A program made the position numbers and the translations under genes. The notes below the pieces were generated by a model. It saw only the letters and a list, made by a program, of their open reading frames with translations, ran no database searches and had not been told where the DNA came from. Below, piece after piece: positions 1-64,000 of a DNA stretch of 64,000 nt. Position 1 is the stretch's first letter; the number at the start of each line of letters is the position of its first letter. This stretch comes from Bacilli bacterium (GTDB lineage: Bacteria; Bacillota_I; Bacilli_A; RFN20; CAG-826): the NCBI GenBank assembly GCA_017429285.1, contig JAFRPF010000016.1, forward strand, positions 124,001 through 188,000, read 5' to 3'.

Positions 1-1197
1 CACGGTTCACCTTTAGGTGTAGAAGATGGTAAACATGCGAAAGTCGACGTTTACGGCTTTGATCATGAAGACTTCTACATTCCAGAAGAAGTGAGAGAAG
101 AATTTGCTAATACGTTTATTAAACGTGGTCAAAAAGCTCACGAAGAATACAACAAAGCCTTAGAAGCTTATAAGGCGAAACATAGCGTCGATTATCAAAG
201 ATTTGTTTCCTTAGTTAATTTAGATGTCGATAAATACATTCCAGAAGTGATGCCAACATTTGAAAAAGGCAGTTCTACCTCCACACGTGTGGCTTCTGGT
301 AAAGCATTAAATGCTTTCATGCTTAAATTACCAAACCTCTTCGGCGGATCCGCGGACGTGGCTGGTAGTGTTATGACTAAACTTGATGGTGGTGTTAATT
401 TCGAACCAGATCATCGTGAAGGTCATAATGTGAACTGGGGTATTCGTGAATTTGCGATGGCCAGTGCTCAAAATGGTATCTTGCTCCATGGTGGATTAAG
501 AACTTATGTCGGCTGCTTTGCAGTTTTCTCTGATTATATGAAACCCGCTATTCGTATGGCGGCCTTATCTCATTTACCAGCTATCTATTTATTCTCCCAT
601 GACTCAATTGCTGTTGGTGAAGATGGTCCAACCCATCAACCAATCGAACAATTAGCTATGCTAAGAAGCATTCCAAACACTCGTGTTATCCGTCCATGTG
701 ATGAACGCGAAACATATGCGGCGTGGGCTGAAGCGCTTAGAAGCAAGAAAACTCCAACCGCTTTAATTCTCTCTCGTCAAAACTTACCTTTATTAGAAGG
801 TAGTTCTGCAGAAGGACTAGCCAAAGGTGCTTACATCGTTTCTAAAGAAGAAAAGAAAGAGATGTTTGAAATTATCGCTACTGGTAGCGAAGTTAGCTTA
901 GCAGTGGAAGCTCAAAAACTATTAAAAGAACAAGGTGTTGATGTCCGTGTCATCTCCATGCCAAGCTGGGAACTCTTTGAAGAACAAAGCGAAGAATATA
1001 AGAAGTCCGTGATGTCCTTACCAAGAGAGAAAAGAATTTCTGTGGAAATGCTTTCAACCTTTGGTTGGGATAGATATGCCGCCCATCATATGGGTATGGA
1101 TACATTTGGCGCTAGTGCTCCTGCTAAAGACGTCATTAAGAAATTTGACTTTACCGCCAATAGATTAATGGATTTAGTCTTAAAAATCGTTAAATAA
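1..1197 (+). CDS. tkt: Transketolase, C-terminal part (5' end outside window)
   Basis: Thiamine-diphosphate enzyme of the non-oxidative pentose phosphate pathway that moves two-carbon units between sugar phosphates. The frame is open from base 1 and begins with an HGSPLG segment from the end of the N-terminal domain, so the start lies upstream of the window. The pyrimidine-binding domain is clear: GGSADVAGS, NWGIREFAM (the cofactor-activating Glu) and the DSIAVGEDGPTHQP loop. A C-terminal transketolase domain with IATGSEVSLA follows. The length from the first in-window residue fits the last two domains. A strong terminator follows the stop, so this gene ends its transcript. Confidence 0.97.
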   Translation, partial: HGSPLGVEDGKHAKVDVYGFDHEDFYIPEEVREEFANTFIKRGQKAHEEYNKALEAYKAKHSVDYQRFVSLVNLDVDKYIPEVMPTFEKGSSTSTRVASGKALNAFMLKLPNLFGGSADVAGSVMTKLDGGVNFEPDHREGHNVNWGIREFAMASAQNGILLHGGLRTYVGCFAVFSDYMKPAIRMAALSHLPAIYLFSHDSIAVGEDGPTHQPIEQLAMLRSIPNTRVIRPCDERETYAAWAEALRSKKTPTALILSRQNLPLLEGSSAEGLAKGAYIVSKEEKKEMFEIIATGSEVSLAVEAQKLLKEQGVDVRVISMPSWELFEEQSEEYKKSVMSLPREKRISVEMLSTFGWDRYAAHHMGMDTFGASAPAKDVIKKFDFTANRLMDLVLKIVK

Positions 1198-1216
1198 CGA
1201 TCAATAAAAAATAAGA

Positions 1217-1242
1217 AGCGGTGTGGAAACATCGCTTTTTTT
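1217..1242 (+). terminator. Rho-independent terminator after transketolase
   Basis: An 8-bp stem (AGCGGTGT pairing with ACATCGCT, one G-U pair) closes on a GGAA loop and runs straight into seven T residues. Confidence 0.92.
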
Positions 1243-1263
1243 CATTTTGAAAAACTCCTTTTG

Positions 1264-1292
1264 TTGCACCTTCTTTATATTTCATATATAGT
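1264..1292 (+). promoter_or_regulatory. Sigma-70-type promoter of the asp23-like/nusB/xse operon
   Basis: TTGCAC, a 17-base spacer and TATAGT lie between the transketolase terminator and the start codon at 1310. Confidence 0.7.
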
Positions 1293-1309
1293 ATTTGAGA
1301 GGCACTTTT

Positions 1310-1651
1310 ATGGCGGATTATGTTTATTTAGATAATTATCATAACAATGGGAAATTAGGTATTTCCTATCGTGTTTTTGATCAACTAGTGACTTCCTCAT
1401 TACTTAAAGTAAAAGGAATTGCTAAATCTCAAAAACTACTTAAGAAGAATCAATTCTTCCGTTTAAATAGAGCGATTCAAACTCGTATTTATCGTGACAT
1501 CGTTCATATTTTTATTTATGTTGATATCGCTAAAGGGAGCAATATTCAAAAAGTGGTGAGCGATATCCAAGACGAAGTCTATAATTCTCTTTTATTAATC
1601 ACCGAACAGGTTCCAGTAAACATCCAAGTAAAAGTGGAAACGATTATCTAA
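1310..1651 (+). CDS. Asp23/Gls24 family protein (YqhY-like)
   Basis: A 113-residue member of the Asp23/Gls24 (DUF322) family, whose members are small envelope-associated or cytosolic proteins of Firmicutes. The sequence shows the family pattern of a beta-rich, valine/isoleucine-rich fold with the RIYRDIVHIFIYVDIAKG segment. In Bacilli a paralogue (YqhY) lies just upstream of nusB, as here, which is the best clue to identity. I chose ATG 1310, nine bases after GAGAGGC, over an upstream in-frame TTG at 1295 that lies just behind the -10 box. The exact role is unknown; in Bacillus, YqhY is linked to control of acetyl-CoA carboxylase. Confidence 0.82.
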   Translation: MADYVYLDNYHNNGKLGISYRVFDQLVTSSLLKVKGIAKSQKLLKKNQFFRLNRAIQTRIYRDIVHIFIYVDIAKGSNIQKVVSDIQDEVYNSLLLITEQVPVNIQVKVETII

Positions 1652-1652
1652 T

Positions 1653-2069
1653 ATGGAAATGTCTAGAAATCAGGAAAACTTTATTATCTTAACAGTCGTC
1701 TATGACGAACTGAATGATTTTTGTTATGGAGATAAAAAAGATTTCCGTGACGCTAGAGATTTAATTAGCGAACTTTCTAGTTGTTCCTATGATGAAGTAA
1801 GTGATTATATCAAAGCTTCTGTCGCCTTGACTTTACAAAACTATGGAACAATTAGAAGTGCTTTCTTACCCTTTTTAAGGGATTGGAAATGGGAAAGATT
1901 ACCTTTATTAACACAAGCTATTCTATTGACTGCATATGCACATTTCTACTTTGTAGAAAAAATTGATAAAAAGATCGTTATCAATATCGCGGTTGATTTT
2001 GCCAAGAAATATGTTGATGAGAAACAAGGAAAGTTTATTAACGCCATCCTTGATGGAGTCCTTAAATGA
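1653..2069 (+). CDS. nusB: Transcription antitermination/ribosome biogenesis factor NusB
   Basis: An all-helical RNA-binding factor that joins NusE (S10) on boxA RNA in rRNA operons. The 138 residues match the usual size. The C-terminal half has the family signature: LPLLTQAILLTAYAHFYF, then INIAVDFAKKYVDEKQGKFINAILDGVL. It starts one base after the Asp23-like stop; a second ATG two codons in (1659) is also possible. Its TGA stop overlaps the xseA start (ATGA), so the two are translationally coupled. Confidence 0.93.
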   Translation: MEMSRNQENFIILTVVYDELNDFCYGDKKDFRDARDLISELSSCSYDEVSDYIKASVALTLQNYGTIRSAFLPFLRDWKWERLPLLTQAILLTAYAHFYFVEKIDKKIVINIAVDFAKKYVDEKQGKFINAILDGVLK

Positions 2070-3205
2070 TTGGGGAAAGAAACATTTATTCTGTCAGCGA
2101 TGTGAATCGCTACATAAAAGCCGTTCTCTCCCAAGATGAAAATTTGAAATTTATCTCTGTTAAAGGAGAGTTATCCAACTTCAAAAGAGGGGCCAATGGT
2201 CACCTTTATTTTTCTTTAAAGGATAACGATTCAGTTATAAACTGTGCGATGTTTTCTACCTATGCGAATAAGATTACTTTTGATCCGAAAGACGGAGACG
2301 AAATATTAGTGATGGCTAGTGTTGATATCTATCCCGCCAGAGGCAGTTATCAATTAATTGTTTATGAACTTGAGAATATTGGGCAAGGAATGATGCTCGT
2401 TCAATTAGAGATGTTAAAAAAGCAGCTTCAAAAAGAGGGTCTGTTCGACATTTCTCGTAAAAGAGATATAAATATCTACCCGAAAGCTATTGGTGTTATT
2501 ACCGCGAAGAATGGCGCGGCTATTAGAGATATCGTCACTAATATCAAAAGAAGATATCCAATATGTGACATTTATGTCTTCCCTAGCCAAGTGCAAGGTG
2601 AAAGCGCTCCTAAAGAATTACTAAGAGCTTTTTATAAAAGCCAAGAATATGATTTGGATACTTTAATTATCGGTCGTGGCGGAGGCGCAAGTGAAGATTT
2701 AAGCGCGTTTAACGATGAAAAGCTAGTGAGAGCGATTGCTACAAGCAAAATGCCAGTTATTGCCGCTATAGGGCACGAAATTGATACCACATTAGTCGAC
2801 TATGTTGCTGACAAAAGAGCGTCCACACCCACAGGCGCAGCGGAGCTTGCCACCGTGGACATGAGAGAAATACAGCAAAAATTCCAATATGCTATTGAAG
2901 ATATGAGAGATAGCATAAGAGAAATGCTAGAAGATTCTAAAGATGAATTATCTTCTTTAAAAGAAGAACTTAATGAATCGATCTTAGAAAAATATGAAAA
3001 TATGAAAGAGGAACTAAACAGTTATAAACAACGTTTAGAAATATTAAATCCCAAGAACGTCTTAAATCGTGGATATTCAATATCGATGAGAGAAGATGGA
3101 ACAATTATTAAAAGTGTGAAAGATGTAAAAATAGGAGAAAGCATTGTTACATCTATCAGTGATGGTACTATTTATAGTAAAATAGAAGAAGCGAGGAAAA
3201 AATAA
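2066..3205 (+). CDS. xseA: Exodeoxyribonuclease VII large subunit
   Basis: Catalytic subunit of the single-strand exonuclease that degrades ssDNA to oligonucleotides. Residues 1-100 form the OB-fold (SVSDVNRYIKAVL...FKRGANGHLYFSLKD). The nuclease core follows, with GVITAKNGAAIRDI, the IIGRGGGASEDL motif, AAIGHEIDTTL and ADKRASTPTGAAELA. A coiled coil rich in Glu/Lys occupies about 265-330, and the short C-terminal piece contains NRGYSI. At 379 residues it is shorter than most XseA proteins (about 400-450); the shortening is in the coiled coil, not the core. It overlaps nusB by 4 nt and xseB by 1 nt. Confidence 0.96.
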   Translation: MIGERNIYSVSDVNRYIKAVLSQDENLKFISVKGELSNFKRGANGHLYFSLKDNDSVINCAMFSTYANKITFDPKDGDEILVMASVDIYPARGSYQLIVYELENIGQGMMLVQLEMLKKQLQKEGLFDISRKRDINIYPKAIGVITAKNGAAIRDIVTNIKRRYPICDIYVFPSQVQGESAPKELLRAFYKSQEYDLDTLIIGRGGGASEDLSAFNDEKLVRAIATSKMPVIAAIGHEIDTTLVDYVADKRASTPTGAAELATVDMREIQQKFQYAIEDMRDSIREMLEDSKDELSSLKEELNESILEKYENMKEELNSYKQRLEILNPKNVLNRGYSISMREDGTIIKSVKDVKIGESIVTSISDGTIYSKIEEARKK

Positions 3206-3405
3206 TGAGCGAGAAGAAAATTGATTTTGCAAAAGAGATGGAAAGATTAGAGAAGATCGTTCAAGACATTTCCTCTAAAGCATTACCTCTTGATGAAAGC
3301 CTCAAATTATATGAAGAAGGCACAAAGATTATTAAAAGCTTAGAAAAGAGCTTACAAGAAGCCCAAGAGAAAGTGGAAAAGATTATAAGTATCGAAGATA
3401 AATAA
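3205..3405 (+). CDS. xseB: Exodeoxyribonuclease VII small subunit
   Basis: A 66-residue helical-hairpin subunit that wraps the XseA stalk. It shows the family pattern FAKEMERLEKIVQDIS...PLDESLKLYEEGTKII. It starts in a TAATG overlap with xseA. Eight bases after its stop begins the first of the 11-bp TAGTA repeats. Confidence 0.93.
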   Translation: MSEKKIDFAKEMERLEKIVQDISSKALPLDESLKLYEEGTKIIKSLEKSLQEAQEKVEKIISIEDK

Positions 3406-3412
3406 TTGAAAA

Positions 3413-3440
3413 TAGTTATTTATTAGTACATTTTTAGTAT
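3413..3440 (+). repeat. 11-bp-periodic TAGTA repeat, three copies, downstream of xseB
   Basis: TAGTT/TAGTA/TAGTA begin at 3413, 3424 and 3435, exactly 11 bases apart. The middle unit is TAGTACATTTT, identical to a unit after lepA. The array lies between the xseB stop (3405) and the dxs start (3445) and reads in the xseB sense. No clear terminator follows here. The array probably overlaps whatever promoter serves dxs. Confidence 0.8.
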
Positions 3441-3444
3441 AGGT

Positions 3445-5295
3445 ATGTCAGGCAAAAAAGAATTAAAAAGAATAGATCTGAAGACCATCAAGGACCCCGA
3501 TTTCTTAAAAGAGTTATCTTATAAGGAACTTGATGTTTTAAGTGATGACATCAGAAAAGAGATTATTGATAAGGTCTCCATTAATGGAGGACATTTAGCG
3601 GCTAACCTTGGCGTGGTAGAATCCACAATCGCCTTATGTCGTGTCTTCGATTTTAGAAAAGACAAATTGATATTTGATGTCGGTCATCAATGCTATACAT
3701 ATAAGATTTTAACTGGTCGTTCTTTAGAACGTTTGAGAAAAAGTGATGGTGTTTCTGGCTTCCAAAAGATTAACGAATCACTATATGATCATTTTGAATG
3801 TGGACATAGTTCAACCTCAATAAGCGCTGCTAAAGGTATGGCGGTAGCTAGAGATTTAAATCATGAGAACTACGATGTCGTAGCTTATATCGGTGATGCT
3901 TCGATCGCTAATGGTTTAGCTTTTGAAGGTCTCAATAGTCTAGCGGATGGAAATAATAAAGTGATTATCGTTTTTAACGATAACGATATGTCTATCACCA
4001 AACCAGTTGGTGGATTAGCCAAATCGTTTAGAAAGTTATCCAACTCAACTTTATATCGTCGAAGCAAGAACGCTTATTCTAGATTTATGAAGAAAACAAA
4101 GTTTGGTCGCTGGGTTTTATCTTGGACTGGCTCTATTAAAAACTGGTTGAAGAGACATCTCATGTCTTTGAATATATTTGATAATATGGGCTTAGCCTAT
4201 ATTGGACCGATTGATGGTCATGATATCAAATCATTAGAAAAAGCTTTACTAAAAGCAAAAAAATACGATAGATCTTCAATTATCCATATCAAAACCATTA
4301 AAGGCAAAGGCTTTAAATATTCCGAAAATGATGATTCTGGTATCTGGCACGGTGTTGGATCATTTGATAAGAACACCGGTAAGGTTAGCGATGATCCAAG
4401 TCTTATTAGTTGGTCAGAAGTTTATGCCAAAAATGTCATTGAGGAGATGGGCTCACATAGTGAAGCAGTCTTGCTAGTGGCCGCGACAGGAGTCGGAAGC
4501 GCTTTACAAAATGCTTTTGAACTATACCCGAATCGCTGCTATGATGTCGGCATTGCCGAAGAACATGAAATGACTATGTCAGGTGGCTTAGCCATATCTG
4601 GAAAACACCCAATTATTTCGATTTATTCGACATTCTTACAAAGAGCTTTTGATGAACTTAGTCACGATATTGCCAGAATGAATTTAACTGCGACTGTGCT
4701 TATTGATCGCGCCGGTCTAGTGGGCGAAGATGGTAATACTCATCAAGGCATCTATGATGAATCGTTCTTAATGGCGACGCCTAATGTCTATGTCGCAATG
4801 GCTTCTAGACAATCGGAAGCACAAAGCTTATTAAGCTTATCATTTGAGAACAAAGGTGTTCTTGCGATTAGATTCCCACGTTCTAAAGTTAAACCTAATA
4901 ATGATAAAGAAAATCTTTCCTTTGGAAGTTGGAAGAAGGAACTCGATGGCCATAAGACGGCGATTGTTTCTGTTGGTCCAATTACTCTAGATCTCAAAGA
5001 GAAGCTAGTGGAATTAAATAAAAATGTCGCTTTATATAATGCGATATTCCAAAAGCCGATGGATGAAGAATTAATCGATCATGAATTATTAAAATTTGAT
5101 CGAATCATCATTTATGATGCTTACGCGATTGAAAATGGCTTTGCAAATACCTTAGCAGCTAAATTAATTAGCAAACAATATAAGGGTGAAGTTATTATTA
5201 AAGCTATTCCTGATGTCTTCGTGGATACAGGCAGCATCAATGAACAGCTTGACCGTTATGGATTAAGTGTTAGTCAAATCACCGAATTATTATAA
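3445..5295 (+). CDS. dxs: 1-deoxy-D-xylulose-5-phosphate synthase
   Basis: First enzyme of the MEP isoprenoid pathway, condensing pyruvate and glyceraldehyde 3-phosphate on thiamine diphosphate. Visible motifs: INGGHLAANLGVVESTIAL (with the catalytic-site His), DVGHQCYTYKILTGR, the TPP-binding YIGDASIANGLAFEGLN, and GLVGEDGNTHQGIYDE in the pyrimidine domain. The C-terminal domain is somewhat short (616 residues against about 620-640). No good Shine-Dalgarno sequence precedes the ATG. Two later enzymes of the same pathway, ispG and ispH, are elsewhere in the window. Confidence 0.96.
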   Translation: MSGKKELKRIDLKTIKDPDFLKELSYKELDVLSDDIRKEIIDKVSINGGHLAANLGVVESTIALCRVFDFRKDKLIFDVGHQCYTYKILTGRSLERLRKSDGVSGFQKINESLYDHFECGHSSTSISAAKGMAVARDLNHENYDVVAYIGDASIANGLAFEGLNSLADGNNKVIIVFNDNDMSITKPVGGLAKSFRKLSNSTLYRRSKNAYSRFMKKTKFGRWVLSWTGSIKNWLKRHLMSLNIFDNMGLAYIGPIDGHDIKSLEKALLKAKKYDRSSIIHIKTIKGKGFKYSENDDSGIWHGVGSFDKNTGKVSDDPSLISWSEVYAKNVIEEMGSHSEAVLLVAATGVGSALQNAFELYPNRCYDVGIAEEHEMTMSGGLAISGKHPIISIYSTFLQRAFDELSHDIARMNLTATVLIDRAGLVGEDGNTHQGIYDESFLMATPNVYVAMASRQSEAQSLLSLSFENKGVLAIRFPRSKVKPNNDKENLSFGSWKKELDGHKTAIVSVGPITLDLKEKLVELNKNVALYNAIFQKPMDEELIDHELLKFDRIIIYDAYAIENGFANTLAAKLISKQYKGEVIIKAIPDVFVDTGSINEQLDRYGLSVSQITELL

Positions 5296-5300
5296 TTTGG

Positions 5301-5330
5301 TTAACATAATAAACTATTGCATTATATAAT
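5301..5330 (+). promoter_or_regulatory. Promoter of dinB, abutting the start codon
   Basis: TTAACA, an 18-base spacer and a perfect TATAAT (5325-5330). The dinB ATG begins 7 bases after the -10 box, so the transcript probably starts at or next to the ATG. Confidence 0.75.
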
Positions 5331-5336
5331 AATGGT

Positions 5337-6524
5337 ATGGCAAAAGTTATCGTCCATATCGATTTAAACGCTTTCTTTGCAAGATGTGAAGAAATCCGCG
5401 ATTCCTCTTTAGAAAATAAACCAGTGGCGATTGGCCATGATGGTCGAGGCGGGATTGTTTCTACTTGCTCTTATAAAGCCAGAGAATATGGCGTCTCAAG
5501 TGCGATGCCGATGTTTAAGGCAAAAGAACTATGCCCTAACCTCATTATTAAACCAGTCGATTTTAGGTATTATGGGGCACTTTCTGATCAATTTAAGAAT
5601 TTTATTCGTCGATACACAAAAAAGGTCGAAGAAGCCTCAATAGATGAGTGTTTTGCGGATTTTACTGATGTGGTAAGAGGTCAGAAAGACGTTCCTGGCT
5701 TTTTTAAGAAACTTCAAAACGATTTATATAAAGAAACAAAACTTAAATGTTCTATCGGAGTGGCGACCACGAAGTTTTTAGCAAAGATGGGTAGCGATTA
5801 TAAAAAGCCGATGGGATTAACGATTATCAGAAAGAAAGATATTCCTGATATTTTATATCCTTTAAAAATTGAATCGATGTTTGGTATCGGCAAAAAAACT
5901 AGTCCTAAATTAAGAAAAATGGGCATCAATACCATAGGTGATCTAGCTAAAAGATGTGAAAAAGATGACCGTGAACTAATGAATGAGTTAGGTAAATATT
6001 ATTACGTCATCAAAGATTGGATGAGCGGTAAAGGGAGCGATGAAATCATCGTTGAACCCGAAGATCCGAAATCAATTGGTAATTCTACGACACTGATGGA
6101 AGATACGATGAATCACGAATTGATCGCTTCCACTTTTAAGTGGTTATCTAAAGAAGTCTCTGAAAGAGCGATAAGAGAGAATAAACTCGGTTCGACGATT
6201 CAAATCGTGGTCAAGGAAAGCGATTTTAAAGTTCATAATAAATCGATAACCTTTGATAACCCCACAAATGATGCGGATGTAATCTTTAATATTGCGATGA
6301 ATTTATATGATAAAAATTTCTCTAATATGATGATTAGATTAGTGGGTGTTACTTTACAAAACCTAATAAACACTAAAGATATCGCCATTCAAATGAGTTT
6401 ATTTGATTATGAAAAGCACGAGGAACAAAGTTCCACAAAGTTATTAATAAATGAACTTAATAGGAAGATGAAAAAGAAGGTTTTGATTAGAGCTAGTGAG
6501 GTAGAAGATGATGGAAATAAGTGA
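5337..6524 (+). CDS. dinB: DNA polymerase IV (Y-family)
   Basis: A translesion DNA polymerase. The catalytic acidic residues are present in HIDLNAFFARCE near the N-terminus and in EEASIDECFADFTD around residue 100. The SIGVATTKFLAKMGSDYKKP segment and helix-hairpin-helix (MFGIGKKTSPKLRKMGI) of the thumb are followed by a little-finger domain. The end lacks a recognisable beta-clamp QxxLF box, although MSLFDYE near residue 360 could serve. There is no Shine-Dalgarno sequence; the perfect -10 box next to the ATG suggests leaderless translation. It overlaps xerD by 17 nt. Confidence 0.95.
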   Translation: MAKVIVHIDLNAFFARCEEIRDSSLENKPVAIGHDGRGGIVSTCSYKAREYGVSSAMPMFKAKELCPNLIIKPVDFRYYGALSDQFKNFIRRYTKKVEEASIDECFADFTDVVRGQKDVPGFFKKLQNDLYKETKLKCSIGVATTKFLAKMGSDYKKPMGLTIIRKKDIPDILYPLKIESMFGIGKKTSPKLRKMGINTIGDLAKRCEKDDRELMNELGKYYYVIKDWMSGKGSDEIIVEPEDPKSIGNSTTLMEDTMNHELIASTFKWLSKEVSERAIRENKLGSTIQIVVKESDFKVHNKSITFDNPTNDADVIFNIAMNLYDKNFSNMMIRLVGVTLQNLINTKDIAIQMSLFDYEKHEEQSSTKLLINELNRKMKKKVLIRASEVEDDGNK

Positions 6525-7404
6525 CGCTGTAGAACTATTTCAACAATATCTTCTCGTAGAGAAAGGCTTGTCCAAACAAACTGTTGATTCCTACACTAAA
6601 GATATAAAACTCTTTTTAGATATTTTTAATGGTGAAAGAAAAACCGTTGAAGATTTAAAAGGAGAAGATTTAGGGGAAATTGTTCGCTATGAACTAACGG
6701 TTCCAAAGCCACCTCATACAGTTACCACTGCGATTAGAAAATTATCGTCAGTGAAAAACTTTTTTCTCTTCTTAAAAAGAGAAGGATACTTTATAGGTGA
6801 AATACCGAATATAGAGCCACCTAAAAAACCAGAATATCTTCCTAACTGTTTATCCGTGGAAGAAGTCGAAGAATTATTAAACACTCCTAATATTGAAAAA
6901 CCTGACGGATTAAGAGATCGAGCTATGCTTGAAACAATGTATGCTTCTGGCTTACGTGTTAGTGAATTAGTTTCTTTAGAAAGAGCGAGAGTAAATCTTA
7001 ATAAGGCCATCATTACTGTTTTTGGTAAAGGCAGTAAGGAAAGAAAGGTTCCTCTTGGAGATTTTGCAATAGAATACATCAAAAAATATATTGAAGAAGC
7101 GAGAAATAAAAACCCGGGTAAAGATTCTAAATATCTATTTTTAAATAGATATGGTAAACCGATATCTAGACAATATTTCTTTAAACAAGTGAAAAAATAC
7201 GCTGCTCAAGCAGGGATTGAGGTTTCTATCTCCCCGCATACATTACGTCACTGTTTTGCCACTCATCTACTAGAAAATGGCGCTCAATTAAGAGCGGTTC
7301 AGGAAATGCTTGGCCATACAAATATCGCTACAACACAAATATATACGCACATATCAAGTAAGCGTATTTTGAGTGCATATGATTTGTATATGAAGCGCAA
7401 ATAA
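6508..7404 (+). CDS. xerD: Tyrosine recombinase XerC/XerD-type
   Basis: Site-specific recombinase that resolves chromosome dimers at dif. The N-terminal SAM-like domain (FQQYLLVEKGLSKQTVDSYTKDI) fits XerD. The catalytic domain carries the first Arg in ASGLRVSELVSL, Lys in FGKGSKERKVPLG, HTLRHCFATHLLENGA, the second His in LGHTNIATTQIY and the nucleophilic Tyr in that last motif. The length (298) is standard. The start overlaps the end of dinB; ATG 6508 and ATG 6511 are both possible. XerC and XerD cannot be separated with certainty without the partner gene. Confidence 0.9.
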   Translation: MMEISDAVELFQQYLLVEKGLSKQTVDSYTKDIKLFLDIFNGERKTVEDLKGEDLGEIVRYELTVPKPPHTVTTAIRKLSSVKNFFLFLKREGYFIGEIPNIEPPKKPEYLPNCLSVEEVEELLNTPNIEKPDGLRDRAMLETMYASGLRVSELVSLERARVNLNKAIITVFGKGSKERKVPLGDFAIEYIKKYIEEARNKNPGKDSKYLFLNRYGKPISRQYFFKQVKKYAAQAGIEVSISPHTLRHCFATHLLENGAQLRAVQEMLGHTNIATTQIYTHISSKRILSAYDLYMKRK

Positions 7405-7412
7405 TGTACAAT
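7384..7412 (+). promoter_or_regulatory. Promoter of deoB
   Basis: TTGTAT, a 17-base spacer and TACAAT overlap the end of xerD. A consensus AAAGGAG (7424-7430) then precedes the deoB ATG at 7437, so this gene has a conventional leader. Confidence 0.75.
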
Positions 7413-7436
7413 AATGACGCTTGAAAGGAGACGTTT

Positions 7437-8657
7437 ATGTCCCATAAATATAAGAGAATTTTCGTTATCGTTGCCGATTCCGCTGGTATCGGTGCGGAGC
7501 CGGATGCAGATCGCTTTTTTAATGCTGGCCATAACGATGTTGGTAGTAACACCTTTGTCCACATTTCCGAAAAGATGCCAAACGGCTTAAATATTCCAGT
7601 GATGAACTCCTGGGGTATCAATGATTTAGATAACAATATTAAAGGCACCTCAAAAGTATCTCACCCTAATGCTTATGTCGCTAGATGTAGAGAAAAGAGT
7701 AACGGCAAAGATACGATGACAGGCCACTGGGAAATGATGGGTGTATATACCACAAAGCCATTTCAAACCTTTACCGATAATGGTTTCCCAAAAGAATTAA
7801 TTGATGAATTAGAACAAAAAACTGGTCATAAAGTGATTGGTAATTATGCTTCTAGCGGAACTGAAATCTTAGTGAAATTAGGTGAAGAGCAAAAAAAAGA
7901 CAATTCTTTGATTGTCTATACATCCGCTGATAGTGTCTTACAAATTGCTGCTCACGAAGAAACAACACCAGTTCCAGAATTATATCGTTGCTGCGAAATT
8001 GCTAGAGAAATTTGTATGAAACCAGAATGGATGGTGGGAAGAGTTATCGCTCGTCCGTTCGTTGGTGAAAACGCTAGTGACTTCAAACGTGTTACCGCAC
8101 ATAGACATGACTTAGCTTTAAAACCTCCAGTTGAAACTGTGATGAATATCTTGCAAAAAGAAGGATACATGGTTGACTGTGTTGGCAAAATCGGTGATAT
8201 CTTCGATGGTTATGGTGTAGTTAAAACACAAAAGACATCTTCTAATGAAGATGGTATGGATAAAACTATCGCTGAAGCCAGAGACTTCGATTTTAAAGGT
8301 ATGTGCTTTGTTAATCTAGTGGAATTCGATAGTGAATATGGACATAGAAGAAATCCTGTTGGTTATGGTGAGTGTTTAGAAGCTTTCGATAAACGTTTAG
8401 CGGAATTAATGACTGTCTTAAAAGATGATGATTTAGTTATTGTGACCGCTGACCACGGAAACGATCCAACTTGGTATGGAACAGATCATACAAGAGAAAA
8501 AGTTCCTCTTCTTATGTATTCCAAATCAATTAAGAAAGGCCGTTATTTAGACGAAAGAGCCTCCTTCGGTGATATCGGTGCGACCATCTTAAGAAACTTC
8601 GGTATTAAGAAACCTGATTACTTATTAGGCGAACCAATCGAAGAATTGTTTGAATAA
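7437..8657 (+). CDS. deoB: Phosphopentomutase
   Basis: Interconverts ribose (or deoxyribose) 1-phosphate and 5-phosphate, linking nucleoside phosphorolysis to central metabolism. It is an alkaline-phosphatase-superfamily metalloenzyme. The metal site is visible in IVADSAGIGAEPDADRF, in KDTMTGHWEMMG with the phosphorylated Thr, and in VIVTADHGNDPTWYGTDHTRE. The length (406) is normal. It has its own promoter and is followed by a terminator. Cytidine deaminase and pyrimidine nucleoside phosphorylase in this window would feed it. Confidence 0.97.
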   Translation: MSHKYKRIFVIVADSAGIGAEPDADRFFNAGHNDVGSNTFVHISEKMPNGLNIPVMNSWGINDLDNNIKGTSKVSHPNAYVARCREKSNGKDTMTGHWEMMGVYTTKPFQTFTDNGFPKELIDELEQKTGHKVIGNYASSGTEILVKLGEEQKKDNSLIVYTSADSVLQIAAHEETTPVPELYRCCEIAREICMKPEWMVGRVIARPFVGENASDFKRVTAHRHDLALKPPVETVMNILQKEGYMVDCVGKIGDIFDGYGVVKTQKTSSNEDGMDKTIAEARDFDFKGMCFVNLVEFDSEYGHRRNPVGYGECLEAFDKRLAELMTVLKDDDLVIVTADHGNDPTWYGTDHTREKVPLLMYSKSIKKGRYLDERASFGDIGATILRNFGIKKPDYLLGEPIEELFE

Positions 8658-8679
8658 AATTATTTATAAAATAAATAAA

Positions 8680-8702
8680 AGTTGCTTCGGCAACTTTTTT
8701 TG
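8680..8702 (+). terminator. Terminator after deoB
   Basis: Perfect stem AAGTTGC/GCAACTT around a TTCG tetraloop, then a T-run. The T-run leads directly into the conserved GAACA block of the next gene's leader. Confidence 0.95.
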
Positions 8703-8743
8703 AACATTTCGGCTTTTTCACCCCCTATTTGTGATATAGGAGG
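8697..8743 (+). promoter_or_regulatory. Shared 42-bp upstream element, copy A (PemK-like gene)
   Basis: After the T-run comes GAACATTTCGG (from 8702), then CCCCCTAT, a 7-base spacer and ATAGGAGG (Shine-Dalgarno at 8738-8743). CCCCCTAT and ATAGGAGG can pair over eight positions with one mismatch, masking the whole Shine-Dalgarno sequence. It matches copy B (before the C39-peptidase gene) at 37 of 42 positions and copy C (before comEA) at 28 of 42, with no gaps. The deoB terminator sits just upstream, so any promoter must lie within this element. Confidence 0.75.
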
Positions 8744-8751
8744 ACTTTTAA

Positions 8752-9312
8752 ATGGAAAAGTTTAAAGCAGAAAGAAACTATAGCTACGATTATGGCAGTA
8801 AAGTAGCAATAAAGCAGTCAGGAATGAGAGAACAATTAGACTGGATAAAAAGGCAACTAGAATACGTTTCTTTTTCAGAACAGTATTATCTAAGATACGA
8901 TTTAAAGAAAGGCGAGATTTACGAATTTGATTGGGGGATTAATGTTAACGCTGAATTCTCGAATAGGCATTATGGAGTCGTTTTAGTGGATTCGGATATC
9001 TTTAATCCCTTAGTAACTGTCTGCCCATTAAAGACAAACCATGGATCATGTAACAAGAAAAGTGATGTTGATTTAGGAAATGTTGAATGTTTACGAACAA
9101 GCAGACATACAATAGCAGTCATCAATCAAATAAGAACCATAGACAAGTTAAGATTATACATGAAACGGGCTATTGGCTTAGCAGATTCAAACCCAATTTT
9201 TGAGAAAACTGAAAGTGAAAAACGAACGATAAATAGGTTAGAAGAAGATAAGCTAAATATGATCATTGATGCCTATAAAGACTATCTTTCTGGAAATTCC
9301 GGAAATGGATGA
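8752..9312 (+). CDS. Orphan MazF/PemK-like protein
   Basis: A 186-residue protein with a probable MazF/PemK (CcdB-fold) core from about residue 50: KKGEIYEFDWG, HYGVVLVDSDIFNPLVTVCPL, and SRHTIAVINQIRTIDKLRL with the conserved Ser/Thr and Arg region. A roughly 50-residue N-terminal extension and a C-terminal helical tail are added to this core. No antitoxin gene lies next to it on either side. It is the only gene between the deoB terminator and nadD, with its own unusual leader. RNase activity, if any, is inferred from the family only. It need not be a toxin. Confidence 0.72.
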   Translation: MEKFKAERNYSYDYGSKVAIKQSGMREQLDWIKRQLEYVSFSEQYYLRYDLKKGEIYEFDWGINVNAEFSNRHYGVVLVDSDIFNPLVTVCPLKTNHGSCNKKSDVDLGNVECLRTSRHTIAVINQIRTIDKLRLYMKRAIGLADSNPIFEKTESEKRTINRLEEDKLNMIIDAYKDYLSGNSGNG

Positions 9313-9323
9313 GAGCGGTGGAT

Positions 9324-9345
9324 TAGTAGCAAATTAGTAGTTATT
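9324..9345 (+). repeat. 11-bp-periodic TAGTA repeat, two copies, downstream of PemK-like gene
   Basis: TAGTAGCAAAT and TAGTAGTTATT begin at 9324 and 9335, 11 bases apart, starting 12 bases after the TGA stop. At 9346 the next period holds a degenerate TTGGTA. Sense orientation relative to the upstream gene. Confidence 0.7.
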
Positions 9346-9370
9346 TTGGTAAATAGCCTATAAAAATTTG

Positions 9371-9533
9371 TGTGGAAAAGTCCCTAAATTTAATGTGGGA
9401 ATTTTAAAATCTGCAAGACGCAAAAATTAGAAAAACACGATAATATCTAACAAAAATATAAACAAGTTAACATAATAGAAATTATGCGAAGTAGGTATTT
9501 TATAGCGTTTTTCCTCTATTATCGTGTGGATAA
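9371..9533. other. Structured intergenic region: long inverted repeat and DnaA-box-like sites
   Basis: The 267 bases between the PemK-like gene and nadD hold no convincing ORF. ACACGATAATA (9435-9445) and its perfect complement TATTATCGTGT (9517-9527) form an 11-bp inverted repeat about 70 bases apart. Between them CATAAT/ATTATG forms a smaller hairpin. A perfect DnaA-box consensus (TTATCCACA on the minus strand, 9525-9533) overlaps the right arm, and a one-mismatch version (TTTTCCACA, minus strand) lies at 9371-9379. The region could be a DnaA-binding locus, a small RNA or an operator; the sequence alone does not decide. Confidence 0.5.
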
Positions 9534-9556
9534 CAAAAAAAGCACCTTTCGATGCT
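9534..9556 (-). terminator. Terminator of the yqeG-yqeH-yhbY-nadD operon
   Basis: On the minus strand AGCATC pairs with GGTGCT around a GAAA tetraloop, followed by seven T residues. Confidence 0.88.
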
Positions 9557-9579
9557 ATTCATGTGATTCTATTACTTTA

Positions 9580-10662
9580 TTATAAATATTGTTTAAAACA
9601 TTTAGAGGTTAAATCATTTTCTATCGATTTATTATGATCTAATAGGAATTCTTTGTTGGCTTTTAAAACAATTTTGAATCCTTCCTCGGCATTGTTTTTC
9701 ATTGCGGCTATTAAATCTGATGAGTCGAATCCTCTTGTTGGCTCGATTTTATCTGCTGCATAAATAATCTTACCCATTAATTTCATGTTTGAATTACCTG
9801 TAGCGTGAAATTCAATAGCTTCAAGCATATCTTTATCTTTAACTTCAAACATTTTATTGGCTAAATATGCCCCTGCAAATTGATGATATGCGAATTTTGG
9901 TAGATTCTTATATTCACTAAAATGTTCGCAAACGATTTTATATTGTTCTTCTAAAGGTATGTCTTTACCTAAATCATGTAACAATCCAGCAAAATAATAT
10001 TTTAGTGGTTTATCTAAATTATTTGAAATGGCTATCTCATATGCTAATTTTGCGACGCTTTTAACATGTGAAATTCTATGTGGGGTCAATATTCTGTTTA
10101 GCTCCACCATTCCTGAATACAAATTATTTTCTACTATGTAGAAAAGAACCTCATCGGGCAATTCTAAACTCTTTAATTCTCTAATTTTTGTGGACGAAAC
10201 ATCATAGTCATCTCCTAAAATAGGTATCATTTGATATTTTTTGACGTTTTCGTCATTAATCTGATGTCCCGGTCTTTTATAGAAGATGATTTTGGCGAGT
10301 TTTGATAATTCTTCCGCTTCTTTCCATCTATGAAATTCGTTCACTTGATCCGCACCGATAAGGTAAAAGATGTTATCCTTTGGATATTTTTCCTTCATAT
10401 AGCGGATTGTATCGATGGAATAATTGATTTCTTCACCACTATTAAGTTCATAATCATCAATATGAAAATGCTTATGACCCTTAATAGCGAGTTCTAGCAT
10501 TTTGATTTTATCTTCTCTAGGGGCGGAAGAATCTTTCCATACGGAAATACGTGCCGGAAGGAAAAATACGTCTCCATCGAGCGCTTTTGCGGCTTTTTCG
10601 GCCATATTGATATGACCGTTATGGACCGGATCGAATGCTCCACCAAAAATAATTCTATTCAT
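9580..10662 (-). CDS. nadD: Nicotinate-nucleotide adenylyltransferase fused to YqeK-type HD hydrolase
   Basis: A two-domain protein of 360 residues. Residues 1-190 are NadD, which forms deaminated NAD from nicotinate mononucleotide and ATP: IFGGAFDPVHNGHINMAE (the HxGH nucleotidyl-transfer motif), FLIGADQVNEFHRW and SSTKIRE. Residues 195-360 are an HD phosphohydrolase of the YqeK family (HRISHVKSVA...YFAGLLHDLGKDIPLEEQ), a group known for hydrolysing Ap4A. In Bacillus these are separate neighbouring genes (nadD-yqeK); here they are one reading frame. It ends the operon, just before a terminator. Confidence 0.93.
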   Translation of the reverse strand: MNRIIFGGAFDPVHNGHINMAEKAAKALDGDVFFLPARISVWKDSSAPREDKIKMLELAIKGHKHFHIDDYELNSGEEINYSIDTIRYMKEKYPKDNIFYLIGADQVNEFHRWKEAEELSKLAKIIFYKRPGHQINDENVKKYQMIPILGDDYDVSSTKIRELKSLELPDEVLFYIVENNLYSGMVELNRILTPHRISHVKSVAKLAYEIAISNNLDKPLKYYFAGLLHDLGKDIPLEEQYKIVCEHFSEYKNLPKFAYHQFAGAYLANKMFEVKDKDMLEAIEFHATGNSNMKLMGKIIYAADKIEPTRGFDSSDLIAAMKNNAEEGFKIVLKANKEFLLDHNKSIENDLTSKCFKQYL

Positions 10663-10665
10663 TTT

Positions 10666-10959
10666 TTACTTTTTGAAATTAAATTTGTGGTTGTCTTTGT
10701 TAAAACGATATAAAACAATGACCCTTCCCACTACTTGGATAATTTCTGCATTTAACTGACTGGACAAATCTAAAGCTAGTTTCATCACTGGAACAGCAAC
10801 TGATTTCATGACATCGATTTTAATTAGTTCACGAGCAGTTAAAGCTTTATCAAGCATCGCTAAAACAGTATCACTAATTTCATTTTTACCGATTTGATAC
10901 TTAGTATCAAGTGTAGAAGCAATGCTTTTTAATTGTCTTTTTTGATCTGAAGTTAGCAT
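10666..10959 (-). CDS. yhbY: YhbY/CRM-domain RNA-binding protein
   Basis: A small (97-residue) CRM-fold protein associated with pre-50S ribosomal particles. It shows the family's LTSDQKRQLKSIASTLDTKYQIGKN opening, although the usual GKxG loop is weak (QIGKNEIS). The ending VVGRVIVLYR is typical. It sits between yqeH and nadD as in Bacillus, four bases from nadD and one base from yqeH. Confidence 0.9.
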   Translation of the reverse strand: MLTSDQKRQLKSIASTLDTKYQIGKNEISDTVLAMLDKALTARELIKIDVMKSVAVPVMKLALDLSSQLNAEIIQVVGRVIVLYRFNKDNHKFNFKK

Positions 10960-10960
10960 A

Positions 10961-12103
10961 TTATCTTAATTTTCCTAAAGATTCTTTAATAGCTGCACCT
11001 TTTGGGAACATGACACGGATGACTTGTCCCTTAGCAACAAAGGAAATCCAGCCTAAACCCTCGATAGCGATATCGTGAACTTGTCCGTCATTTTCCATGG
11101 TATATTCGAAGAAGTCATAATCACGGAATGAGGAAATTCTTTCGCTAACAGGTCTTAAAGATCTCTTTCTATTATTTTCTTCAATGAAGTCATCCACTTT
11201 AGCGGAGGATAACTTTTTAATCTCTACGCCTTCTGCACAATATAATTTGATGGCGGTGGCTCTACCAGAATACATTTCAAAATATCCTAAGGAACCTAAA
11301 GCAATAGCATCACCTTTAGTGATTGTGCGGTAATGTGTTTCAATCTTTCTTCTTGGAGTAATAAGTTTTTGTACTTCTTTCTCCACTTTACCCATGACTG
11401 ATGTCGCAAGTGAGAATCCAGGTAATTCATAAACGAAGGATGAATTTGTTAATGGGATGCTCATGACTTTGACATTTGTGCCACGGTAGTTCTCAGTTTT
11501 AATTTGCCATTTTGTTTTATTTATATAATGTTTTAAGAATTTGTTGATTAATGATGTTTTGCCGGAATTCAAAGAACCGATCATATAAATATCATGGGCT
11601 TTTCTTGCTGCATTATATTTCTTCATCAATTCTTTAACATCGACATCATCTTCGTTTCCGAGAACGGTTATAGATTCTGGCTTAATACCACATTCAGTAA
11701 ATCTTTCTCTTAAGAAACGTTCTAATGTTTCATCTTTGATTAAGTTAGAGAATAAATCTCTATGAGTTCCGATAACACCAACTTGAAGTTTCTTAACTTT
11801 CTTCACAACATCAGGATTTAATGTTCCATTAAATGTGAATAAGTCGACAACCCAAATGATATAAGCATCTGTCGCAACTGCATCATCAAGAATCTTTGTG
11901 GTGGCTTTATCGATGTTTTGTTCCAAAGCACCAGTGTTAATAACTTTCATGAAATCAAAGCATTTTTGACAATACAAAACTTGTTGACCGTCATTATAGT
12001 TGTCTAATAGGTCCTTTTGGATATAACCTTTTTCTTTTGATTTTGAGCTTTGTAATACTGCTCCGCAGTTATAACAACGCATTACTCTTCTAATCTTTCC
12101 CAT
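10961..12103 (-). CDS. yqeH: Ribosome biogenesis GTPase YqeH
   Basis: A circularly permuted GTPase needed for 30S assembly. An N-terminal zinc-finger region has MRCYNCGAVLQ and VLYCQKCFDFM. The permuted GTPase motifs come in the order G4 (GTHRDL, a variant of NKxD), G1 (MIGSLNSGKTSLINKFL) and G3 (ELPGFSL). The C-terminal domain resembles family members. GGAGG lies 8 bases before ATG 12103; an internal ATG seven codons in is less likely. It overlaps yqeG by 14 nt. Confidence 0.93.
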   Translation of the reverse strand: MGKIRRVMRCYNCGAVLQSSKSKEKGYIQKDLLDNYNDGQQVLYCQKCFDFMKVINTGALEQNIDKATTKILDDAVATDAYIIWVVDLFTFNGTLNPDVVKKVKKLQVGVIGTHRDLFSNLIKDETLERFLRERFTECGIKPESITVLGNEDDVDVKELMKKYNAARKAHDIYMIGSLNSGKTSLINKFLKHYINKTKWQIKTENYRGTNVKVMSIPLTNSSFVYELPGFSLATSVMGKVEKEVQKLITPRRKIETHYRTITKGDAIALGSLGYFEMYSGRATAIKLYCAEGVEIKKLSSAKVDDFIEENNRKRSLRPVSERISSFRDYDFFEYTMENDGQVHDIAIEGLGWISFVAKGQVIRVMFPKGAAIKESLGKLR

Positions 12104-12623
12104 AAATAATCCTCCAATCGATTAAGTTGCCTTTTTTCTTATGGTATTTTCTTATTGGTCTACCGAATAATCTATTGATATGAGTAGTCCATTGATCTTC
12201 TTTGACAATCTTTTCCGTAAGAATAACTCTTATTCCCACTCTTTTTGCGGCAGCGACATCAGTCATCATTTGATCACCAACTAGCATCACTTCTTCATTT
12301 GGCCATCCTTTTTCTTTTAGAAACCTTCTAATTTTATAGCCAAATGGTTTTCTTGCGCTGTTGATGTATTCAACACCTAAGTCATTAGCGTATGTGCTCA
12401 CGCGCTTACCGCGATTGTTAGAAACAATAATAGGAACTATGCCCTCTTTAATTACATTATTAACTAATTCTCTAGCTCTATCTGTGGGATGAAATAGCTT
12501 ATAACTATCTAATGTATTATCGAGATCCATAAGCAAATATTTCACATTTTGTTGTTTATAGAATCGGATATCTATTTCATAGATAGATTTAGCGACTGCA
12601 AACGGAACGTATTTCCTCTTCAT
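12090..12623 (-). CDS. yqeG: HAD-superfamily phosphatase YqeG
   Basis: A phosphatidylglycerophosphatase-like HAD hydrolase of the YqeG family (type IIIA). The nucleophile motif LLMDLDNTLDSY, motif II VSNNRGKRV and motif IV/III region MLVGDQMMTDVAAAKRVGI are all present. The length (177) is as expected. It is the first gene of yqeG-yqeH-yhbY-nadD. The segment just upstream has no Shine-Dalgarno sequence. Confidence 0.9.
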   Translation of the reverse strand: MKRKYVPFAVAKSIYEIDIRFYKQQNVKYLLMDLDNTLDSYKLFHPTDRARELVNNVIKEGIVPIIVSNNRGKRVSTYANDLGVEYINSARKPFGYKIRRFLKEKGWPNEEVMLVGDQMMTDVAAAKRVGIRVILTEKIVKEDQWTTHINRLFGRPIRKYHKKKGNLIDWRIIYGKD

Positions 12624-12699
12624 AACTTTATAACTAAATTGTAAATGAAAAAGTCTTATAATAATAGACTTTATTATTTTCTATTTTAATATTTTGCGT

Positions 12700-12734
12700 A
12701 AAAAAACACCTGCCATTTACATAAACAACAGGTG
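12700..12734 (-). terminator. Terminator of parE-parC
   Basis: On the minus strand CACCTG...CAGGTG forms a long stem, continued by three G-U pairs and TTTA/TAAA around a short loop, then seven T residues. The other strand also has a T-run, so it may work in both directions. Confidence 0.88.
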
Positions 12735-12753
12735 ATTTTTTGTTATTTTACAA

Positions 12754-12780
12754 AACTAATAATGTACTAATAAACTACTA
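12754..12780 (-). repeat. 11-bp-periodic TAGTA repeat, three copies, downstream of parC
   Basis: In the parC sense the units are TAGTAGTTTAT, TAGTACATTAT and TAGTTTTGTAA, with starts spaced exactly 11 bases (minus-strand positions 12780, 12769, 12758). An extra TAGTA at 12800-12796 lies 20 bases before the first. They occupy the space between the parC stop (12808) and the terminator. Confidence 0.8.
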
Positions 12781-12807
12781 ATAATATTTTGAACATACTA
12801 TGTATGT

Positions 12808-15456
12808 TTATTCGTCATCATCAATATCGAAGATGGAAATTTGTTCGAAAGATTTTTCTTCTTTCTTTTCTTCAGGTTTAATAGAAACATTTTCCTCTTC
12901 AATTTCTTCAATCAATGGTTCGGAAATTTCTTCAGAAGTAACTTCTTCCACTTTCTTTTCTTTTTCTATGATCGGTCTAGAAAGAGTATTTTTATCGATT
13001 CTTTCAATCTTGCAATCTAAGATTGCATCAACAAAAGTTCTCGCTGGAATTTTCATATTTGCTTTGGCGTATTTAGCTTCTGTTGGTCTTAAATCGTCGA
13101 TTTCGATAGTTTCTACACTATTATCACTTAAGGCAAGATTTAATTTTATTAAATCTAAGTCTTTAGAAATCTTCATTGCGCTCACAACTTTATGTGGATC
13201 ACCTTTAAATGATGGACAAATTTCACTAGTCTTTCCTAGGCGTTGTGTGCGCGTAACCTTATTAAGATCAATAATTCTTTCGTGAGCTTTATCGGTAACT
13301 ACCACGGCTTTGGCTTTTTCACCCTCATCTAAGGCAATTAAAGCTACAGCTTGATTCTTCCCTAGCCCACTGACGGATTTAACGCCTCCGGCCTTTGCTC
13401 CGAGAATTGTTAATTCGTTTTCGTTAAATAAGGTACCTAACCCATTATTTGTTAGAACAAATAAATCACTATTTCCAGTTAAAATTTGAATTCCAACAAC
13501 CTCATCCCCACTTAATAGTTTCATACATTTTGCTGGACGAGAACGTTTCATAGTTTCTAAAGAGGCTAAAGACATACGTTTAATCTGTCCAAATTTAGAT
13601 AAGAAGGCGAGATAAATATCATTTCTAATCTGGTGAACAGCGATCGCTTTAATAATCTTTTCTCCGGCCGCAAAAGTGATCAAAGTGTTAAGGTGAACAC
13701 CTTCATCTTTATAACGGTTTTCAGTTAATTTATGAACTGGAATACAGACATAGTTACCTATATTTGTAAAACAAATAAGGTAATCGGTTGTTAAAGCGGT
13801 GCCTAAACCGACTAAGACGTCACCACTCTTAAGGCCTGGTAAAGCATCTTCTCCTGAGCCTTTATAAGACTTGATGGAACAACGTTTTGCATAGCCATCA
13901 CGAGTGACAACAACCACTGTTTCTTCTTCAGCGATTAATTGACGTTTATCGATCGGTTTATCTTCTTCTTTTTCCACGATTTGAGTACGTCTTTCGTCGC
14001 CATATTTTTCTGCAATTTGTTTTAAATCTTTGATTAAAACACGATTAAGTTTATTAGGATCGGAAAGGATGCCTTCTAAAGTTTCAATGTCTTTAATTAG
14101 TTGTTTTCTTTCCGCTTCTAAAATTTCTTCATCGGTATGGCTTAATTTATATAAAGGCATGGTGACGATAGCTTCTGCTTGTTCATTAGAAAAACCATAA
14201 TGATTCATCAAGTTGACTTTACTATCTGCCTTGTCTTTACTCTTTCTAATAATTTCGACTACTTCGTTGATGTAAAGCGAAGCTTTAATTAAACCTTCCA
14301 CGATATGTAATCTTCCAGAATACTTCTCTAAATCAAACTTACTTTGTCTAGTGATGACATCCACTTGGTGTTCGATATAAGCATCGATAAAATCTAATAA
14401 AGTTAAGGTTTTTGGACGGCCATTAACAATCGCCACCATATTAGCGGAGTATGATGTAACTAAGCTTGTTTTGCTCTTTAAATAGCGTAATAAAAGGTCA
14501 ACTTTTGCATCTTTTTTACAATCAATTGCGATTCTAATGCCCTTATAATCACTTTCATCTCTGACTTCCATTAGACCACTAACGGATTTGGAATGGATAA
14601 TTTTGTCTATTTCATAGACAAGGTCTTTTTTGACCACTTTATAAGGTATTTCTGTGATGATAATTTGTTGATTATCTTTATTTTGAACAATTTCTGTCTT
14701 GCTAGCGACTTCAATCTTTCCACGGCCTGTTAAATAAATATTTTTAATGCCTTCGGAACGATAAATAAGTCCACCACCTGGGAAATCTGGACCTTGGACA
14801 AATTCCATTAAATCTTCTGAAGTTGCAGTTTTATGTCCAATACGATAAATAACTGCATCAATTACTTCTTTTAAGTTGTGTGGAGGAATTTCAGTTGCTA
14901 AAGCAACTGCAATACCTTCAGTACCATTACATAAAAGGTTTGGGAATCTAGATGGTAAAACAATTGGTTCAAGTTCTGTGTCATCAAAGTTTAACTGCAT
15001 ATCAACTGTTTTCTTTTCGATATCTCTCACTAGTTCGTTGCTGAGTTCAGATAATCTTGATTCTGTATAACGGTAAGCCGCTGGTTGGTCGCCATCGATA
15101 CTACCATTGTTACCCTGAAAGTCGATCAATGGATATCTGACCTTCCAATCTTGGCTCATTCTGGCTAATGCTTCATAGATAGAAGTATCACCATGTGGGT
15201 GGAAGGTACCCATAACCGCACCAACGGTATGAGCACATTTTTTAGTTGGCTTATTAAAAGTGTTGCCACTTTTATACATCGAGAAAATGATTCTTCTTTG
15301 GACTGGCTTTAAACCATCTCTAACATCTGGGATAGCACGGTCTTGAATAACGTATTTAGCATAGGTAGCGTAACGGCTACTCATGACATCTTCAAGGGGT
15401 TCATTGGAAATATTTTCCACAATAATATCAATGACTTCTTCTTTTTTCTTAGCCAT
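12808..15456 (-). CDS. parC: DNA topoisomerase IV subunit A
   Basis: The breakage-reunion subunit that decatenates daughter chromosomes. The active-site region has RAIPDVRDGLKPVQRRIIFSM and, after KKCAHTVGAVMGTFHPHGD, the AMSQDWKVRYPLIDFQGNNGS segment. The catalytic Tyr is in DQPAAYRYTESRLS. A six-bladed C-terminal region follows and ends in an acidic, low-complexity Glu/Lys tail (about residues 820-882). GGAGG precedes the ATG, two bases after parE. The pairing with a divergent plsY matches topoisomerase IV rather than gyrase in Bacilli. Confidence 0.93.
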   Translation of the reverse strand: MAKKKEEVIDIIVENISNEPLEDVMSSRYATYAKYVIQDRAIPDVRDGLKPVQRRIIFSMYKSGNTFNKPTKKCAHTVGAVMGTFHPHGDTSIYEALARMSQDWKVRYPLIDFQGNNGSIDGDQPAAYRYTESRLSELSNELVRDIEKKTVDMQLNFDDTELEPIVLPSRFPNLLCNGTEGIAVALATEIPPHNLKEVIDAVIYRIGHKTATSEDLMEFVQGPDFPGGGLIYRSEGIKNIYLTGRGKIEVASKTEIVQNKDNQQIIITEIPYKVVKKDLVYEIDKIIHSKSVSGLMEVRDESDYKGIRIAIDCKKDAKVDLLLRYLKSKTSLVTSYSANMVAIVNGRPKTLTLLDFIDAYIEHQVDVITRQSKFDLEKYSGRLHIVEGLIKASLYINEVVEIIRKSKDKADSKVNLMNHYGFSNEQAEAIVTMPLYKLSHTDEEILEAERKQLIKDIETLEGILSDPNKLNRVLIKDLKQIAEKYGDERRTQIVEKEEDKPIDKRQLIAEEETVVVVTRDGYAKRCSIKSYKGSGEDALPGLKSGDVLVGLGTALTTDYLICFTNIGNYVCIPVHKLTENRYKDEGVHLNTLITFAAGEKIIKAIAVHQIRNDIYLAFLSKFGQIKRMSLASLETMKRSRPAKCMKLLSGDEVVGIQILTGNSDLFVLTNNGLGTLFNENELTILGAKAGGVKSVSGLGKNQAVALIALDEGEKAKAVVVTDKAHERIIDLNKVTRTQRLGKTSEICPSFKGDPHKVVSAMKISKDLDLIKLNLALSDNSVETIEIDDLRPTEAKYAKANMKIPARTFVDAILDCKIERIDKNTLSRPIIEKEKKVEEVTSEEISEPLIEEIEEENVSIKPEEKKEEKSFEQISIFDIDDDE

Positions 15457-15458
15457 AA

Positions 15459-17405
15459 TTATTTGACCTCCTTCATGAATGTGTCAATTTCATTGAAATT
15501 GACGTTCTCTTCAACCCACTTTTTTCTAGAGGTTGTATCTTTACCCATAAGGGTCGAGACACGACTATCCGCAAGAAGAGGATCTTCAATATCAACACGG
15601 ATTAATAAACGTGATCTTGGATCCATGGTTGTTTCCTTAAGTTGGATAGCATCCATTTCACCTAAACCTTTATAACGAGAAACCTTATATCCCGCTCCGA
15701 TTATTTTCTTAGCTTTTTCTAACCCTTCATCATCCCAAGCATATTCCTGTTTCATCTTGTGATTTTCTTCTTTAAAGACACGATATAAAGGAGGAACCGC
15801 TATATAGACATGTCCAGATGTGATTAAAGGACGCATATAATGATAGAAGAACGTTAATAATAACGTTTGGATGTGAGCACCATCGGTATCAGCATCGGTC
15901 ATGATGATGATTTTTCCATAATGGATGTCTTCAATATCAAACGATTGACCAAAACCAGCACCAATTGTGTTGATTATGGTCGCAATTTCTTCATTTTTCA
16001 GAACGGCAGAAATAGCCATACCATCTGTATTTAATGGTTTACCACGAAGTGGTAAGATTGCTTGGTGTAAACGATCTCTACCTTTCTTTGCACTGCCGCC
16101 AGCGGAATCACCTTCAACGATAAATAATTCATTTTTAGCGTAATCCTTGCTCTGAGCAGGTGTTAATTTATCGGATAAAATGACTTCAGTTTTAGCTTTT
16201 TTAGCACTTCTAGCTTCATCTTTTGCCTTTCTAGCCGCTAATCTGGCTGCTTGGCTATCGAGGCATTTTTTAATTAAGTTCACTGCCATATCTCTATTCT
16301 CTGTGAGATAATAAGTAAACTTATTATATATCATATTTTGCACAATGTAGGTTGCTTCTTGAGTACCCAATTTTCCTTTGGTTTGTCCTTCAAATTCGAG
16401 TAATTTTTCAGGTACTTTTAAGGAAATAACTGCGGTGATACCTTCTCTGATATCGTTACCTTCAAGCTTCTTACCGTGTAATAAATTGTAATTTTCAGCA
16501 AAATCATTTACCGCTCTTGTGATACCGGTTTTAAAACCAACTTCGTGTGTTCCACCTTCTTTTGTCCTCACGTTATTGACGTAGGAAAGAATAGTTTCGT
16601 TATAGTCTTCATAGCAGAATTGAAGAGCGATTTCAGTGCTAATTCCAGTGTTTTCATCGACGTCTGCAAAGTCGGCTATTTCAGTCATTGGAGACTTACT
16701 AGCATTAATGCTAGCGACATATTCCACGAGACCATTTTCATAATAGAATTCTTCATTGTCACCGGTTCTTTCATCGATTAAAACAAAGTGCACACCCTTC
16801 ATCAAAAAGGCACTTTCTTTTAAGTGACCAGCGATAATATCACGCTTAAATTCAACGGTTGAAAAGATGGTTGGATCAGGTTTGAATCTCACTAATGTAC
16901 CATGCTTTTTGGTATTTCCAATCTTCTCGAGTTCGGTGACAATATGACCACCATTTTCGAAGCGCATATGGTATATAGTACCGTCTTTAAAGACGGTAAC
17001 ATCTAAATAAACACTTAAAGCGTTAGTTACTGAAGCACCGACACCATGTAATCCAGCGGCGGATTTATAAACCGCACTATTGAATTTTCCACCAGCGTGT
17101 AATTCCGTAAAAACTAATTCTAAAGCAGGTCTTCCGGTTTCCTTATTGATACCGCAAGGAATACCACGACCTTCATCTTGGACAGAACATGAACCATCTT
17201 TATGAATGGTAATTGTAATTTTTTCACCGAAACCAGACAAAGCTTCATCAACAGCGTTGTCAACGATCTCCCAAACTAAATGATGTAGACCAGTTCCGTT
17301 TGTTGAACCGATATACATTGCTGGTCTTTTTCTGACACCTTCAAGTCCTTGCAAAACATGGATGTCATCAGCAGTATATGTGGTTTTAATATTATTACTT
17401 GCCAT
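15459..17405 (-). CDS. parE: DNA topoisomerase IV subunit B
   Basis: The ATPase subunit of topoisomerase IV. The GHKL ATP site is visible: WEIVDNAVDEALSGF, DEGRGIPCGI, and KSAAGLHGVGASVTNALS. The TOPRIM domain has LFIVEGDSAGGSAKKGRD and IIIMTDADTDGAHI. I place the start at ATG 17405 (MASNN), preceded by GGAGAG; an in-frame upstream start at 17441 would add 12 residues with no homology and lacks this site. Length is then 648, normal for ParE. It is divergent from plsY. Confidence 0.94.
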   Translation of the reverse strand: MASNNIKTTYTADDIHVLQGLEGVRKRPAMYIGSTNGTGLHHLVWEIVDNAVDEALSGFGEKITITIHKDGSCSVQDEGRGIPCGINKETGRPALELVFTELHAGGKFNSAVYKSAAGLHGVGASVTNALSVYLDVTVFKDGTIYHMRFENGGHIVTELEKIGNTKKHGTLVRFKPDPTIFSTVEFKRDIIAGHLKESAFLMKGVHFVLIDERTGDNEEFYYENGLVEYVASINASKSPMTEIADFADVDENTGISTEIALQFCYEDYNETILSYVNNVRTKEGGTHEVGFKTGITRAVNDFAENYNLLHGKKLEGNDIREGITAVISLKVPEKLLEFEGQTKGKLGTQEATYIVQNMIYNKFTYYLTENRDMAVNLIKKCLDSQAARLAARKAKDEARSAKKAKTEVILSDKLTPAQSKDYAKNELFIVEGDSAGGSAKKGRDRLHQAILPLRGKPLNTDGMAISAVLKNEEIATIINTIGAGFGQSFDIEDIHYGKIIIMTDADTDGAHIQTLLLTFFYHYMRPLITSGHVYIAVPPLYRVFKEENHKMKQEYAWDDEGLEKAKKIIGAGYKVSRYKGLGEMDAIQLKETTMDPRSRLLIRVDIEDPLLADSRVSTLMGKDTTSRKKWVEENVNFNEIDTFMKEVK

Positions 17406-17447
17406 ATATGTTCTCTCCAAATCGTTTTTAATTATAATCAAAAACTG

Positions 17448-17475
17448 TTGAAAATATAAAGATATTTAGTATAAT
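17448..17475 (+). promoter_or_regulatory. Promoter of plsY
   Basis: TTGAAA, a 16-base spacer and TATAAT (17470-17475), followed by GGAGGTG and the ATG at 17504. Confidence 0.8.
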
Positions 17476-17503
17476 GACTACTAGCATTTTTTGGAGGTGT
17501 TTT

Positions 17504-18298
17504 ATGAATATATTATTAATTAATATATTGGTAGCGTTATTCACAATAATAATTGGTTACTTTTTTGGTTCAATTCCTACAGCAGTGTGGGTTGGAAAAA
17601 TCTTCTTTCATCAAGATCCAAGAAACTTAGGTTCACATAATGCCGGTGGTACAAACGCTGGTCGTTTATGGGGAAAGAAAGTTGGTTTTTGTGTCATCTT
17701 ACTCGACATGATCAAGACCATTGCCCCACTTTATATCTGCTGGGCAATCTATACTTTTGCCAAATTTGATTATGCTGGTATTACAGGTGCTGGTTTTACC
17801 TCTGGTTATCACCCATTAATTGCTGATGTTAAAACTTTCTATACATCCGCTAACGAATTATATGCAATTCAATGGCCGATTTATTGGTTAGCGCCACTCG
17901 CAGTTATGATTGGCCATTGTTGGCCAATGTTCGCCAACTTCAAAGGCGGCAAGGCGGCAAGTAACTTCATGGGAATTACCGTCATGAGTAGCTGGATGCT
18001 CGGTTTCTTACCAGGCTTCTTCTATCTCGGAGTTCTTAAATGGAAAAAATATGTGTCATTATCTGCGATTCTTCAAGGTATATTTGTGACAGTTATTACT
18101 TGGATTTGGGCACTACTTGTGATGTTTAAAGTCATACCAAATGATATCGCTTGGTTACCGATGTATGGACCATCATTAAATCCTAACTGGGTTTACGCTA
18201 CAGTTGTTACCATCATGGCTATTGTTATGATTGCTAGACACCATGAAAATATAGCCAGATTACGTGCTGGAACTGAAAGAAAAATCAAATGGATGTAA
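17504..18298 (+). CDS. plsY: Acyl-phosphate:glycerol-3-phosphate acyltransferase PlsY
   Basis: An integral membrane enzyme that makes lysophosphatidate from acyl phosphate. Three catalytic motifs are present: GSIPTAVW, LGSHNAGGTNAGR, then GHCWPMFANFKGGKAAS. Several hydrophobic helices are clear. At 264 residues it is much longer than the typical 190-210. The extra length comes from a loop of about 45 residues after the second helix (about 84-130) and a longer segment before the last helix. I start at ATG 17504 behind GGAGGTG rather than at an upstream ATG (17474) that overlaps the -10 box. Confidence 0.92.
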   Translation: MNILLINILVALFTIIIGYFFGSIPTAVWVGKIFFHQDPRNLGSHNAGGTNAGRLWGKKVGFCVILLDMIKTIAPLYICWAIYTFAKFDYAGITGAGFTSGYHPLIADVKTFYTSANELYAIQWPIYWLAPLAVMIGHCWPMFANFKGGKAASNFMGITVMSSWMLGFLPGFFYLGVLKWKKYVSLSAILQGIFVTVITWIWALLVMFKVIPNDIAWLPMYGPSLNPNWVYATVVTIMAIVMIARHHENIARLRAGTERKIKWM

Positions 18299-18325
18299 TA
18301 GTCCAAGATTAGTATTAAGTTAGTA
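18299..18325 (+). repeat. 11-bp-periodic TAGT repeat, three copies, downstream of plsY
   Basis: TAGTC, TAGTA and TAGTA begin at 18299, 18310 and 18321, exactly 11 bases apart. The first follows the TAA stop with no gap. The plsY terminator starts four bases after the last TAGTA. Confidence 0.8.
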
Positions 18326-18329
18326 AATT

Positions 18330-18357
18330 ACCTATACTATTGTATAGGTTTTTTTAT
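18330..18357 (+). terminator. Terminator of plsY
   Basis: Perfect 8-bp stem ACCTATAC/GTATAGGT, loop TATT, then seven T residues. The next ~175 bases (to 18532) show no gene or structure that I can support. Confidence 0.93.
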
Positions 18358-18532
18358 TTATCCATAAATCAAATAACTGATATTTCATCGTAATTTTAAC
18401 TTAATTATTGTGGTGTCATCATGAAAATTTACATAGCTTATTTTAGATAACCTTCATTTGAATTTGTTTTAATTACTTTTTTAGCCGATTTTAGGCCTCG
18501 TTTTGCTTTATTTGATAATTCCCTTAATGCAA

Positions 18533-18582
18533 AGAAAAAGACGCCTCTGCGTCCTTAAAAGAAAAGCACCATTTCTGGCGCT
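18533..18582 (-). terminator. Tandem terminators of efp-yneF
   Basis: On the minus strand, AGCGCCA/TGGTGCT around GAAA followed by TTTTCTTTT, then GACGC/GCGTC around AGAG followed by TTTTT. Two stem-loops in series downstream of yneF. Confidence 0.9.
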
Positions 18583-18587
18583 TAATC

Positions 18588-18818
18588 TTATTGTTTGTTC
18601 ATGTTCCTCATGATTTCGCGAATTTGTTTTTCGCTTGGTGTTCTACCCATTTGGGCGAACATGACGCGAATCATCTTTTCGTTAACTGGAGGATTTTTTT
18701 GTAATTGTTTTTTGAAGAACCATCTAGCTCCAAAGAAGCCGATGACTAATCCTGCGACTAATAAGCCGATTAAGGTAAAGACGAAACCGACTGTATCCAT
18801 TTCCATGAAAACTAACAT
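18588..18818 (-). CDS. yneF: YneF-family (UPF0154) small membrane protein
   Basis: A 76-residue protein with one N-terminal membrane helix (GFVFTLIGLLVAGLVIGFFGA) followed by a basic stretch and the family signature NPPVNEKMIRVMFAQMGRTPSEKQIREI. Its function is unknown in all bacteria. An AGGAAG motif precedes ATG 18818; an internal Met five residues in is the alternative. It follows efp by 19 bases and is probably co-transcribed. Confidence 0.88.
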   Translation of the reverse strand: MLVFMEMDTVGFVFTLIGLLVAGLVIGFFGARWFFKKQLQKNPPVNEKMIRVMFAQMGRTPSEKQIREIMRNMNKQ

Positions 18819-18837
18819 AGTTTAATCTTCCTTTCGA

Positions 18838-19395
18838 TTAGGCTCTGCTGTCATATTCACCGTTATCGGTGCGGACGAGAACTGTTTCTCCTTCGGAGAT
18901 GAATAAAGGAACACGGACTGTAATACCAGTTTCTAATTTAGCTTCTTTGGTTGCTTTGTTGACTGTGTCACCACGAACCGCTGGTTCGCATTCCACGATC
19001 TTTAAAGCCACTTTAGCAGGTAAGTTGACGTCTAAGACTTCACCTTCATAGGAAGTGATTTCGACAACTTCATCGCCCTTTAAGAATTTGCTTTCCCATT
19101 CTAAACGGCTCTTCGCGATTTCGATTTGTTCGTAGGTTTCTTGATCCATGAACACTAAGAAATCACCAGAATCGTATAAATATTGCATGGCTTTCTTATC
19201 AAGACGGATGTTTTCAATGGCGTAGCCACTGTTACGAGACATTTCGGTAACACTACCTGTTCTCATGTTTTTCACTTTGACAGAAGCCACCATTTTTCTC
19301 ATCGCGGTTTTATTTAATAAAATATCTAAAACTTTGTAGATGTTGCCTTCTTCAATAAAATAGTTTCCTGGTCTTAATTCTGTAACATTAATCAT
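18838..19395 (-). CDS. efp: Translation elongation factor P
   Basis: Rescues ribosomes stalled at polyproline. It has the three-domain layout of the family in 185 residues, with N-terminal KOW-like domain (MINVTELRPGNYFIEEGNIYKV) and the C-terminal OB domain ending GITVRVPLFISEGETVLVRTDNGEY. The loop that is modified in other bacteria reads LLNKTAMRKMV, with an Ala-Met-Arg tip rather than the usual PGKG-type tip; no modification enzyme is visible in the window. It has its own promoter. Confidence 0.95.
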   Translation of the reverse strand: MINVTELRPGNYFIEEGNIYKVLDILLNKTAMRKMVASVKVKNMRTGSVTEMSRNSGYAIENIRLDKKAMQYLYDSGDFLVFMDQETYEQIEIAKSRLEWESKFLKGDEVVEITSYEGEVLDVNLPAKVALKIVECEPAVRGDTVNKATKEAKLETGITVRVPLFISEGETVLVRTDNGEYDSRA

Positions 19396-19432
19396 GTTGT
19401 TTTGACCCCTTTCTTTTGAAATTTCATTTGAT

Positions 19433-19460
19433 ATTATATCAAAATATTATTTTTTCACAA
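19433..19460 (-). promoter_or_regulatory. Promoter of efp
   Basis: On the minus strand TTGTGA, a 16-base spacer and TATAAT. It overlaps the end of the MBL-hydrolase gene. Confidence 0.7.
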
Positions 19461-20082
19461 ATCCATAATTTATGCGTTCATGTTTTATGGTTGTGGTTTC
19501 GTTATGTCCTGGATAGATAGTTGTCTCCTCTGGAAGAGATAAAATCTTATTCATAGAGCTTTTAAATAAATCCGGATTAGATCCTGGAAAATCCATTCTT
19601 CCATAGTTATCTTTGAACAAACTATCTCCAGAAATTAAAGCGTTATTATCTTTTAGATAAAACACCACCGAGCCTTCAGAGTGATAAGGCGTGTGGATGA
19701 CTTTGATATCACCATCTATGAGCTTTAAAATTTCGCCATCTTTTAGCGGCCTAGTCTGAATGTTTAAAATTACATTTTTACGAGAGAATCTTTCTGAACC
19801 ATTAAAATGTGGATCGGATAAATATTTTTTATCTTTTTCATTTATATAGACATCAACCGGGTATTCTTTAAGGATGTTTTCAATACCTCTAATATGGTCA
19901 AAATGACCATGAGTTAATAAGATGGCTTTTAAATGTAATTCGTTTTCTTTGATAAAATCTACGATACCTGAATAATCTTTTCCGGGATCGATAACTACGC
20001 AGTTATCTTTATCATCCACTAAAAGATAGGTATTAGCGTATAACTCAAGATTGGAACAGTAAGTAAATGGGATAATTTTCAT
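19447..20082 (-). CDS. MBL-fold hydrolase (glyoxalase II-like, YqgX group)
   Basis: A 211-residue metallo-beta-lactamase-fold hydrolase. The metal ligands are visible: LTHGHFDHIRGI, then HTPYHSEGSVVF, SGDSLFKDNYGRMD and YPGHNETT. This matches the single-domain hydroxyacylglutathione-hydrolase-like proteins of Firmicutes; the true substrate is not known. It starts 32 bases after rpmG, behind the rpmG terminator, with no Shine-Dalgarno sequence. Confidence 0.88.
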   Translation of the reverse strand: MKIIPFTYCSNLELYANTYLLVDDKDNCVVIDPGKDYSGIVDFIKENELHLKAILLTHGHFDHIRGIENILKEYPVDVYINEKDKKYLSDPHFNGSERFSRKNVILNIQTRPLKDGEILKLIDGDIKVIHTPYHSEGSVVFYLKDNNALISGDSLFKDNYGRMDFPGSNPDLFKSSMNKILSLPEETTIYPGHNETTTIKHERINYGFVKK

Positions 20083-20093
20083 ATTTCAAATAA

Positions 20094-20116
20094 GAAAAAA
20101 ATAGGCATAGCCTATT
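20094..20116 (-). terminator. Terminator overlapping the rpmG stop codon
   Basis: On the minus strand AATAGGC/GCCTATT with a TAT loop, followed by a T-run. The stem begins inside the rpmG stop codon. Confidence 0.85.
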
Positions 20117-20282
20117 ATTTCTTCTTCTCACGATGAAGTGTCATCTTTTTACAACGTGGGCAGTATTTCTTTAATTCAAGACGCTCAGCGTGATGTTTTT
20201 TATTCTTCGATGTGAGATAGTTTTCTTCACCACATTCGGTGCATTTTAATGTTAATGAGATACGATCTTCTTTTTTCGCCAT
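20115..20282 (-). CDS. rpmG: 50S ribosomal protein L33
   Basis: A 55-residue ribosomal protein. It opens [14 protein letters not shown] and retains the zinc-binding cysteine pairs CTECGEENY and [10 protein letters not shown], so it is the zinc-containing (C+) form. AAGGAG lies 9 bases before the ATG. It is divergent from ispG across about 100 bases. Confidence 0.95.
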
Positions 20283-20371
20283 AGATTACAATCTCCTTGA
20301 TAGCGTTAATTATATTATCATTTCTATTTCATTATGAAAAGTATAATTTTTAAGTGTTTTTTATAGCCAAG

Positions 20372-20380
20372 TGGTATAAT
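20372..20380 (+). promoter_or_regulatory. Extended -10 promoter of ispG next to the start codon
   Basis: TGGTATAAT (an extended -10 with TGn) ends 6 bases before the ispG ATG at 20387. No good -35 box is visible, as expected for extended -10 promoters. There is no Shine-Dalgarno sequence. Confidence 0.75.
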
Positions 20381-20386
20381 GACGCC

Positions 20387-21439
20387 ATGAGAAATAGAAA
20401 AGACACAAGACAAGTCCATATCAAAGATATAAAACTCGGTGGACAAGATAAAGTTCTTATCCAATCGATGTGCAATATTAAGACTGAAAACTATCCTGAA
20501 GTTATCAAACAAATTAATGAATGCGCCGCTCTTGGTGCTGACTTAATGCGTGTCTCTGTCATGGATGAAAAAGATGCTTTAGCGATTAAAGAGATTAAAA
20601 AAGGCATAAAAATACCTTTAGTTGCAGATATTCACTTTGACTATCGTTTAGCGTTACTCGCTATGGAAAACGGAGTTGATAAAGTGAGAATCAATCCAGG
20701 CAATATTGGCTCTATTGAAAATGTCAAAAAAGTTGTCGATATGGCCAAAGAAAAACACATACCAATTAGAATTGGGGTTAATTCTGGCTCTTTAGATAAA
20801 GAAATACATGATTACTCTACTGAGTATACCGCCTCTAAACTTGTTGAATCAGCCGCTAAGCACGTCAAAATATTAGAAGATTTAGGATTTTATGACATAG
20901 TCATATCTTTAAAAGGTAGCGATGTTAGAGAAACTGTCGCCGCTTATCGTTTGGCAAGTGAAAAATTCCCTTATCCATTACACCTTGGTATTACTGAAGC
21001 GGGATTTAAAGAAATATCTGTTATTAGATCAGCAGCGGGTTTAGCTCCATTATTATTAGATGGTATCGGAGATACAATCCGTATTTCTATTTCTGGAGAT
21101 CCAAGGGATGAAGTAATTGCCGCGAAAAGACTTTTACACGACTGTGGGCTTTATAAAAATTATCCAACCATCGTCGCTTGTCCAACCTGTGGAAGAACCC
21201 AAGTTGATGTTCAGGCTTTAGCGAGAAAAGTTATGGATTATTTAGAAACTATCAATAAACCAATCCATGTTGCGGTTATGGGTTGTATAGTTAACGGTCC
21301 CGGAGAAGCTAAAAACGCTGACATCGGCATTGCCGGTGGAAACCACGAATATGTTATCTTTAAAAAAGATAAATTCATTAAAAAAGTCCCAGAAGCTATC
21401 GCCTTTGAGACCCTTAAAGAAGAAATTGATAAGTTCTAG
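20387..21439 (+). CDS. ispG: 4-hydroxy-3-methylbut-2-en-1-yl diphosphate synthase
   Basis: A [4Fe-4S] enzyme of the MEP pathway that reductively opens MEcPP to HMBPP. The N-terminal TIM barrel (VLIQSMCNIKTENYPEVIKQI, ADIHFDYRLAL, RINPGNIG) is followed by the cluster domain with CPTCGRTQVDV and GCIVNGPGEAKNADIGIAGG. I start at ATG 20387 (MRNRKDTRQ), giving 350 residues; longer frames from 20354 run through the promoter. Likely leaderless. Its TAG stop shares a CTAG with the convergent nfo stop, so the two genes overlap by 4 nt. Confidence 0.95.
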   Translation: MRNRKDTRQVHIKDIKLGGQDKVLIQSMCNIKTENYPEVIKQINECAALGADLMRVSVMDEKDALAIKEIKKGIKIPLVADIHFDYRLALLAMENGVDKVRINPGNIGSIENVKKVVDMAKEKHIPIRIGVNSGSLDKEIHDYSTEYTASKLVESAAKHVKILEDLGFYDIVISLKGSDVRETVAAYRLASEKFPYPLHLGITEAGFKEISVIRSAAGLAPLLLDGIGDTIRISISGDPRDEVIAAKRLLHDCGLYKNYPTIVACPTCGRTQVDVQALARKVMDYLETINKPIHVAVMGCIVNGPGEAKNADIGIAGGNHEYVIFKKDKFIKKVPEAIAFETLKEEIDKF

Positions 21440-22326
21440 AAAAATTTCTCTCTCCAACCTTCGATATATTTACCACTCTTCAGCATTTCAATCTCTTGCT
21501 TATAGGGTGGTTTTTCATTGATATATGGAGTTTCTAATACCTTTGGTATTCCGTTTAATAATGGGTGATGAGCGTATTTATACATCGTTTCATATCCGAT
21601 ATAGCCATAACCCATATTCTCGTGTCTATCCTTATGCGCACCACGAATGTTTTTGCTGTCATTTAAGTGAACCACTAATAAGCGATCCAAACCAATGATG
21701 CGGTCAAACTCTTTTAAGACACCATCGACGTCATGGACGTCGTATCCAGCATCAGATATATGACATGTATCTAAGCAAACGCCCAATCTATCTTTATATT
21801 TGCATTTATCAATAATCGCTTTGATCTGTTCAAAGGTAATACCGATTTCCGTCCCTTTGCCAGCCATGGTTTCTAAAGCTATTTTTACATCACTATTATC
21901 TTTAGATAATACGATATCAAGACATTCCGCTAAATTATCAATAGCGACATCATAACCTTGTGACACATGAGCGCCTGGATGGAGAACTAAAATCTTACAT
22001 CCGAACCCAGCGGTTCTTTCAAGTTCACTACCGATAACCTTTATTGATAAATCAAATAAATCTTCACGACTTTTATTGGCTCCATTAATTATGTAAGGTG
22101 CATGTACGATGATTTTAGATTCATCGATACCAGCTTCTTTGATGAGTTTTCTACCTTCCTGAATTTTTAATTCAGACAATGGTTTACGGTACGTATTTTG
22201 TGGAGCGCCAGTATAAAACATAAAAACATTAGAACCATAACTTAATGCTTCCTTCACACTTCCTTCATAGAAATCTGGAGAATTCATTGAAACATGTGAG
22301 CCTAATAACAATTTATAATCATCCAT
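21436..22326 (-). CDS. nfo: Deoxyribonuclease IV (AP endonuclease)
   Basis: A TIM-barrel trinuclear-zinc enzyme that cleaves DNA at abasic sites. The family metal-ligand motifs are present: LGSHVSMNSP, LVLHPGAHVSQG, ALETMAGKGTEIG, GVCLDTCHISDAGYD, VVHLNDSKNIRGAHKDRHENMGYG, and KVLETPY. The length (296) is standard. GAGAGGAA precedes the ATG. It is convergent with ispG and divergent from ispH. Confidence 0.96.
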   Translation of the reverse strand: MDDYKLLLGSHVSMNSPDFYEGSVKEALSYGSNVFMFYTGAPQNTYRKPLSELKIQEGRKLIKEAGIDESKIIVHAPYIINGANKSREDLFDLSIKVIGSELERTAGFGCKILVLHPGAHVSQGYDVAIDNLAECLDIVLSKDNSDVKIALETMAGKGTEIGITFEQIKAIIDKCKYKDRLGVCLDTCHISDAGYDVHDVDGVLKEFDRIIGLDRLLVVHLNDSKNIRGAHKDRHENMGYGYIGYETMYKYAHHPLLNGIPKVLETPYINEKPPYKQEIEMLKSGKYIEGWREKFF

Positions 22327-22362
22327 AAGGTTTATTCCTCTCGTGATATTAACTTATAGTTA

Positions 22363-22371
22363 TGTTATCAT
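22363..22371 (+). promoter_or_regulatory. Extended -10 promoter of ispH next to the start codon
   Basis: TGTTATCAT ends 8 bases before the ispH ATG (22380). There is no Shine-Dalgarno sequence between them. The nfo-ispH intergenic space is only 53 bases. Confidence 0.6.
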
Positions 22372-22379
22372 AAATAACG

Positions 22380-23225
22380 ATGAAAGTTGAAATCTTAAAT
22401 CCTAAAGCTTACTGCGCTGGTGTATCTAACGCTATTTCTTTAGCCCTTAAAGTTAGAAAAGATAATCCTCATAGAGAAGTCTATGTTTTAGGAATGCTTG
22501 TTCATAACAACTTTGTTGTTAAATCATTAGAAAAACAAGGTATTAAATCTGTTAATAAAATAGAAGATATTCCTGATGGGCAAATTGTTATTTTCTCAGC
22601 GCACGGGCACAAAAGAGAACTAGATGCTATTGCAAAAGAGAAAAATCTCACTATTTACGATTCAATTTGTCCAAAAGTTTTACATAACATTACATTAATC
22701 GAAGAAAACCTAGAAAAAGGTCATCAAATTATCTATATTGGACAAGCAGGTCATCCAGAGGCTGAAGCATGCTTATCTCTTTCAAAGAAAGTGATACTTT
22801 ATGATAAAAATGTACTAAAAAACTACCAATTAATTAATGACGAATCACCTCTTGTAATCAACCAAACCACTCTTAATATTTTGGATATAAAAAATGATCA
22901 TGAAGATATTTTGAAGGTATTTCCTAAAGCTAGAATTGCTGACGAGATTTGTGGCTCCACTAGATTAAGACAAAAAGCCATTGTAGATTCATCTACTGAT
23001 GTAGATTTAATTATTGTTGTGGGTGACCAAAAATCAAGCAATAGTAAACGTTTATTAGAAATCGCTAGGTCCACTCATCCTCATGTTTCTTCCATAATGA
23101 TTTCTGATGCTCGCGAATTAGATGTTTCTTTATTAATAAATAAAAACCACATCGTTATCTCTAGTGGCGCGTCCACTCCTAACGAGATTATTGATGAGGT
23201 TTATAATCGTATTATTAATTATTGA
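22380..23225 (+). CDS. ispH: 4-hydroxy-3-methylbut-2-enyl diphosphate reductase
   Basis: The last MEP-pathway enzyme, producing IPP and DMAPP. The three cluster cysteines are present in AYCAGVSNAI, YDSICPKVLHN and ADEICGSTRLRQKA. IVFSAHGHKREL and QTTLN carry the other substrate-binding residues. The third-Cys motif has GST where most family members have NAT. The length (281) fits the short form without extra domains. It overlaps the convergent nif3 by 7 nt. Confidence 0.95.
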   Translation: MKVEILNPKAYCAGVSNAISLALKVRKDNPHREVYVLGMLVHNNFVVKSLEKQGIKSVNKIEDIPDGQIVIFSAHGHKRELDAIAKEKNLTIYDSICPKVLHNITLIEENLEKGHQIIYIGQAGHPEAEACLSLSKKVILYDKNVLKNYQLINDESPLVINQTTLNILDIKNDHEDILKVFPKARIADEICGSTRLRQKAIVDSSTDVDLIIVVGDQKSSNSKRLLEIARSTHPHVSSIMISDARELDVSLLINKNHIVISSGASTPNEIIDEVYNRIINY

Positions 23226-23992
23226 ATTACTTTTGGTAATTTCTCATGATCCACAGTCATTATTTCTAACGTTGGATCGAATGATAAGAGAATTTCCTTC
23301 ATGGTCGGCATGAAGATTTTTTCTATTTCGTGAGGCATATCTAGATAATTAAATTTTGCGTTTACTATATCCCTACGCACGTGATGAGGAGCATCACCTG
23401 AAATATAGATATCGCAGCCCTCTTCTTTTGCTAGACGCCAACCACGAGAGCCTCCTCCACCGATAATACCGACTTTTTTAATCATTTTAGCGCCGCTATT
23501 AATCAAAAGAGCGTAATCAACATTAAATACCGTTTTGGCAAATTTGGCGAATTCTTCGGCCTGTTTTGGAGATTCGAGTTCTCCGATTCTCATCATCATG
23601 TCTTTGACGGGTGTATATACATTCTTTAGCCCTAAGGCTTTAGTTAAAGCATCGTTCATGCCACCTTTACCGGTATCAAAGTTTGTGTGATAGCTATAAA
23701 CAGGTATTCCTAATTTATCGACTCGTTCAACGAGTTCGCGTTTACTCTCATCATATTTTAAGACCCTGGCTCTAGTTCCATAGATAAATGGATGATGGGT
23801 GATAATAACATCAGGTTTGAACTTCTCTACCATAGGTAGTGTTTCCCAGTCCATATCTAAAGATAAGAAAATCTTTTGGACTTTTCCCGGTTTCTTACCA
23901 GTCATTAAACCGACGCGATCATGATTAAGCTTGGCGTATCTTTTCGGAAAGCTTTTCGCTAAATTTCTTAAAATTTCATTCATCTCAATCAT
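23219..23992 (-). CDS. Nif3/DUF34 family metal-binding protein
   Basis: A 257-residue Nif3-like dinuclear-metal protein (YqfO group), often annotated as GTP cyclohydrolase I type 2-like; its real function is unresolved. Metal-ligand motifs are DVIITHHPFIYG, PVYSYHTNFDTGKGGMNDAL and near the end DAPHHVRRDIV. It lacks the PII-like insert found in longer Bacillus YqfO. It overlaps trmK by 4 nt (ATGA), the usual Firmicutes pairing. Confidence 0.88.
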   Translation of the reverse strand: MIEMNEILRNLAKSFPKRYAKLNHDRVGLMTGKKPGKVQKIFLSLDMDWETLPMVEKFKPDVIITHHPFIYGTRARVLKYDESKRELVERVDKLGIPVYSYHTNFDTGKGGMNDALTKALGLKNVYTPVKDMMMRIGELESPKQAEEFAKFAKTVFNVDYALLINSGAKMIKKVGIIGGGGSRGWRLAKEEGCDIYISGDAPHHVRRDIVNAKFNYLDMPHEIEKIFMPTMKEILLSFDPTLEIMTVDHEKLPKVIQ

Positions 23993-24651
23993 AAGATGGT
24001 TTCAATCCTTTTCTTTTCCGCGTTTAGTTGTTCAACACGTGATTTAGGCAAATCTTTTTTGGCTAAGATATGGTCTATTTCAACGATGCGGTTTTGATAT
24101 TTTTCTTTGAAAGCTGTGCTTTTTTCTTGTCTTAAAATTGGACCAAATTCCAAATCTTTATCGCCATAGAAAGCGATGTCAGCGCGAATAAATTTAATGA
24201 TTTCGTAGAAAACATCATCTTCTCTAACCATTTTTTCATCCGCGATTATGAAACCCATTTTTGATATTTCATCTCTCACTTTCGGGATAGCGTTATGTGC
24301 ATCCACGATTAAAGTTTGGATTTGTTTTAATTGTCTTGGACTATCTTTTAATATCTTTATGATATTATTTCCACCCATTCCCGCGATAATCACTGTGTGG
24401 ACACCGCTTGGAAGATCTTTTATACCATCGCTAAAAAGAGGTACAACATCATCTAATAAGTCTTTTTCTTTTAAAGCTTTTACTAAACGATTATATGGGC
24501 CTTTTTTGTTTTCGACAGCGTAACCATGTTCGATAATCCCACCTTCAAATAAGGCGATCATTAATTTACCATGATCCGCGCCGATATCAGCTGCGGTTCC
24601 TTTAGGAACCATCTTGTAGATGGCTTTTAGTCTTTCGGAAAGATATTCCAT
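23989..24651 (-). CDS. trmK: tRNA (adenine22-N1)-methyltransferase TrmK
   Basis: A Rossmann-fold SAM methyltransferase that makes m1A22 in tRNA. The SAM site is TAADIGADHGKLMIALF, followed by AVENKKGPY and the TVIIAGMGGNNIIKIL catalytic region. The C-terminal helical hairpin (EKYQNRIVEIDHIL...) is typical. The start is in a TAATG overlap with rpoD. Confidence 0.92.
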   Translation of the reverse strand: MEYLSERLKAIYKMVPKGTAADIGADHGKLMIALFEGGIIEHGYAVENKKGPYNRLVKALKEKDLLDDVVPLFSDGIKDLPSGVHTVIIAGMGGNNIIKILKDSPRQLKQIQTLIVDAHNAIPKVRDEISKMGFIIADEKMVREDDVFYEIIKFIRADIAFYGDKDLEFGPILRQEKSTAFKEKYQNRIVEIDHILAKKDLPKSRVEQLNAEKKRIETIL

Positions 24652-25913
24652 TATAGTTTTTCCTTATAATCTCCAAGTCTCTTACTACGGGTTGGATGTC
24701 TTAACTTTTTGATAGCCTTGGCTTCAATCTGTCTAATACGTTCACGGGTCACACCGAAAACTTTGCCAACTTCCTCTAAGGTTTTTGGGCAGTGGTCATC
24801 TAAACCGTATCTAAGTCTAATAACTCTTTCTTCACGATCGTTTAAATCTTTAAGAATAGAATAGAGTTCTTCTTTTAATAATTGTCTTGTGGTGTAATCC
24901 ACTGGTGATTCACTTTCTTTATCTTCGATAAAATCCCCGAGATGTGAATCATCTTCTTCACCGATTGGGGTTTCAAGAGAAACTGGTTCGAGAGCGATTC
25001 TTTTGATTTCGCCCACTCTTTTTGGAGTTAATTCTCCACCCATCGCATCAGAAATTTCTTCATCTGTGGGTTGACGGCCTAATTCTTGAATTAATTGTCT
25101 TTCCACTTTTGTCATTTTATTGATGGTTTCTACCATGTGTACTGGGATACGAATGGTTCTAGCTTGGTCTGCAATCGCTCTTGCGATAGCTTGTCTAATC
25201 CACCATGTCGCATAAGTTGAAAACTTATAACCTTTTGTGTAGTCGAATTTATCGACGGCTTTCATTAAGCCTAGGTTACCTTCTTGGATTAAATCTAAAA
25301 ATTGCATACCACGGCCGACATAATGTTTGGCCATGTTAACCACTAAACGTAAGTTACAGTTAATTAATCTTTGTTTGGCTTCTTGATCACCTTCAAGAAT
25401 CTTTTTGGCTAAAATTGGTTCTTCTTCCGCCTTTAATAAGTCGTATTTACCAATTTCTTTAAGATACATCTTCACGGAGTCGTTAACTCTGACTTCGCTA
25501 CCTAATGTTAAATCGAGGTTATCGATATCGATATCTTCTGCTTCTTCATCCTCTTCACCTTCTTCGAAGAAATCGTCATCATCATCTTCGGAGAAGTTCA
25601 TCTTGGATTCATCGAACTCTTCTTCCTTTTCCTCTTCTTCATCCTCTTCGTCTTCATTGACGACCTTGACGTTGTTATCAGCAAAGAAAGCGATTAATTC
25701 GTCAATCGCGTTATCATCTAACTCGTAATTATTTAATGCATCATATATTTCACTCTGGGCGATAAAGCCGTCTTTTTTACTCTTTTTCAAAAGAGTCTTC
25801 TCAATTTCCTCTAAAGTCTTGATATCCTCTGGGGGTAAATTACTTTTAGGGGCCTTTACTTTTTTCTCTTTTGCGGCTTTTGGGGCTTCTTTTACTTCTT
25901 TCTTTCTAGCCAT
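24651..25913 (-). CDS. rpoD: RNA polymerase primary sigma factor RpoD (SigA)
   Basis: Housekeeping sigma factor of 420 residues. Region 1.1 ([21 protein letters not shown]) is followed by a strongly acidic stretch at about 85-130. Then come region 1.2/2 ([68 protein letters not shown]) and region 4 ([38 protein letters not shown], the -35-reading helix-turn-helix). It follows dnaG by 2 bases. Confidence 0.97.
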
Positions 25914-25915
25914 AA

Positions 25916-27724
25916 TTATTTCTCCTTTTTCTTATCGTTCAGTTTTCTCATTTTTCTTCGATTGTATTCCGCCATAATGCGGGCTTTTTCTAATGGATCT
26001 TTACCAGCTATTGATTGCTGCAACATATCTTTTTCAAAGATTTTTTCTTTCTCTTCTTCTATAGAAGTTAGAAGATTATCTAATAGTTCATCGGAACAAT
26101 TTGCATTATGCGTATCTTCATAAGAAAGTTCTGTTAATTCTTGAATCATCTCATCTTTGTTATCAAGTTCACTAATTTCTAATGAACTTATAAGATCCAC
26201 GATTTTGAAATTATCATTAATTTTTGAATAATCGACGATGTAATTTGCGACTTGTCTATAGACTTCATCGTAGAATGAACCGACTTTATCTTCATAGAAA
26301 GCAACAGCTTTCGGTTCTTGTAACATCTGGAACAATAGTTCTCTTTCTGCAAGTTCAAGTCTTCTTAAAGCTTTTCTTTCAGGATGGAAGCTAGCGATAA
26401 CTTTGCTTGGATTAGCGATATATTCTTCACTCTTTGCATTCTTTAATAGTTCACGGATTGATTCGACTTCAAATCCTGTGACATTGGCTAATTTGCGAAG
26501 ATAGCTATCAAGTTCTAATCTGCTTTCAATATTTACTAAAATAGGAATAAAATTTTTCACTAAGGCTTTTCTTTGTTCCATTGTTTTCAATGGATTACTA
26601 TTTTTATAGTAATTTAAAGCAAAGTCTATTCTATTAATGAGATTATTCACGTACATTCTTAAGGCTTCTGGCCCATCTTGATTTAATATCTCATCTGGAT
26701 CTTTTGGACTATTTTGATTGTTAACGATGGAGACATTTAATCCTTCATCCGCTAAAAGTTTACTAGCCTTAAGCATTGCTGTCTGTCCTGGTAAGTCACC
26801 ATCTAGACAAAGTCTAATCTCAACATTTAAACTTCTTAACAAAGCAACGTGCTCTTTGGTTAATGCTGTACCCATTAAGGCTACCGCACTATCAATGCCG
26901 ATTTTTGAAAGAGCAAAGACATCCATAAATCCCTCACATACGTAAATGAATTCATCATGCTTCGCACTTTCTTTAGCAATGTGGTAGTTATATAAGACGC
27001 TTGATTTATGAAAAACATAAGTTTCAGGTGAATTTATGTACTTTGCTTCATCTGTGTTTTTGATTCTTCTAGCGCTATAACCGATAACATTACCATAGGC
27101 ATCACAAACTGGGAAGATAACTCTGCCTTGGTTTTTATCGGTGAATGAACCACTTATTAATGTGGCAACGCCGATTTCTTCCATGGTGTTGAATGAGTGA
27201 CCTTTACTTTGTAAAAAGTTACATGTAGCTTTGCCATCTTTAAAAGCGTAGCCGAGTTTATATTTTCTTCTTATACCTTCGTCTAGATGACGTTCGTTAA
27301 AATAATCTAAGCCCTCTTTACCTTCTTCGGTATTTAAGGCGTATTGATAATATAAAGTCAGATCACTTAAGCATTTAAGCATAGCTTCTTTACGAGCATC
27401 AGCTGGAGCTTTTGGTTTAACAATTTTTTCTAACCTTGGATCACTATATCCATTAATTTCTGCGACTTTTCTAAGGGCTTCCATATAGGAAATGTGCTCG
27501 AATCTTCTTACGAAGGTAATTGCAGAACCACTAACACCACAACTCCAACAAGTAAAGACACCTTTAGTTGGAGAAACGGATAAAGAAGGATTAGAGTCAT
27601 CATGGAATGGGCATATCCCCCAATAATCCTTTCCCTTCTTTGTGAGTTTCATATAAGAAGAGATAGTTTTGACTAAATCCGAGTTCTTAATTACATCATT
27701 TGTTAATTCAGTTAAGTCGCTCAT
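25916..27724 (-). CDS. dnaG: DNA primase
   Basis: Synthesises RNA primers at the replication fork. The N-terminal zinc finger is [10 protein letters not shown]...CWSCG. The TOPRIM core has [11 protein letters not shown] and [14 protein letters not shown]. The helicase-interacting C-terminal domain is about 430-602. No Shine-Dalgarno sequence precedes the ATG; a weak TATAAC lies 8 bases upstream, inside the region just after the TAGTA repeats that trail glyS. Confidence 0.95.
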
Positions 27725-27742
27725 ATAACTATGTTATAAAAA

Positions 27743-27769
27743 TACTAAAAATATACTAATAAAATACTA
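27743..27769 (-). repeat. 11-bp-periodic TAGTA repeat, three copies, beginning at the glyS stop codon
   Basis: In the glyS sense three units, TAGTATTTTAT, TAGTATATTTT and TAGTATTTTTA, start at minus-strand positions 27769, 27758 and 27747, exactly 11 bases apart. The glyS stop codon (TAG, 27769-27767) is the first three bases of the first unit. This is the most regular array in the window. Confidence 0.85.
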
Positions 27770-29143
27770 GAAGAATGTTTTGACTGATAAGTATTTAACG
27801 AGTTCATTAATTGGTAATCTAATCTGTTGCATAGTGTCTCTATCTCTGATAGTAACGGAGTTATCGTTAGGTGTATCAAAGTCCACTGTAATACAGAATG
27901 GAGTACCGATAGCGTCTTGACGACGATATCTCTTACCGATACTACCGGTATCGTCATAGACGACATTTAAATATTTGCAGAGAATGGTTTCAATTTCTTT
28001 GGCCTTCTCTTCTAATTTTTTACTTAAAGGTAAAATTGCGGCTTTATATGGAGCTAAAGCTGAGTTTAAATGCATGACTATTCTAGTTTCGTCATCATTA
28101 CCCACTTTTTCTTCATCATAAGCATCGCATAAGACCATTAAAACCAAACGATCTAAACCGACGGATGGTTCGATACAATATGGAACATATTTCTCTTGTG
28201 TTTCAGGATCTAAATATTCTAAAGATTCACCACTATATTCCATATGGCGTTTTAAATCGTAATCGGTACGATCAGCAATACCCCAAACTTCGCCCCAACC
28301 GAATGGGAATAAATATTCGATGTCTGTTGTGGCTTTAGAATAGAAGGCAAGCTCTGCTTGTTCGTGATCACGATATCTTAAATTTTCTGGTTTAATGCCT
28401 AAAGAATCGACAAAGCTTAAACAATGTTTCTTCCAATAATCAAACCACTCTAAGTCTTCACCTGGTTTGCAGAAGAATTCTAATTCCATTTGGTCAAATT
28501 CTCTGGTTCTAAAAGTCATTTGTCCTGGAGTAATTTCATTTCTAAAAGCACGACCAACATTACAAATACCTAAAGGTAATTTCTTTCTAGTGGTACGAAC
28601 AACGTTTTTGAAGTTAACGAACATACCTTGTGCAGTCTCAGGTCTTAAATAAACCGCTGATTTGCTATCTTCGGTAACACCGATATGAGTTTTAAACATC
28701 ATATTGAATTGACGAATATCAGTAAAGTTTTCGCTGCCGCAGTGTGGACATTTGACATGGTTTTGATGGATAAAATCCATCATTTGATCATTTGTCATAC
28801 CATTCACGTCTGCTTCTGGGAACTGTTCTTCAATTAATTGATCCGCTCTAAATCTTTGTTTACATTTTTTGCAGTCAATTAATGGATCGTTAAACGTTTT
28901 GACATGTCCAGTAGCTTCCCAAACGCGTGGGTTCATTAAAATAGCAGCGTCGATGCCGACGTTCATTGGACATTCTTGGACGAACTTCTTCCACCACATT
29001 TTGCGGATGTTCATCTTAATTTCACTACCTAATGGTCCATAATCCCAAGTATTGGATAAACCACCGTAGATTTCACTACCCTGATAATAATAGCCTGAGA
29101 CCACAAAGTGGTTACAAACCTTATCAAATTCAAATTTTGCCAT
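27767..29143 (-). CDS. glyQS: Glycyl-tRNA synthetase (dimeric, class IIa)
   Basis: Charges tRNA-Gly. It is the single-chain eukaryote/Bacilli-atypical dimeric type, not the alpha2-beta2 enzyme. Motifs: [26 protein letters not shown], the zinc-like CKKCKQRF...CPHCGSENF, motif 2 [26 protein letters not shown], and the class II motif 3 [12 protein letters not shown]. The C-terminal anticodon domain begins near 345. AGGAGA precedes the ATG. No T-box leader is visible. Its TAG stop is part of an 11-bp repeat array. Confidence 0.95.
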
Positions 29144-29173
29144 AATATAATCTCCTAAAAAGACACGCTAAAA

Positions 29174-29202
29174 AGAATATAGTTTAATTATACCCTTGTC
29201 AA
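29174..29202 (-). promoter_or_regulatory. Promoter of glyQS
   Basis: On the minus strand a perfect TTGACA, a 17-base spacer and TATTCT. Confidence 0.7.
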
Positions 29203-29232
29203 CACACTATGAGTGTATTTTTTCTAATTTTA

Positions 29233-29940
29233 TTATTTAATAAGGGCGAACGATTTCAGTCTCACACCAAACGAATCTATTATAAATTCATAGAATTTAT
29301 TAAGAACTACTAAAGCATCTTCCTTTTCATAAGGAAAATCGACGTTTTCTGGATCATTAGTGTTAAACGCCGCTCTTAACAAAAGCATTTGATTTTTATT
29401 TAAGTCTCTTTCCATATCTTCCTTGAAACAATTACCACAGACGAATCCACCTTCATTAAATGAGAAAGTGACAATGTTTTCTTTCTTTCCGCAGAAAACA
29501 CAGTGGTTGACATCAAATTCATATCCACTAGTCTTTAGTACTTTCGCGGTATAAGCGAGGATAACGAATAGGCCTTTTTCATCCTTTTTAAGTCCGTTTA
29601 AACTTTTGGATAAAAATTCATACATTTCTACTTTTTCATCTTCTTGTAAAAGAGCCTTGGTAATCTCTGCGATATACATCAAACCACTTAAGTAACATAA
29701 GTTACTATTCGATTTTAAAGGTGTATCAAGGATAGAAGCGGTTTTTAAAACCGGATATTTCTGCTTTCCTTCGCTTAATTCAATGTCGGCTTTCACCATG
29801 ATATTGTTAATCGCCGCGTTTTTATTTTTGGGATCGAAAATACCTTTTGCTAGAAAAGTAATTAATCCATCTTTTGAAAGGGATTCAACAATCCCGTCTT
29901 TTTCTTTATAAGGTGTAATTGATAAAACAATTATTTCCAT
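29233..29940 (-). CDS. recO: DNA repair protein RecO
   Basis: A recombination mediator that loads RecA with RecR. An N-terminal OB fold (IVLSITPYKEKDGIVESLSKDGLITFLAKG) is followed by the alpha-helical domain and a zinc finger with CVFCGKKENIVTF...GGFVCGNC. The length (235) is typical. It is the last gene of ybeY-cdd-era-recO, two bases after era. Confidence 0.93.
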   Translation of the reverse strand: MEIIVLSITPYKEKDGIVESLSKDGLITFLAKGIFDPKNKNAAINNIMVKADIELSEGKQKYPVLKTASILDTPLKSNSNLCYLSGLMYIAEITKALLQEDEKVEMYEFLSKSLNGLKKDEKGLFVILAYTAKVLKTSGYEFDVNHCVFCGKKENIVTFSFNEGGFVCGNCFKEDMERDLNKNQMLLLRAAFNTNDPENVDFPYEKEDALVVLNKFYEFIIDSFGVRLKSFALIK

Positions 29941-29942
29941 TT

Positions 29943-30830
29943 TTAATTTTTCTTATATTTATATCCGTAATTTTCTAAAGATTTGTCATCATCTCTCCAA
30001 CCCGGTTGAACTTTGACAAACAATTCTAAAAAGACATGTTTATGTAATAAAATCTCAATATCTTTTCTCGCTCTTGAACCAATTTCTTTGATTCTTTGCC
30101 CATTTTTACCGATAACGATTCCTTTTTGACCTTCTTTATCAACGATGATAGAAGCTTTAATATGCATTGGGTTAGATTCATAATCGATGTCATCCATATA
30201 TATCGCAGTGGCATGAGGAACTTCATCTCTTAAATTTCTGAGAACTTTTTCTCTGATAATTTCCTTGATTTGGAAAACGATATCTTTATCGGTTATTTCT
30301 TCCGTGGAATAATAAGCCGGTCCTTCAGGAAGTAGCTCAATGATCTTTTTTAAAAGTTCATCGATATTAAATCTTTCCTTAGCGACTGTATCAATCATAA
30401 AAGCTTGAGGGCATCTCTCTTGGTAAATCTTTTTAAGATTTATAACTTTATCAAGTCTCGCTTCATCAATCTTATTAAAGACGATGATTAAGGGGCAATT
30501 TTTGATATCTAGATGTTCTAAAAGATATTCATCCCCTGGACCGAATGGCAATGAAGCATCCACTACTAAAACATTCACATCAACATCGTGAGCGGCGCTA
30601 TAGGCCATGTTATTCATCTCAACACCGAGTTTTTCTTTCGGTTTATGAATACCAGGAGTATCAGTAAAAACAATCTGTACTCCATCGGCGTTATAAATAC
30701 CCTTAATTGAGTTACGAGTGGTTTGTGCCTTATCAGTAACGATACTAACTTTATGATTTAAAATGCCGTTCAACAAAGTTGATTTTCCGACATTTGGTCT
30801 TCCTAAAATCGAGACGAATCCAGATTTCAT
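29943..30830 (-). CDS. era: GTPase Era
   Basis: A GTPase that binds the 3' end of 16S rRNA in 30S assembly. G1 SILGRPNVGKSTLLNGIL, G3 DTPGIHKP, G4 VFNKIDEA and a C-terminal KH domain (VIGKNGQRIKEIGSRARKDIEILL). The length (295) is standard. Its start lies in a TAATG overlap with cdd. Confidence 0.97.
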   Translation of the reverse strand: MKSGFVSILGRPNVGKSTLLNGILNHKVSIVTDKAQTTRNSIKGIYNADGVQIVFTDTPGIHKPKEKLGVEMNNMAYSAAHDVDVNVLVVDASLPFGPGDEYLLEHLDIKNCPLIIVFNKIDEARLDKVINLKKIYQERCPQAFMIDTVAKERFNIDELLKKIIELLPEGPAYYSTEEITDKDIVFQIKEIIREKVLRNLRDEVPHATAIYMDDIDYESNPMHIKASIIVDKEGQKGIVIGKNGQRIKEIGSRARKDIEILLHKHVFLELFVKVQPGWRDDDKSLENYGYKYKKN

Positions 30831-31231
30831 TATTTCAAATCCTCAGGAGAGAAAGCGAATGGTAATAATTCAACAGCGTTAGTTTCTTTGACATCACCTT
30901 TGACATTGCTCATATAAATAGGAGCATCACTTGGGAAAAGCTCGCTGATGACTTGACGGCAAGCTCCACAAGGAGAACATGGTTCATCAGTTGCAGCGCA
31001 TAGCGCTAAAGCGAGCAAATCTTCTTTCTTATAACCATTTAAATAAGCATTATATAAAGCATTTCTTTCAGCGCACATACATAATGGGTAGGAAGAATTT
31101 TCGATGTTCGCCCCTAAAAACACTTTTCCATCTTTGGTTAGTACAGCGGCACCGACCGCGAAATGGGAATAAGGTGAATAGGATAAGTTTCTAGCGCCTT
31201 TGGCTTTTAAAATTAATTCTTCTTTGTTCAT
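30830..31231 (-). CDS. cdd: Cytidine deaminase
   Basis: A zinc enzyme that deaminates cytidine and deoxycytidine to uridines. Motifs: SYSPYSHFAVGAAVLT, the catalytic NIENSSYPLCMCAERNA and EPCSPCGACRQVISEL, giving the Cys-Glu and zinc-Cys residues. I start at ATG 31231, behind AAAGGAG; an in-frame start at 31261 would extend into ybeY. The length is 133. It links to deoB and pdp in pyrimidine salvage. Confidence 0.95.
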   Translation of the reverse strand: MNKEELILKAKGARNLSYSPYSHFAVGAAVLTKDGKVFLGANIENSSYPLCMCAERNALYNAYLNGYKKEDLLALALCAATDEPCSPCGACRQVISELFPSDAPIYMSNVKGDVKETNAVELLPFAFSPEDLK

Positions 31232-31232
31232 G

Positions 31233-31688
31233 TTATTTCTCCTTTGGAGGCAATATTTCATCCTGCAATTTAAACATCACTTCTTCATCTTCTTTACTCA
31301 TATGATCATAGCCGAGAAGATGCAACAAACCATGGACGAATAAGAAAGATAATTCTCTTCTTAATGGATGACCATATTCCTTTGCCTGCTCTTTGGCTTT
31401 ATCAATTGAGATATAAATATCTCCTAATGAAACTGGACCTTTTTTGCTAAGAATTAGATTTCTATCATCTTCTCCATCTAAAAAGGCGAAAGAAATGACA
31501 TCCGTGGGTCGGTTAACATTTCGATATTCACGGTTTAGTTTATGAATAAATTCATTATCTACAAAAGTGACACTTAAAATTGGATCACATTTGAGTTTGA
31601 GGTGTTTGAAGGTTCTTTCAAGTAAGGAAAGATAAATATCTTCATATTCCTCATATCCGGGAATTTGGCTAATGAAATCGAGTTCCAT
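31233..31688 (-). CDS. ybeY: Endoribonuclease YbeY (16S rRNA maturation)
   Basis: A metal-dependent RNase for rRNA processing. The zinc motif HGLLHLLGYDHMSKED fits H-x3-H-x5-H, and the NRPTDVISFAF segment is typical. The length (151) is standard. There is no Shine-Dalgarno sequence: TGCTATGAT, an extended -10 box, ends 8 bases before the ATG. It is the first gene of its operon. Confidence 0.94.
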   Translation of the reverse strand: MELDFISQIPGYEEYEDIYLSLLERTFKHLKLKCDPILSVTFVDNEFIHKLNREYRNVNRPTDVISFAFLDGEDDRNLILSKKGPVSLGDIYISIDKAKEQAKEYGHPLRRELSFLFVHGLLHLLGYDHMSKEDEEVMFKLQDEILPPKEK

Positions 31689-31696
31689 GGGGAATT

Positions 31697-31705
31697 ATCA
31701 TAGCA
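31697..31705 (-). promoter_or_regulatory. Extended -10 promoter of ybeY next to the start codon
   Basis: On the minus strand TGCTATGAT lies 8 bases before the ATG, with TAGATA 17 bases further upstream as a -35 candidate. Confidence 0.6.
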
Positions 31706-31722
31706 CACCCGCACGTTTTTAT

Positions 31723-32925
31723 CTATTCATTTTCTTTTTGACGTCTCATCCTATTACCGAGTTTAACTTTAACTTTGTTAAATTCATCGATGTCTTCGTT
31801 CATGTTCACAATCGCATCCATCGCTTTATATAGACTTAGCGAAATACAGGAATAGAAAATGACATAAGGTGTTGATGAAATACCGCATAAATGCATCGTT
31901 AATAAGGCGGTAGCAATAATTAAACCAGCATAGATATAAGCGCTCGCTAAATTCATATAGCTATAATCGTAAGCTAATTTGTGTAAATTATGTGCCTCTT
32001 CTTTAAAAGAAGATACGTCGTTAACACTATCTAAAGAATTCTCTTTGGCTTCAATTTGTGTTTTCTTGTTCTTTAAGAATGGATTAATGACAAATAAATC
32101 GAATAGAACTAAGAGTAATGGAACAACCACTAGTAAAGCATTTCTTCGATCATTTAATAGTATTAAGACCACTAAGCTAATCGCCGTTAAAATCAATAAG
32201 ACATAATGAAGTGGGCTAGATAATGATAATTTCTTAAATTGTTCAAACCTAAATAGATAATCTTTTAAATGATCATTAGGCACTAATTCTTCTTTGAAGA
32301 AATAATCATCTAGTTTCTTCATCATGTTATAGCTTATCGCTCTTAAGAGTAATTCACACAAAATCGCCCCTGCTAAGAATATGAAAGGAATATAAATCGG
32401 TGTGCCGTCTTTTACAAAATAAACCGCTAGTAAAACTAAGCCCACTATTAAGGCTTCCATAAACCCTAATAGGATACGACTGGTTAAAGATAATGGATTA
32501 AAACTCTGATAAGGACATTTCCTCTCATTGAAATCATCAATCATTAGTCCAGTTCCATCCCATATAGAAATAAATTTCTTTAACGGCATAGATGTCTTTC
32601 CTTTATTAGGATCGAGGTAAAAGATACGATTAAACTTCACTCCTGTCACAAGAACTGCGTGTTTAGCGTCATTTTCAAGGCTTAAGGAAAGAATTAAAGG
32701 AAAGGACGTTTCTTTACCTAGCTCATCTTTTTCCTCCGCTTTAAAGCCTTTTAAACTAAGCCCATATTCATAAGCGATTTCTGTTAAGTCAGTAAATGAA
32801 TATAGACCATGATTTTCGTCCTGCGGTATGAACAAGTAATTCTTATCCTTGTTTAGATTAGCGAGCATCATCTTTAAACAAGCGAATCCGCAGTCATCTT
32901 TTTGAATCTGTGGGATATAAAACAT
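31723..32925 (-). CDS. C39 peptidase-domain membrane protein without an ABC ATPase
   Basis: A 400-residue protein. Residues 1-140 form a C39 (bacteriocin-processing, double-glycine leader) peptidase domain with a complete triad: Cys12 in QKDDCGFACL, His89 in KHAVLVTG and Asp105 in YLDPNKGK. About six membrane helices follow (near 155-205, 250-305 and 335-385). This equals the front half of a peptidase-containing ABC transporter; there is no Walker motif and the protein stops before any nucleotide-binding domain. No GG-leader substrate was recognised nearby. I start at ATG 32925, behind AGGAGG in the shared leader; a longer frame from 33075 overlaps dnaJ and its terminator. Confidence 0.83.
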   Translation of the reverse strand: MFYIPQIQKDDCGFACLKMMLANLNKDKNYLFIPQDENHGLYSFTDLTEIAYEYGLSLKGFKAEEKDELGKETSFPLILSLSLENDAKHAVLVTGVKFNRIFYLDPNKGKTSMPLKKFISIWDGTGLMIDDFNERKCPYQSFNPLSLTSRILLGFMEALIVGLVLLAVYFVKDGTPIYIPFIFLAGAILCELLLRAISYNMMKKLDDYFFKEELVPNDHLKDYLFRFEQFKKLSLSSPLHYVLLILTAISLVVLILLNDRRNALLVVVPLLLVLFDLFVINPFLKNKKTQIEAKENSLDSVNDVSSFKEEAHNLHKLAYDYSYMNLASAYIYAGLIIATALLTMHLCGISSTPYVIFYSCISLSLYKAMDAIVNMNEDIDEFNKVKVKLGNRMRRQKENE

Positions 32926-32932
32926 AAAATCT

Positions 32933-32979
32933 CCTCCTATATCACAAATAGGTAGGGGAAAAGCCAAAATGTTCAAAAA
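32933..32979 (-). promoter_or_regulatory. Shared 42-bp upstream element, copy B (C39-peptidase gene)
   Basis: On the minus strand a T-run leads into GAACATTTTGG (from 32974), then CCTAT, a 7-base spacer and ATAGGAGG (Shine-Dalgarno at 32938-32933). 37 of 42 positions match copy A with no gap. The dnaJ terminator lies just upstream, so transcription of the C39 gene must begin within about 70 bases that consist mainly of this element. Confidence 0.78.
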
Positions 32980-32989
32980 AATTTTTGCA

Positions 32990-33015
32990 AAAAGAAAGAG
33001 ACTCATTTGAGTCTC
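32990..33015 (-). terminator. Terminator of the hrcA-grpE-dnaK-dnaJ operon
   Basis: On the minus strand a perfect 7-bp stem GAGACTC/GAGTCTC with an AAAT loop, then TTTCTTTTT. The stem overlaps the dnaJ TGA stop. Confidence 0.92.
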
Positions 33016-34147
33016 ATTTTTTAAACATCTTTTTAAACTTGGCGAACAAGCCTTCATCTTTTCCGCGTGTATCACGGAGTTTTTCTAATAGTTCTTTCTG
33101 GCCTTTACTTAAGGAAGTTGGCACTTTGATGTTGAGTTTAATATATTGATCACCAGGTTTTCCACTTCTTAAATCTTTAACGCCACAACCCTTCATTCTT
33201 AAGATTTGTCCAGGCTGGCTTCCAGAAGGAATAGTTAAGGTCATATCTCCATAGACAGTCGGAACATCGACTTTAGTTCCTAAACAAGCATCGACAAAGT
33301 CGAGGGGGATTTCTAAAGAGATATCATTACCGTCCCTTAAGAAATATTCATGTGGTTTGACTAAGATTTCAAAATATAAGTCACCGTTTGGTCCACCATT
33401 AACGCCTCTTTCCCCGTTACCACGAGAAACGATTTGTTGCCCATGGTTTATACCAGCCGGGATATGAACTTTGATGTTCTTTTTCTTATGGATATATCCT
33501 TTGCCTAAGCAATCAGGACATTTATTCTTAATCGTTTTTCCTTTACCGCCACAGGATGGACATATTTCTTGGCTAGCAATTGAGCCAAAAAGACTTTGTC
33601 TTTTTACACTTACATAGCCCTTACCACCACACTGGCTACAAGTCGAGATATCGCTCGCCGATTTAGCGCCGCTACCATGGCAAGTAGGACATTGTTCATC
33701 CACTTCAATTGGGACTTCAATATCTTTACCATTAATCGCATCCATAAAGTCGATACGGATACGTTTGATTTCATCGTTACCACGACGTGGTTGATTAGGA
33801 TTAGCTCTTGCTTGACCTCTTCCACCGGTGAAGAAAGAATTGATAATATCGCCTAAATCGCCAAAGCCACCGAAACCACTAAAGCCACCTTGGAAGGGGT
33901 TAGCACCAGGATTTCCGCCAGCTTGTTCGAAGGCTGCATGACCAAATTGGTCATAAGCACTTCTTTTTTGATCATCATAAAGAATATCGTATGCTTCTTG
34001 GATCTCTTTGAACTTGGCTTCATTACCCGTTTCTTTATTATCTGGGTGATATTTTTTGGCTAATTTACGATAAGCGCTTTTAATCTCATCTTTACTGGCA
34101 CTTTTATTAACACCAAGTATCTCATAGTAATCTCTTTTTTCTGCCAT
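33014..34147 (-). CDS. dnaJ: Chaperone DnaJ
   Basis: Hsp40 co-chaperone that stimulates the DnaK ATPase. J domain (residues 1-70) with the HPD motif in KKYHPDNKETGN, a Gly/Phe-rich region, four CxxCxGxG zinc repeats (CPTCHGSGAKS, CSQCGGKGYV, CPSCGGKGKT, CPDCLGKGYI) and the C-terminal substrate domains. I start at ATG 34147 (MAEKRDYYEIL). Length 377. Confidence 0.96.
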   Translation of the reverse strand: MAEKRDYYEILGVNKSASKDEIKSAYRKLAKKYHPDNKETGNEAKFKEIQEAYDILYDDQKRSAYDQFGHAAFEQAGGNPGANPFQGGFSGFGGFGDLGDIINSFFTGGRGQARANPNQPRRGNDEIKRIRIDFMDAINGKDIEVPIEVDEQCPTCHGSGAKSASDISTCSQCGGKGYVSVKRQSLFGSIASQEICPSCGGKGKTIKNKCPDCLGKGYIHKKKNIKVHIPAGINHGQQIVSRGNGERGVNGGPNGDLYFEILVKPHEYFLRDGNDISLEIPLDFVDACLGTKVDVPTVYGDMTLTIPSGSQPGQILRMKGCGVKDLRSGKPGDQYIKLNIKVPTSLSKGQKELLEKLRDTRGKDEGLFAKFKKMFKK

Positions 34148-34176
34148 ATAATATTCTCCTTTCTTTAACTTTAGAA

Positions 34177-34192
34177 AGGGCCCGGAGGCCCT
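34177..34192 (-). terminator. Hairpin between dnaK and dnaJ (possible attenuator)
   Basis: A perfect 6-bp GC stem AGGGCC/GGCCCT around TCCG on the minus strand, followed by only TTTCT. It may lower transcription into dnaJ or protect the dnaK 3' end; a full terminator is unlikely. Confidence 0.55.
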
Positions 34193-34218
34193 ATCCATTT
34201 AGATAATTATATTAATAA

Positions 34219-36048
34219 TTAGGCTTTATTGCCTTCATCCTTTTTGGTGTAATCAGCATCCACTACATCATCAGGGTTACTACCTGCCGGTTGTTCGCTA
34301 TTAGTTTGACCTTGAGCAGCTTGAGCTTGTTGCATATAAGCCGCCGCTTGTTCGAGTTCACCGATACGTTTCTTAAGTGTTTCCATATCGTTATTATCTA
34401 AAGCGGTCTTTAACTCATCTCTTAATTTTTGAGTTTGTTCTTTTTGGTTTTGATCCATAGAATCGCCTTTTTCTCTGATGGAAGCATCAATATCATTAAT
34501 TAATGATTCAGCTTTATTCTTGAGTTCGGTTTCTTCTTTTCTCTTGTTGTCAGCTTCGGCGTTTTCTTCCGCTTCTCTGACCATTCTATCGATATCTTCT
34601 TTACTTAAACCATTAGAACCGGAGATGGTAATGTTTTGTTCTTTTTGAGTATCTAAGTCCTTCGCACTGACTTTAACGATACCGTTAACGTCGATAGAGA
34701 AGGTAACTTCAATTCTTGGTTCACCTCTTCTGGCTGGTTTAATTCCGGTTAATTGGAAGTGACCTAATAATTTGTTATCGTGAGCCATTGGACGTTCACC
34801 TTGATAAACCATAATGTCAACAGCCGGTTGATTATCCGCCGCTGTGGAGAAGATTTGACTCTTTGTGGTTGGAATTGTGGTATTCCTCGGAATCAATGGA
34901 GTCATCACTTCACCTAAGGTTTCAATACCTAAGGTTAATGGAGTAACGTCTAATAAGACGACATCTTTGACATCACCAGAGACGACGCCACCTTGATAAG
35001 CCGCACCGATGGAGACAGCTTCATCAGGGTTAACGGATAAGTTAGGTGTTTTGCCAGTCATATTCTTCACTAATTCTTGAACGGCTGGCATACGAATAGA
35101 ACCACCGATTAATAAGACTTGGTTTAAGTCATTAGCGGACATATGAGCGTCAGCTAAAGCACGTCTTACTGGTTCTTCACATCTCTTTAAGAGATGTCTT
35201 GTTAAATCTTGGAATTTAGCTCTCGTTAATGTGGTCTCAAAGTTGACTGGGCCCGCACTGGTCATAGAAATAAATGGTAAGGAGATAACAGTTTCTGTTA
35301 AAGCGGATAATTCAATCTTCGCTTTTTCAGCCGCTTCTCTAATTCTTTGTAAGGAAGCTTTGTCGGTAATATCGACATTTGTTTCAATCTTGATTTGAGC
35401 TTTAATCCAATCAGCGACGACTTGATCCCAGTCATCACCACCGAGTTTATTATCACCAGCGGTAGAGATAACTTCAAATGTTCCATCACCGATATCTAAG
35501 ATTGAGACATCGAATGTACCACCACCTAAGTCAAAGACTAAGATTTTTTCACTCTTATCGGTTTCTAAACCATAAGCTAAGGCCGCGGCGGTTGGTTCAT
35601 TGATAATTCTCACGACTTCTAAGCCAGCGATTTGGCCAGCATCTTTAGTCGCTTGTCTTTGCGCGTCATTGAAGTAAGCAGGAACTGTAATAACGGCCTT
35701 TTCAATTTTATGACCGATATTCTTTTCCGCATATTTCTTCATATACGCTAAGACTTTCGCGGAGATTTCTTGTGGGGTGAAGTCTTTATTAATACAGTTA
35801 ATGTGGACTTTTTCCGCTGTACCCATCTTTCTTTTAATAGAACTCACAGTGTCTGGATTCATAACCGCTTGTCTTTTGGCGGCGTTACCAACGATTTCTT
35901 CACCACTTGCTTTAAAAGCAACGACTGATGGAGTGGTTGGTGTTCCTTCTGGGTTAGGAATGACTTTCACTGTGCCATCTGCTTGTAAATAACTCACAAC
36001 GGAGTTTGTTGTACCTAAATCGATACCTAAGATAATTTCTTTTGCCAT
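34219..36048 (-). CDS. dnaK: Chaperone DnaK (Hsp70)
   Basis: ATP-dependent Hsp70. It opens with [16 protein letters not shown]. The ATPase domain has [47 protein letters not shown] and [12 protein letters not shown]. The substrate domain holds [11 protein letters not shown], and the helical lid ends in a Gln/Ala-rich tail and an acidic end (DDVVDADY). 609 residues. AGGAGG precedes the ATG. Confidence 0.98.
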
Positions 36049-36065
36049 AATTCATATCCTCCTAT

Positions 36066-36644
36066 TTATGCATCAATTTTTGTTTCTTTTTCTTCTTTCT
36101 GTTTAACACTCACTACGACACTTGCGGGTCTGATGAGACGATCATGGAGCTTGTAGCCTTTGAATTGAACTTCTAAGACTCGATTTTCTTCTCCTTCATC
36201 TTCTTTTGTTTCCACCGCATTCATCGTTTCGGGTGAGAACTTATCACCAATATTTGGTGTGATTTCCTTAACTCCTTCGTTTTCTAACGCGGAAACCATA
36301 TTTTTATAAATATATTGGAAACCGATTAGATAATTTTTTAAGTTAGGATCACTTGGTTCATTTTTGAGTACGGCGTAGAAGCTATCGAGAACCGGTAATA
36401 ATTCATCGATAAATCCTTCCGCACGATATTTCATCGCTTGCATATGATCTTTTTCTAATTGGGAACGAAGGTTTTTTGTATCGGCATAAGCGCGATAGAA
36501 TTCGTTTTTCCAATGTTCCATATCAGCGATCGCTTTATCTCTTTCTTCTTCCACTTTGTGGAGTTTCTTTTGGAAAGACTTTTTGGGATTTTCTTTTTCC
36601 ACTAATTCTTCTTCTAATTTTTCTTCATTAGGCGTCACTTCCAT
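36066..36644 (-). CDS. grpE: Nucleotide exchange factor GrpE
   Basis: The nucleotide exchange factor of DnaK. A long coiled coil (residues 25-95) precedes the beta domain with family motifs GFQYIYKNMVSALENEGVKEI and VLEVQFKGYKLHDRLIRPASVVV. 192 residues. AAGGAGGT precedes the ATG at 36644, which lies inside the last codons of hrcA (17-nt overlap). Confidence 0.96.
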   Translation of the reverse strand: MEVTPNEEKLEEELVEKENPKKSFQKKLHKVEEERDKAIADMEHWKNEFYRAYADTKNLRSQLEKDHMQAMKYRAEGFIDELLPVLDSFYAVLKNEPSDPNLKNYLIGFQYIYKNMVSALENEGVKEITPNIGDKFSPETMNAVETKEDEGEENRVLEVQFKGYKLHDRLIRPASVVVSVKQKEEKETKIDA

Positions 36645-37650
36645 TACCTCCTTTATTTAAATCATCGAAATATTTATTTAATTCTTCGGTTAAGTATTCT
36701 AGAGCGGATAAGACTTTGTCATAATCCATTCTGGTTGGTCCAAGAAGAGTAATTGTACTTTCTTCACCATCACCGATTTTAAACTTTGTGGTGATCATGG
36801 AGACATCAGGATTAGTTTCACCGATGTTCACACTGACTTTATCATCTTCTTCGCTTGGAAGATTTTTGAAGACTGATTTGTTATTTAATAATTTGAATAC
36901 TTCTTTTAATTTTTCCGTATCGTTTTTAAATTCTGGTTGATTGAATAGCTCTTCTCTTCCATATAAGCTTAAGCGGTCACCCGCGAATCTTAAGAATGTT
37001 TCAAGCAAAGCTTGGTAAACGATATCATGGGAGACAACATAGTCATTTAAGATCGGCTTTAAGGCTTGCATCTTCTCCACTAGTTCACTAACAGGGGTAC
37101 CGGTTAATCTTTCATTTAAGATCTTCACACATTGCACGACTTCTTCACTTTTAATCGTGTTAGGAATGATGAATGTTTTGTTTTCGACATAACCTTTATC
37201 GGTCACGAATACGGCGGTTAGGGTATTTTCACCAATTTGAATAACTTGCACATTCGCTAATTTTTCTTCGTTTTCGTTTCTACCTGTAACGACGGAAACT
37301 AAGTTCGTCATATGGGATAAGATTTCGCAGCTTTCCTTAATGACTTCTTCAATCGATTGCATCTTTTGTTCAAGAACAACCTGTAAGGAATTCTTAAGTT
37401 CTTCATCGACGGTCTTATCGCGTAAGTATTCGCAATAATATTTATATCCTTTTGTCGAAGGAACACGCCCGGAAGAGGAATGTGTCTTTTCGATATAACC
37501 CATCTTCTCTAAAGCGAACATCTCGTTTCTAATTGTGGCGGAAGAATAAGGTAATTTATATTCATCGATCAAGGTATGGCTACCAACGGGTTGAGCGTTC
37601 TTGATGAAGTAATCGACGATGTACTTAAGTATCGTATCGCTTCTTGTCAT
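36628..37650 (-). CDS. hrcA: Heat-inducible transcription repressor HrcA
   Basis: A winged-helix repressor that binds CIRCE. The N-terminal DNA-binding domain is TRSDTILKYIVDYFIKNAQPVGSHTLIDEYKLPYSSATIRNEM, with the usual GYIEKTHSSSGRVPSTKGYKYY. The GAF-like middle and LGPTRMDYDKVLSALEYL end match the family. Length 340. It is first in hrcA-grpE-dnaK-dnaJ, behind the CIRCE site. Confidence 0.96.
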   Translation of the reverse strand: MTRSDTILKYIVDYFIKNAQPVGSHTLIDEYKLPYSSATIRNEMFALEKMGYIEKTHSSSGRVPSTKGYKYYCEYLRDKTVDEELKNSLQVVLEQKMQSIEEVIKESCEILSHMTNLVSVVTGRNENEEKLANVQVIQIGENTLTAVFVTDKGYVENKTFIIPNTIKSEEVVQCVKILNERLTGTPVSELVEKMQALKPILNDYVVSHDIVYQALLETFLRFAGDRLSLYGREELFNQPEFKNDTEKLKEVFKLLNNKSVFKNLPSEEDDKVSVNIGETNPDVSMITTKFKIGDGEESTITLLGPTRMDYDKVLSALEYLTEELNKYFDDLNKGGNGSDA

Positions 37651-37665
37651 AATTCTTCCTCCTAT

Positions 37666-37692
37666 TTGGCACTCCTATCTTTCAAGTGCTAA
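37666..37692. promoter_or_regulatory. CIRCE operator of the heat-shock operon
   Basis: TTGGCACTC, nine bases, AAGTGCTAA: one mismatch per arm against the CIRCE consensus TTAGCACTC-N9-GAGTGCTAA. It lies between the hrcA promoter and hrcA start codon, where bound HrcA would repress its own operon. Confidence 0.92.
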
Positions 37693-37696
37693 TTCT

Positions 37697-37724
37697 ATTT
37701 TAGCGATTTTGTTAGCACTGTCAA
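37697..37724 (-). promoter_or_regulatory. Promoter of hrcA
   Basis: On the minus strand a perfect TTGACA, a 16-base spacer and TAAAAT, immediately upstream of the CIRCE site. Confidence 0.8.
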
Positions 37725-37735
37725 CAAATAACTGC

Positions 37736-37762
37736 TAAAAAAGTGCATTTTTAATGATGCAC
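37736..37762 (-). terminator. Terminator of hemW
   Basis: On the minus strand GTGCAT/ATGCAC with an 8-base loop, then six T residues. Confidence 0.85.
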
Positions 37763-37796
37763 CTCTGGTGAAATATAAAATTTGTTTAAGAAATAA

Positions 37797-38900
37797 TTAG
37801 TCGATAAGGTCCAAAACGAGACTATCAAGGATCATCATACCTTCAAATGTTGGGTACAATTTATCATCGTCTAAGACCAATAATTTTCTTTTGATAAATG
37901 AATCTATCTGTGATTTTTTCTTTTCATATAAATCTTCAGAGAATTTCTCTTTGTATTTGGCTAATGAAATACCTTGATTTGTTCTTAAATTAAGCATGAT
38001 GAAATAGGTTTTATCTTCTTTATCGCTCACTACTTCTTTTTCTTCTATATAATCCTTATTTAAATATTTATTTAAGTTTTTAGTGTTTTTATAACGAATG
38101 TTATCGATATATCCCGCGGCCCCTAAACCGATTCCGTAATAAGTTTCATCTTTCCAATAGGTGAGATTATGAAGACTTTCCTTACCCTTTTTTGCCCAGT
38201 TAGATATCTCATAATGGGTAAAGTCGTTTTCTTTTAATAAGCAATCAGCAAGTTCATATAAATCACGAGCGAATTCTTCATTTGGTTCTTCGATTTTATT
38301 TATAAAAAAGACGGTATTTGGATTAACGGTTAACGAATAGCAGGAAATATGATCAGGGTTTAAAGACAAAATATTTCTTAAATCTTTCTTAAATAAGGTT
38401 TTAGAGACGTTAGGAAGGCCGATAATTAAATCGAGGTTTAGATTATCAAATCCCATTTTTCTCGCGTTAGAAACCGCTATTTTGACATCGTTAAAGTTAT
38501 GATGACGGTTGATCATCTTTAAAATCTCGTCATCCGTAGATTCCACACCGATAGATAAACGGTTCACTCCACCATCTTTCATCATCTTTAATTTATTAAT
38601 GCTTAACGATTCTGGATTAGCTTCAAAGGTATATTCTTTAACACCTTTTGTGTATGGTTTAACTAGATTAATTAACTGTAAAAACAAATCATCATCTAAA
38701 GATGTCGGTGTTCCTCCACCTACATAAATAGTGTCAAGTTCCTCTATTTGATAACTCTCTAATTCATCCTTTAAAGTGATGAGATATTTTATGGCAAAAT
38801 TACGAAAATACTGCAACTTAGTAAAGTCACAGTAATCGCATAAATGTTCACAAAATGGAACATGAATATATAAAGATTTCGGTTTATTAATCCTCGTCAT
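37797..38900 (-). CDS. hemW: Radical SAM protein HemW (heme chaperone family)
   Basis: A radical-SAM protein resembling coproporphyrinogen III dehydrogenase, in the HemW heme-chaperone group. It has the HVPFCEHLCDYCDF cluster motif, which has the extra Cys of HemW, then TIYVGGGTPTSL and NRLSIGVES. No heme-biosynthesis gene is in the window. I prefer ATG 38900 (MTRINKPKSLYIHV), which overlaps the previous gene by 14 nt; a start at 38945 adds 15 unconserved residues. Neither has a Shine-Dalgarno sequence. Confidence 0.86.
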   Translation of the reverse strand: MTRINKPKSLYIHVPFCEHLCDYCDFTKLQYFRNFAIKYLITLKDELESYQIEELDTIYVGGGTPTSLDDDLFLQLINLVKPYTKGVKEYTFEANPESLSINKLKMMKDGGVNRLSIGVESTDDEILKMINRHHNFNDVKIAVSNARKMGFDNLNLDLIIGLPNVSKTLFKKDLRNILSLNPDHISCYSLTVNPNTVFFINKIEEPNEEFARDLYELADCLLKENDFTHYEISNWAKKGKESLHNLTYWKDETYYGIGLGAAGYIDNIRYKNTKNLNKYLNKDYIEEKEVVSDKEDKTYFIMLNLRTNQGISLAKYKEKFSEDLYEKKKSQIDSFIKRKLLVLDDDKLYPTFEGMMILDSLVLDLID

Positions 38901-39135
38901 CGGTTGGTTTATAATCTTCGATTGCTTTTCTAGCTTGCTCATCATCGACTGGTTCTAAACGACGATCAAGTTCCTCTTGAGCGTAATCTTTTTCTGTCTT
39001 TGGTGCTTCTTGTTCTTTAAGTTTTGGTTTTAAAAAACGATAGATGACAAAGGCGATAATCGCGATTAAAGCAAAGATGCCTAATACAATGGCAAATATC
39101 ACGAATCCGTTCATTTCTCCGGCAAATGTTTTCAT
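38887..39135 (-). CDS. Small single-pass membrane protein, unknown function
   Basis: Not recognised. 82 residues: a short N-terminus, one membrane helix (about 9-35, rich in Ile/Ala/Phe), then a charged cytoplasmic tail with many Glu, Asp and Lys and an acidic end. AAGGAG precedes the ATG. It lies between the Fic-like gene and hemW and may be co-transcribed with both. Confidence 0.72.
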   Translation of the reverse strand: MKTFAGEMNGFVIFAIVLGIFALIAIIAFVIYRFLKPKLKEQEAPKTEKDYAQEELDRRLEPVDDEQARKAIEDYKPTDDED

Positions 39136-39148
39136 AATTTAATTCTCC

Positions 39149-40627
39149 TTATTTACGTGGAATTGGTGTATAGATGAATTTTTTGTTGCTACTATCTTTA
39201 CGATAATAACCTAATTCCACTAAGTGGTCCATAGCGGTTCTCGCTGTTTCGTAGACACAACCTATCATACGCTTATATTGGGCAATTGTATAACTTTTAC
39301 CTAATGTACAGTGTCTGGCATAGAAATGTGCTTCGTGTTTTCTTAAAGAAGGATCAAGTTCTAATAAGTGTTGTTCTAAACGTAAAGCTTGCTTTTCATC
39401 TATGGCAGGTGGGATATAACTAACCGCGATTTGTTCAGGTTGAGCGGATGACTCTTCTCTTGCTTGAACCATAGGTTCTTCTTTCTTTTCTACCACTAAT
39501 GGCTCTGGTTTTTGAACTTCAACTTCTGGTTCACTAACCGCTTCTTTCTTCTCTTCTTGACTATCGAATAAGGAAGGCTGTTCAGTGGTATAAGAAACTG
39601 ATGGAGTCACTACTGGTTCTTTCTTTTCATCAACACGGTAGAAATCTTCTCTTACCGTGGATACTTTTAAGTTAGTCATAAAGTCGACACACTCATCGAT
39701 CGTGGCTTCTAGTTGCTTTAAAGCAAAGTTAACGAAATAGGTGGCATCACTAGTCTTTTGGACTTCGACGAATAATCTAGCTATTTCCTCTTGATTCTCA
39801 GAGATTAAAGATTCGATTGGTAATAAAGCACCCATCTCATCTAAACCATCATGCGCTAAGATGGATTTAGCAATTAATAAAGCGATCTCATCTGAAAAAG
39901 TCGCAAATGGACGAATATAATTGATGTAATAATAAGCTATTGCTGCTTTGCAGCCTGATGATAATTGTGAGGTAGCAATGAAGGAGAATAAACCATCCAT
40001 CATGCCTTCGATTAACGCGACAGGTGCGCAAGTATAGATTCTATCAATCAAAACTCTATTCTCACGATTGGTATCTTCGGTACTTCTATAAAAACTTGTT
40101 AATTCTTCTGTACCGGTCAATATGGAATATAGTTCCGCTAAAAAGTCATCGTTAATTGGATTAACATAACTTCTTTTAACAAAGTTAAGAGCGTTAAGGT
40201 AATTGAGTAAAACACGCACTGATGGAGCGGGTTCTTTAATATCACCATGGATTAAGGAGCGAAGATAGTTATCAGAGACTTCGATTTCATGTTCTTTAGC
40301 TAGATATTTCAAAGCTTTGATTAAACAATCATCTTCAAATCTGGTAACTTCACCATTATTAAGATTGAGTCTAGAATAATCCTTTGCTACTCTAACTAAT
40401 TTTAAATTAGTTGTGCTGATAAGTGCGTTCACTGTAGGACATAAACACAAGACTAATTGATTTTTCTCAATAGATTTAACGCTTAAGTAACGATTAAAGT
40501 TAGAACGATAATTTAAGATAGAACTCCAGATGCTATCGATCATGCTCATCTTAAGTTCTTTGCTAACTTCTGATCTTGTTGCGTATTTGCCTTCAGTAAA
40601 ACGAATCGCTAATTCATTGCTGGCCAT
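39149..40627 (-). CDS. Degenerate Fic-fold protein with C-terminal winged helix
   Basis: 492 residues. Residues about 155-330 resemble a Fic domain, but the HPFxDGNGR motif reads IRPFATFSDE (residues 238-247): the catalytic His is Arg, and the Gly-Asn-Gly loop is lost. A low-complexity Glu/Pro/Val linker runs about 335-415. The C-terminus (about 420-492) resembles a winged helix (YTIAQYKRMIGCVYETARTAMDHLVELGYYRK). I infer that it is not an active AMP transferase and may be a DNA-binding or scaffold protein. AGAGGTG precedes the ATG. It sits behind the lepA terminator. Confidence 0.68.
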   Translation of the reverse strand: MASNELAIRFTEGKYATRSEVSKELKMSMIDSIWSSILNYRSNFNRYLSVKSIEKNQLVLCLCPTVNALISTTNLKLVRVAKDYSRLNLNNGEVTRFEDDCLIKALKYLAKEHEIEVSDNYLRSLIHGDIKEPAPSVRVLLNYLNALNFVKRSYVNPINDDFLAELYSILTGTEELTSFYRSTEDTNRENRVLIDRIYTCAPVALIEGMMDGLFSFIATSQLSSGCKAAIAYYYINYIRPFATFSDEIALLIAKSILAHDGLDEMGALLPIESLISENQEEIARLFVEVQKTSDATYFVNFALKQLEATIDECVDFMTNLKVSTVREDFYRVDEKKEPVVTPSVSYTTEQPSLFDSQEEKKEAVSEPEVEVQKPEPLVVEKKEEPMVQAREESSAQPEQIAVSYIPPAIDEKQALRLEQHLLELDPSLRKHEAHFYARHCTLGKSYTIAQYKRMIGCVYETARTAMDHLVELGYYRKDSSNKKFIYTPIPRK

Positions 40628-40656
40628 AATATCACCTCTTTGTCATCATTATAAAT

Positions 40657-40674
40657 AAAAAGCACCATAGGTGC
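40657..40674 (-). terminator. Terminator of lepA
   Basis: On the minus strand GCACC/GGTGC with a TAT loop, then TTTTTATTT. A TATAAT-like -10 box for the Fic-like gene lies just beyond. Confidence 0.82.
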
Positions 40675-40692
40675 AACAAAAAACCAAAAATG

Positions 40693-40708
40693 TACTAATT
40701 TTATACTG
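40693..40708 (-). repeat. 11-bp-periodic TAGTA repeat, two copies, downstream of lepA
   Basis: In the lepA sense CAGTATAAAAT and TAGTACATTTT start at minus-strand 40708 and 40697, 11 bases apart. The second unit is identical to the middle unit after xseB. They lie between the lepA stop (40718) and its terminator. Confidence 0.72.
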
Positions 40709-40717
40709 AAAATATAG

Positions 40718-42532
40718 TTAATCACTATCTTCGTCAATCGATAAGATTGACATAAAAGCTTCTTGTGGAACTTCCACGGAGCCGATTTTCTTCATCCGTT
40801 TTTTGCCTTCTTTTTGCTTCTCTAAAAGCTTCTTTTTACGGGTGATATCACCACCATAACACTTGGCAAGAACGTCTTTTCTGACTGCTTTTACATCGCA
40901 TCTAGCGATGGCTTTTCCCCCAATTGCAGCTTGGATTGGAATTTCGAATTGGTGGCGAGGAATAACTTCTTTTATTCTACGAATAATCCCTAAACCACGA
41001 TGATAAGCATTGGGCCGATAAACGATACTGCTTAAAGCATCTACGACTGTCCCATTTAATAAAACGTCAAGTTTTACTAGCTCAGATTTCTTATAATCAG
41101 AGAACTCATAGTCAAAAGAAGCATATCCTTTTGTGTAGCTTTTCAATTTGTCAAAGAAATTGTAAACAATTTCAGATAGAGGTAATTCATAGGTTAGGAT
41201 CATTCTAGTATCATCAAAATATTCTAAGTTGGTATATATGCCTCTTCTTTCTTGACAGAGTTCCATGATTGGACCGACATATTCTTTCGGTGTCATAATC
41301 GAGGCTCTAACATATGGTTCTTCAATAGAAGAAATCTTGCTACCATCAGGTAATTTTGCGGGGTTATCTAAATTTATGGTTGTGCCATCTGTCAAGTTAA
41401 CATGATAGATAACGCTAGGTGCGGTTAAGATGAGATCAAGGTTATATTCTCTTTCTAATCGTTCTTGAACGATATCCATATGCAATAGACCTAAAAAACC
41501 ACATCTAAAACCAAAACCTAAAGCTTGGCTAGTTTCTGCCACAAATTGTAAAGAAGCATCGTTAAGAGCAAGCTTTTCTAAAGCTTCTTTTAAGTCTTGA
41601 TATTTCTTACTATCGACTGGATATAATCCACAGTAAACCATTGGGTTAATTAAACGATATCCAGGCAAAGCTTCTTTTGTCGGATTATCAAAACTAGTTA
41701 CCGTATCACCTGGATGGACATCTTTGATGTCTTTTATTTGAGCGCACAAATAACCAACTTGACCAGCGGAAAGAGTTTTAGTTTTTAATTCATTAGGAGT
41801 TCTAATACCCACTTCTGTGACTTGATAATCGGTTCCCGCTTGCATGAGTTTGATGTGATCTCCAACACTCACCTCACCATCTTTAATTCTAATAAGAATT
41901 ACAACACCTCTATATGGGTCGTAATAACTATCGAATATTAGTGCTTTTAGTGGAGCTTTATAGTCTCCATTTGGAGCAGGAACATTTTTGACGATATATT
42001 CTAATAATTCATGGATGTGATATCCGGTTTTAGCAGATACTTCCACGGCATTTGTGCAATCAATACCGATTCTCTTTTCAATCTCTTGTTTCGCCCATTC
42101 GGGTTGTGCACTGGGTAAATCAATTTTATTGATTACTGGTAATATTTCTAAATTATTATCGACCGCTAAATAGACATTAGCGAGAGTTTGAGCTTCCACT
42201 CCTTGTGTGGCATCAACTACTAAAAGGGCCCCCTCGCATGCAGCTAAAGAACGGCTTACTTCGTAAGTGAAGTCGACATGCCCAGGAGTGTCGATTAAAT
42301 TGAAGATGTATTCCTCACCATCATCAGCTTTGTAACTTAAAGTTACAGCGTTAAGCTTAATGGTAATTCCTCTTTCTCTTTCTAAATCCATAGAATCCAA
42401 GATTTGATCTTTCATTTCTCTAGCTTCGATCGCACCAGTGGATTCTAAAATACGATCCGCTAATGTGGACTTGCCATGGTCGATATGAGCGATAATGGAG
42501 AAATTTCTAATCTTTTCTTGTTTGAAATCCAT
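40718..42532 (-). CDS. lepA: Elongation factor 4 (LepA)
   Basis: A ribosome-associated translational GTPase. G1 [17 protein letters not shown]2 [15 protein letters not shown]3 [13 protein letters not shown]4 NKIDLPSA. The LepA-specific C-terminus includes [31 protein letters not shown]-type sequence and a basic [16 protein letters not shown]. 604 residues, standard. Confidence 0.97.
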
Positions 42533-42560
42533 AATGCCTAAATTATATCAATAATTTTAA

Positions 42561-44897
42561 CTACTTAAAGAATTTTGTAAGAATGGTTTCTACTTCTTCT
42601 GGTTTTAAAACTACTTGATAGTTTTCCCATTCTTCTTTAAATAAGTCACGATATTGTCTATTTAAAAATCTCTCTTCTATAAGAAGAACTGCGCCTCTAT
42701 CATCTTCACTTCTAATGACGCGTCCGACCGCTTGCATGATTTTATTCATACCTGGGTTAATATAAGCGTAATCTCTACCAGGCAAATCTCTCTGTAAATA
42801 ATATTCAGCGATTTTATCGCTTTGGAAATTGATTTTTGGTAAACCAATGCCGATGATAACTGCACCGATTAAACGGTCACTGACCAGGTCAATTCCTTCG
42901 GAAAAGGAGCCACCGATGACCATAAAACCTAATGTTGTTCTTGTGGGGTTAGTTTGGAAATTATTAAGCATCGCTTCTTTTTCTTCATCACTCATATCCT
43001 TACTTTGGATAAAAATATCGACATCATCGATATCTAGTCTAGTAAGAAGATTATCCATATATTCATAGCTTGGAGAATAGATGAAATAATTGCCAACTTT
43101 ATTTTTAATAAAGGATTTAATATATTCCACGACTTCACCATAAGATTTTTCACGGTTATAGTATTTTACAGAAACCTTTGGCGCTACTAAAACGGCCAGA
43201 TGATCTTTGTTAAATGGAGAAGGGAGAATAATTCTTGGATCTTCTTTTTTATCCCCACCTAAAGTATCAATATAATATTCAATCGGTTGTAATGTCGCGG
43301 AAAATAAAGCGCAGCCTTTAACTGACTTCATGCTCTTAGCTAAGAAGCTACTGGCGTCTAAACAAAACAGATTGATTTTCATATCATCTTTATCTTTAGA
43401 AATATATAAAATATATTTATCGCAGTAGAAATCCGTTATTTTTAAGAATTCGTTCACATCTAAATAGAAATCTAAAAGATCTTTAGTCATCTCTTTATTG
43501 TCGTTTTTGTTGATGTCTTGACAAGTTGTTAAAAAATAATCTAAAACATCCATCATTTCTTCTGGTAAACCTTCGATGATGTGATTACCAAAATCATAAG
43601 TATCATTTATATCTTTGAACATCTTGGTAACTTTAGTTAAAGAACGTTTAAGTCTTAGATGTTTGGATGGTCTCACTGACTTTTTGGCTTCGTTATATTT
43701 ATTTAACGATAAAGAAGCACTATACATGTCTCTACTTCTCTCGATTAAATTATGAGCCTCATCGATTAAGGCTAAATGATGAGAAGCGTCGTTATCAAAA
43801 TACCTTTTCATATATGAAATAGGATCAAACATGTAGTTATAATCACAGATGATGATATCGGAGAATAAAGATAGATCTAATTCTAATTCAAAAGGACAAA
43901 CTTCATTTTCTCTAGCCACTTTAGTGATTGTTTCTAAATCATAGGAAGAATAATTTAAAAGCATATATTTAAGAACCGCTTGAATCTTGTTGTAATACCC
44001 TCTTGCATATGGACATTCATCCGGGTTGCAAGCTTTACCTTTGCTAAAGCAAATCTTGTCTTTAGCGGTTACCACAACATCATTAACAATGAGGCCATGG
44101 TTTTTTAAAATGCTGACTGTGTTATAGGCACTTTCCTTACCACTTGTTTTAGCGGTCAAATAAAAGATTTTTGTTTCCTCATCCTCTGCGGAAGCTTTAA
44201 TAAACGGGAATAAGGTGGAAATAGTTTTACCGATACCAGTTGGAGCTTCAGCGAAAAATCTTCCCCCGTTTTTAGCGATAGAATAGCAATATTTAGCCAG
44301 TTCCCGCTGCCCTTTGCGATATTTAGTGAAAGGGAAGATTAATTGTTCAATTGATTTATTCTTCTCCTCTATGTGTCTAAAAATGATGTTATAAAAATCT
44401 AGATAGTCTTCTATTAATGTATGAACATATTGTTCAAGTTCACTAATCAAAAAATAATATTCTTCAATTCTTTTTTCTTTTTCCTTGCCTTGTCTAATAT
44501 AAGTTAGTCTCACCGATATTGATGGTAAATTTTGTTCTAAAGCGAACAGATAGGCATAGCATTTAGCTTGTCCGATGTGCCAATCGAAATTATCATCTCT
44601 AAAGATTTTTAAATCTTCCACAGTGGATTTGATTTCATCAATGATATAATCTCCACTTTTTCTTTTGATAATTCCATCGGCTCTTCCTTGAATGGTGACA
44701 TCGACGTCTCCGATATAAAAACGATGGAGCAAAGGATACTCACTCATGTAGTTAGAACCTTGGCTAGCTTGATAAGAAGCATGAATTCTACTTCCTTCCG
44801 TCATTGAACTACGATTAAAAACACGATTATCGATATCGCCAGTTCTTAATAAGAAATCAACAAGTTGATGTACGGACAGAGTTAATGTTTTCGCCAT
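42561..44897 (-). CDS. RecB-family nuclease fused to XPD/DinG-type helicase
   Basis: 778 residues in two parts. Residues 1-125 have all RecB-family PD-(D/E)xK motifs: GRADG (71-75), DEIK (87-90) and Q110-x3-Y114. From about 190 comes an iron-sulfur superfamily 2 helicase: Walker A APTGIGKT (218-225), cluster cysteines 283, 290, 295 and 334, DEAH (379-382), then SATLQP, GSFSEGIDL and QAVGRVIRSEDDRG. DinG of staphylococci carries a different (DnaQ-like) nuclease. Such a fusion could unwind and trim branched DNA or R-loops; the role here is inferred. It precedes lepA by 28 bases. Confidence 0.88.
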   Translation of the reverse strand: MAKTLTLSVHQLVDFLLRTGDIDNRVFNRSSMTEGSRIHASYQASQGSNYMSEYPLLHRFYIGDVDVTIQGRADGIIKRKSGDYIIDEIKSTVEDLKIFRDDNFDWHIGQAKCYAYLFALEQNLPSISVRLTYIRQGKEKEKRIEEYYFLISELEQYVHTLIEDYLDFYNIIFRHIEEKNKSIEQLIFPFTKYRKGQRELAKYCYSIAKNGGRFFAEAPTGIGKTISTLFPFIKASAEDEETKIFYLTAKTSGKESAYNTVSILKNHGLIVNDVVVTAKDKICFSKGKACNPDECPYARGYYNKIQAVLKYMLLNYSSYDLETITKVARENEVCPFELELDLSLFSDIIICDYNYMFDPISYMKRYFDNDASHHLALIDEAHNLIERSRDMYSASLSLNKYNEAKKSVRPSKHLRLKRSLTKVTKMFKDINDTYDFGNHIIEGLPEEMMDVLDYFLTTCQDINKNDNKEMTKDLLDFYLDVNEFLKITDFYCDKYILYISKDKDDMKINLFCLDASSFLAKSMKSVKGCALFSATLQPIEYYIDTLGGDKKEDPRIILPSPFNKDHLAVLVAPKVSVKYYNREKSYGEVVEYIKSFIKNKVGNYFIYSPSYEYMDNLLTRLDIDDVDIFIQSKDMSDEEKEAMLNNFQTNPTRTTLGFMVIGGSFSEGIDLVSDRLIGAVIIGIGLPKINFQSDKIAEYYLQRDLPGRDYAYINPGMNKIMQAVGRVIRSEDDRGAVLLIEERFLNRQYRDLFKEEWENYQVVLKPEEVETILTKFFK

Positions 44898-44917
44898 AAT
44901 ACAATTCTAAAAGAAAT

Positions 44918-44936
44918 GACTAGTTTTTACTAGTCA
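44918..44936. other. Palindrome at the 3' end of fmt
   Basis: GACTAG/CTAGTC with a 6-base loop, extended by GAAAT/ATTTC outside it. It covers the fmt stop codon. There is no T-run after it on the minus strand, so it is more likely an mRNA-stabilising or processing hairpin than a terminator. Confidence 0.45.
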
Positions 44937-45868
44937 AATTTCTTACCTAACAAGCCTTGGTTTCCATTCACGAAAGACTTGTAATCCATTCTATTTTTAC
45001 CCTCTTTTTGAAGTTCGAGGATTTGTAACTGTCCTTTTATAAATTGAACAATTAAAGCGTGTTTATCGGCTTGGATAATCTCTCCAACTTCATGATCTGT
45101 TATTTCATTTAATACTTTAGATTTATAAATTTTTATTTTCTTACCATCTAAATATAGATACGCTCCAGGATGATCCGCTAAACCTTTTATCCAACCGTTT
45201 ATTTTATAAACATCTAAGGATAGATCTAGTTTTTCTTGTTCTGGTTTAATTGTGGGGCAGAAGGAAACTTGTGATTCGTCTTGTTCTTCTCCTTTTAGCT
45301 TTCCATCGATATATAAAGGTAAGGATTCTAGGATTAATTCTTTAGCGGCTACCGCCATTTTTTTAAATAAAGAAGTGGAATTGTCTTCTTCATCAATCAA
45401 TACTTCTTTTTTAGCATACATTCTACCAGCGTCCATCTTATCGACCATCTCCATTAGAGTCATGCCGGTTACCTTTTCATTATTGATTAATGCATACTGT
45501 ATAGGCGCCGCTCCACGATATTTTGGAAGTAAAGAACCGTGTAGATTTAAACATCCATATCTTGGAATATCTAGTAGACCTTGTGGCACAATTTGGCCAT
45601 AGGCCAATGTGATGATAATATCTGGATTTAATTCTTTGACGAACTCGTATTCTTTTCTAATTTTGACGGGCTGAAAAACCGGAATATTATAAGCTTCCGC
45701 TATCTTTTTAGTGGGAACTTTTTCTAATTCTCCTTTTCTTCCGATAGGACGATCGGGTTGAGCGATAAGACCGACGAAATGATATCCGTCATTAATCATC
45801 GCTTCAAAAACACTCGCGGAGATTTCCGGAGTTCCCATAAATACGACACGCAAATTTTCTTTATCCAT
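44930..45868 (-). CDS. fmt: Methionyl-tRNA formyltransferase
   Basis: Formylates initiator Met-tRNA. The N-terminal domain has VVFMGTPEISASVF, the catalytic LNLHGSLLPKYRGAAPIQYALIN and GMTLMEMVDKMDAGRMY. The C-terminal OB domain begins near 205. 312 residues. The ATG is preceded by TATAAT at a distance of 7 bases and has no Shine-Dalgarno sequence. Divergent from the phosphodiesterase gene across 51 bases. Confidence 0.95.
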   Translation of the reverse strand: MDKENLRVVFMGTPEISASVFEAMINDGYHFVGLIAQPDRPIGRKGELEKVPTKKIAEAYNIPVFQPVKIRKEYEFVKELNPDIIITLAYGQIVPQGLLDIPRYGCLNLHGSLLPKYRGAAPIQYALINNEKVTGMTLMEMVDKMDAGRMYAKKEVLIDEEDNSTSLFKKMAVAAKELILESLPLYIDGKLKGEEQDESQVSFCPTIKPEQEKLDLSLDVYKINGWIKGLADHPGAYLYLDGKKIKIYKSKVLNEITDHEVGEIIQADKHALIVQFIKGQLQILELQKEGKNRMDYKSFVNGNQGLLGKKFD

Positions 45869-45875
45869 GGCTTTA

Positions 45876-45903
45876 ATTATAAATTCTTTTTTCTTTTTTC
45901 CAA
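45876..45903 (-). promoter_or_regulatory. Promoter of fmt next to the start codon
   Basis: On the minus strand TTGGAA, a 16-base spacer and TATAAT, with 7 bases between the -10 box and the ATG. Confidence 0.72.
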
Positions 45904-45919
45904 ATAATATATTATTTAC

Positions 45920-46390
45920 ATGCTTATGAAAATCGTCTTAGTAAGTGATAGTCATGGTAACAATATGGCGTTAGAAGAAATTGCGTTACGTCATCCAAAT
46001 GCTGATCTATATCTCCACCTTGGGGATTCTGAATCTGATAGTTATTCAATTTACCCATATCGTTCCGTTAGAGGAAACTGCGATTATTTCGGTGATTTTT
46101 TAGAATATTTGGTTATACCAACTCCATATGGAAACCTCTTTGCTCAGCATAAACCAAATGTAAATTCTAAATTACTAGAAGATAACCAAGTGAGAATATT
46201 TGCGTATGGCCATACCCATCAAAGAAAATTTCTTAATGAAAATGGCTTAATTTTAGTTAATCCAGGAGCAGTAACTTTTGCTCGTGATGGACATGATTCT
46301 TCATATGCAATTTTAGATATTAGCGAGGAAAAAGTTGAAGTAACTTTTCACTCATTAGATGAAACATTTCTAAAAAATAATAATTTTTAG
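45920..46390 (+). CDS. YfcE/MJ0936-family phosphodiesterase
   Basis: A calcineurin-like metallophosphoesterase of about 156 residues. Motifs: LVSDSHGNNMAL, LHLGDSESD, VRGNCDYFGD, FAYGHTHQRKF and LVNPGAVTFARDG. Substrates of the family are small phosphodiesters or nucleotides; the exact one is unknown. There is no Shine-Dalgarno sequence; TATATT ends 6 bases before ATG 45920, and a second ATG follows at 45926. The stop codon is TAG, directly followed by another TAG. Confidence 0.9.
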   Translation: MLMKIVLVSDSHGNNMALEEIALRHPNADLYLHLGDSESDSYSIYPYRSVRGNCDYFGDFLEYLVIPTPYGNLFAQHKPNVNSKLLEDNQVRIFAYGHTHQRKFLNENGLILVNPGAVTFARDGHDSSYAILDISEEKVEVTFHSLDETFLKNNNF

Positions 46391-46418
46391 TAGAATATAT
46401 AACGGAAGGTATAAATTT

Positions 46419-48419
46419 ATGGCTAACAATCAAAGCAAAATTACAGAATTTCTTTCGACCGCTTCATCTTTGATGAACACCACCAAAAAGATGGAAGATA
46501 TTTTCTATCTTACGATGAAAAATAATCAAAAGAGGGTCGCAGTCGAATATATCAACTCAAAAGGAAAAATCAAACACTACCGCTACTCCAGAATGCGTTC
46601 TCACGCTTATGAATTAGCGAGTGCGTTATCTCAATATTTAATTCAACAACCAAAAAATAGACCAATTATTTTAAAGGTTGCTAACTCACCACACTGGGGT
46701 GAAATGTTCTGGGCGATTTTAATGTGTGGTTATAAACCATTACTTATCGACGCTAGAACTTCGAAAGAAGGGGCTATCCATGTCGCTGAAATGAGCAAAG
46801 CTCTTGCCATTATCACCGATGATGCTAATCAATATCCAATCATGAAGATTTCGATCTCTGATTTAATTGAAGAAAAGCACCATTATTCCTTTACTCCAAC
46901 TTGGGAGAACGAAGTTATCTTTTCTTCCAGTGGTACAACTGGTGATGTCAAATTAATGGTTTTCAATGGTGAAAACTTATGTAATCAAATCTGTTGTTCT
47001 TTAGATATGGGCAAAGTAACAGAAGATATTATGTATCCAAAGAAACTTGGTAAGCTTAAAATCTTGGCGATGATTCCATTCCACCATATCTTTGGCTTCG
47101 TCGCTGTCTTCTTATGGTATACATTCTATGGTTGCACAATTGTCTTCCCAAGCAGTAATGCGCCAAGCGATATTCAAAGCATTTGTCAAAAGACTGGTAT
47201 CACCCATGTCTATAGCGTCCCACTATTCTGGGATTCATTAGCATTAGGTGTTTCTAGACGTGCCGCTTTAGAAGGACCACAAAGACAAGAATTATTAGAT
47301 AAGATGATTGGTTATAACACTGGCAAGATTGATAAAGCAGAAGCTGGTATTGCCGCTAGTAAGATTGCTAGAGATAAAGTTCAAGGCAAATTATTAGGTA
47401 ATAAAGTTAGATACTGTATTTCTGGCGGTGGTTTCTTATCTAGAGAAACATTAACTCAAATTAATGGTTTGGGTTATAACCTCTATAATGGTTATGGTAT
47501 GACTGAAATCGGTGTTACTTCTGTGGAATTATCACCAGAAGTTGAAGTGAGATTAAAAGGTAGTATCGGTAAACCATTACACGGTGTTACTTATAAGATT
47601 GATAAGACTGGCGAATTATTAGTCAAATCACCAACAATTCATATTCGTGAAATTATCAACGGAGTTGAACAAAAAGCCACATTAACTGAAGATGGCTATT
47701 TCCGCACCGGTGATATCGCTGAAATCGATGCTACAGGCGGTTATTATTTAAAAGGTCGTATCAAAGATATCATCATCAATCCGGATGGTGAAAATATCTT
47801 CCCGGATGAACTAGAAATCTATTTCAAAGATTTACCTACAGTCAATCAACTTTGTGTCTTGGGTTATTCACCAGAACATAACAATATTGAAAAGATTGCT
47901 TTAGTCCTTGAACTCGATAATAAAGCCACAGAAGAAGATATTAAAGCTATTAAAGCTAAGGTTGAAGAAATCGTTCCAAATCTTCCTCACAAGGTTAAAA
48001 TCGATGGCGTCTTCCTTTCTAAAGGTCGTTTACCATTAGCAAACAATATGAAAGTCAAACGTTTCGTTATCAAGAAAGCTCTCGAAGAGAATAGTAAAGA
48101 ATATTTACCAATTGATAACAAGAAGAAAGCGAAAACCTTTGAAGGTTTTGATAAAGCCACAATTGAAGCAATTTTAGTTCCGATGAGAGAAATTTTCTCT
48201 AAAGTCTTAATCTTACCAACCTTCAAGATTGAAGATGACGCTCACTGGATTAATGATCTCGGTGGAGATTCGATGAGTTATGTCGAATTGATTAGAGATG
48301 TTCAAGATAAATTCGACATCGAATTCCCTGAAGAATTACTCGGTCAAATGGCCTCAGTTAACGACTTCGTTTATGAGGTCGCTAAACTTCAAAAAGCCAA
48401 GAAGGGTGAAAAGAAGTAA
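46419..48419 (+). CDS. Acyl-AMP ligase fused to a C-terminal acyl carrier protein
   Basis: 666 residues. Residues about 30-560 are an adenylate-forming enzyme: FSSSGTTGDVK (A3), MIPFHHIFGF, YNGYGMTEIGVTS (A5), GYFRTGDIAE (A7) and GRIKDIIINPDGENIFPDE (A8); the A10 Lys is in LPLANNMKVKR. Residues about 590-660 are an ACP with the phosphopantetheine Ser618 in LGGDSMSYVEL. It should activate an acid and load it on its own carrier. A fatty acid is a reasonable guess, because plsY is present, but the substrate is not shown. GGAAGG lies 10 bases before the ATG. Confidence 0.87.
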   Translation: MANNQSKITEFLSTASSLMNTTKKMEDIFYLTMKNNQKRVAVEYINSKGKIKHYRYSRMRSHAYELASALSQYLIQQPKNRPIILKVANSPHWGEMFWAILMCGYKPLLIDARTSKEGAIHVAEMSKALAIITDDANQYPIMKISISDLIEEKHHYSFTPTWENEVIFSSSGTTGDVKLMVFNGENLCNQICCSLDMGKVTEDIMYPKKLGKLKILAMIPFHHIFGFVAVFLWYTFYGCTIVFPSSNAPSDIQSICQKTGITHVYSVPLFWDSLALGVSRRAALEGPQRQELLDKMIGYNTGKIDKAEAGIAASKIARDKVQGKLLGNKVRYCISGGGFLSRETLTQINGLGYNLYNGYGMTEIGVTSVELSPEVEVRLKGSIGKPLHGVTYKIDKTGELLVKSPTIHIREIINGVEQKATLTEDGYFRTGDIAEIDATGGYYLKGRIKDIIINPDGENIFPDELEIYFKDLPTVNQLCVLGYSPEHNNIEKIALVLELDNKATEEDIKAIKAKVEEIVPNLPHKVKIDGVFLSKGRLPLANNMKVKRFVIKKALEENSKEYLPIDNKKKAKTFEGFDKATIEAILVPMREIFSKVLILPTFKIEDDAHWINDLGGDSMSYVELIRDVQDKFDIEFPEELLGQMASVNDFVYEVAKLQKAKKGEKK

Positions 48420-48437
48420 AAATTAATGAATAAATAA

Positions 48438-48466
48438 TTGAATTATTTGTTCGCATTTGATAACAT
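48438..48466 (+). promoter_or_regulatory. Promoter of rpsT
   Basis: TTGAAT, a 17-base spacer and TAACAT, then AGAGAGG and the rpsT ATG. Confidence 0.55.
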
Positions 48467-48497
48467 TACTAACGAAATTTAAAAAGAGAGGTAAATT

Positions 48498-48761
48498 ATG
48501 GCAAACATAAAATCCCAAATTAAACGTAATCGCACAAACGAAAAAGCACGTCAAAGAAACGTCTCCGCTAAAAGCGCAGTTCGTACTGCTGCTAAAAAAG
48601 TTAGATTAGCGGTTGAAGCAAAAGATGTCGCAAAAGCGGAAGAAGCTTTAAATAGCGCTTTCCACTTAATCGATAAAACTGTCAGTGATGGTATTCAACA
48701 CAAAAATACTGCCGCTAGACAAAAAGGCGAATTACAACGTTTAGTCAATTCTATTAAATAA
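48498..48761 (+). CDS. rpsT: 30S ribosomal protein S20
   Basis: An all-helical, Lys/Arg/Ala-rich 16S rRNA-binding protein of 87 residues. It has the family opening MANIKSQIKRNRTNEKARQRN and the C-terminal IHKNTAARQKGEL-type segment (IQHKNTAARQKGELQRLV). Convergent with holA, 8 bases away. Confidence 0.96.
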   Translation: MANIKSQIKRNRTNEKARQRNVSAKSAVRTAAKKVRLAVEAKDVAKAEEALNSAFHLIDKTVSDGIQHKNTAARQKGELQRLVNSIK

Positions 48762-48769
48762 TAGAACAA

Positions 48770-49753
48770 TTAATCTCTTTTGAAATTTAATAAGAAAAGT
48801 TCAAAAGCATAGAAGCGGTCCACAAGGCCGCTTTTAATTTGTAAATCTAAATTAAATAAATCATCTAAAGTTTGGTGAATAGCGTTTTCGCTCATCGTAT
48901 ATGTTTGTCTTTTTAGAATTTGGACTCTGATGGGCTTGATATTTAATTCCATAGCAATCTCATCGTTCGTGTAATTTTTCTTGGCTAAAAAGACGACTTG
49001 GCTTAATAAACGGAATTGATTGCCTAACATAGATATCAAAGTCACAGGTTCAACGTTGCTGACCTGTAAATCTCTAAATAGTCCCACTGCTTTTTCTTTT
49101 TCATTATTTAATAAGAAATTAAAAATTTGGAAGGCGTTATCTTCTAAAGGTCTAGTGACCATTAAAATAACATCTTCATATCTAACGTGATCGGTATATA
49201 AGAATAATTTAATAAGACTATTCCTTAATAAAGGAATATCACCTGATGTTCTATCGGTTAATTCCATAACTGCATCACTATCAATACGGCAGTTTGGATT
49301 TTTCTTAATATATTCATTAACAGTTAATTTAACGTATTGGTTCCACTCTTTAACATCTGGATCTTTAATTTCAGTCACTTTGCCTGTTTCTTTAATAATT
49401 TTAATTATCTCTAAAGATGAATCTATCGCTGATGTAGGCACTGTTAAAATCAAATCGCAATCTGGATTTGGATTTTTTAAATAGCTAATTAAAACTTTAT
49501 AATCTTGGTCGCCTTCAATTTTATTTCTTGGTTTTGGTTTCATTAAGAAATAACAATTGTCCACAGCCACAACCTTATGATCATAGCCTAAAGGCACGTA
49601 ATTAGCGTCATCAATGATTTCCTGAATTAAAACATTATTACCATCATATCTCACAAAATTCATATCATCGCGTTCAGGTAAATTTTGTTTAGCGATGTTT
49701 TTAATAACTTTTTTAATCTCGGAACTTTGATTACCAAATACTAGATGAACCAT
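48770..49753 (-). CDS. holA: DNA polymerase III delta subunit
   Basis: Clamp-loader subunit that opens the beta ring. 327 residues with the N-terminal degenerate AAA+ domain (VHLVFGNQSSEIKKVIKNI) and the C-terminal collar domain (NNEKEKAVGLFRDLQVSNVEPVTLISMLGNQFRLLSQV...LNIKPIRVQILKRQ). It follows comEC by 33 bases, the usual comEC-holA-rpsT neighbourhood of Firmicutes. Confidence 0.92.
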   Translation of the reverse strand: MVHLVFGNQSSEIKKVIKNIAKQNLPERDDMNFVRYDGNNVLIQEIIDDANYVPLGYDHKVVAVDNCYFLMKPKPRNKIEGDQDYKVLISYLKNPNPDCDLILTVPTSAIDSSLEIIKIIKETGKVTEIKDPDVKEWNQYVKLTVNEYIKKNPNCRIDSDAVMELTDRTSGDIPLLRNSLIKLFLYTDHVRYEDVILMVTRPLEDNAFQIFNFLLNNEKEKAVGLFRDLQVSNVEPVTLISMLGNQFRLLSQVVFLAKKNYTNDEIAMELNIKPIRVQILKRQTYTMSENAIHQTLDDLFNLDLQIKSGLVDRFYAFELFLLNFKRD

Positions 49754-49786
49754 ATATATAATAATTATACAAAATTAGGTCAAAAA

Positions 49787-51802
49787 CTACATAAAAATGT
49801 AGTTACGATAGGTAATTGTTCCTTCTATATCTGTTCGTCTTATTTTGACGTTATTATCCTCTAATATTTTCAAAACGCTTTTCTTGGGATGACCATATTT
49901 ATTGTTTTTGCCACATGAGATAATTCCCACTTTCGGTTTTAAGAATTTGATAAATTCATCGCACGTTGAAGTCTCTGATCCATGGTGTCCCACTTTTAAG
50001 ATGTCACAATCGATATGTTCATATTCATTAATGATATTTCTTTCCACTTCTTTCGGTGCGTCTCCAGTTATCAAAAAACTCTTATTCATGAGTGTAAAAC
50101 CGATGACTAAAGAATTGTCGTTTTTCTCAGAATATTCGCCGATATGGTTGTTATAATTACTAAAAGTAATTCCATTGATATTTATCGGAAAATCCGTCGC
50201 TTCTTTAACTACATCTTTTACATAATAATTGTTTTTTAAAGAATCTAATGCTCCGACATGATCATAATCATCATGTGTGGTGATAACTAAATCGATATCA
50301 TAGATGCCTTGTTTTTCTAAAAATGGGATTAAGACATTTTTCCCTATATCAACATTTTTTAATCCACCAGTATCGATTAAAACCGCGGTATTCCCCTTTC
50401 TAATTAAACAAGAATCACCTTGACCGACATTAATAAAGGAAACCTGCATCGAAGTGGGCATATATAAAGGAATTAATCTAAATAATAGATAAATGATTTC
50501 TATTAGCCCGTTTAATCGATAAATAGGAATAAAATCAATGCTTCTAAAGTAACAATATGATAATAGTAATAAGATATAACCTAGTAGATACCATTCATTG
50601 AATGGTGGCCCATTAATTTGTATCGATATCTTCGATAACCATCCTAATAGATTTGACACTCCCGTTAATAAGAATGAAACCACTCCATAAATAGGAACAC
50701 CATAGAAACATAATAACGACATTGTCGCTAAAGCAATAAATAATGGGGATAGAAGCGTTTGTAAAACTATCGATAAAGGATTTATGCCGTTGTAAAACTT
50801 AAATTCAAAAGGAATGAATGCAGCATAGATATAAAATAGCTCCACTACCTTCTTTTTAAATCTCTTATACATAAAGGTCATATCTCTAATTAAAGAGATG
50901 ATTATTGGCATGCTCATGCCTAAGATAAAACTCATCTGATAAGCATTATGAAAATCAAATAATAAGAGGATAAATCCATTTATTGATAATAGCTCTAATG
51001 ATTTTATCTTTTTATTAAAGAATATTTCATTAATATATCTTAATAGCTCCATGATCATAATTCTTAAAACGGTAAGTCTAGGAAATGTAAAAATGAAATA
51101 AGGAACTAAAGTAATTAAAGAAACGATTTTAATCCTTTTATCTTTGATAAAATATGAAAGAATGAACGTGAAAAACCTTAAATAAGCATAGATATAAATA
51201 CCAGAGGCATTCACTAGTCTAGATAGATGAAGTTTATCGATATTATTTAAATCCTGATTATCTTCGTGTTCAGAGAATAACATAGATTTAATAAGCGCTC
51301 TTTTTTGTTCATCAAAGTGGTTTAAAAACTTATTTCGTGTTTTTCTGATTTTAATGGGGTTAGTAAACTTAGCCTCTATACCCTTAACATCTATCGAATA
51401 ATATATCCCCTTTTTATTAAGATGATCCTTGAAATCAAATTGACTTTCAAGAACCACAAAATCTAGCTCTTCTTTCTTGCCTTTAACATATAGATAATCT
51501 CCTATTTCATATTCATTATCTTTGTTATAGGCATATAGTTTCTCTCCTTTTGAAAGCAAGATGAAATAATTATCTTTAGAATCGATAACAATGCCTATAA
51601 AGTTTTCCTTTTGTATATCTATTCTTATATAGCTAATTCCAACGCCGATAAAAGTGATTCCTAAACACAATAAGCAAAGCTTACTTTTGTATCTTCTAAA
51701 GACTAAAATTGCTAAAAGAATAACAACTACAGTAAATAATAAAACTGCATAACGAAAGGATAAACCAATCCAAAAGAAGAGAAAGAATAAAAGAAGTATC
51801 AC
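49787..51802 (-). CDS. comEC: DNA-uptake channel ComEC
   Basis: Membrane channel that takes single-stranded DNA across the membrane during competence. Residues about 1-65 are membrane helices, then an OB-like soluble part; about 185-440 is the multi-helix Competence domain. The C-terminal metallo-beta-lactamase domain has VSFINVGQGDSCLIRK, VITTHDDYDHVGAL and VGHHGSETSTCDEF, the motifs of a presumed nuclease for the non-transported strand. 671 residues. It overlaps comEA by 4 nt. Confidence 0.93.
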   Translation of the reverse strand: MILLLFFLFFWIGLSFRYAVLLFTVVVILLAILVFRRYKSKLCLLCLGITFIGVGISYIRIDIQKENFIGIVIDSKDNYFILLSKGEKLYAYNKDNEYEIGDYLYVKGKKEELDFVVLESQFDFKDHLNKKGIYYSIDVKGIEAKFTNPIKIRKTRNKFLNHFDEQKRALIKSMLFSEHEDNQDLNNIDKLHLSRLVNASGIYIYAYLRFFTFILSYFIKDKRIKIVSLITLVPYFIFTFPRLTVLRIMIMELLRYINEIFFNKKIKSLELLSINGFILLLFDFHNAYQMSFILGMSMPIIISLIRDMTFMYKRFKKKVVELFYIYAAFIPFEFKFYNGINPLSIVLQTLLSPLFIALATMSLLCFYGVPIYGVVSFLLTGVSNLLGWLSKISIQINGPPFNEWYLLGYILLLLSYCYFRSIDFIPIYRLNGLIEIIYLLFRLIPLYMPTSMQVSFINVGQGDSCLIRKGNTAVLIDTGGLKNVDIGKNVLIPFLEKQGIYDIDLVITTHDDYDHVGALDSLKNNYYVKDVVKEATDFPININGITFSNYNNHIGEYSEKNDNSLVIGFTLMNKSFLITGDAPKEVERNIINEYEHIDCDILKVGHHGSETSTCDEFIKFLKPKVGIISCGKNNKYGHPKKSVLKILEDNNVKIRRTDIEGTITYRNYIFM

Positions 51803-52341
51803 GTGTGAAGAATGACGTAATTTCTAACTTTTCGATAAGTGGCGTTTCCGATACCGTAAACTTCAGTTAATTGTTCGATGGTTTTGAAAATACCATTTGA
51901 AGTACGATAGCTAACAATGGAACTGGCGATACTAGAAGTAATCCCATTAACACTAGTAAGCTTTTCCGCATCATCTGCGTTGATATTAACTTTGTTAATA
52001 GCGGAACTATTGCAGATATCAGTGTTATCGTATTTGCTAGCTATATAATATGTATTTCCCGCTTTTAAAGGGGCTTCCGAGAAATAAGCTAAATCGTCAG
52101 CATTATTTGTGGTACCACCACTAGCTTGAATTAAATCTGCTAAAGTGATGTTTTCATTTAACGAATAAGTACCAGGCTTATTGACCTCTCCTTCAATCGT
52201 ATATTTGCTTCCACCTTCTCCTTCGACAACTAATGTGGTGTCAGCAGTTTTCGCAGTTTTAGTTACTTTTGGATCAATCATCATGAAGCCTACAATGAGG
52301 ACTGCCGCGGCAATAACTACGCCGATAATGATTTTAAACAT
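51799..52341 (-). CDS. comEA: Competence DNA receptor ComEA
   Basis: Membrane-anchored dsDNA receptor. One N-terminal membrane helix (about 4-24) is followed by an SLBB-like domain (YTIEGEVNKPGTYSL...ADLIQASGG) and a C-terminal helix-hairpin-helix DNA-binding domain (VNINADDAEKLTSVNGI...ASSIVSYRTSNGIFKTIEQL...GIGNATYRKVRNY). 180 residues. First gene of comEA-comEC-holA, behind copy C of the shared leader. Confidence 0.95.
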   Translation of the reverse strand: MFKIIIGVVIAAAVLIVGFMMIDPKVTKTAKTADTTLVVEGEGGSKYTIEGEVNKPGTYSLNENITLADLIQASGGTTNNADDLAYFSEAPLKAGNTYYIASKYDNTDICNSSAINKVNINADDAEKLTSVNGITSSIASSIVSYRTSNGIFKTIEQLTEVYGIGNATYRKVRNYVILHT

Positions 52342-52349
52342 ATAAAAAC

Positions 52350-52396
52350 CCTCCTATATATTAACTAGGGAGGGTATTTACCAATTTGTTCAAAAT
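52350..52396 (-). promoter_or_regulatory. Shared 42-bp upstream element, copy C (comEA)
   Basis: On the minus strand TTTTGAACAAATTGG (GAAC from 52391), then CCCTCCCTA, a short spacer and TAGGAGGG, which contains the Shine-Dalgarno sequence (52355-52350). All spacings equal those in copies A and B. Its arms pair well and are followed by TTTTT, so in this copy the hairpin also resembles a weak terminator. It fills nearly the whole 60 bases between greA and comEA. Confidence 0.72.
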
Positions 52397-52401
52397 TTTG
52401 A

Positions 52402-52872
52402 TTATTTTGAGCCGATTTTTAAGATTTCGACTTTATAAGTCTTGATCGCTTTAACTTCAACGACATCTCCGACTTGTTTACCGATGATGGCTTCACCTAA
52501 AGCACAGGAGTTAGAAATCTTACCGTTGAATGGATCACTTTCTACAGAACCGACAATCATGTATTCAGCTTCTTTACCGCTTTCAAGATATTTAATCTTC
52601 ACTGTAGAACCTAATGCGACACGGTTGCCTCTTGAATTTTCTTCGATAATATCACAGTTATTTAAGATATATTCAATTTCTTTAATTCTGCTTTCAACTT
52701 CCGCTTGTTTGGTTCTAGCGGCATCGTAGTCAGCGTTTTCGCTTAAGTCACCTTGAGCACGAGCTTCTGCTAATTGTCTTTTGACTTCTTCACGTTCGAC
52801 GTCAATTAAATAACGAAGTTCGTCTTCTAATTTTTTATATCCAGCTTTCGTGAGTTTTGTTTTCTCTGCCAT
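52402..52872 (-). CDS. greA: Transcription elongation factor GreA
   Basis: Stimulates transcript cleavage by backtracked RNA polymerase. An N-terminal coiled coil (LTKAGYKKLEDELRYLIDVEREEVKRQLAEARAQGDLSENADYDAA, with acidic tip) and C-terminal FKBP-like domain (SVESDPFNGKISNSCALGEAIIGKQVGD). 156 residues, standard. No clear terminator separates it from comEA. Confidence 0.97.
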   Translation of the reverse strand: MAEKTKLTKAGYKKLEDELRYLIDVEREEVKRQLAEARAQGDLSENADYDAARTKQAEVESRIKEIEYILNNCDIIEENSRGNRVALGSTVKIKYLESGKEAEYMIVGSVESDPFNGKISNSCALGEAIIGKQVGDVVEVKAIKTYKVEILKIGSK

Positions 52873-52956
52873 ATTGATACCTCTTAATTTTTCCTGCGTT
52901 ATTATAACAAATAACGAGAAACAATTTCCATAGTTTATTTATGTCTTGACCTTCTA

Positions 52957-52962
52957 TATAAT
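52957..52962 (+). promoter_or_regulatory. -10 box of the chrA pair next to a GTG start
   Basis: A perfect TATAAT ends 7 bases before GTG 52970. The -35 region (TTTATT, 17 bases upstream) is weak. No Shine-Dalgarno sequence has room between them. Confidence 0.6.
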
Positions 52963-52969
52963 AGAGGGC

Positions 52970-53554
52970 GTGAAAAAAGAGAATAAAATTTATCAAATTT
53001 TGATCCTATTTATAACCTTTTTAAAGGTTGGGGCATTCACCTTTGGTGGCGGATATGCGATGATTCCCATTATTCAAAAGGAAGTTGTCGAGAAAAGAAA
53101 ATGGGCCACAAGCGGTGAAATTTTAGATATTTTAGCCATTAGCGAATCCACTCCTGGGCCGATAAGTGTCAATGCCGCTACCTATGTTGGTTTTAAAGTG
53201 GCTGGTTTCTGGGGGAGTTTCTTTGCAACACTTGGTTTAGTTATCCCTTCTTTTATCATCATTTATATTATTTCATTGTTCTATAAGACATTTATGTCTT
53301 GGTCGATAGTTCAAGCCGCTTTTAAAGGAATATCTGTCGGTGTGATCATCCTTTTATTTATGGCGGTTTTAAAACTTCGTAAAGCGGTCCCAAATTCTCT
53401 TCTTTCAATTGTTATTTTTGCTGCTGTTTTAGCGGGTACTTTAGCGCTTAATATTTTTCAAATTAAGATTCCTTTTATCACATTAGCAATTATCGCTTTA
53501 GGTCTACTTATTGGAGTAATATCCACCTTACTAACCAGAAAGGAGAAAGAATAA
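52970..53554 (+). CDS. ChrA-family transporter, first half-size subunit
   Basis: A short-chain CHR protein with one CHR domain (about 194 residues). It shows the signature FLKVGAFTFGGGYAMIPIIQKEVVEK, then SESTPGPISVNAATYVG and about six membrane helices. Family members export chromate in some bacteria, but many homologues have no known substrate. I prefer GTG 52970 (VKKENKIYQILI); an in-frame TTG at 52946 overlaps the -10 box. It overlaps the second half by one base. Confidence 0.85.
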   Translation: MKKENKIYQILILFITFLKVGAFTFGGGYAMIPIIQKEVVEKRKWATSGEILDILAISESTPGPISVNAATYVGFKVAGFWGSFFATLGLVIPSFIIIYIISLFYKTFMSWSIVQAAFKGISVGVIILLFMAVLKLRKAVPNSLLSIVIFAAVLAGTLALNIFQIKIPFITLAIIALGLLIGVISTLLTRKEKE

Positions 53555-54129
53555 TGATTTATTTTGAATTGTTTTATACTTTCTTCTTAATTGGCCTATT
53601 CACCTTTGGTGGCGGATATGCGATGATTCCGATGATACAAGAGCAAGTAGTTAATAAAGGCTGGTTACAAGAAAGTCAATTAACTGATTTTATCGCGATT
53701 AGCGAATCCACTCCTGGACCATTTGCAATTAACATCTCAACATTTGTTGGTTCTCAAACCGGTGGTGTTTTTGGGGCTATCTGTTCCACTATTGGTGTTG
53801 TTTTACCATCGTTTATCATCATTATCTTAATCTCCTTAATCCTTGCCCGTTTCTTAAAGAATCGTTTCGTAAAAGGGGCATTAAATGGTGTTAAACCTGT
53901 GGTTGTTGCTTTAATTGCCTCTACCGCTATTGTTTTATTAATAAAAATTCTTTTATATCAAGGTCACCCATTATTCTCTCAAAGCCTATATTTTGACCGT
54001 GTTTCTTTTACTTTATTATTAGTGCTTTCATTATTTGCTTTTATATATAAAAGAATGTTTAAAAAAAGCCTAAATCCGATACTACTTATTTTACTAAGCG
54101 CGGTTTTAGGCATTGTTTTATTTTATTAA
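53554..54129 (+). CDS. ChrA-family transporter, second half-size subunit
   Basis: A paralogue of the preceding gene (LIGLFTFGGGYAMIPMIQEQVV, then SESTPGPFAINISTFVG) of 191 residues. It starts in an ATAATG overlap. The two half-size proteins presumably form the antiparallel pair that full-length ChrA makes in one chain. Convergent with the ABC permease, four bases away. Confidence 0.87.
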   Translation: MIYFELFYTFFLIGLFTFGGGYAMIPMIQEQVVNKGWLQESQLTDFIAISESTPGPFAINISTFVGSQTGGVFGAICSTIGVVLPSFIIIILISLILARFLKNRFVKGALNGVKPVVVALIASTAIVLLIKILLYQGHPLFSQSLYFDRVSFTLLLVLSLFAFIYKRMFKKSLNPILLILLSAVLGIVLFY

Positions 54130-54133
54130 TTAA

Positions 54134-56578
54134 TTATTCTCTACTTCTCGTATTATCAGCGAGGTTCCATCTTCTGATGGTTACCATCGATATCATATGG
54201 CTCGCCACGATGACCGCGAGAACGAATAGCATTCCGAAGACCACGACTTTCCAATCGAATATGAAAGGATAAACCTGAGCTTTAGAAGATGCTAAAAAGA
54301 ATAGTATTTTCGATAATCCGACACTAGTCGGTATAGCAAATAAGGAAGACAAAAGAAGCTGTAAGAAGCTTTCAATTGTCCAAATATTAGAAATATTTAT
54401 AATTCTAAATCCTATCGCTCTCATGACTGAGATTGGCCTTTGTTGTTCCATCAAAGCATTTTGAGACATGATGTTTAAGATGACAAAGCTCATGCCTAAA
54501 GCAAAGGCAATTAAAATGATGACGAAGACGTCAACCGACCTAAATACGGTATTAACATCCTTCTTTAAAGAGGCGGTAAAAACCGTTAAACATTTAGCGT
54601 CTTTTTCTGATAAAAAACTCAAAAATTCGGTTTCATTTTCTACATTCACTAAAAATGTCGTCGCATATTGAATTCCTAATTCTTGCATTTGCTTTCTCGA
54701 CATATATTGGATCATATGGAAATATTGTTCAGATACGCCTTTAACCTCTATGTCTTTATCATTAATTTTGATAGTTTCGCCCACTTTGACCTTCAATCTT
54801 TCAGCGTCATTTTTGGATAAAATGATACCTTTATCAGGAATCGCCATTTCTTTTTTACCTTTGCTATCAGGGATATAGACTAATGGTCCATCTGAAGAAT
54901 CGACACCTAATGTTTCTAGATAAAAATCATTTCCACCACTTGTTACTTTTAAGTAGGTAAAGTAGCCTTCTTCAACTTCTTTAACAGAAGGTTGCTTTTT
55001 AAGTTCATCAATTAAATTAGTTTGATCAACTTCCGTTAAATATACTTGAGCGTCATAACACCAACGGCGATTTAAGGTTTGACCGATAAGTTCATCTTTA
55101 GATGTATGGAAAAAACCAGTGACCATAATCATCGTAAAGGCCGCAAAAATGGAGAAGGTAGAAACCGCAAAACGACGCGGATTTTGAGCGATAGAGTTTG
55201 TTGATAATTTGATGTTCATCGGTGCCTTATCAATAAATTTATCGAGCCATTTTGGTAGTTTCTTACGTTTGCTTTCATTATTGAGCATCGCATCTTTTGG
55301 TGTGATCTTAAAGATCTTGGCTGTGGACCATAAGCATGATAATTGTCCAACAATAATTAAAGATAACGCAGATAATACACAAACCCATGGATTTAAGGTA
55401 AATGGGATAGTTGGGATACTATAGGCGGCTCTAAATATGCTTGTTAGATAAATATTTAAACCTACAGCTACGCCCATACCTAATATGGATGCAACGAAAG
55501 TCATTAGTAATGTAAAAGCGAAGAAAAGCTTTCGTATTTCTTTACCAGCAATACCAACTGACATCATAATTCCGATTTCTTTGGTCATTGATGTGATAAT
55601 TTGGTTTAAGAATAAACCGATAACCACCATTGTTACCAAATAGAAGAAAGCTGGTAAGAAAGTTGCTGCTACTCTTAATTGTTTCACAGCGTTACTCATA
55701 TAAACTTGATAGAGTTGTTCATTAGCTTTTTGAGCACTCTTAATCTCAACTTTTCCATTTAAGAAAGTTTTAAGATTATCCATCAATTTGTTCTGGTCAT
55801 ATTTTCTCACTGATTTAACCAATATTTGGTTAAAAACAAAACTGGAATATCTATTACCAACTTCGATTAATTTTTCGATATCGGGTAACTCTATACCGAG
55901 AGTTTCCTGAAGTTTTTCATATATTTCTTTAAATTCTGGATTATCGGTATATTCCTTTACCACTCTTGCTAAAACTTTATCGATTTCAACTTGGTCTAAA
56001 TAGATATAGCCAAAGTCACGTGAATCTGACCAGATATAATCTGTAGCACGCACAAACATTGCTTCTGGTGTTTCAATAATTTCCGATATATGAATAGGAA
56101 TATAAAAAGAAGCATAGCCAATTCTTAACGTATCACCAACATTAAAGCCATTATTTTCGGCGTATTTTCTAACGATAGAGACATTTATTTTATCGGGAGC
56201 TACTTCCCCACTTTTTAAGACATAACGCTTAAATACGTGGTCCATTTCTTTATCATAAGAAAATAATCTCGCGGTAATAGTACGATCATCACTTTTCTTA
56301 AGAAAACAGTCCATAGTTAAACGTGTATCATAAGCTTCTACACCTTCAACCACGCCTAAACCTTCAATAGAAGATCTTAATCCGACATTAGTGGTAATCA
56401 GGGCATCACAGGCCCCGTACTTATTCTTATAATCACGATATGTGGTCGATAAATTGGTCATGGAGCTTGTAAAAGCGACTAATAAGCCAACAGAAAGCAT
56501 GCTCACAAAGGCCATGGAGAAAAATAAGCCGATAAACCTTTTTAAAAATGGTTTAAATAGCGTCTTAAACATTACCAC
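54134..56578 (-). CDS. FtsX-like ABC transporter permease
   Basis: 814 residues. An N-terminal membrane helix, an extracellular domain (about 45-280), three helices (about 300-420), a further helix near 470, a second extracellular domain, and three C-terminal helices (about 685-805). This is the two-FtsX-domain (MacB/LolE-like) layout typical of Gram-positive exporters of peptides or lipids. It overlaps the ATPase gene by 7 nt, so the pair is one transporter. Substrate unknown. Confidence 0.87.
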   Translation of the reverse strand: MVMFKTLFKPFLKRFIGLFFSMAFVSMLSVGLLVAFTSSMTNLSTTYRDYKNKYGACDALITTNVGLRSSIEGLGVVEGVEAYDTRLTMDCFLKKSDDRTITARLFSYDKEMDHVFKRYVLKSGEVAPDKINVSIVRKYAENNGFNVGDTLRIGYASFYIPIHISEIIETPEAMFVRATDYIWSDSRDFGYIYLDQVEIDKVLARVVKEYTDNPEFKEIYEKLQETLGIELPDIEKLIEVGNRYSSFVFNQILVKSVRKYDQNKLMDNLKTFLNGKVEIKSAQKANEQLYQVYMSNAVKQLRVAATFLPAFFYLVTMVVIGLFLNQIITSMTKEIGIMMSVGIAGKEIRKLFFAFTLLMTFVASILGMGVAVGLNIYLTSIFRAAYSIPTIPFTLNPWVCVLSALSLIIVGQLSCLWSTAKIFKITPKDAMLNNESKRKKLPKWLDKFIDKAPMNIKLSTNSIAQNPRRFAVSTFSIFAAFTMIMVTGFFHTSKDELIGQTLNRRWCYDAQVYLTEVDQTNLIDELKKQPSVKEVEEGYFTYLKVTSGGNDFYLETLGVDSSDGPLVYIPDSKGKKEMAIPDKGIILSKNDAERLKVKVGETIKINDKDIEVKGVSEQYFHMIQYMSRKQMQELGIQYATTFLVNVENETEFLSFLSEKDAKCLTVFTASLKKDVNTVFRSVDVFVIILIAFALGMSFVILNIMSQNALMEQQRPISVMRAIGFRIINISNIWTIESFLQLLLSSLFAIPTSVGLSKILFFLASSKAQVYPFIFDWKVVVFGMLFVLAVIVASHMISMVTIRRWNLADNTRSRE

Positions 56579-57276
56579 TCAACCTCTTCTGCTTTAATAA
56601 CGTTCTTGTTAATAACATCGGAAACGACTTTCGCGTTTTTCATCGTGATAATACGATCCGCCATCTGAGCAATTTCTTTTGTGTGGGTCACTAAAACAAT
56701 TGTTTTACCCTGATTATGGATTCCTTCTAATAACTTCAAGACGGCTTTACCAGAAGCGTCATCTAAAGCGCCAGTTGGTTCGTCACATAAAAGAATATCG
56801 GAATCTTTATTTAAGGCACGCGCAATCGCCACACGCTGCTGTTGTCCACCTGATAATTGTCTGGGGAATTTATCTTTTTTATCTAATAAGCCAACTTCTC
56901 TTAGAAGTTTAAGTGCTCTTTTCTTATCACTTCCAGGAGTTAAAGTGACATTTTGAAAGACAGTGATGTCATTTAATAAATTGAAGAATTGATAAACAAA
57001 TCCCACTTCTTTTCGACGATACATTGTTAACTCACGGTCATTAAATTTGACGATGTCGTTACCATTTACTAGTATTTCGCCAGAATCGACTTTATCCATG
57101 CCACCAATCATATTAAGTAAGGTAGATTTACCACTACCAGAGCCACCTAAAATGACTAAAAATTCATGTTCATAAACTTTAATGGAAACATCTTTTAAGG
57201 CGTAAGTCGTGGCTTCGCCTTCACCATAAACCTTATTAAGATTTTTAGCTTCAATAACTACTCTTTTTTCTTCCAT
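56572..57276 (-). CDS. ABC transporter ATP-binding protein (MacB/LolD type)
   Basis: 234 residues with Walker A LGGSGSGKSTLLN, Q-loop YQFFNLLNDITV, signature LSGGQQQRVAIARAL, Walker B ILLCDEPTGALD and the switch His in VTHTKEIA. The GALD sequence after Walker B is typical of the MacB/LolD subfamily. Two bases after the yrzB stop. Confidence 0.94.
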   Translation of the reverse strand: MEEKRVVIEAKNLNKVYGEGEATTYALKDVSIKVYEHEFLVILGGSGSGKSTLLNMIGGMDKVDSGEILVNGNDIVKFNDRELTMYRRKEVGFVYQFFNLLNDITVFQNVTLTPGSDKKRALKLLREVGLLDKKDKFPRQLSGGQQQRVAIARALNKDSDILLCDEPTGALDDASGKAVLKLLEGIHNQGKTIVLVTHTKEIAQMADRIITMKNAKVVSDVINKNVIKAEEVEW

Positions 57277-57278
57277 AA

Positions 57279-57545
57279 TTATTTCTTCATCTCTTGAATT
57301 TTTGGATCTTCTTGATAAGCATTAAAGACTTCTTCAACTTCCGCATATTCATCCGGATCTTCGATTTCGATTAATTCTTTCTTATCGGTATAACGCATGA
57401 CATAAATTTCATCTTCCGCTTCCTTATCAAAGAAGAAAACGTAAGAAGTTTTTCTTTCTTCGTTATCGTAAGTGAATAAAACTTCCATGAGATGTTCTTT
57501 TCCTTCATTATCGATAACAGTAATTGTTTTGTCTAAATCCACCAT
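57279..57545 (-). CDS. yrzB: DUF1292 family protein YrzB
   Basis: An acidic 88-residue protein of unknown function with the family core VIDNEGKEHLMEVLFTYDNEERKTSYVFFF and an acidic tail. The order alaS-ruvX-yrzB matches Bacillus (alaS-yrrK-yrzB) and supports the name. Confidence 0.88.
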   Translation of the reverse strand: MVDLDKTITVIDNEGKEHLMEVLFTYDNEERKTSYVFFFDKEAEDEIYVMRYTDKKELIEIEDPDEYAEVEEVFNAYQEDPKIQEMKK

Positions 57546-57547
57546 AA

Positions 57548-57973
57548 TTAATTTCCTTTCATTCTAATATATGTATCTAAGATGATGCAGGCCGCAATAC
57601 GGTCAACACTCTCTTTTCTTTTTTTGTGATTAAGGCCTTGTTCTGAAATACTTCTATTCGCGCTAACAGAAGATAATCTTTCATCTACTAAATTAATAAT
57701 TAAATGAGGATTTTCTTTTAATAAATCATCTTTAAAACGGATGACATTATTGGCCATTTCACTCATTTCTCCACTTAAGTGGAGAGGTAATCCGATAGCG
57801 ATTTCTTTAATCATCATTTCTTCGACTAATTTAAGGACATGTTTTCTAGCGACAATATATTGATTTTTATCAAATCTAAAGGTTTCGATGCCGTGAACAA
57901 ATCCAAAAGGATCGCTATAAGCAATACCTAACGTTGTGGTTCCTAAATCTAAACCTAAAACCCTATCTAGCAT
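57548..57973 (-). CDS. ruvX: Holliday-junction resolvase-like protein RuvX (YqgF)
   Basis: An RNase H-fold nuclease involved in pre-16S rRNA 5'-end processing. GLDLGTTTLGIAYSDP, IGLPLHLSGEMSEMA, LVDERLSSVSANR and RIAACIILDTYI are the family motifs with the acidic residues. 141 residues. It starts in a TAATG overlap with alaS. Confidence 0.93.
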   Translation of the reverse strand: MLDRVLGLDLGTTTLGIAYSDPFGFVHGIETFRFDKNQYIVARKHVLKLVEEMMIKEIAIGLPLHLSGEMSEMANNVIRFKDDLLKENPHLIINLVDERLSSVSANRSISEQGLNHKKRKESVDRIAACIILDTYIRMKGN

Positions 57974-60579
57974 TATTTGATAAGTCCTTTAAGTAAATTA
58001 AGTGCTTCATTAACTTTAGAGGAATCTTTACCAGCACCAGAGGCCATATCAGGCCTGCCGCCACCGCTTCCACCTAAAGCGTTAGTTACTTGTTTAACGA
58101 TGTTGCCGGCTAAATAGCCTTTTTCATTTGCTTTCTTACTTGCCGCGCATATCACTGGTAAATTACCATTTTCTTCACCGATTAAAACTATTAGATAGTT
58201 TTCATGAGTTTTCTTTAAATTATCGGATAAGGATAATAAGGAATCACGCTTATTACCTTTTAAATAAGCATATAAATAACTAATTCCATTTAGTTCATTA
58301 AATGAATTCTTTAAAGATTCGCTAGATAAATAAGCGATTTTATCGGATAAAGATTCATTCATCTTCTTCATTTCTTCTTTTTCTTTTAATAAAGTAGAAA
58401 CTCTATTTGGAACATCATTAAAGCTAGCGACACCCACTTGATCTCTCACTCTACCTAAAAGATTTTCTCTTCTTTTAATTAATTCGTAAGCTCCATAAGA
58501 AGTTCTCGCTTGAATTCTACGAATTCCCGCACCGGTACTTTCTTCAAATTCGATGACAAAGATACCGATATCTTGCGAATTACTAACATGGGTTCCACCG
58601 CAGAACTCTTTACTGACCTCACCAAAACAAACCACTCTGACGACGTCACCATATTTTTCATCAAATAAGGCTTTCGCACCAATTTTCTTAGCTTCTTCAA
58701 TTGGTAAAACTTGTGTGGTACATGGAATTCCTTCAGCGATCCATTCATTAACTTTCTTTTCGACTTCTGCTAATTCTTCAGGAGTCACTTTTTGATAATG
58801 ATTGAAGTCAAAATGGGAATATTCATCATTAACATATGAACCTTGTTGAGCGATATGGTCACCTAAAACCTCAGTTAAAGCTTGTTGTAACAAGTGAACC
58901 GAAGAGTGATTTCTCATAATCTTTTGACGACGTAATTCATCCACTTTTAAGAGAAATTTATCACCAACTTTAATATTTCCATATAATCCTTCGATGTGAT
59001 GGAGATGTTGTTTATTAGGAGCTTTGATCACATTTGTGACTTTAAAGGCTGATTCACTATTTTTAATAGTGCCAGTATCGGCCACTTGACCACCACTTTC
59101 TGCATAGAAGTTAGTTTCTTTAAAAATCACATCGCCTTCATCACTTATTTCCTCTACTCTCACACCATTTTTAAATAAGGCAATAACTTCACTTTCAAGA
59201 GGCTTAATACCATATGTAAATAGACTTGGTTCATTAAATTCCAATAAGTCTTTAGATTGCTTATTCATGCTTTGTAAATCGCCTCTTGCGTTTCTAGCTC
59301 TTTCTTTTTGTTCTTTCATAAGAGCTTCAAAACCCGCTAAATCGACTTTGACATGATTTTCTTCACATATTTCCATGGTTAATTCTTTTGGAAAACCAAA
59401 GGTATCGTAAAGTAAGAACATATCTTTACCATCTAATGTATCTTTACCTTTGATGGACTTTAATAGCATCGCTTCACCATTTTCTAAAGTTTTTAAGAAT
59501 TTTTCTTCTTCCGCTTTAATCATCTTAGAAATGAATTCTTTCTTACCTTGTAAATAGGGGTAATATGATTTCATAATTTCAGAGACTATATCAACAAGTT
59601 GATATAAGAAAGGATGATTGATGCCTAATACCTTGCCATAACGCTCCGCTCTTCTTAATAAACGACGTAAGACATAACCACGTCCTTCATTAGAGAACAT
59701 CTCCCCATCTGCTAAAGCAAATGTAATAGCTCTAATATGATCAGCAATCACTCTAAACGCTAAAGTATTCTCTTGATATTTATGATTAGAATATTCTTGG
59801 ACTTTTTCAATAATTGGCCAGAATAAATCGGTTTCAAAATTAGTTTCTGTGCCTTGAATAATACAACAGAATCTTTCTAATCCCGCTCCGGTATCGATAT
59901 TTTTACTTGGAAGTTCCTTATATTCTTCTCTTTTTACACCGGTAACAGAGTTAAACTGTGAGAAAACAATATTCCATATTTCGATATAACGGTCGTTTTC
60001 TTCGTCATCGATTAATAAAGATAAGCCTTTACCTTCGGGATCATATTTTTCTCCTCTATCAAAGAAGATTTCAGTATCTGGACCACATGGACCTTCACCA
60101 ATTTCCCAGAAGTTATCATCTTTTGGCACTAAATGGTCTTCGCTTATTCCAGCCTCCATCCAGCATTTCTTGGTTTCTAGGTCTTCTGTATAGTATGTGA
60201 TATATAGTTTTTCCTTTGGAAAACCAAACCATTTTTCATCGGTTAATAATTCTTTGGCCCAGGGGATAACTTCTTTACGGAAATAATCACCAATAGAGAA
60301 ATTACCAAGCATTTCAAAGAATGTGTGGTGTCTAGCGGTATGTCCAACATTTTCAATATCGTTAGTTCTAATTGATTTTTGGGCGTTAGTGATCCTTCTT
60401 GATGGAGGAATTTCACTACCATCAAAATATTTCTTTAAAGCGGCGACGCCAGCGTTAATCCATAAAAGAGTTGGATCGTTCTTAGGAATCAAAGAACTAC
60501 CTGGTTCAACATGGTGACCTTTACTTTTAAAGAAATCTAACCACATTTGTCTAATTTCGCCTGAAGTCATCTTTTTCAT
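57973..60579 (-). CDS. alaS: Alanyl-tRNA synthetase
   Basis: Class II synthetase with the full set of domains: catalytic core (FFKSKGHHVEPGSSLIPKNDPTLLWINAG; AGLERFCCIIQG), tRNA-recognition helices, the editing domain with HSSVHLLQQALTEVLG and the zinc-type VSKEFCGGTHVSNSQDIG, and the C-Ala domain (GGSGGGRPDMASGAGKD). 868 residues. GGAGGC precedes the ATG. Expression is controlled by the T-box upstream. Confidence 0.97.
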   Translation of the reverse strand: MKKMTSGEIRQMWLDFFKSKGHHVEPGSSLIPKNDPTLLWINAGVAALKKYFDGSEIPPSRRITNAQKSIRTNDIENVGHTARHHTFFEMLGNFSIGDYFRKEVIPWAKELLTDEKWFGFPKEKLYITYYTEDLETKKCWMEAGISEDHLVPKDDNFWEIGEGPCGPDTEIFFDRGEKYDPEGKGLSLLIDDEENDRYIEIWNIVFSQFNSVTGVKREEYKELPSKNIDTGAGLERFCCIIQGTETNFETDLFWPIIEKVQEYSNHKYQENTLAFRVIADHIRAITFALADGEMFSNEGRGYVLRRLLRRAERYGKVLGINHPFLYQLVDIVSEIMKSYYPYLQGKKEFISKMIKAEEEKFLKTLENGEAMLLKSIKGKDTLDGKDMFLLYDTFGFPKELTMEICEENHVKVDLAGFEALMKEQKERARNARGDLQSMNKQSKDLLEFNEPSLFTYGIKPLESEVIALFKNGVRVEEISDEGDVIFKETNFYAESGGQVADTGTIKNSESAFKVTNVIKAPNKQHLHHIEGLYGNIKVGDKFLLKVDELRRQKIMRNHSSVHLLQQALTEVLGDHIAQQGSYVNDEYSHFDFNHYQKVTPEELAEVEKKVNEWIAEGIPCTTQVLPIEEAKKIGAKALFDEKYGDVVRVVCFGEVSKEFCGGTHVSNSQDIGIFVIEFEESTGAGIRRIQARTSYGAYELIKRRENLLGRVRDQVGVASFNDVPNRVSTLLKEKEEMKKMNESLSDKIAYLSSESLKNSFNELNGISYLYAYLKGNKRDSLLSLSDNLKKTHENYLIVLIGEENGNLPVICAASKKANEKGYLAGNIVKQVTNALGGSGGGRPDMASGAGKDSSKVNEALNLLKGLIK

Positions 60580-60599
60580 ATTTTTGCCTCCGAATATAA

Positions 60600-60806
60600 T
60601 AAAAGTTCCTTTTTAAGGAACGATAATTTTACCGCGGTACCATCCTTATTCATTCATTATTATGAATGCACTTATTTATAACTTTACGCAGTTAACGGCG
60701 GGGATTAGCCGCATTCTTGAGAAGTGGCCCACTTATCTATCCTTATAACCTTTTCACCACTAGTTATTCGCTCTTAAAGGAATTAATAAGCTTCTTTTCT
60801 TGCTTA
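60600..60806 (-). ncRNA. T-box riboswitch of alaS
   Basis: On the minus strand: a Stem I region with a GGTG (GNTG) element, a 7-bp Stem III-like hairpin (CATTCAT/ATGAATG), then the T-box core AAGGATGGTACCGCGG (TGGTACC pairs with the tRNA acceptor end) and the terminator GTTCCTT/AAGGAAC followed by TTTT (60601-60621). Uncharged tRNA-Ala should favour the antiterminator and read-through into alaS. I did not fix the specifier codon. Confidence 0.92.
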
Positions 60807-60807
60807 A

Positions 60808-60838
60808 CGAAAAATAAATTATCACAAATTAGCGATAA
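60808..60838 (-). terminator. Terminator of rarA-dtd-mnmA
   Basis: On the minus strand TTATCGC/GTGATAA with a 6-base loop, then TTTATTTTT. It separates mnmA from the alaS T-box. Confidence 0.75.
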
Positions 60839-60870
60839 ATACTACTTTTATATATAAAAAAACTATTTTA

Positions 60871-62001
60871 TTAATCAGTTTGCTTATTTTTGTAATAGGT
60901 GTGATCAATTAATCCACCACCTAAACATATATCGCCGTTATATAAAACTGCCGCTTGACCTGGTGTGACAGCTTTATATGGCTCATCATATATTAATTCA
61001 ATCTCATCTTCATTTATAAAATGAATGGTGACACCTTTATCTTCTTGACGATATCTAAATTTAGCGAATAGATGTTGTCCTTCTTTTGGTTTATCAGTGA
61101 TAAAGTTTAAAACTTTAACGGTACATCTATCACTTAATAAATAATCATTTTCTTCTCCAGAAGCAACATAAAGGATGTTTTTCTTTATATCTTTTTTAGC
61201 GATAAACCAACCTTTTGCGACTTCTCCAGAGATTCCTCCGATGCCAAGTCCTTTTCTTTGACCGATGGTATAATACATCGCCCCATCGTGTTTTCCGATG
61301 ACTCGACCGGTATTTATATCAACAATATTTCCCTTTTGTGCGGGGATGTAATTCTTTAAGAATTCTTTAAAATTTCTTTCTCCGATAAAACAGACACCAG
61401 TGCTATCTTTTTTATCCATAACTGAAGATAAATTAAGTTCATGAGCCAGTCTTCTCACTTCTGGTTTATCAATATCTCCTAAAGGAAATAAGCAAGAAGA
61501 AACTTGTTCTTGTGATATTTGCGACAAGAAATAGGTTTGATCTTTGTTTTTATCAAATGATTTTAATAAATAAGTTTTCCCGTCTTTATCCATTCTTTTG
61601 GCGTAATGCCCCATGGCGATATAATCAAATCCTTTGCTTTTCGCAAATTTTAAAAAAGCATCAAATTTAATATATTTATTGCAGAAAATATCAGGGTTAG
61701 GAGTTCTACCTGATTCATACTCTCTTATTAAATAAGAGAAAACATCATCCCAGTACTCTTTCACAAAATCGATTCTTAATAATTCAATGCCGAGCTTTTT
61801 AGCCACTAAAACGGCATCATCATAATCTTTTTCTTGTGGACATTGGGAATTATTAATGGTGGGATTACCTAAATAATCGCCATTCGCCAAAGCATCCCAG
61901 TTACGCATAAAACAAGCGGAAACATCATAGCCTTGTTTCTTTAATAAATAGGCAGCAACCGCACTATCAACTCCACCTGATAAACCGATTAAAACTTTCA
62001 T
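60871..62001 (-). CDS. mnmA: tRNA-specific 2-thiouridylase MnmA
   Basis: Makes s2U34 in tRNA-Lys, -Glu and -Gln. PP-loop GLSGGVDSAVAAYLL, catalytic Cys pair in NPDIFCNKYIKF and DSTGVCFIGER, then the C-terminal domains. 376 residues. It starts in a TAATG overlap with dtd. Confidence 0.96.
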   Translation of the reverse strand: MKVLIGLSGGVDSAVAAYLLKKQGYDVSACFMRNWDALANGDYLGNPTINNSQCPQEKDYDDAVLVAKKLGIELLRIDFVKEYWDDVFSYLIREYESGRTPNPDIFCNKYIKFDAFLKFAKSKGFDYIAMGHYAKRMDKDGKTYLLKSFDKNKDQTYFLSQISQEQVSSCLFPLGDIDKPEVRRLAHELNLSSVMDKKDSTGVCFIGERNFKEFLKNYIPAQKGNIVDINTGRVIGKHDGAMYYTIGQRKGLGIGGISGEVAKGWFIAKKDIKKNILYVASGEENDYLLSDRCTVKVLNFITDKPKEGQHLFAKFRYRQEDKGVTIHFINEDEIELIYDEPYKAVTPGQAAVLYNGDICLGGGLIDHTYYKNKQTD

Positions 62002-62453
62002 TAATTAAAAAGCTCCTTGCTATCAAGTAGTAGGGTAAATGGTCCGTCGTTAATACTCTCCACTTTCATATCTGCACCAAAGACGCCTGTTGAGACTTTT
62101 CCATGCTTTAATTCAAGTTGTTCGTTGAAATAATCATATAAAGGTTCAGCCTCACCTGGTCTTAAAGCATCCACGAAGGATGGTCTTCTTCCTTTAGCGG
62201 CGTTCGCGTATAAAGTAAATTGACTCACCGAAAGAATGGAGCCGCTCACTTCTTGTAAAGAAATATTGATCTGTCCGTGTTCATCTGGGAAAACTCTTAA
62301 AGAGAGAATCTTATCGACCATCTTATCAACTATTTCTTTATCATCTCCATCGGTAAAACCGACGAGCAAAAGATAACCACGGTTAATTGAGCCAACAACC
62401 TTTTGGTTAATCTCCACTTTTGCACTTAAAACAGTTGTTAAAACGACACGCAT
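62001..62453 (-). CDS. dtd: D-aminoacyl-tRNA deacylase
   Basis: Removes D-amino acids from mischarged tRNAs. Family motifs: the SILSVSQFTLYAN segment (SQxT) and the C-terminal TGVFGADMKVESINDGPFTLLLDS with the GP dipeptide. I start at ATG 62453 (MRVVLTTVLSA), giving 150 residues, in a TAATG overlap with rarA; an upstream in-frame start would lie inside rarA. Confidence 0.95.
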   Translation of the reverse strand: MRVVLTTVLSAKVEINQKVVGSINRGYLLLVGFTDGDDKEIVDKMVDKILSLRVFPDEHGQINISLQEVSGSILSVSQFTLYANAAKGRRPSFVDALRPGEAEPLYDYFNEQLELKHGKVSTGVFGADMKVESINDGPFTLLLDSKELFN

Positions 62454-63688
62454 TATTTCTTCACCTTTTCCCAATATTCTTTGAGGGCTTGCTCAAATTT
62501 ATTGTCCTGATAAATATAATATTTAGCATCCTTAATATCATCAGGTAGATATTGCTGTCTTACCCAGTGATGAGAATAGTCATGTGGGTATTTATAATTT
62601 TGCCCCTTAACATTAGCATCTTCTCCATCATAATGAGTATTTTGTAAAGAGCGAGGAACATTAATTCCTTTACCTTGATGGATGTCACTAATGGCGGTAT
62701 CAATAGCGATAACACCGGAATTAGATTTCGGAGCTGTCGCAATTAAAATTGCGGCATTAGATAAAGGAAGTCTAGCTTCTGGCATTCCTAATTGAAGAGC
62801 ACTATCAACAGCGGCTTTGACAATTGGAATGATGTTTGGATAAGCCATACCGACATCTTCGCTAGCGGAACATAATAATCTTCGACAAGCGGCGATTAAA
62901 TCTCCAGCTTCAAGCATCTTCGCTAAATAAAAGACAGCAGCATCTGGATCACTACCTCTTAATGATTTCATTAAAGCGGACAAATTATCGAAGTGTTTAT
63001 CTTCACTTCTATCATAGGAAATATTGGCTTTATCGATTAAAGAATCCACCATCTTTTTGGTGATTTTCTTGCTTTTGGTTAAGGAATTAGCGAGAAATTC
63101 TAAATTATTTAAAGCTTTTCTCATATCGCCATTACAAGAGATTGCTAATAAAGATAAAGCTTCTTTTTCTAAAGAAACGTCAAGCTTTTTCGCCGCTCTT
63201 AAAAGTCCTTTTTCGACTTCGCTATTTTTGATGGCTTTAAATTCAAAAACAGTACATCTACTTAATAAAGCTGGGTAGATATAAAAGTAAGGATTTTCAG
63301 TTGTGGAAGCAATAAGTGTGATATCCCCGTTTTCCACAAATTCTAAAAGAGATTGTTGTTGTTTCTTGTTTAAATATTGAATTTCATCTAGATATAAAAG
63401 AATGCCATTAGTGTTAAATAGGCCGTTCACTTCAGCGATGATTTTTTTAATATCATCGGTGGAAGCGGTTGTGCCGTTAAGTTTATATAGCGACATATTG
63501 GCTTTTTTAGCGATGATATTAGCCATTGTCGTCTTACCAGTTCCGGGAGGACCATAAAAAATCATATTGGAGATGTGTCCAGAATCGATAAATTTACGGA
63601 ATGTTGTTCCCTTATCTAAAAGATGGTTTTGCCCCACCATCTCTTCTAATAATTCTGGTCTAATTTCATCGGCTAATGGTTTTTGCAT
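62453..63688 (-). CDS. rarA: Replication-associated recombination protein A (RarA/MgsA)
   Basis: A clamp-loader-like AAA+ ATPase acting at stalled forks. It opens PLADEIRPELLEEMVGQNHLL and has Walker A FYGPPGTGKTTMANII, Walker B LYLDEIQYL, sensor ASTTENPYF and the C-terminal tetramerisation domain (ALQLGMPEARLPLSNAAILIATAPKSN; YKYPHDYSHHWVRQQYLPD). 411 residues. No Shine-Dalgarno sequence; the promoter ends 6 bases before the ATG. Confidence 0.96.
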   Translation of the reverse strand: MQKPLADEIRPELLEEMVGQNHLLDKGTTFRKFIDSGHISNMIFYGPPGTGKTTMANIIAKKANMSLYKLNGTTASTDDIKKIIAEVNGLFNTNGILLYLDEIQYLNKKQQQSLLEFVENGDITLIASTTENPYFYIYPALLSRCTVFEFKAIKNSEVEKGLLRAAKKLDVSLEKEALSLLAISCNGDMRKALNNLEFLANSLTKSKKITKKMVDSLIDKANISYDRSEDKHFDNLSALMKSLRGSDPDAAVFYLAKMLEAGDLIAACRRLLCSASEDVGMAYPNIIPIVKAAVDSALQLGMPEARLPLSNAAILIATAPKSNSGVIAIDTAISDIHQGKGINVPRSLQNTHYDGEDANVKGQNYKYPHDYSHHWVRQQYLPDDIKDAKYYIYQDNKFEQALKEYWEKVKK

Positions 63689-63694
63689 GCAATA

Positions 63695-63723
63695 ATAATA
63701 TCGATATTCTTTTCATTAATCAA
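63695..63723 (-). promoter_or_regulatory. Promoter of rarA next to the start codon
   Basis: On the minus strand TTGATT, a 17-base spacer and TATTAT, with 6 bases between the -10 box and the ATG at 63688. This is the clearest leaderless arrangement in the window, because both boxes and the spacer are canonical. Confidence 0.78.
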
Positions 63724-63754
63724 GATTAATGCAATTGATATAAGACTTATTAGA

Positions 63755-63784
63755 TAAAATAAGACCCCATGTTTCCATGAGGTC
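63755..63784 (-). terminator. Terminator of the pyrimidine nucleoside phosphorylase gene
   Basis: On the minus strand a 9-bp stem GACCTCATG/CATGGGGTC (one G-U pair) with a GAAA loop, then TTATTTTAT. Confidence 0.88.
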
Positions 63785-63798
63785 AATTGAGTTAATAA

Positions 63799-64000
63799 TT
63801 ATTTTTCGATAATTTCACGAATGACTGGCATTGGGGTGACTTTTTCACTAACGATAACGAAGGCTTTCTTCACATCATCAGCAATCGGCTTATATTCTTC
63901 AGGTTCTTTATTAGTGTGTAAAGTCGCTAATAATTCGCCCTTATCAACATGATCGCCAACTTTCTTATTTAATAAGATACCAGCGCTCATATCGATGACA
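63799..64000 (-). CDS. pdp: Pyrimidine-nucleoside phosphorylase, C-terminal end (5' part outside window)
   Basis: The last 66 or so residues of a thymidine/pyrimidine-nucleoside phosphorylase, open through the window edge. DMSAGILLNKKVGDHVDKGELLATLHTN is the conserved C-terminal alpha/beta domain of this family, with the hammerhead-like GDHVDKGE. It yields (deoxy)ribose 1-phosphate, the substrate of DeoB. The family assignment rests on this domain only; thymidine phosphorylase (deoA) is possible. Confidence 0.83.
   Translation of the reverse strand, partial: VIDMSAGILLNKKVGDHVDKGELLATLHTNKEPEEYKPIADDVKKAFVIVSEKVTPMPVIREIIEK

Follow-up and report, generated by a model that had tools for sequence, protein, structure and literature searches.

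Putative sigma-H-type competence promoters nested in Shine-Dalgarno-hiding hairpins in an uncultured gut bacterium of the Bacilli

The window analysed here, a stretch of 64,000 nucleotides (C42:124001-188000), comes from the genome of an uncultured gut bacterium (G000, 1.26 Mb, 44 contigs). A PemK/MazF-like gene, a C39-peptidase-like gene and comEA in this window are each preceded by a copy of the same element, named here copies A (+ 8702-8743), B (- 32974-32933) and C (- 52391-52350), and the features are collected in Table 1. The initial annotation had reported these copies at just these sites with identical spacing, and hand counting reproduced its identities of 37/42 between A and B and 28/42 between A and C. 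The terminators that it had described before A (AAGTTGC-TTCG-GCAACTT-T7) and B (GAGACTC-AAAT-GAGTCTC-T-rich) are present. It had also stated that a good sigma-70 -10 box is missing, and none of the three elements gave a sigma-70-like promoter on the right strand. The T-run of the gpmI terminator runs into the box of copy A, and each of the three copies follows a gene on its own strand; the hairpin of copy C looks as if it doubles as the terminator of the upstream gene. Because the comEC-like gene overlaps the end of comEA, it is probably under the same element. No Rfam match at gathering score was obtained anywhere in the window, and a known structured RNA family was rejected on this basis.

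Table 1. Features of the three element copies in the window and the start region of the candidate sigma factor gene (SD, Shine-Dalgarno sequence)
Feature	Position	Strand	Remark
Terminator of upstream phosphoglycerate-mutase-like gene (gpmI)	8677..8699	+	Sequence; same stem scored on - strand
Copy A, upstream box TTTTTTGAACA, proposed -35	8696..8706	+	Immediately after gpmI terminator
Copy A, hairpin	8722..8743	+	CCTA 8724-8727 in 5' arm (putative -10); putative start in loop; SD AGGAGG 8738-8743 in 3' arm
PemK/MazF-like gene, 186 aa	8752..9312	+	Pfam PF02452, 31.5 bits
C39-peptidase-like membrane protein, 400 aa	31723..32925	-	ATG at 32925; Pfam PF03412, E 4.8e-18
Copy B, hairpin	32933..32957	-	CCTA 32952-32949, SD AGGAGG 32938-32933
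Copy B, upstream box TTTTTTGAACA, proposed -35	32970..32980	-	
Terminator of upstream dnaJ-like gene	32998..33015	-	
comEC-like gene	49787..51802	-	Overlaps comEA end; Pfam Lactamase_B, DUF4131
comEA, 180 aa, SLBB + helix-hairpin-helix	51799..52341	-	Pfam HHH_3 E 2.3e-18, SLBB
Copy C, hairpin ACCCTCCCTA..TAGGAGGGT then TTTTT	52343..52375	-	CCTA 52369-52366, SD AGGAGG 52355-52350
Copy C, upstream box TTTTGAACA, proposed -35	52387..52395	-	Right after greA-like stop codon
sigma-H-like gene, start region	G000:C21 ~33660-33730 (L098, - strand); also L193, L194, L195		

It was found that the pattern GAACA-N4-GG-N11-CCTA-N6-ATATAGGAGG, with up to three mismatches allowed, matched exactly three sites in the window and none in 100 dinucleotide shuffles. 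In the whole genome the same pattern gave 10 copies, and the pattern TTTTGAACA-N{15,20}-CCTA gave 11 matches, every one with N17, the reversed control giving 0. By the shuffles and the reversed control, a chance origin of the element was rejected. Further copies were observed before dprA (C4:3605), at C21:147108 and, in a diverged form, before a pilus operon on C16; at least 13 copies are thereby present in the 1.26-Mb genome, many more than the three first noticed. Two details of the earlier description had to be corrected: GAACA and CCTA are separated by 17 nt and not 18, and the GG at positions 10-11, which had been counted as a conserved part, is missing from other copies and hence lies outside the core.

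Five ORF units of ~22 hydrophobic aa were found in G000, three on C1 and one each at C9:2365 and C21:65398. They are near-identical and have long flanks in common, which, together with the terminator-like character of several element copies, would suit a repeated terminator or mobile hairpin that landed by chance before genes and supplied their SD. Such an origin is regarded as highly improbable, since the other copies vary outside the core and are found, with differing sequences, before competence genes that are orthologous across several species, and one copy (C1:3862-3903) sits between divergent genes. The latter is therefore not the terminator of an upstream gene, and for it the element as a mere terminator of that kind was rejected. 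The small-ORF units themselves (~250 nt; also L158 in G005 and L175 in G004) comprise a structured leader, a GTTACGTATAGG..CCTATACGTAAC inverted repeat and an ORF such as MEIIIVFMTLLLLMLIEVKKDRK, whose SD region is able to pair with upstream sequence, and they look like a type I toxin or regulatory peptide. The distance between AGGAGG and the ORF in these units does not fit an SD; the hairpin is nonetheless retained.

The initial annotation had suggested a search for the motif at other competence genes, and it was indeed found at dprA, at radC with a pilin-like peptide and at a Tad-like pilus operon, in G000 and in related species. The G000 targets with competence functions are comEA-comEC, dprA (PF02481, E 8e-68), radC (UPF0758_N, E 4e-24) with the 61-aa pilin-like peptide preceding it, and the Tad-like pilus operon, the box being degenerate in the dprA and pilus copies. 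Other targets are the C39-like gene, the PemK-like gene, an ABC transporter (C35) and a ~98-aa protein (C21:147108). The element is also present at the orthologous comEA-comEC, dprA, pilin-radC and TadA/VirB11-like pilus operon of as many as five other species; the late competence genes have one putative promoter motif in common. That the element serves a competence regulon is well supported, and the element itself is real, specific and conserved as an architecture.

The Tad-like operon (L120:7313-11950, on C16 of G000) has a first gene of ~107 aa and a gene for a TadA/VirB11-like ATPase, and it is a possible DNA-uptake pilus. No ComGA-type ATPase was found in G000, and a ComGA-type pilus was rejected because the pilus ATPase fits TadA/VirB11 far better than ComGA. 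Ahead of radC lies a strongly conserved membrane peptide of 58-61 aa (..VMAIAAIAVMAVVVYRLFMSGKG..IPGG[WF]KF.W; L009:1550-1732, + strand; also L141, L145, L162 and L176-L191), which is possibly the pilin of this Tad-like pilus. Its G000 copy gave no Pfam match and two copies gave no NCBIfam match; the named relatives with the peptide are rumen and gut Bacilli/Erysipelotrichaceae MAGs. Uncharacterised basic proteins of ~98-101 aa were repeatedly observed under the element in three species (L161:1663-1956, - strand; L160; L130; the C21:147108 region of G000), the G003 copy in L161 having no family match. In G002 and G005 (L149, L157) the element precedes a gene for a thioredoxin-like lipoprotein, which is followed by a UvrD/PcrA-like helicase gene. 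A literature search yielded no paper that treats natural competence in Firmicutes together with a Tad pilus and a sigma factor, and nothing on this system for competence in RF39, Erysipelotrichia or rumen bacteria.

Five species of the same genus (G001-G005) were used for comparison. In a search of 58 genomes, the exact motif was absent from these five and had no convincing copy in the 52 others, which suggested at first a repeat confined to the source species. This view was reversed once orthologous leaders had been aligned: the leaders of G001, G002, G003 and G005 have the same architecture, each species with its own box. The boxes are TTTTTGAACA (core GAACA) in G000, GTGACAAA in G001, TTTTTGGTAAA (core GGTAAA) in G002, TTTTGTAAM (core GTAAM) in G003 and TTTTGCAAM (core GCAAM) in G005, and each recurs across about 5-9 genes. 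The offset from box to CCTA is constant within about 1 nt in the five species, and in all five the box is the furthest-upstream conserved block; no second box was found above it, the information per column falling above the box in each species. Similar hairpin leaders were found at comEA and C39 in G004, too few being collected there for a box consensus. Loops are common within a species, with two or three loop classes per species. A core-only pattern was enriched in the genus (11, 8, 7, 10, 2 and 9 matches per genome versus 0-2 for the control), and a loose hairpin pattern applied to 114 relatives was noisy outside the genus.

CCTA and TAGGAGG form the upper arms of a dyad, and the SD lies in its 3' arm. 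The lower stem varies by gene yet pairs (ATGCC/GGCAT, AACCC/GGGTT, ACCCTCC/GGAGGGT, GTACC/GGTAC). When the 5' flanks of 36 leaders were exchanged, folding became weaker, its mean energy rising from -11.75 to -9.43 ± 0.32 kcal/mol, and 0 of 10,000 permutations reached the observed value; exchange within species gave 0/10,000, and exchange within a gene across species 1/10,000. The outer stem covaries gene by gene, i.e. the dyad is an RNA hairpin. This variation of the outer stem from gene to gene, with its pairing kept, makes it unlikely that the element is a DNA operator bound by a dimer. Of the 55 window genes, only comEA and C39 have an SD so strongly paired in a fold of -8 kcal/mol or below, and an SD with a T-rich spacer as a trait of all genes was rejected on this ground. 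Folding predicted that the probability of AGGAGG being unpaired is 0.05-0.17 in readthrough RNA versus 0.38-0.67 in RNA starting in the loop. As in leaders of the T4 gene e/sigG type, the SD was found within the 3' arm of a hairpin that is stable by folding and conserved by covariation.

One gene besides that for RpoD was found above the sigma-70 region 2 cut-off in G000. This gene follows cysS-rlmB, the sigH position as in Bacillus, and a small sigma gene is there in nearly all relatives examined. The profile of this sigma-H-like factor matches the PDB sigma-H 3mzy (E 3e-29), TIGR02859 (spore_sigH) matches 15/25 family members, and the predicted fold (mean pLDDT 86.6) has B. subtilis RPSH as its best match. 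Within the genus its identity is 16-39%, versus 66-83% for RlmB and 58-78% for the next gene (EcfA-like). Fast divergence of sigH is known from Lactobacillus and Staphylococcus, with sigma-H as the competence activator (PMC3364868). We infer that the sigma-H-like factor reads the element, the two being linked by family, synteny and parallel divergence. Other ECF sigmas are present in some relatives, e.g. G005 and G001. The leader of the sigma-H-like gene in G000, G001, G003 and G004 was observed to hold an SD hairpin followed by T-runs and no box. The N-terminus of the protein (I..Q[YF]P.DE.LL) is conserved and begins upstream of any ATG/GTG/TTG, and in these four species the start codon seems to be AUU or AUC, 8-10 nt past the SD. 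In S. aureus, an inverted repeat in the sigH leader hides its own RBS, a post-transcriptional control, and the start codon is TTG (PMC3486894).

The box, the near-fixed spacing, the covarying hairpin, the common gene set and the divergent sigma, all read from sequence, make a nested-hairpin promoter mechanism likely. The upstream box (TTTTTGAACA in G000) would be the -35 element and CCTA, 17 nt past it, the core of the -10 element, with transcription starting in the dyad loop a few bases before the SD. The near-fixed spacing between box and CCTA is compatible with such an overlap of promoter and 5' arm. The dyad, with its C-rich 5' arm containing CCTA, its 3' arm TAGGAGG containing the SD and the T-run behind it, would affect only RNA reading in from upstream: readthrough RNA would fold the dyad, with the SD hidden and a terminator-like hairpin in many copies, and the genes would be off, while RNA from the own promoter would be without the 5' arm and have its SD exposed. 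Since readthrough RNA would hide the SD, stray transcripts of neighbour genes probably cannot make proteins; for copies A and B, which other terminators already precede, such insulation seems less necessary. The sigma-H-like factor and the promoters would change together, and their fast joint evolution may be the reason why box and loop are common within a species and different between species. On balance we favour sigma-H-type competence promoters nested in an SD-hiding hairpin and read by the factor beside rlmB as the probable explanation, the start site, the sigma dependence and the on/off effect being those that the sequence suggests. The alternative-sigma promoter of a competence regulon put forward in the initial annotation, with GAACA as -35 and CCTA as -10, is supported by the further competence genes that carry the element and by a candidate sigma-H/ComX-family factor in sigH synteny; what that annotation had overlooked are the hairpin CCTA..TAGGAGG with the SD in it, the species-specific box and the carriers outside competence.

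The main rival is an RNA-level switch, in which the box would act as a -10-like element or belong to the leader, transcription would begin at the box or directly behind it, the hairpin would be in every transcript, and a loop-reading factor in trans (protein, sRNA, temperature) would open it on competence induction. The covarying hairpin and the loops common within species agree with a switch of this kind. GAACA also resembles part of the ComX box TACGAATA. The RBS-hiding, post-transcriptional inverted repeat of S. aureus sigH counts for it as well (PMC3486894). However, the box stands at near-constant distance to CCTA as the topmost conserved block, which leaves no -35; an RNA with its 5' end just past the box would keep the SD buried, at an unpaired probability of 0.05-0.17, and the window is without an Rfam match. 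Weakened by the near-fixed spacing and the lack of a -35 above the box, the switch is considered unlikely. Some points count against the sigma-H promoter itself. The Bacillus sigma-H -10 consensus contains GAAT, and CCTA is not a known sigma-H -10; the consensus sequences of the five species were found to have no conserved block of GAAT/CGAATA type. The invariance of CCTA could alternatively come from pairing with TAGG, and two or three loop classes per species are not explained by a single -10 readout. The degenerate boxes at dprA and the pilus operon and the displaced AGGAGG of the small-ORF units speak against the model as well.

It is also conceivable that a housekeeping sigma-A promoter is used with a competence activator, the box being the activator site overlapping the -35, and that the activator diverges and not sigma-H. 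The box does occupy the position of a class II activator and TTGNNA is like a weak -35, but the -10 position (CCTATT/CCTAGT) is without the key A of TATAAT, no sigma-70 promoter was found there on the right strand, and the analysis revealed no activator candidate but did reveal a sigma whose family and divergence fit; we regard this arrangement as improbable, more so than the RNA switch. The ECF promoter consensus is TGNAAC-N16/17-CGWC. TGTAAC in G003 and TGCAAC in G005, followed by 17 nt and a four-base -10-like core, are similar to it. However, CCTA stands in all species in place of CGTC/CGTA and the boxes of G000, G001 and G002 deviate from TGNAAC, so that the pattern TGNAAC-N16/17-CGTC/CGTA was not found and the likeness is confined to the -35 of G003 and G005.

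The sigma-H-type promoters proposed here share with the sigma-H/ComX competence regulons of the non-sporulating Firmicutes L. sakei, S. aureus and streptococci a small divergent sigma-H-family factor, the cysS-rlmB-sigH synteny and the link to comEA, dprA and an uptake pilus (PMC3364868, PMC3486894). They differ in that the box and CCTA are not a -10 of GAAT/CGAATA type, the pilus is Tad-like and not ComG, an SD-hiding hairpin is found in each target promoter, and the boxes vary among species of one genus. In the leaders of phage T4 gene e, soc, 49 and I-TevI, the 5' arm of a hairpin that hides the RBS contains a late-sigma promoter, with readthrough RNA silent and own-promoter RNA translated (PMC3014915); those belong to a phage with one regulator and a handful of targets, unlike the present chromosomal competence regulon diversified across species. 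A large hairpin in the B. subtilis sigG leader has been proposed to block readthrough translation and cannot form in PsigG RNA (PMC5942855), but this concerns one gene, whose sigma and sequence are different. The int promoter of an S. aureus prophage has a conserved 40-bp region that ends at the AGGAGG SD, is without sigma-A/sigma-B signals and can be transcribed in vitro by sigma-H (PMC2869324), although the inverted repeats described there exclude the SD and the sequence is unrelated.

A wider proposal, to which we give even weight for and against, is that the promoters of an entire competence regulon in uncultured gut Bacilli lie within SD-hiding, terminator-like hairpins, and that translatable RNA would come only from initiation by a dedicated sigma; that sigma-H and its promoters co-diverge so fast that sister species would have different, perhaps mutually unreadable, codes; and that an SD hairpin, together with initiation at AUU/AUC, would restrain the sigma itself. 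For an uncultured gut lineage, the result is a regulatory code of DNA uptake that can be tested. It provides a parts list of the regulon including unannotated proteins (the pilin-like peptide, the ~98-aa protein and the ~22-aa ORF units). The sigma-promoter pairs of this one genus also make up a natural divergence series, which is relevant to the question why sigma-H/ComX evolves so fast. The nested hairpin, if true, would extend a single-gene trick, as in T4 e and sigG, to the insulation of a whole regulon, as a principle for compact genomes.
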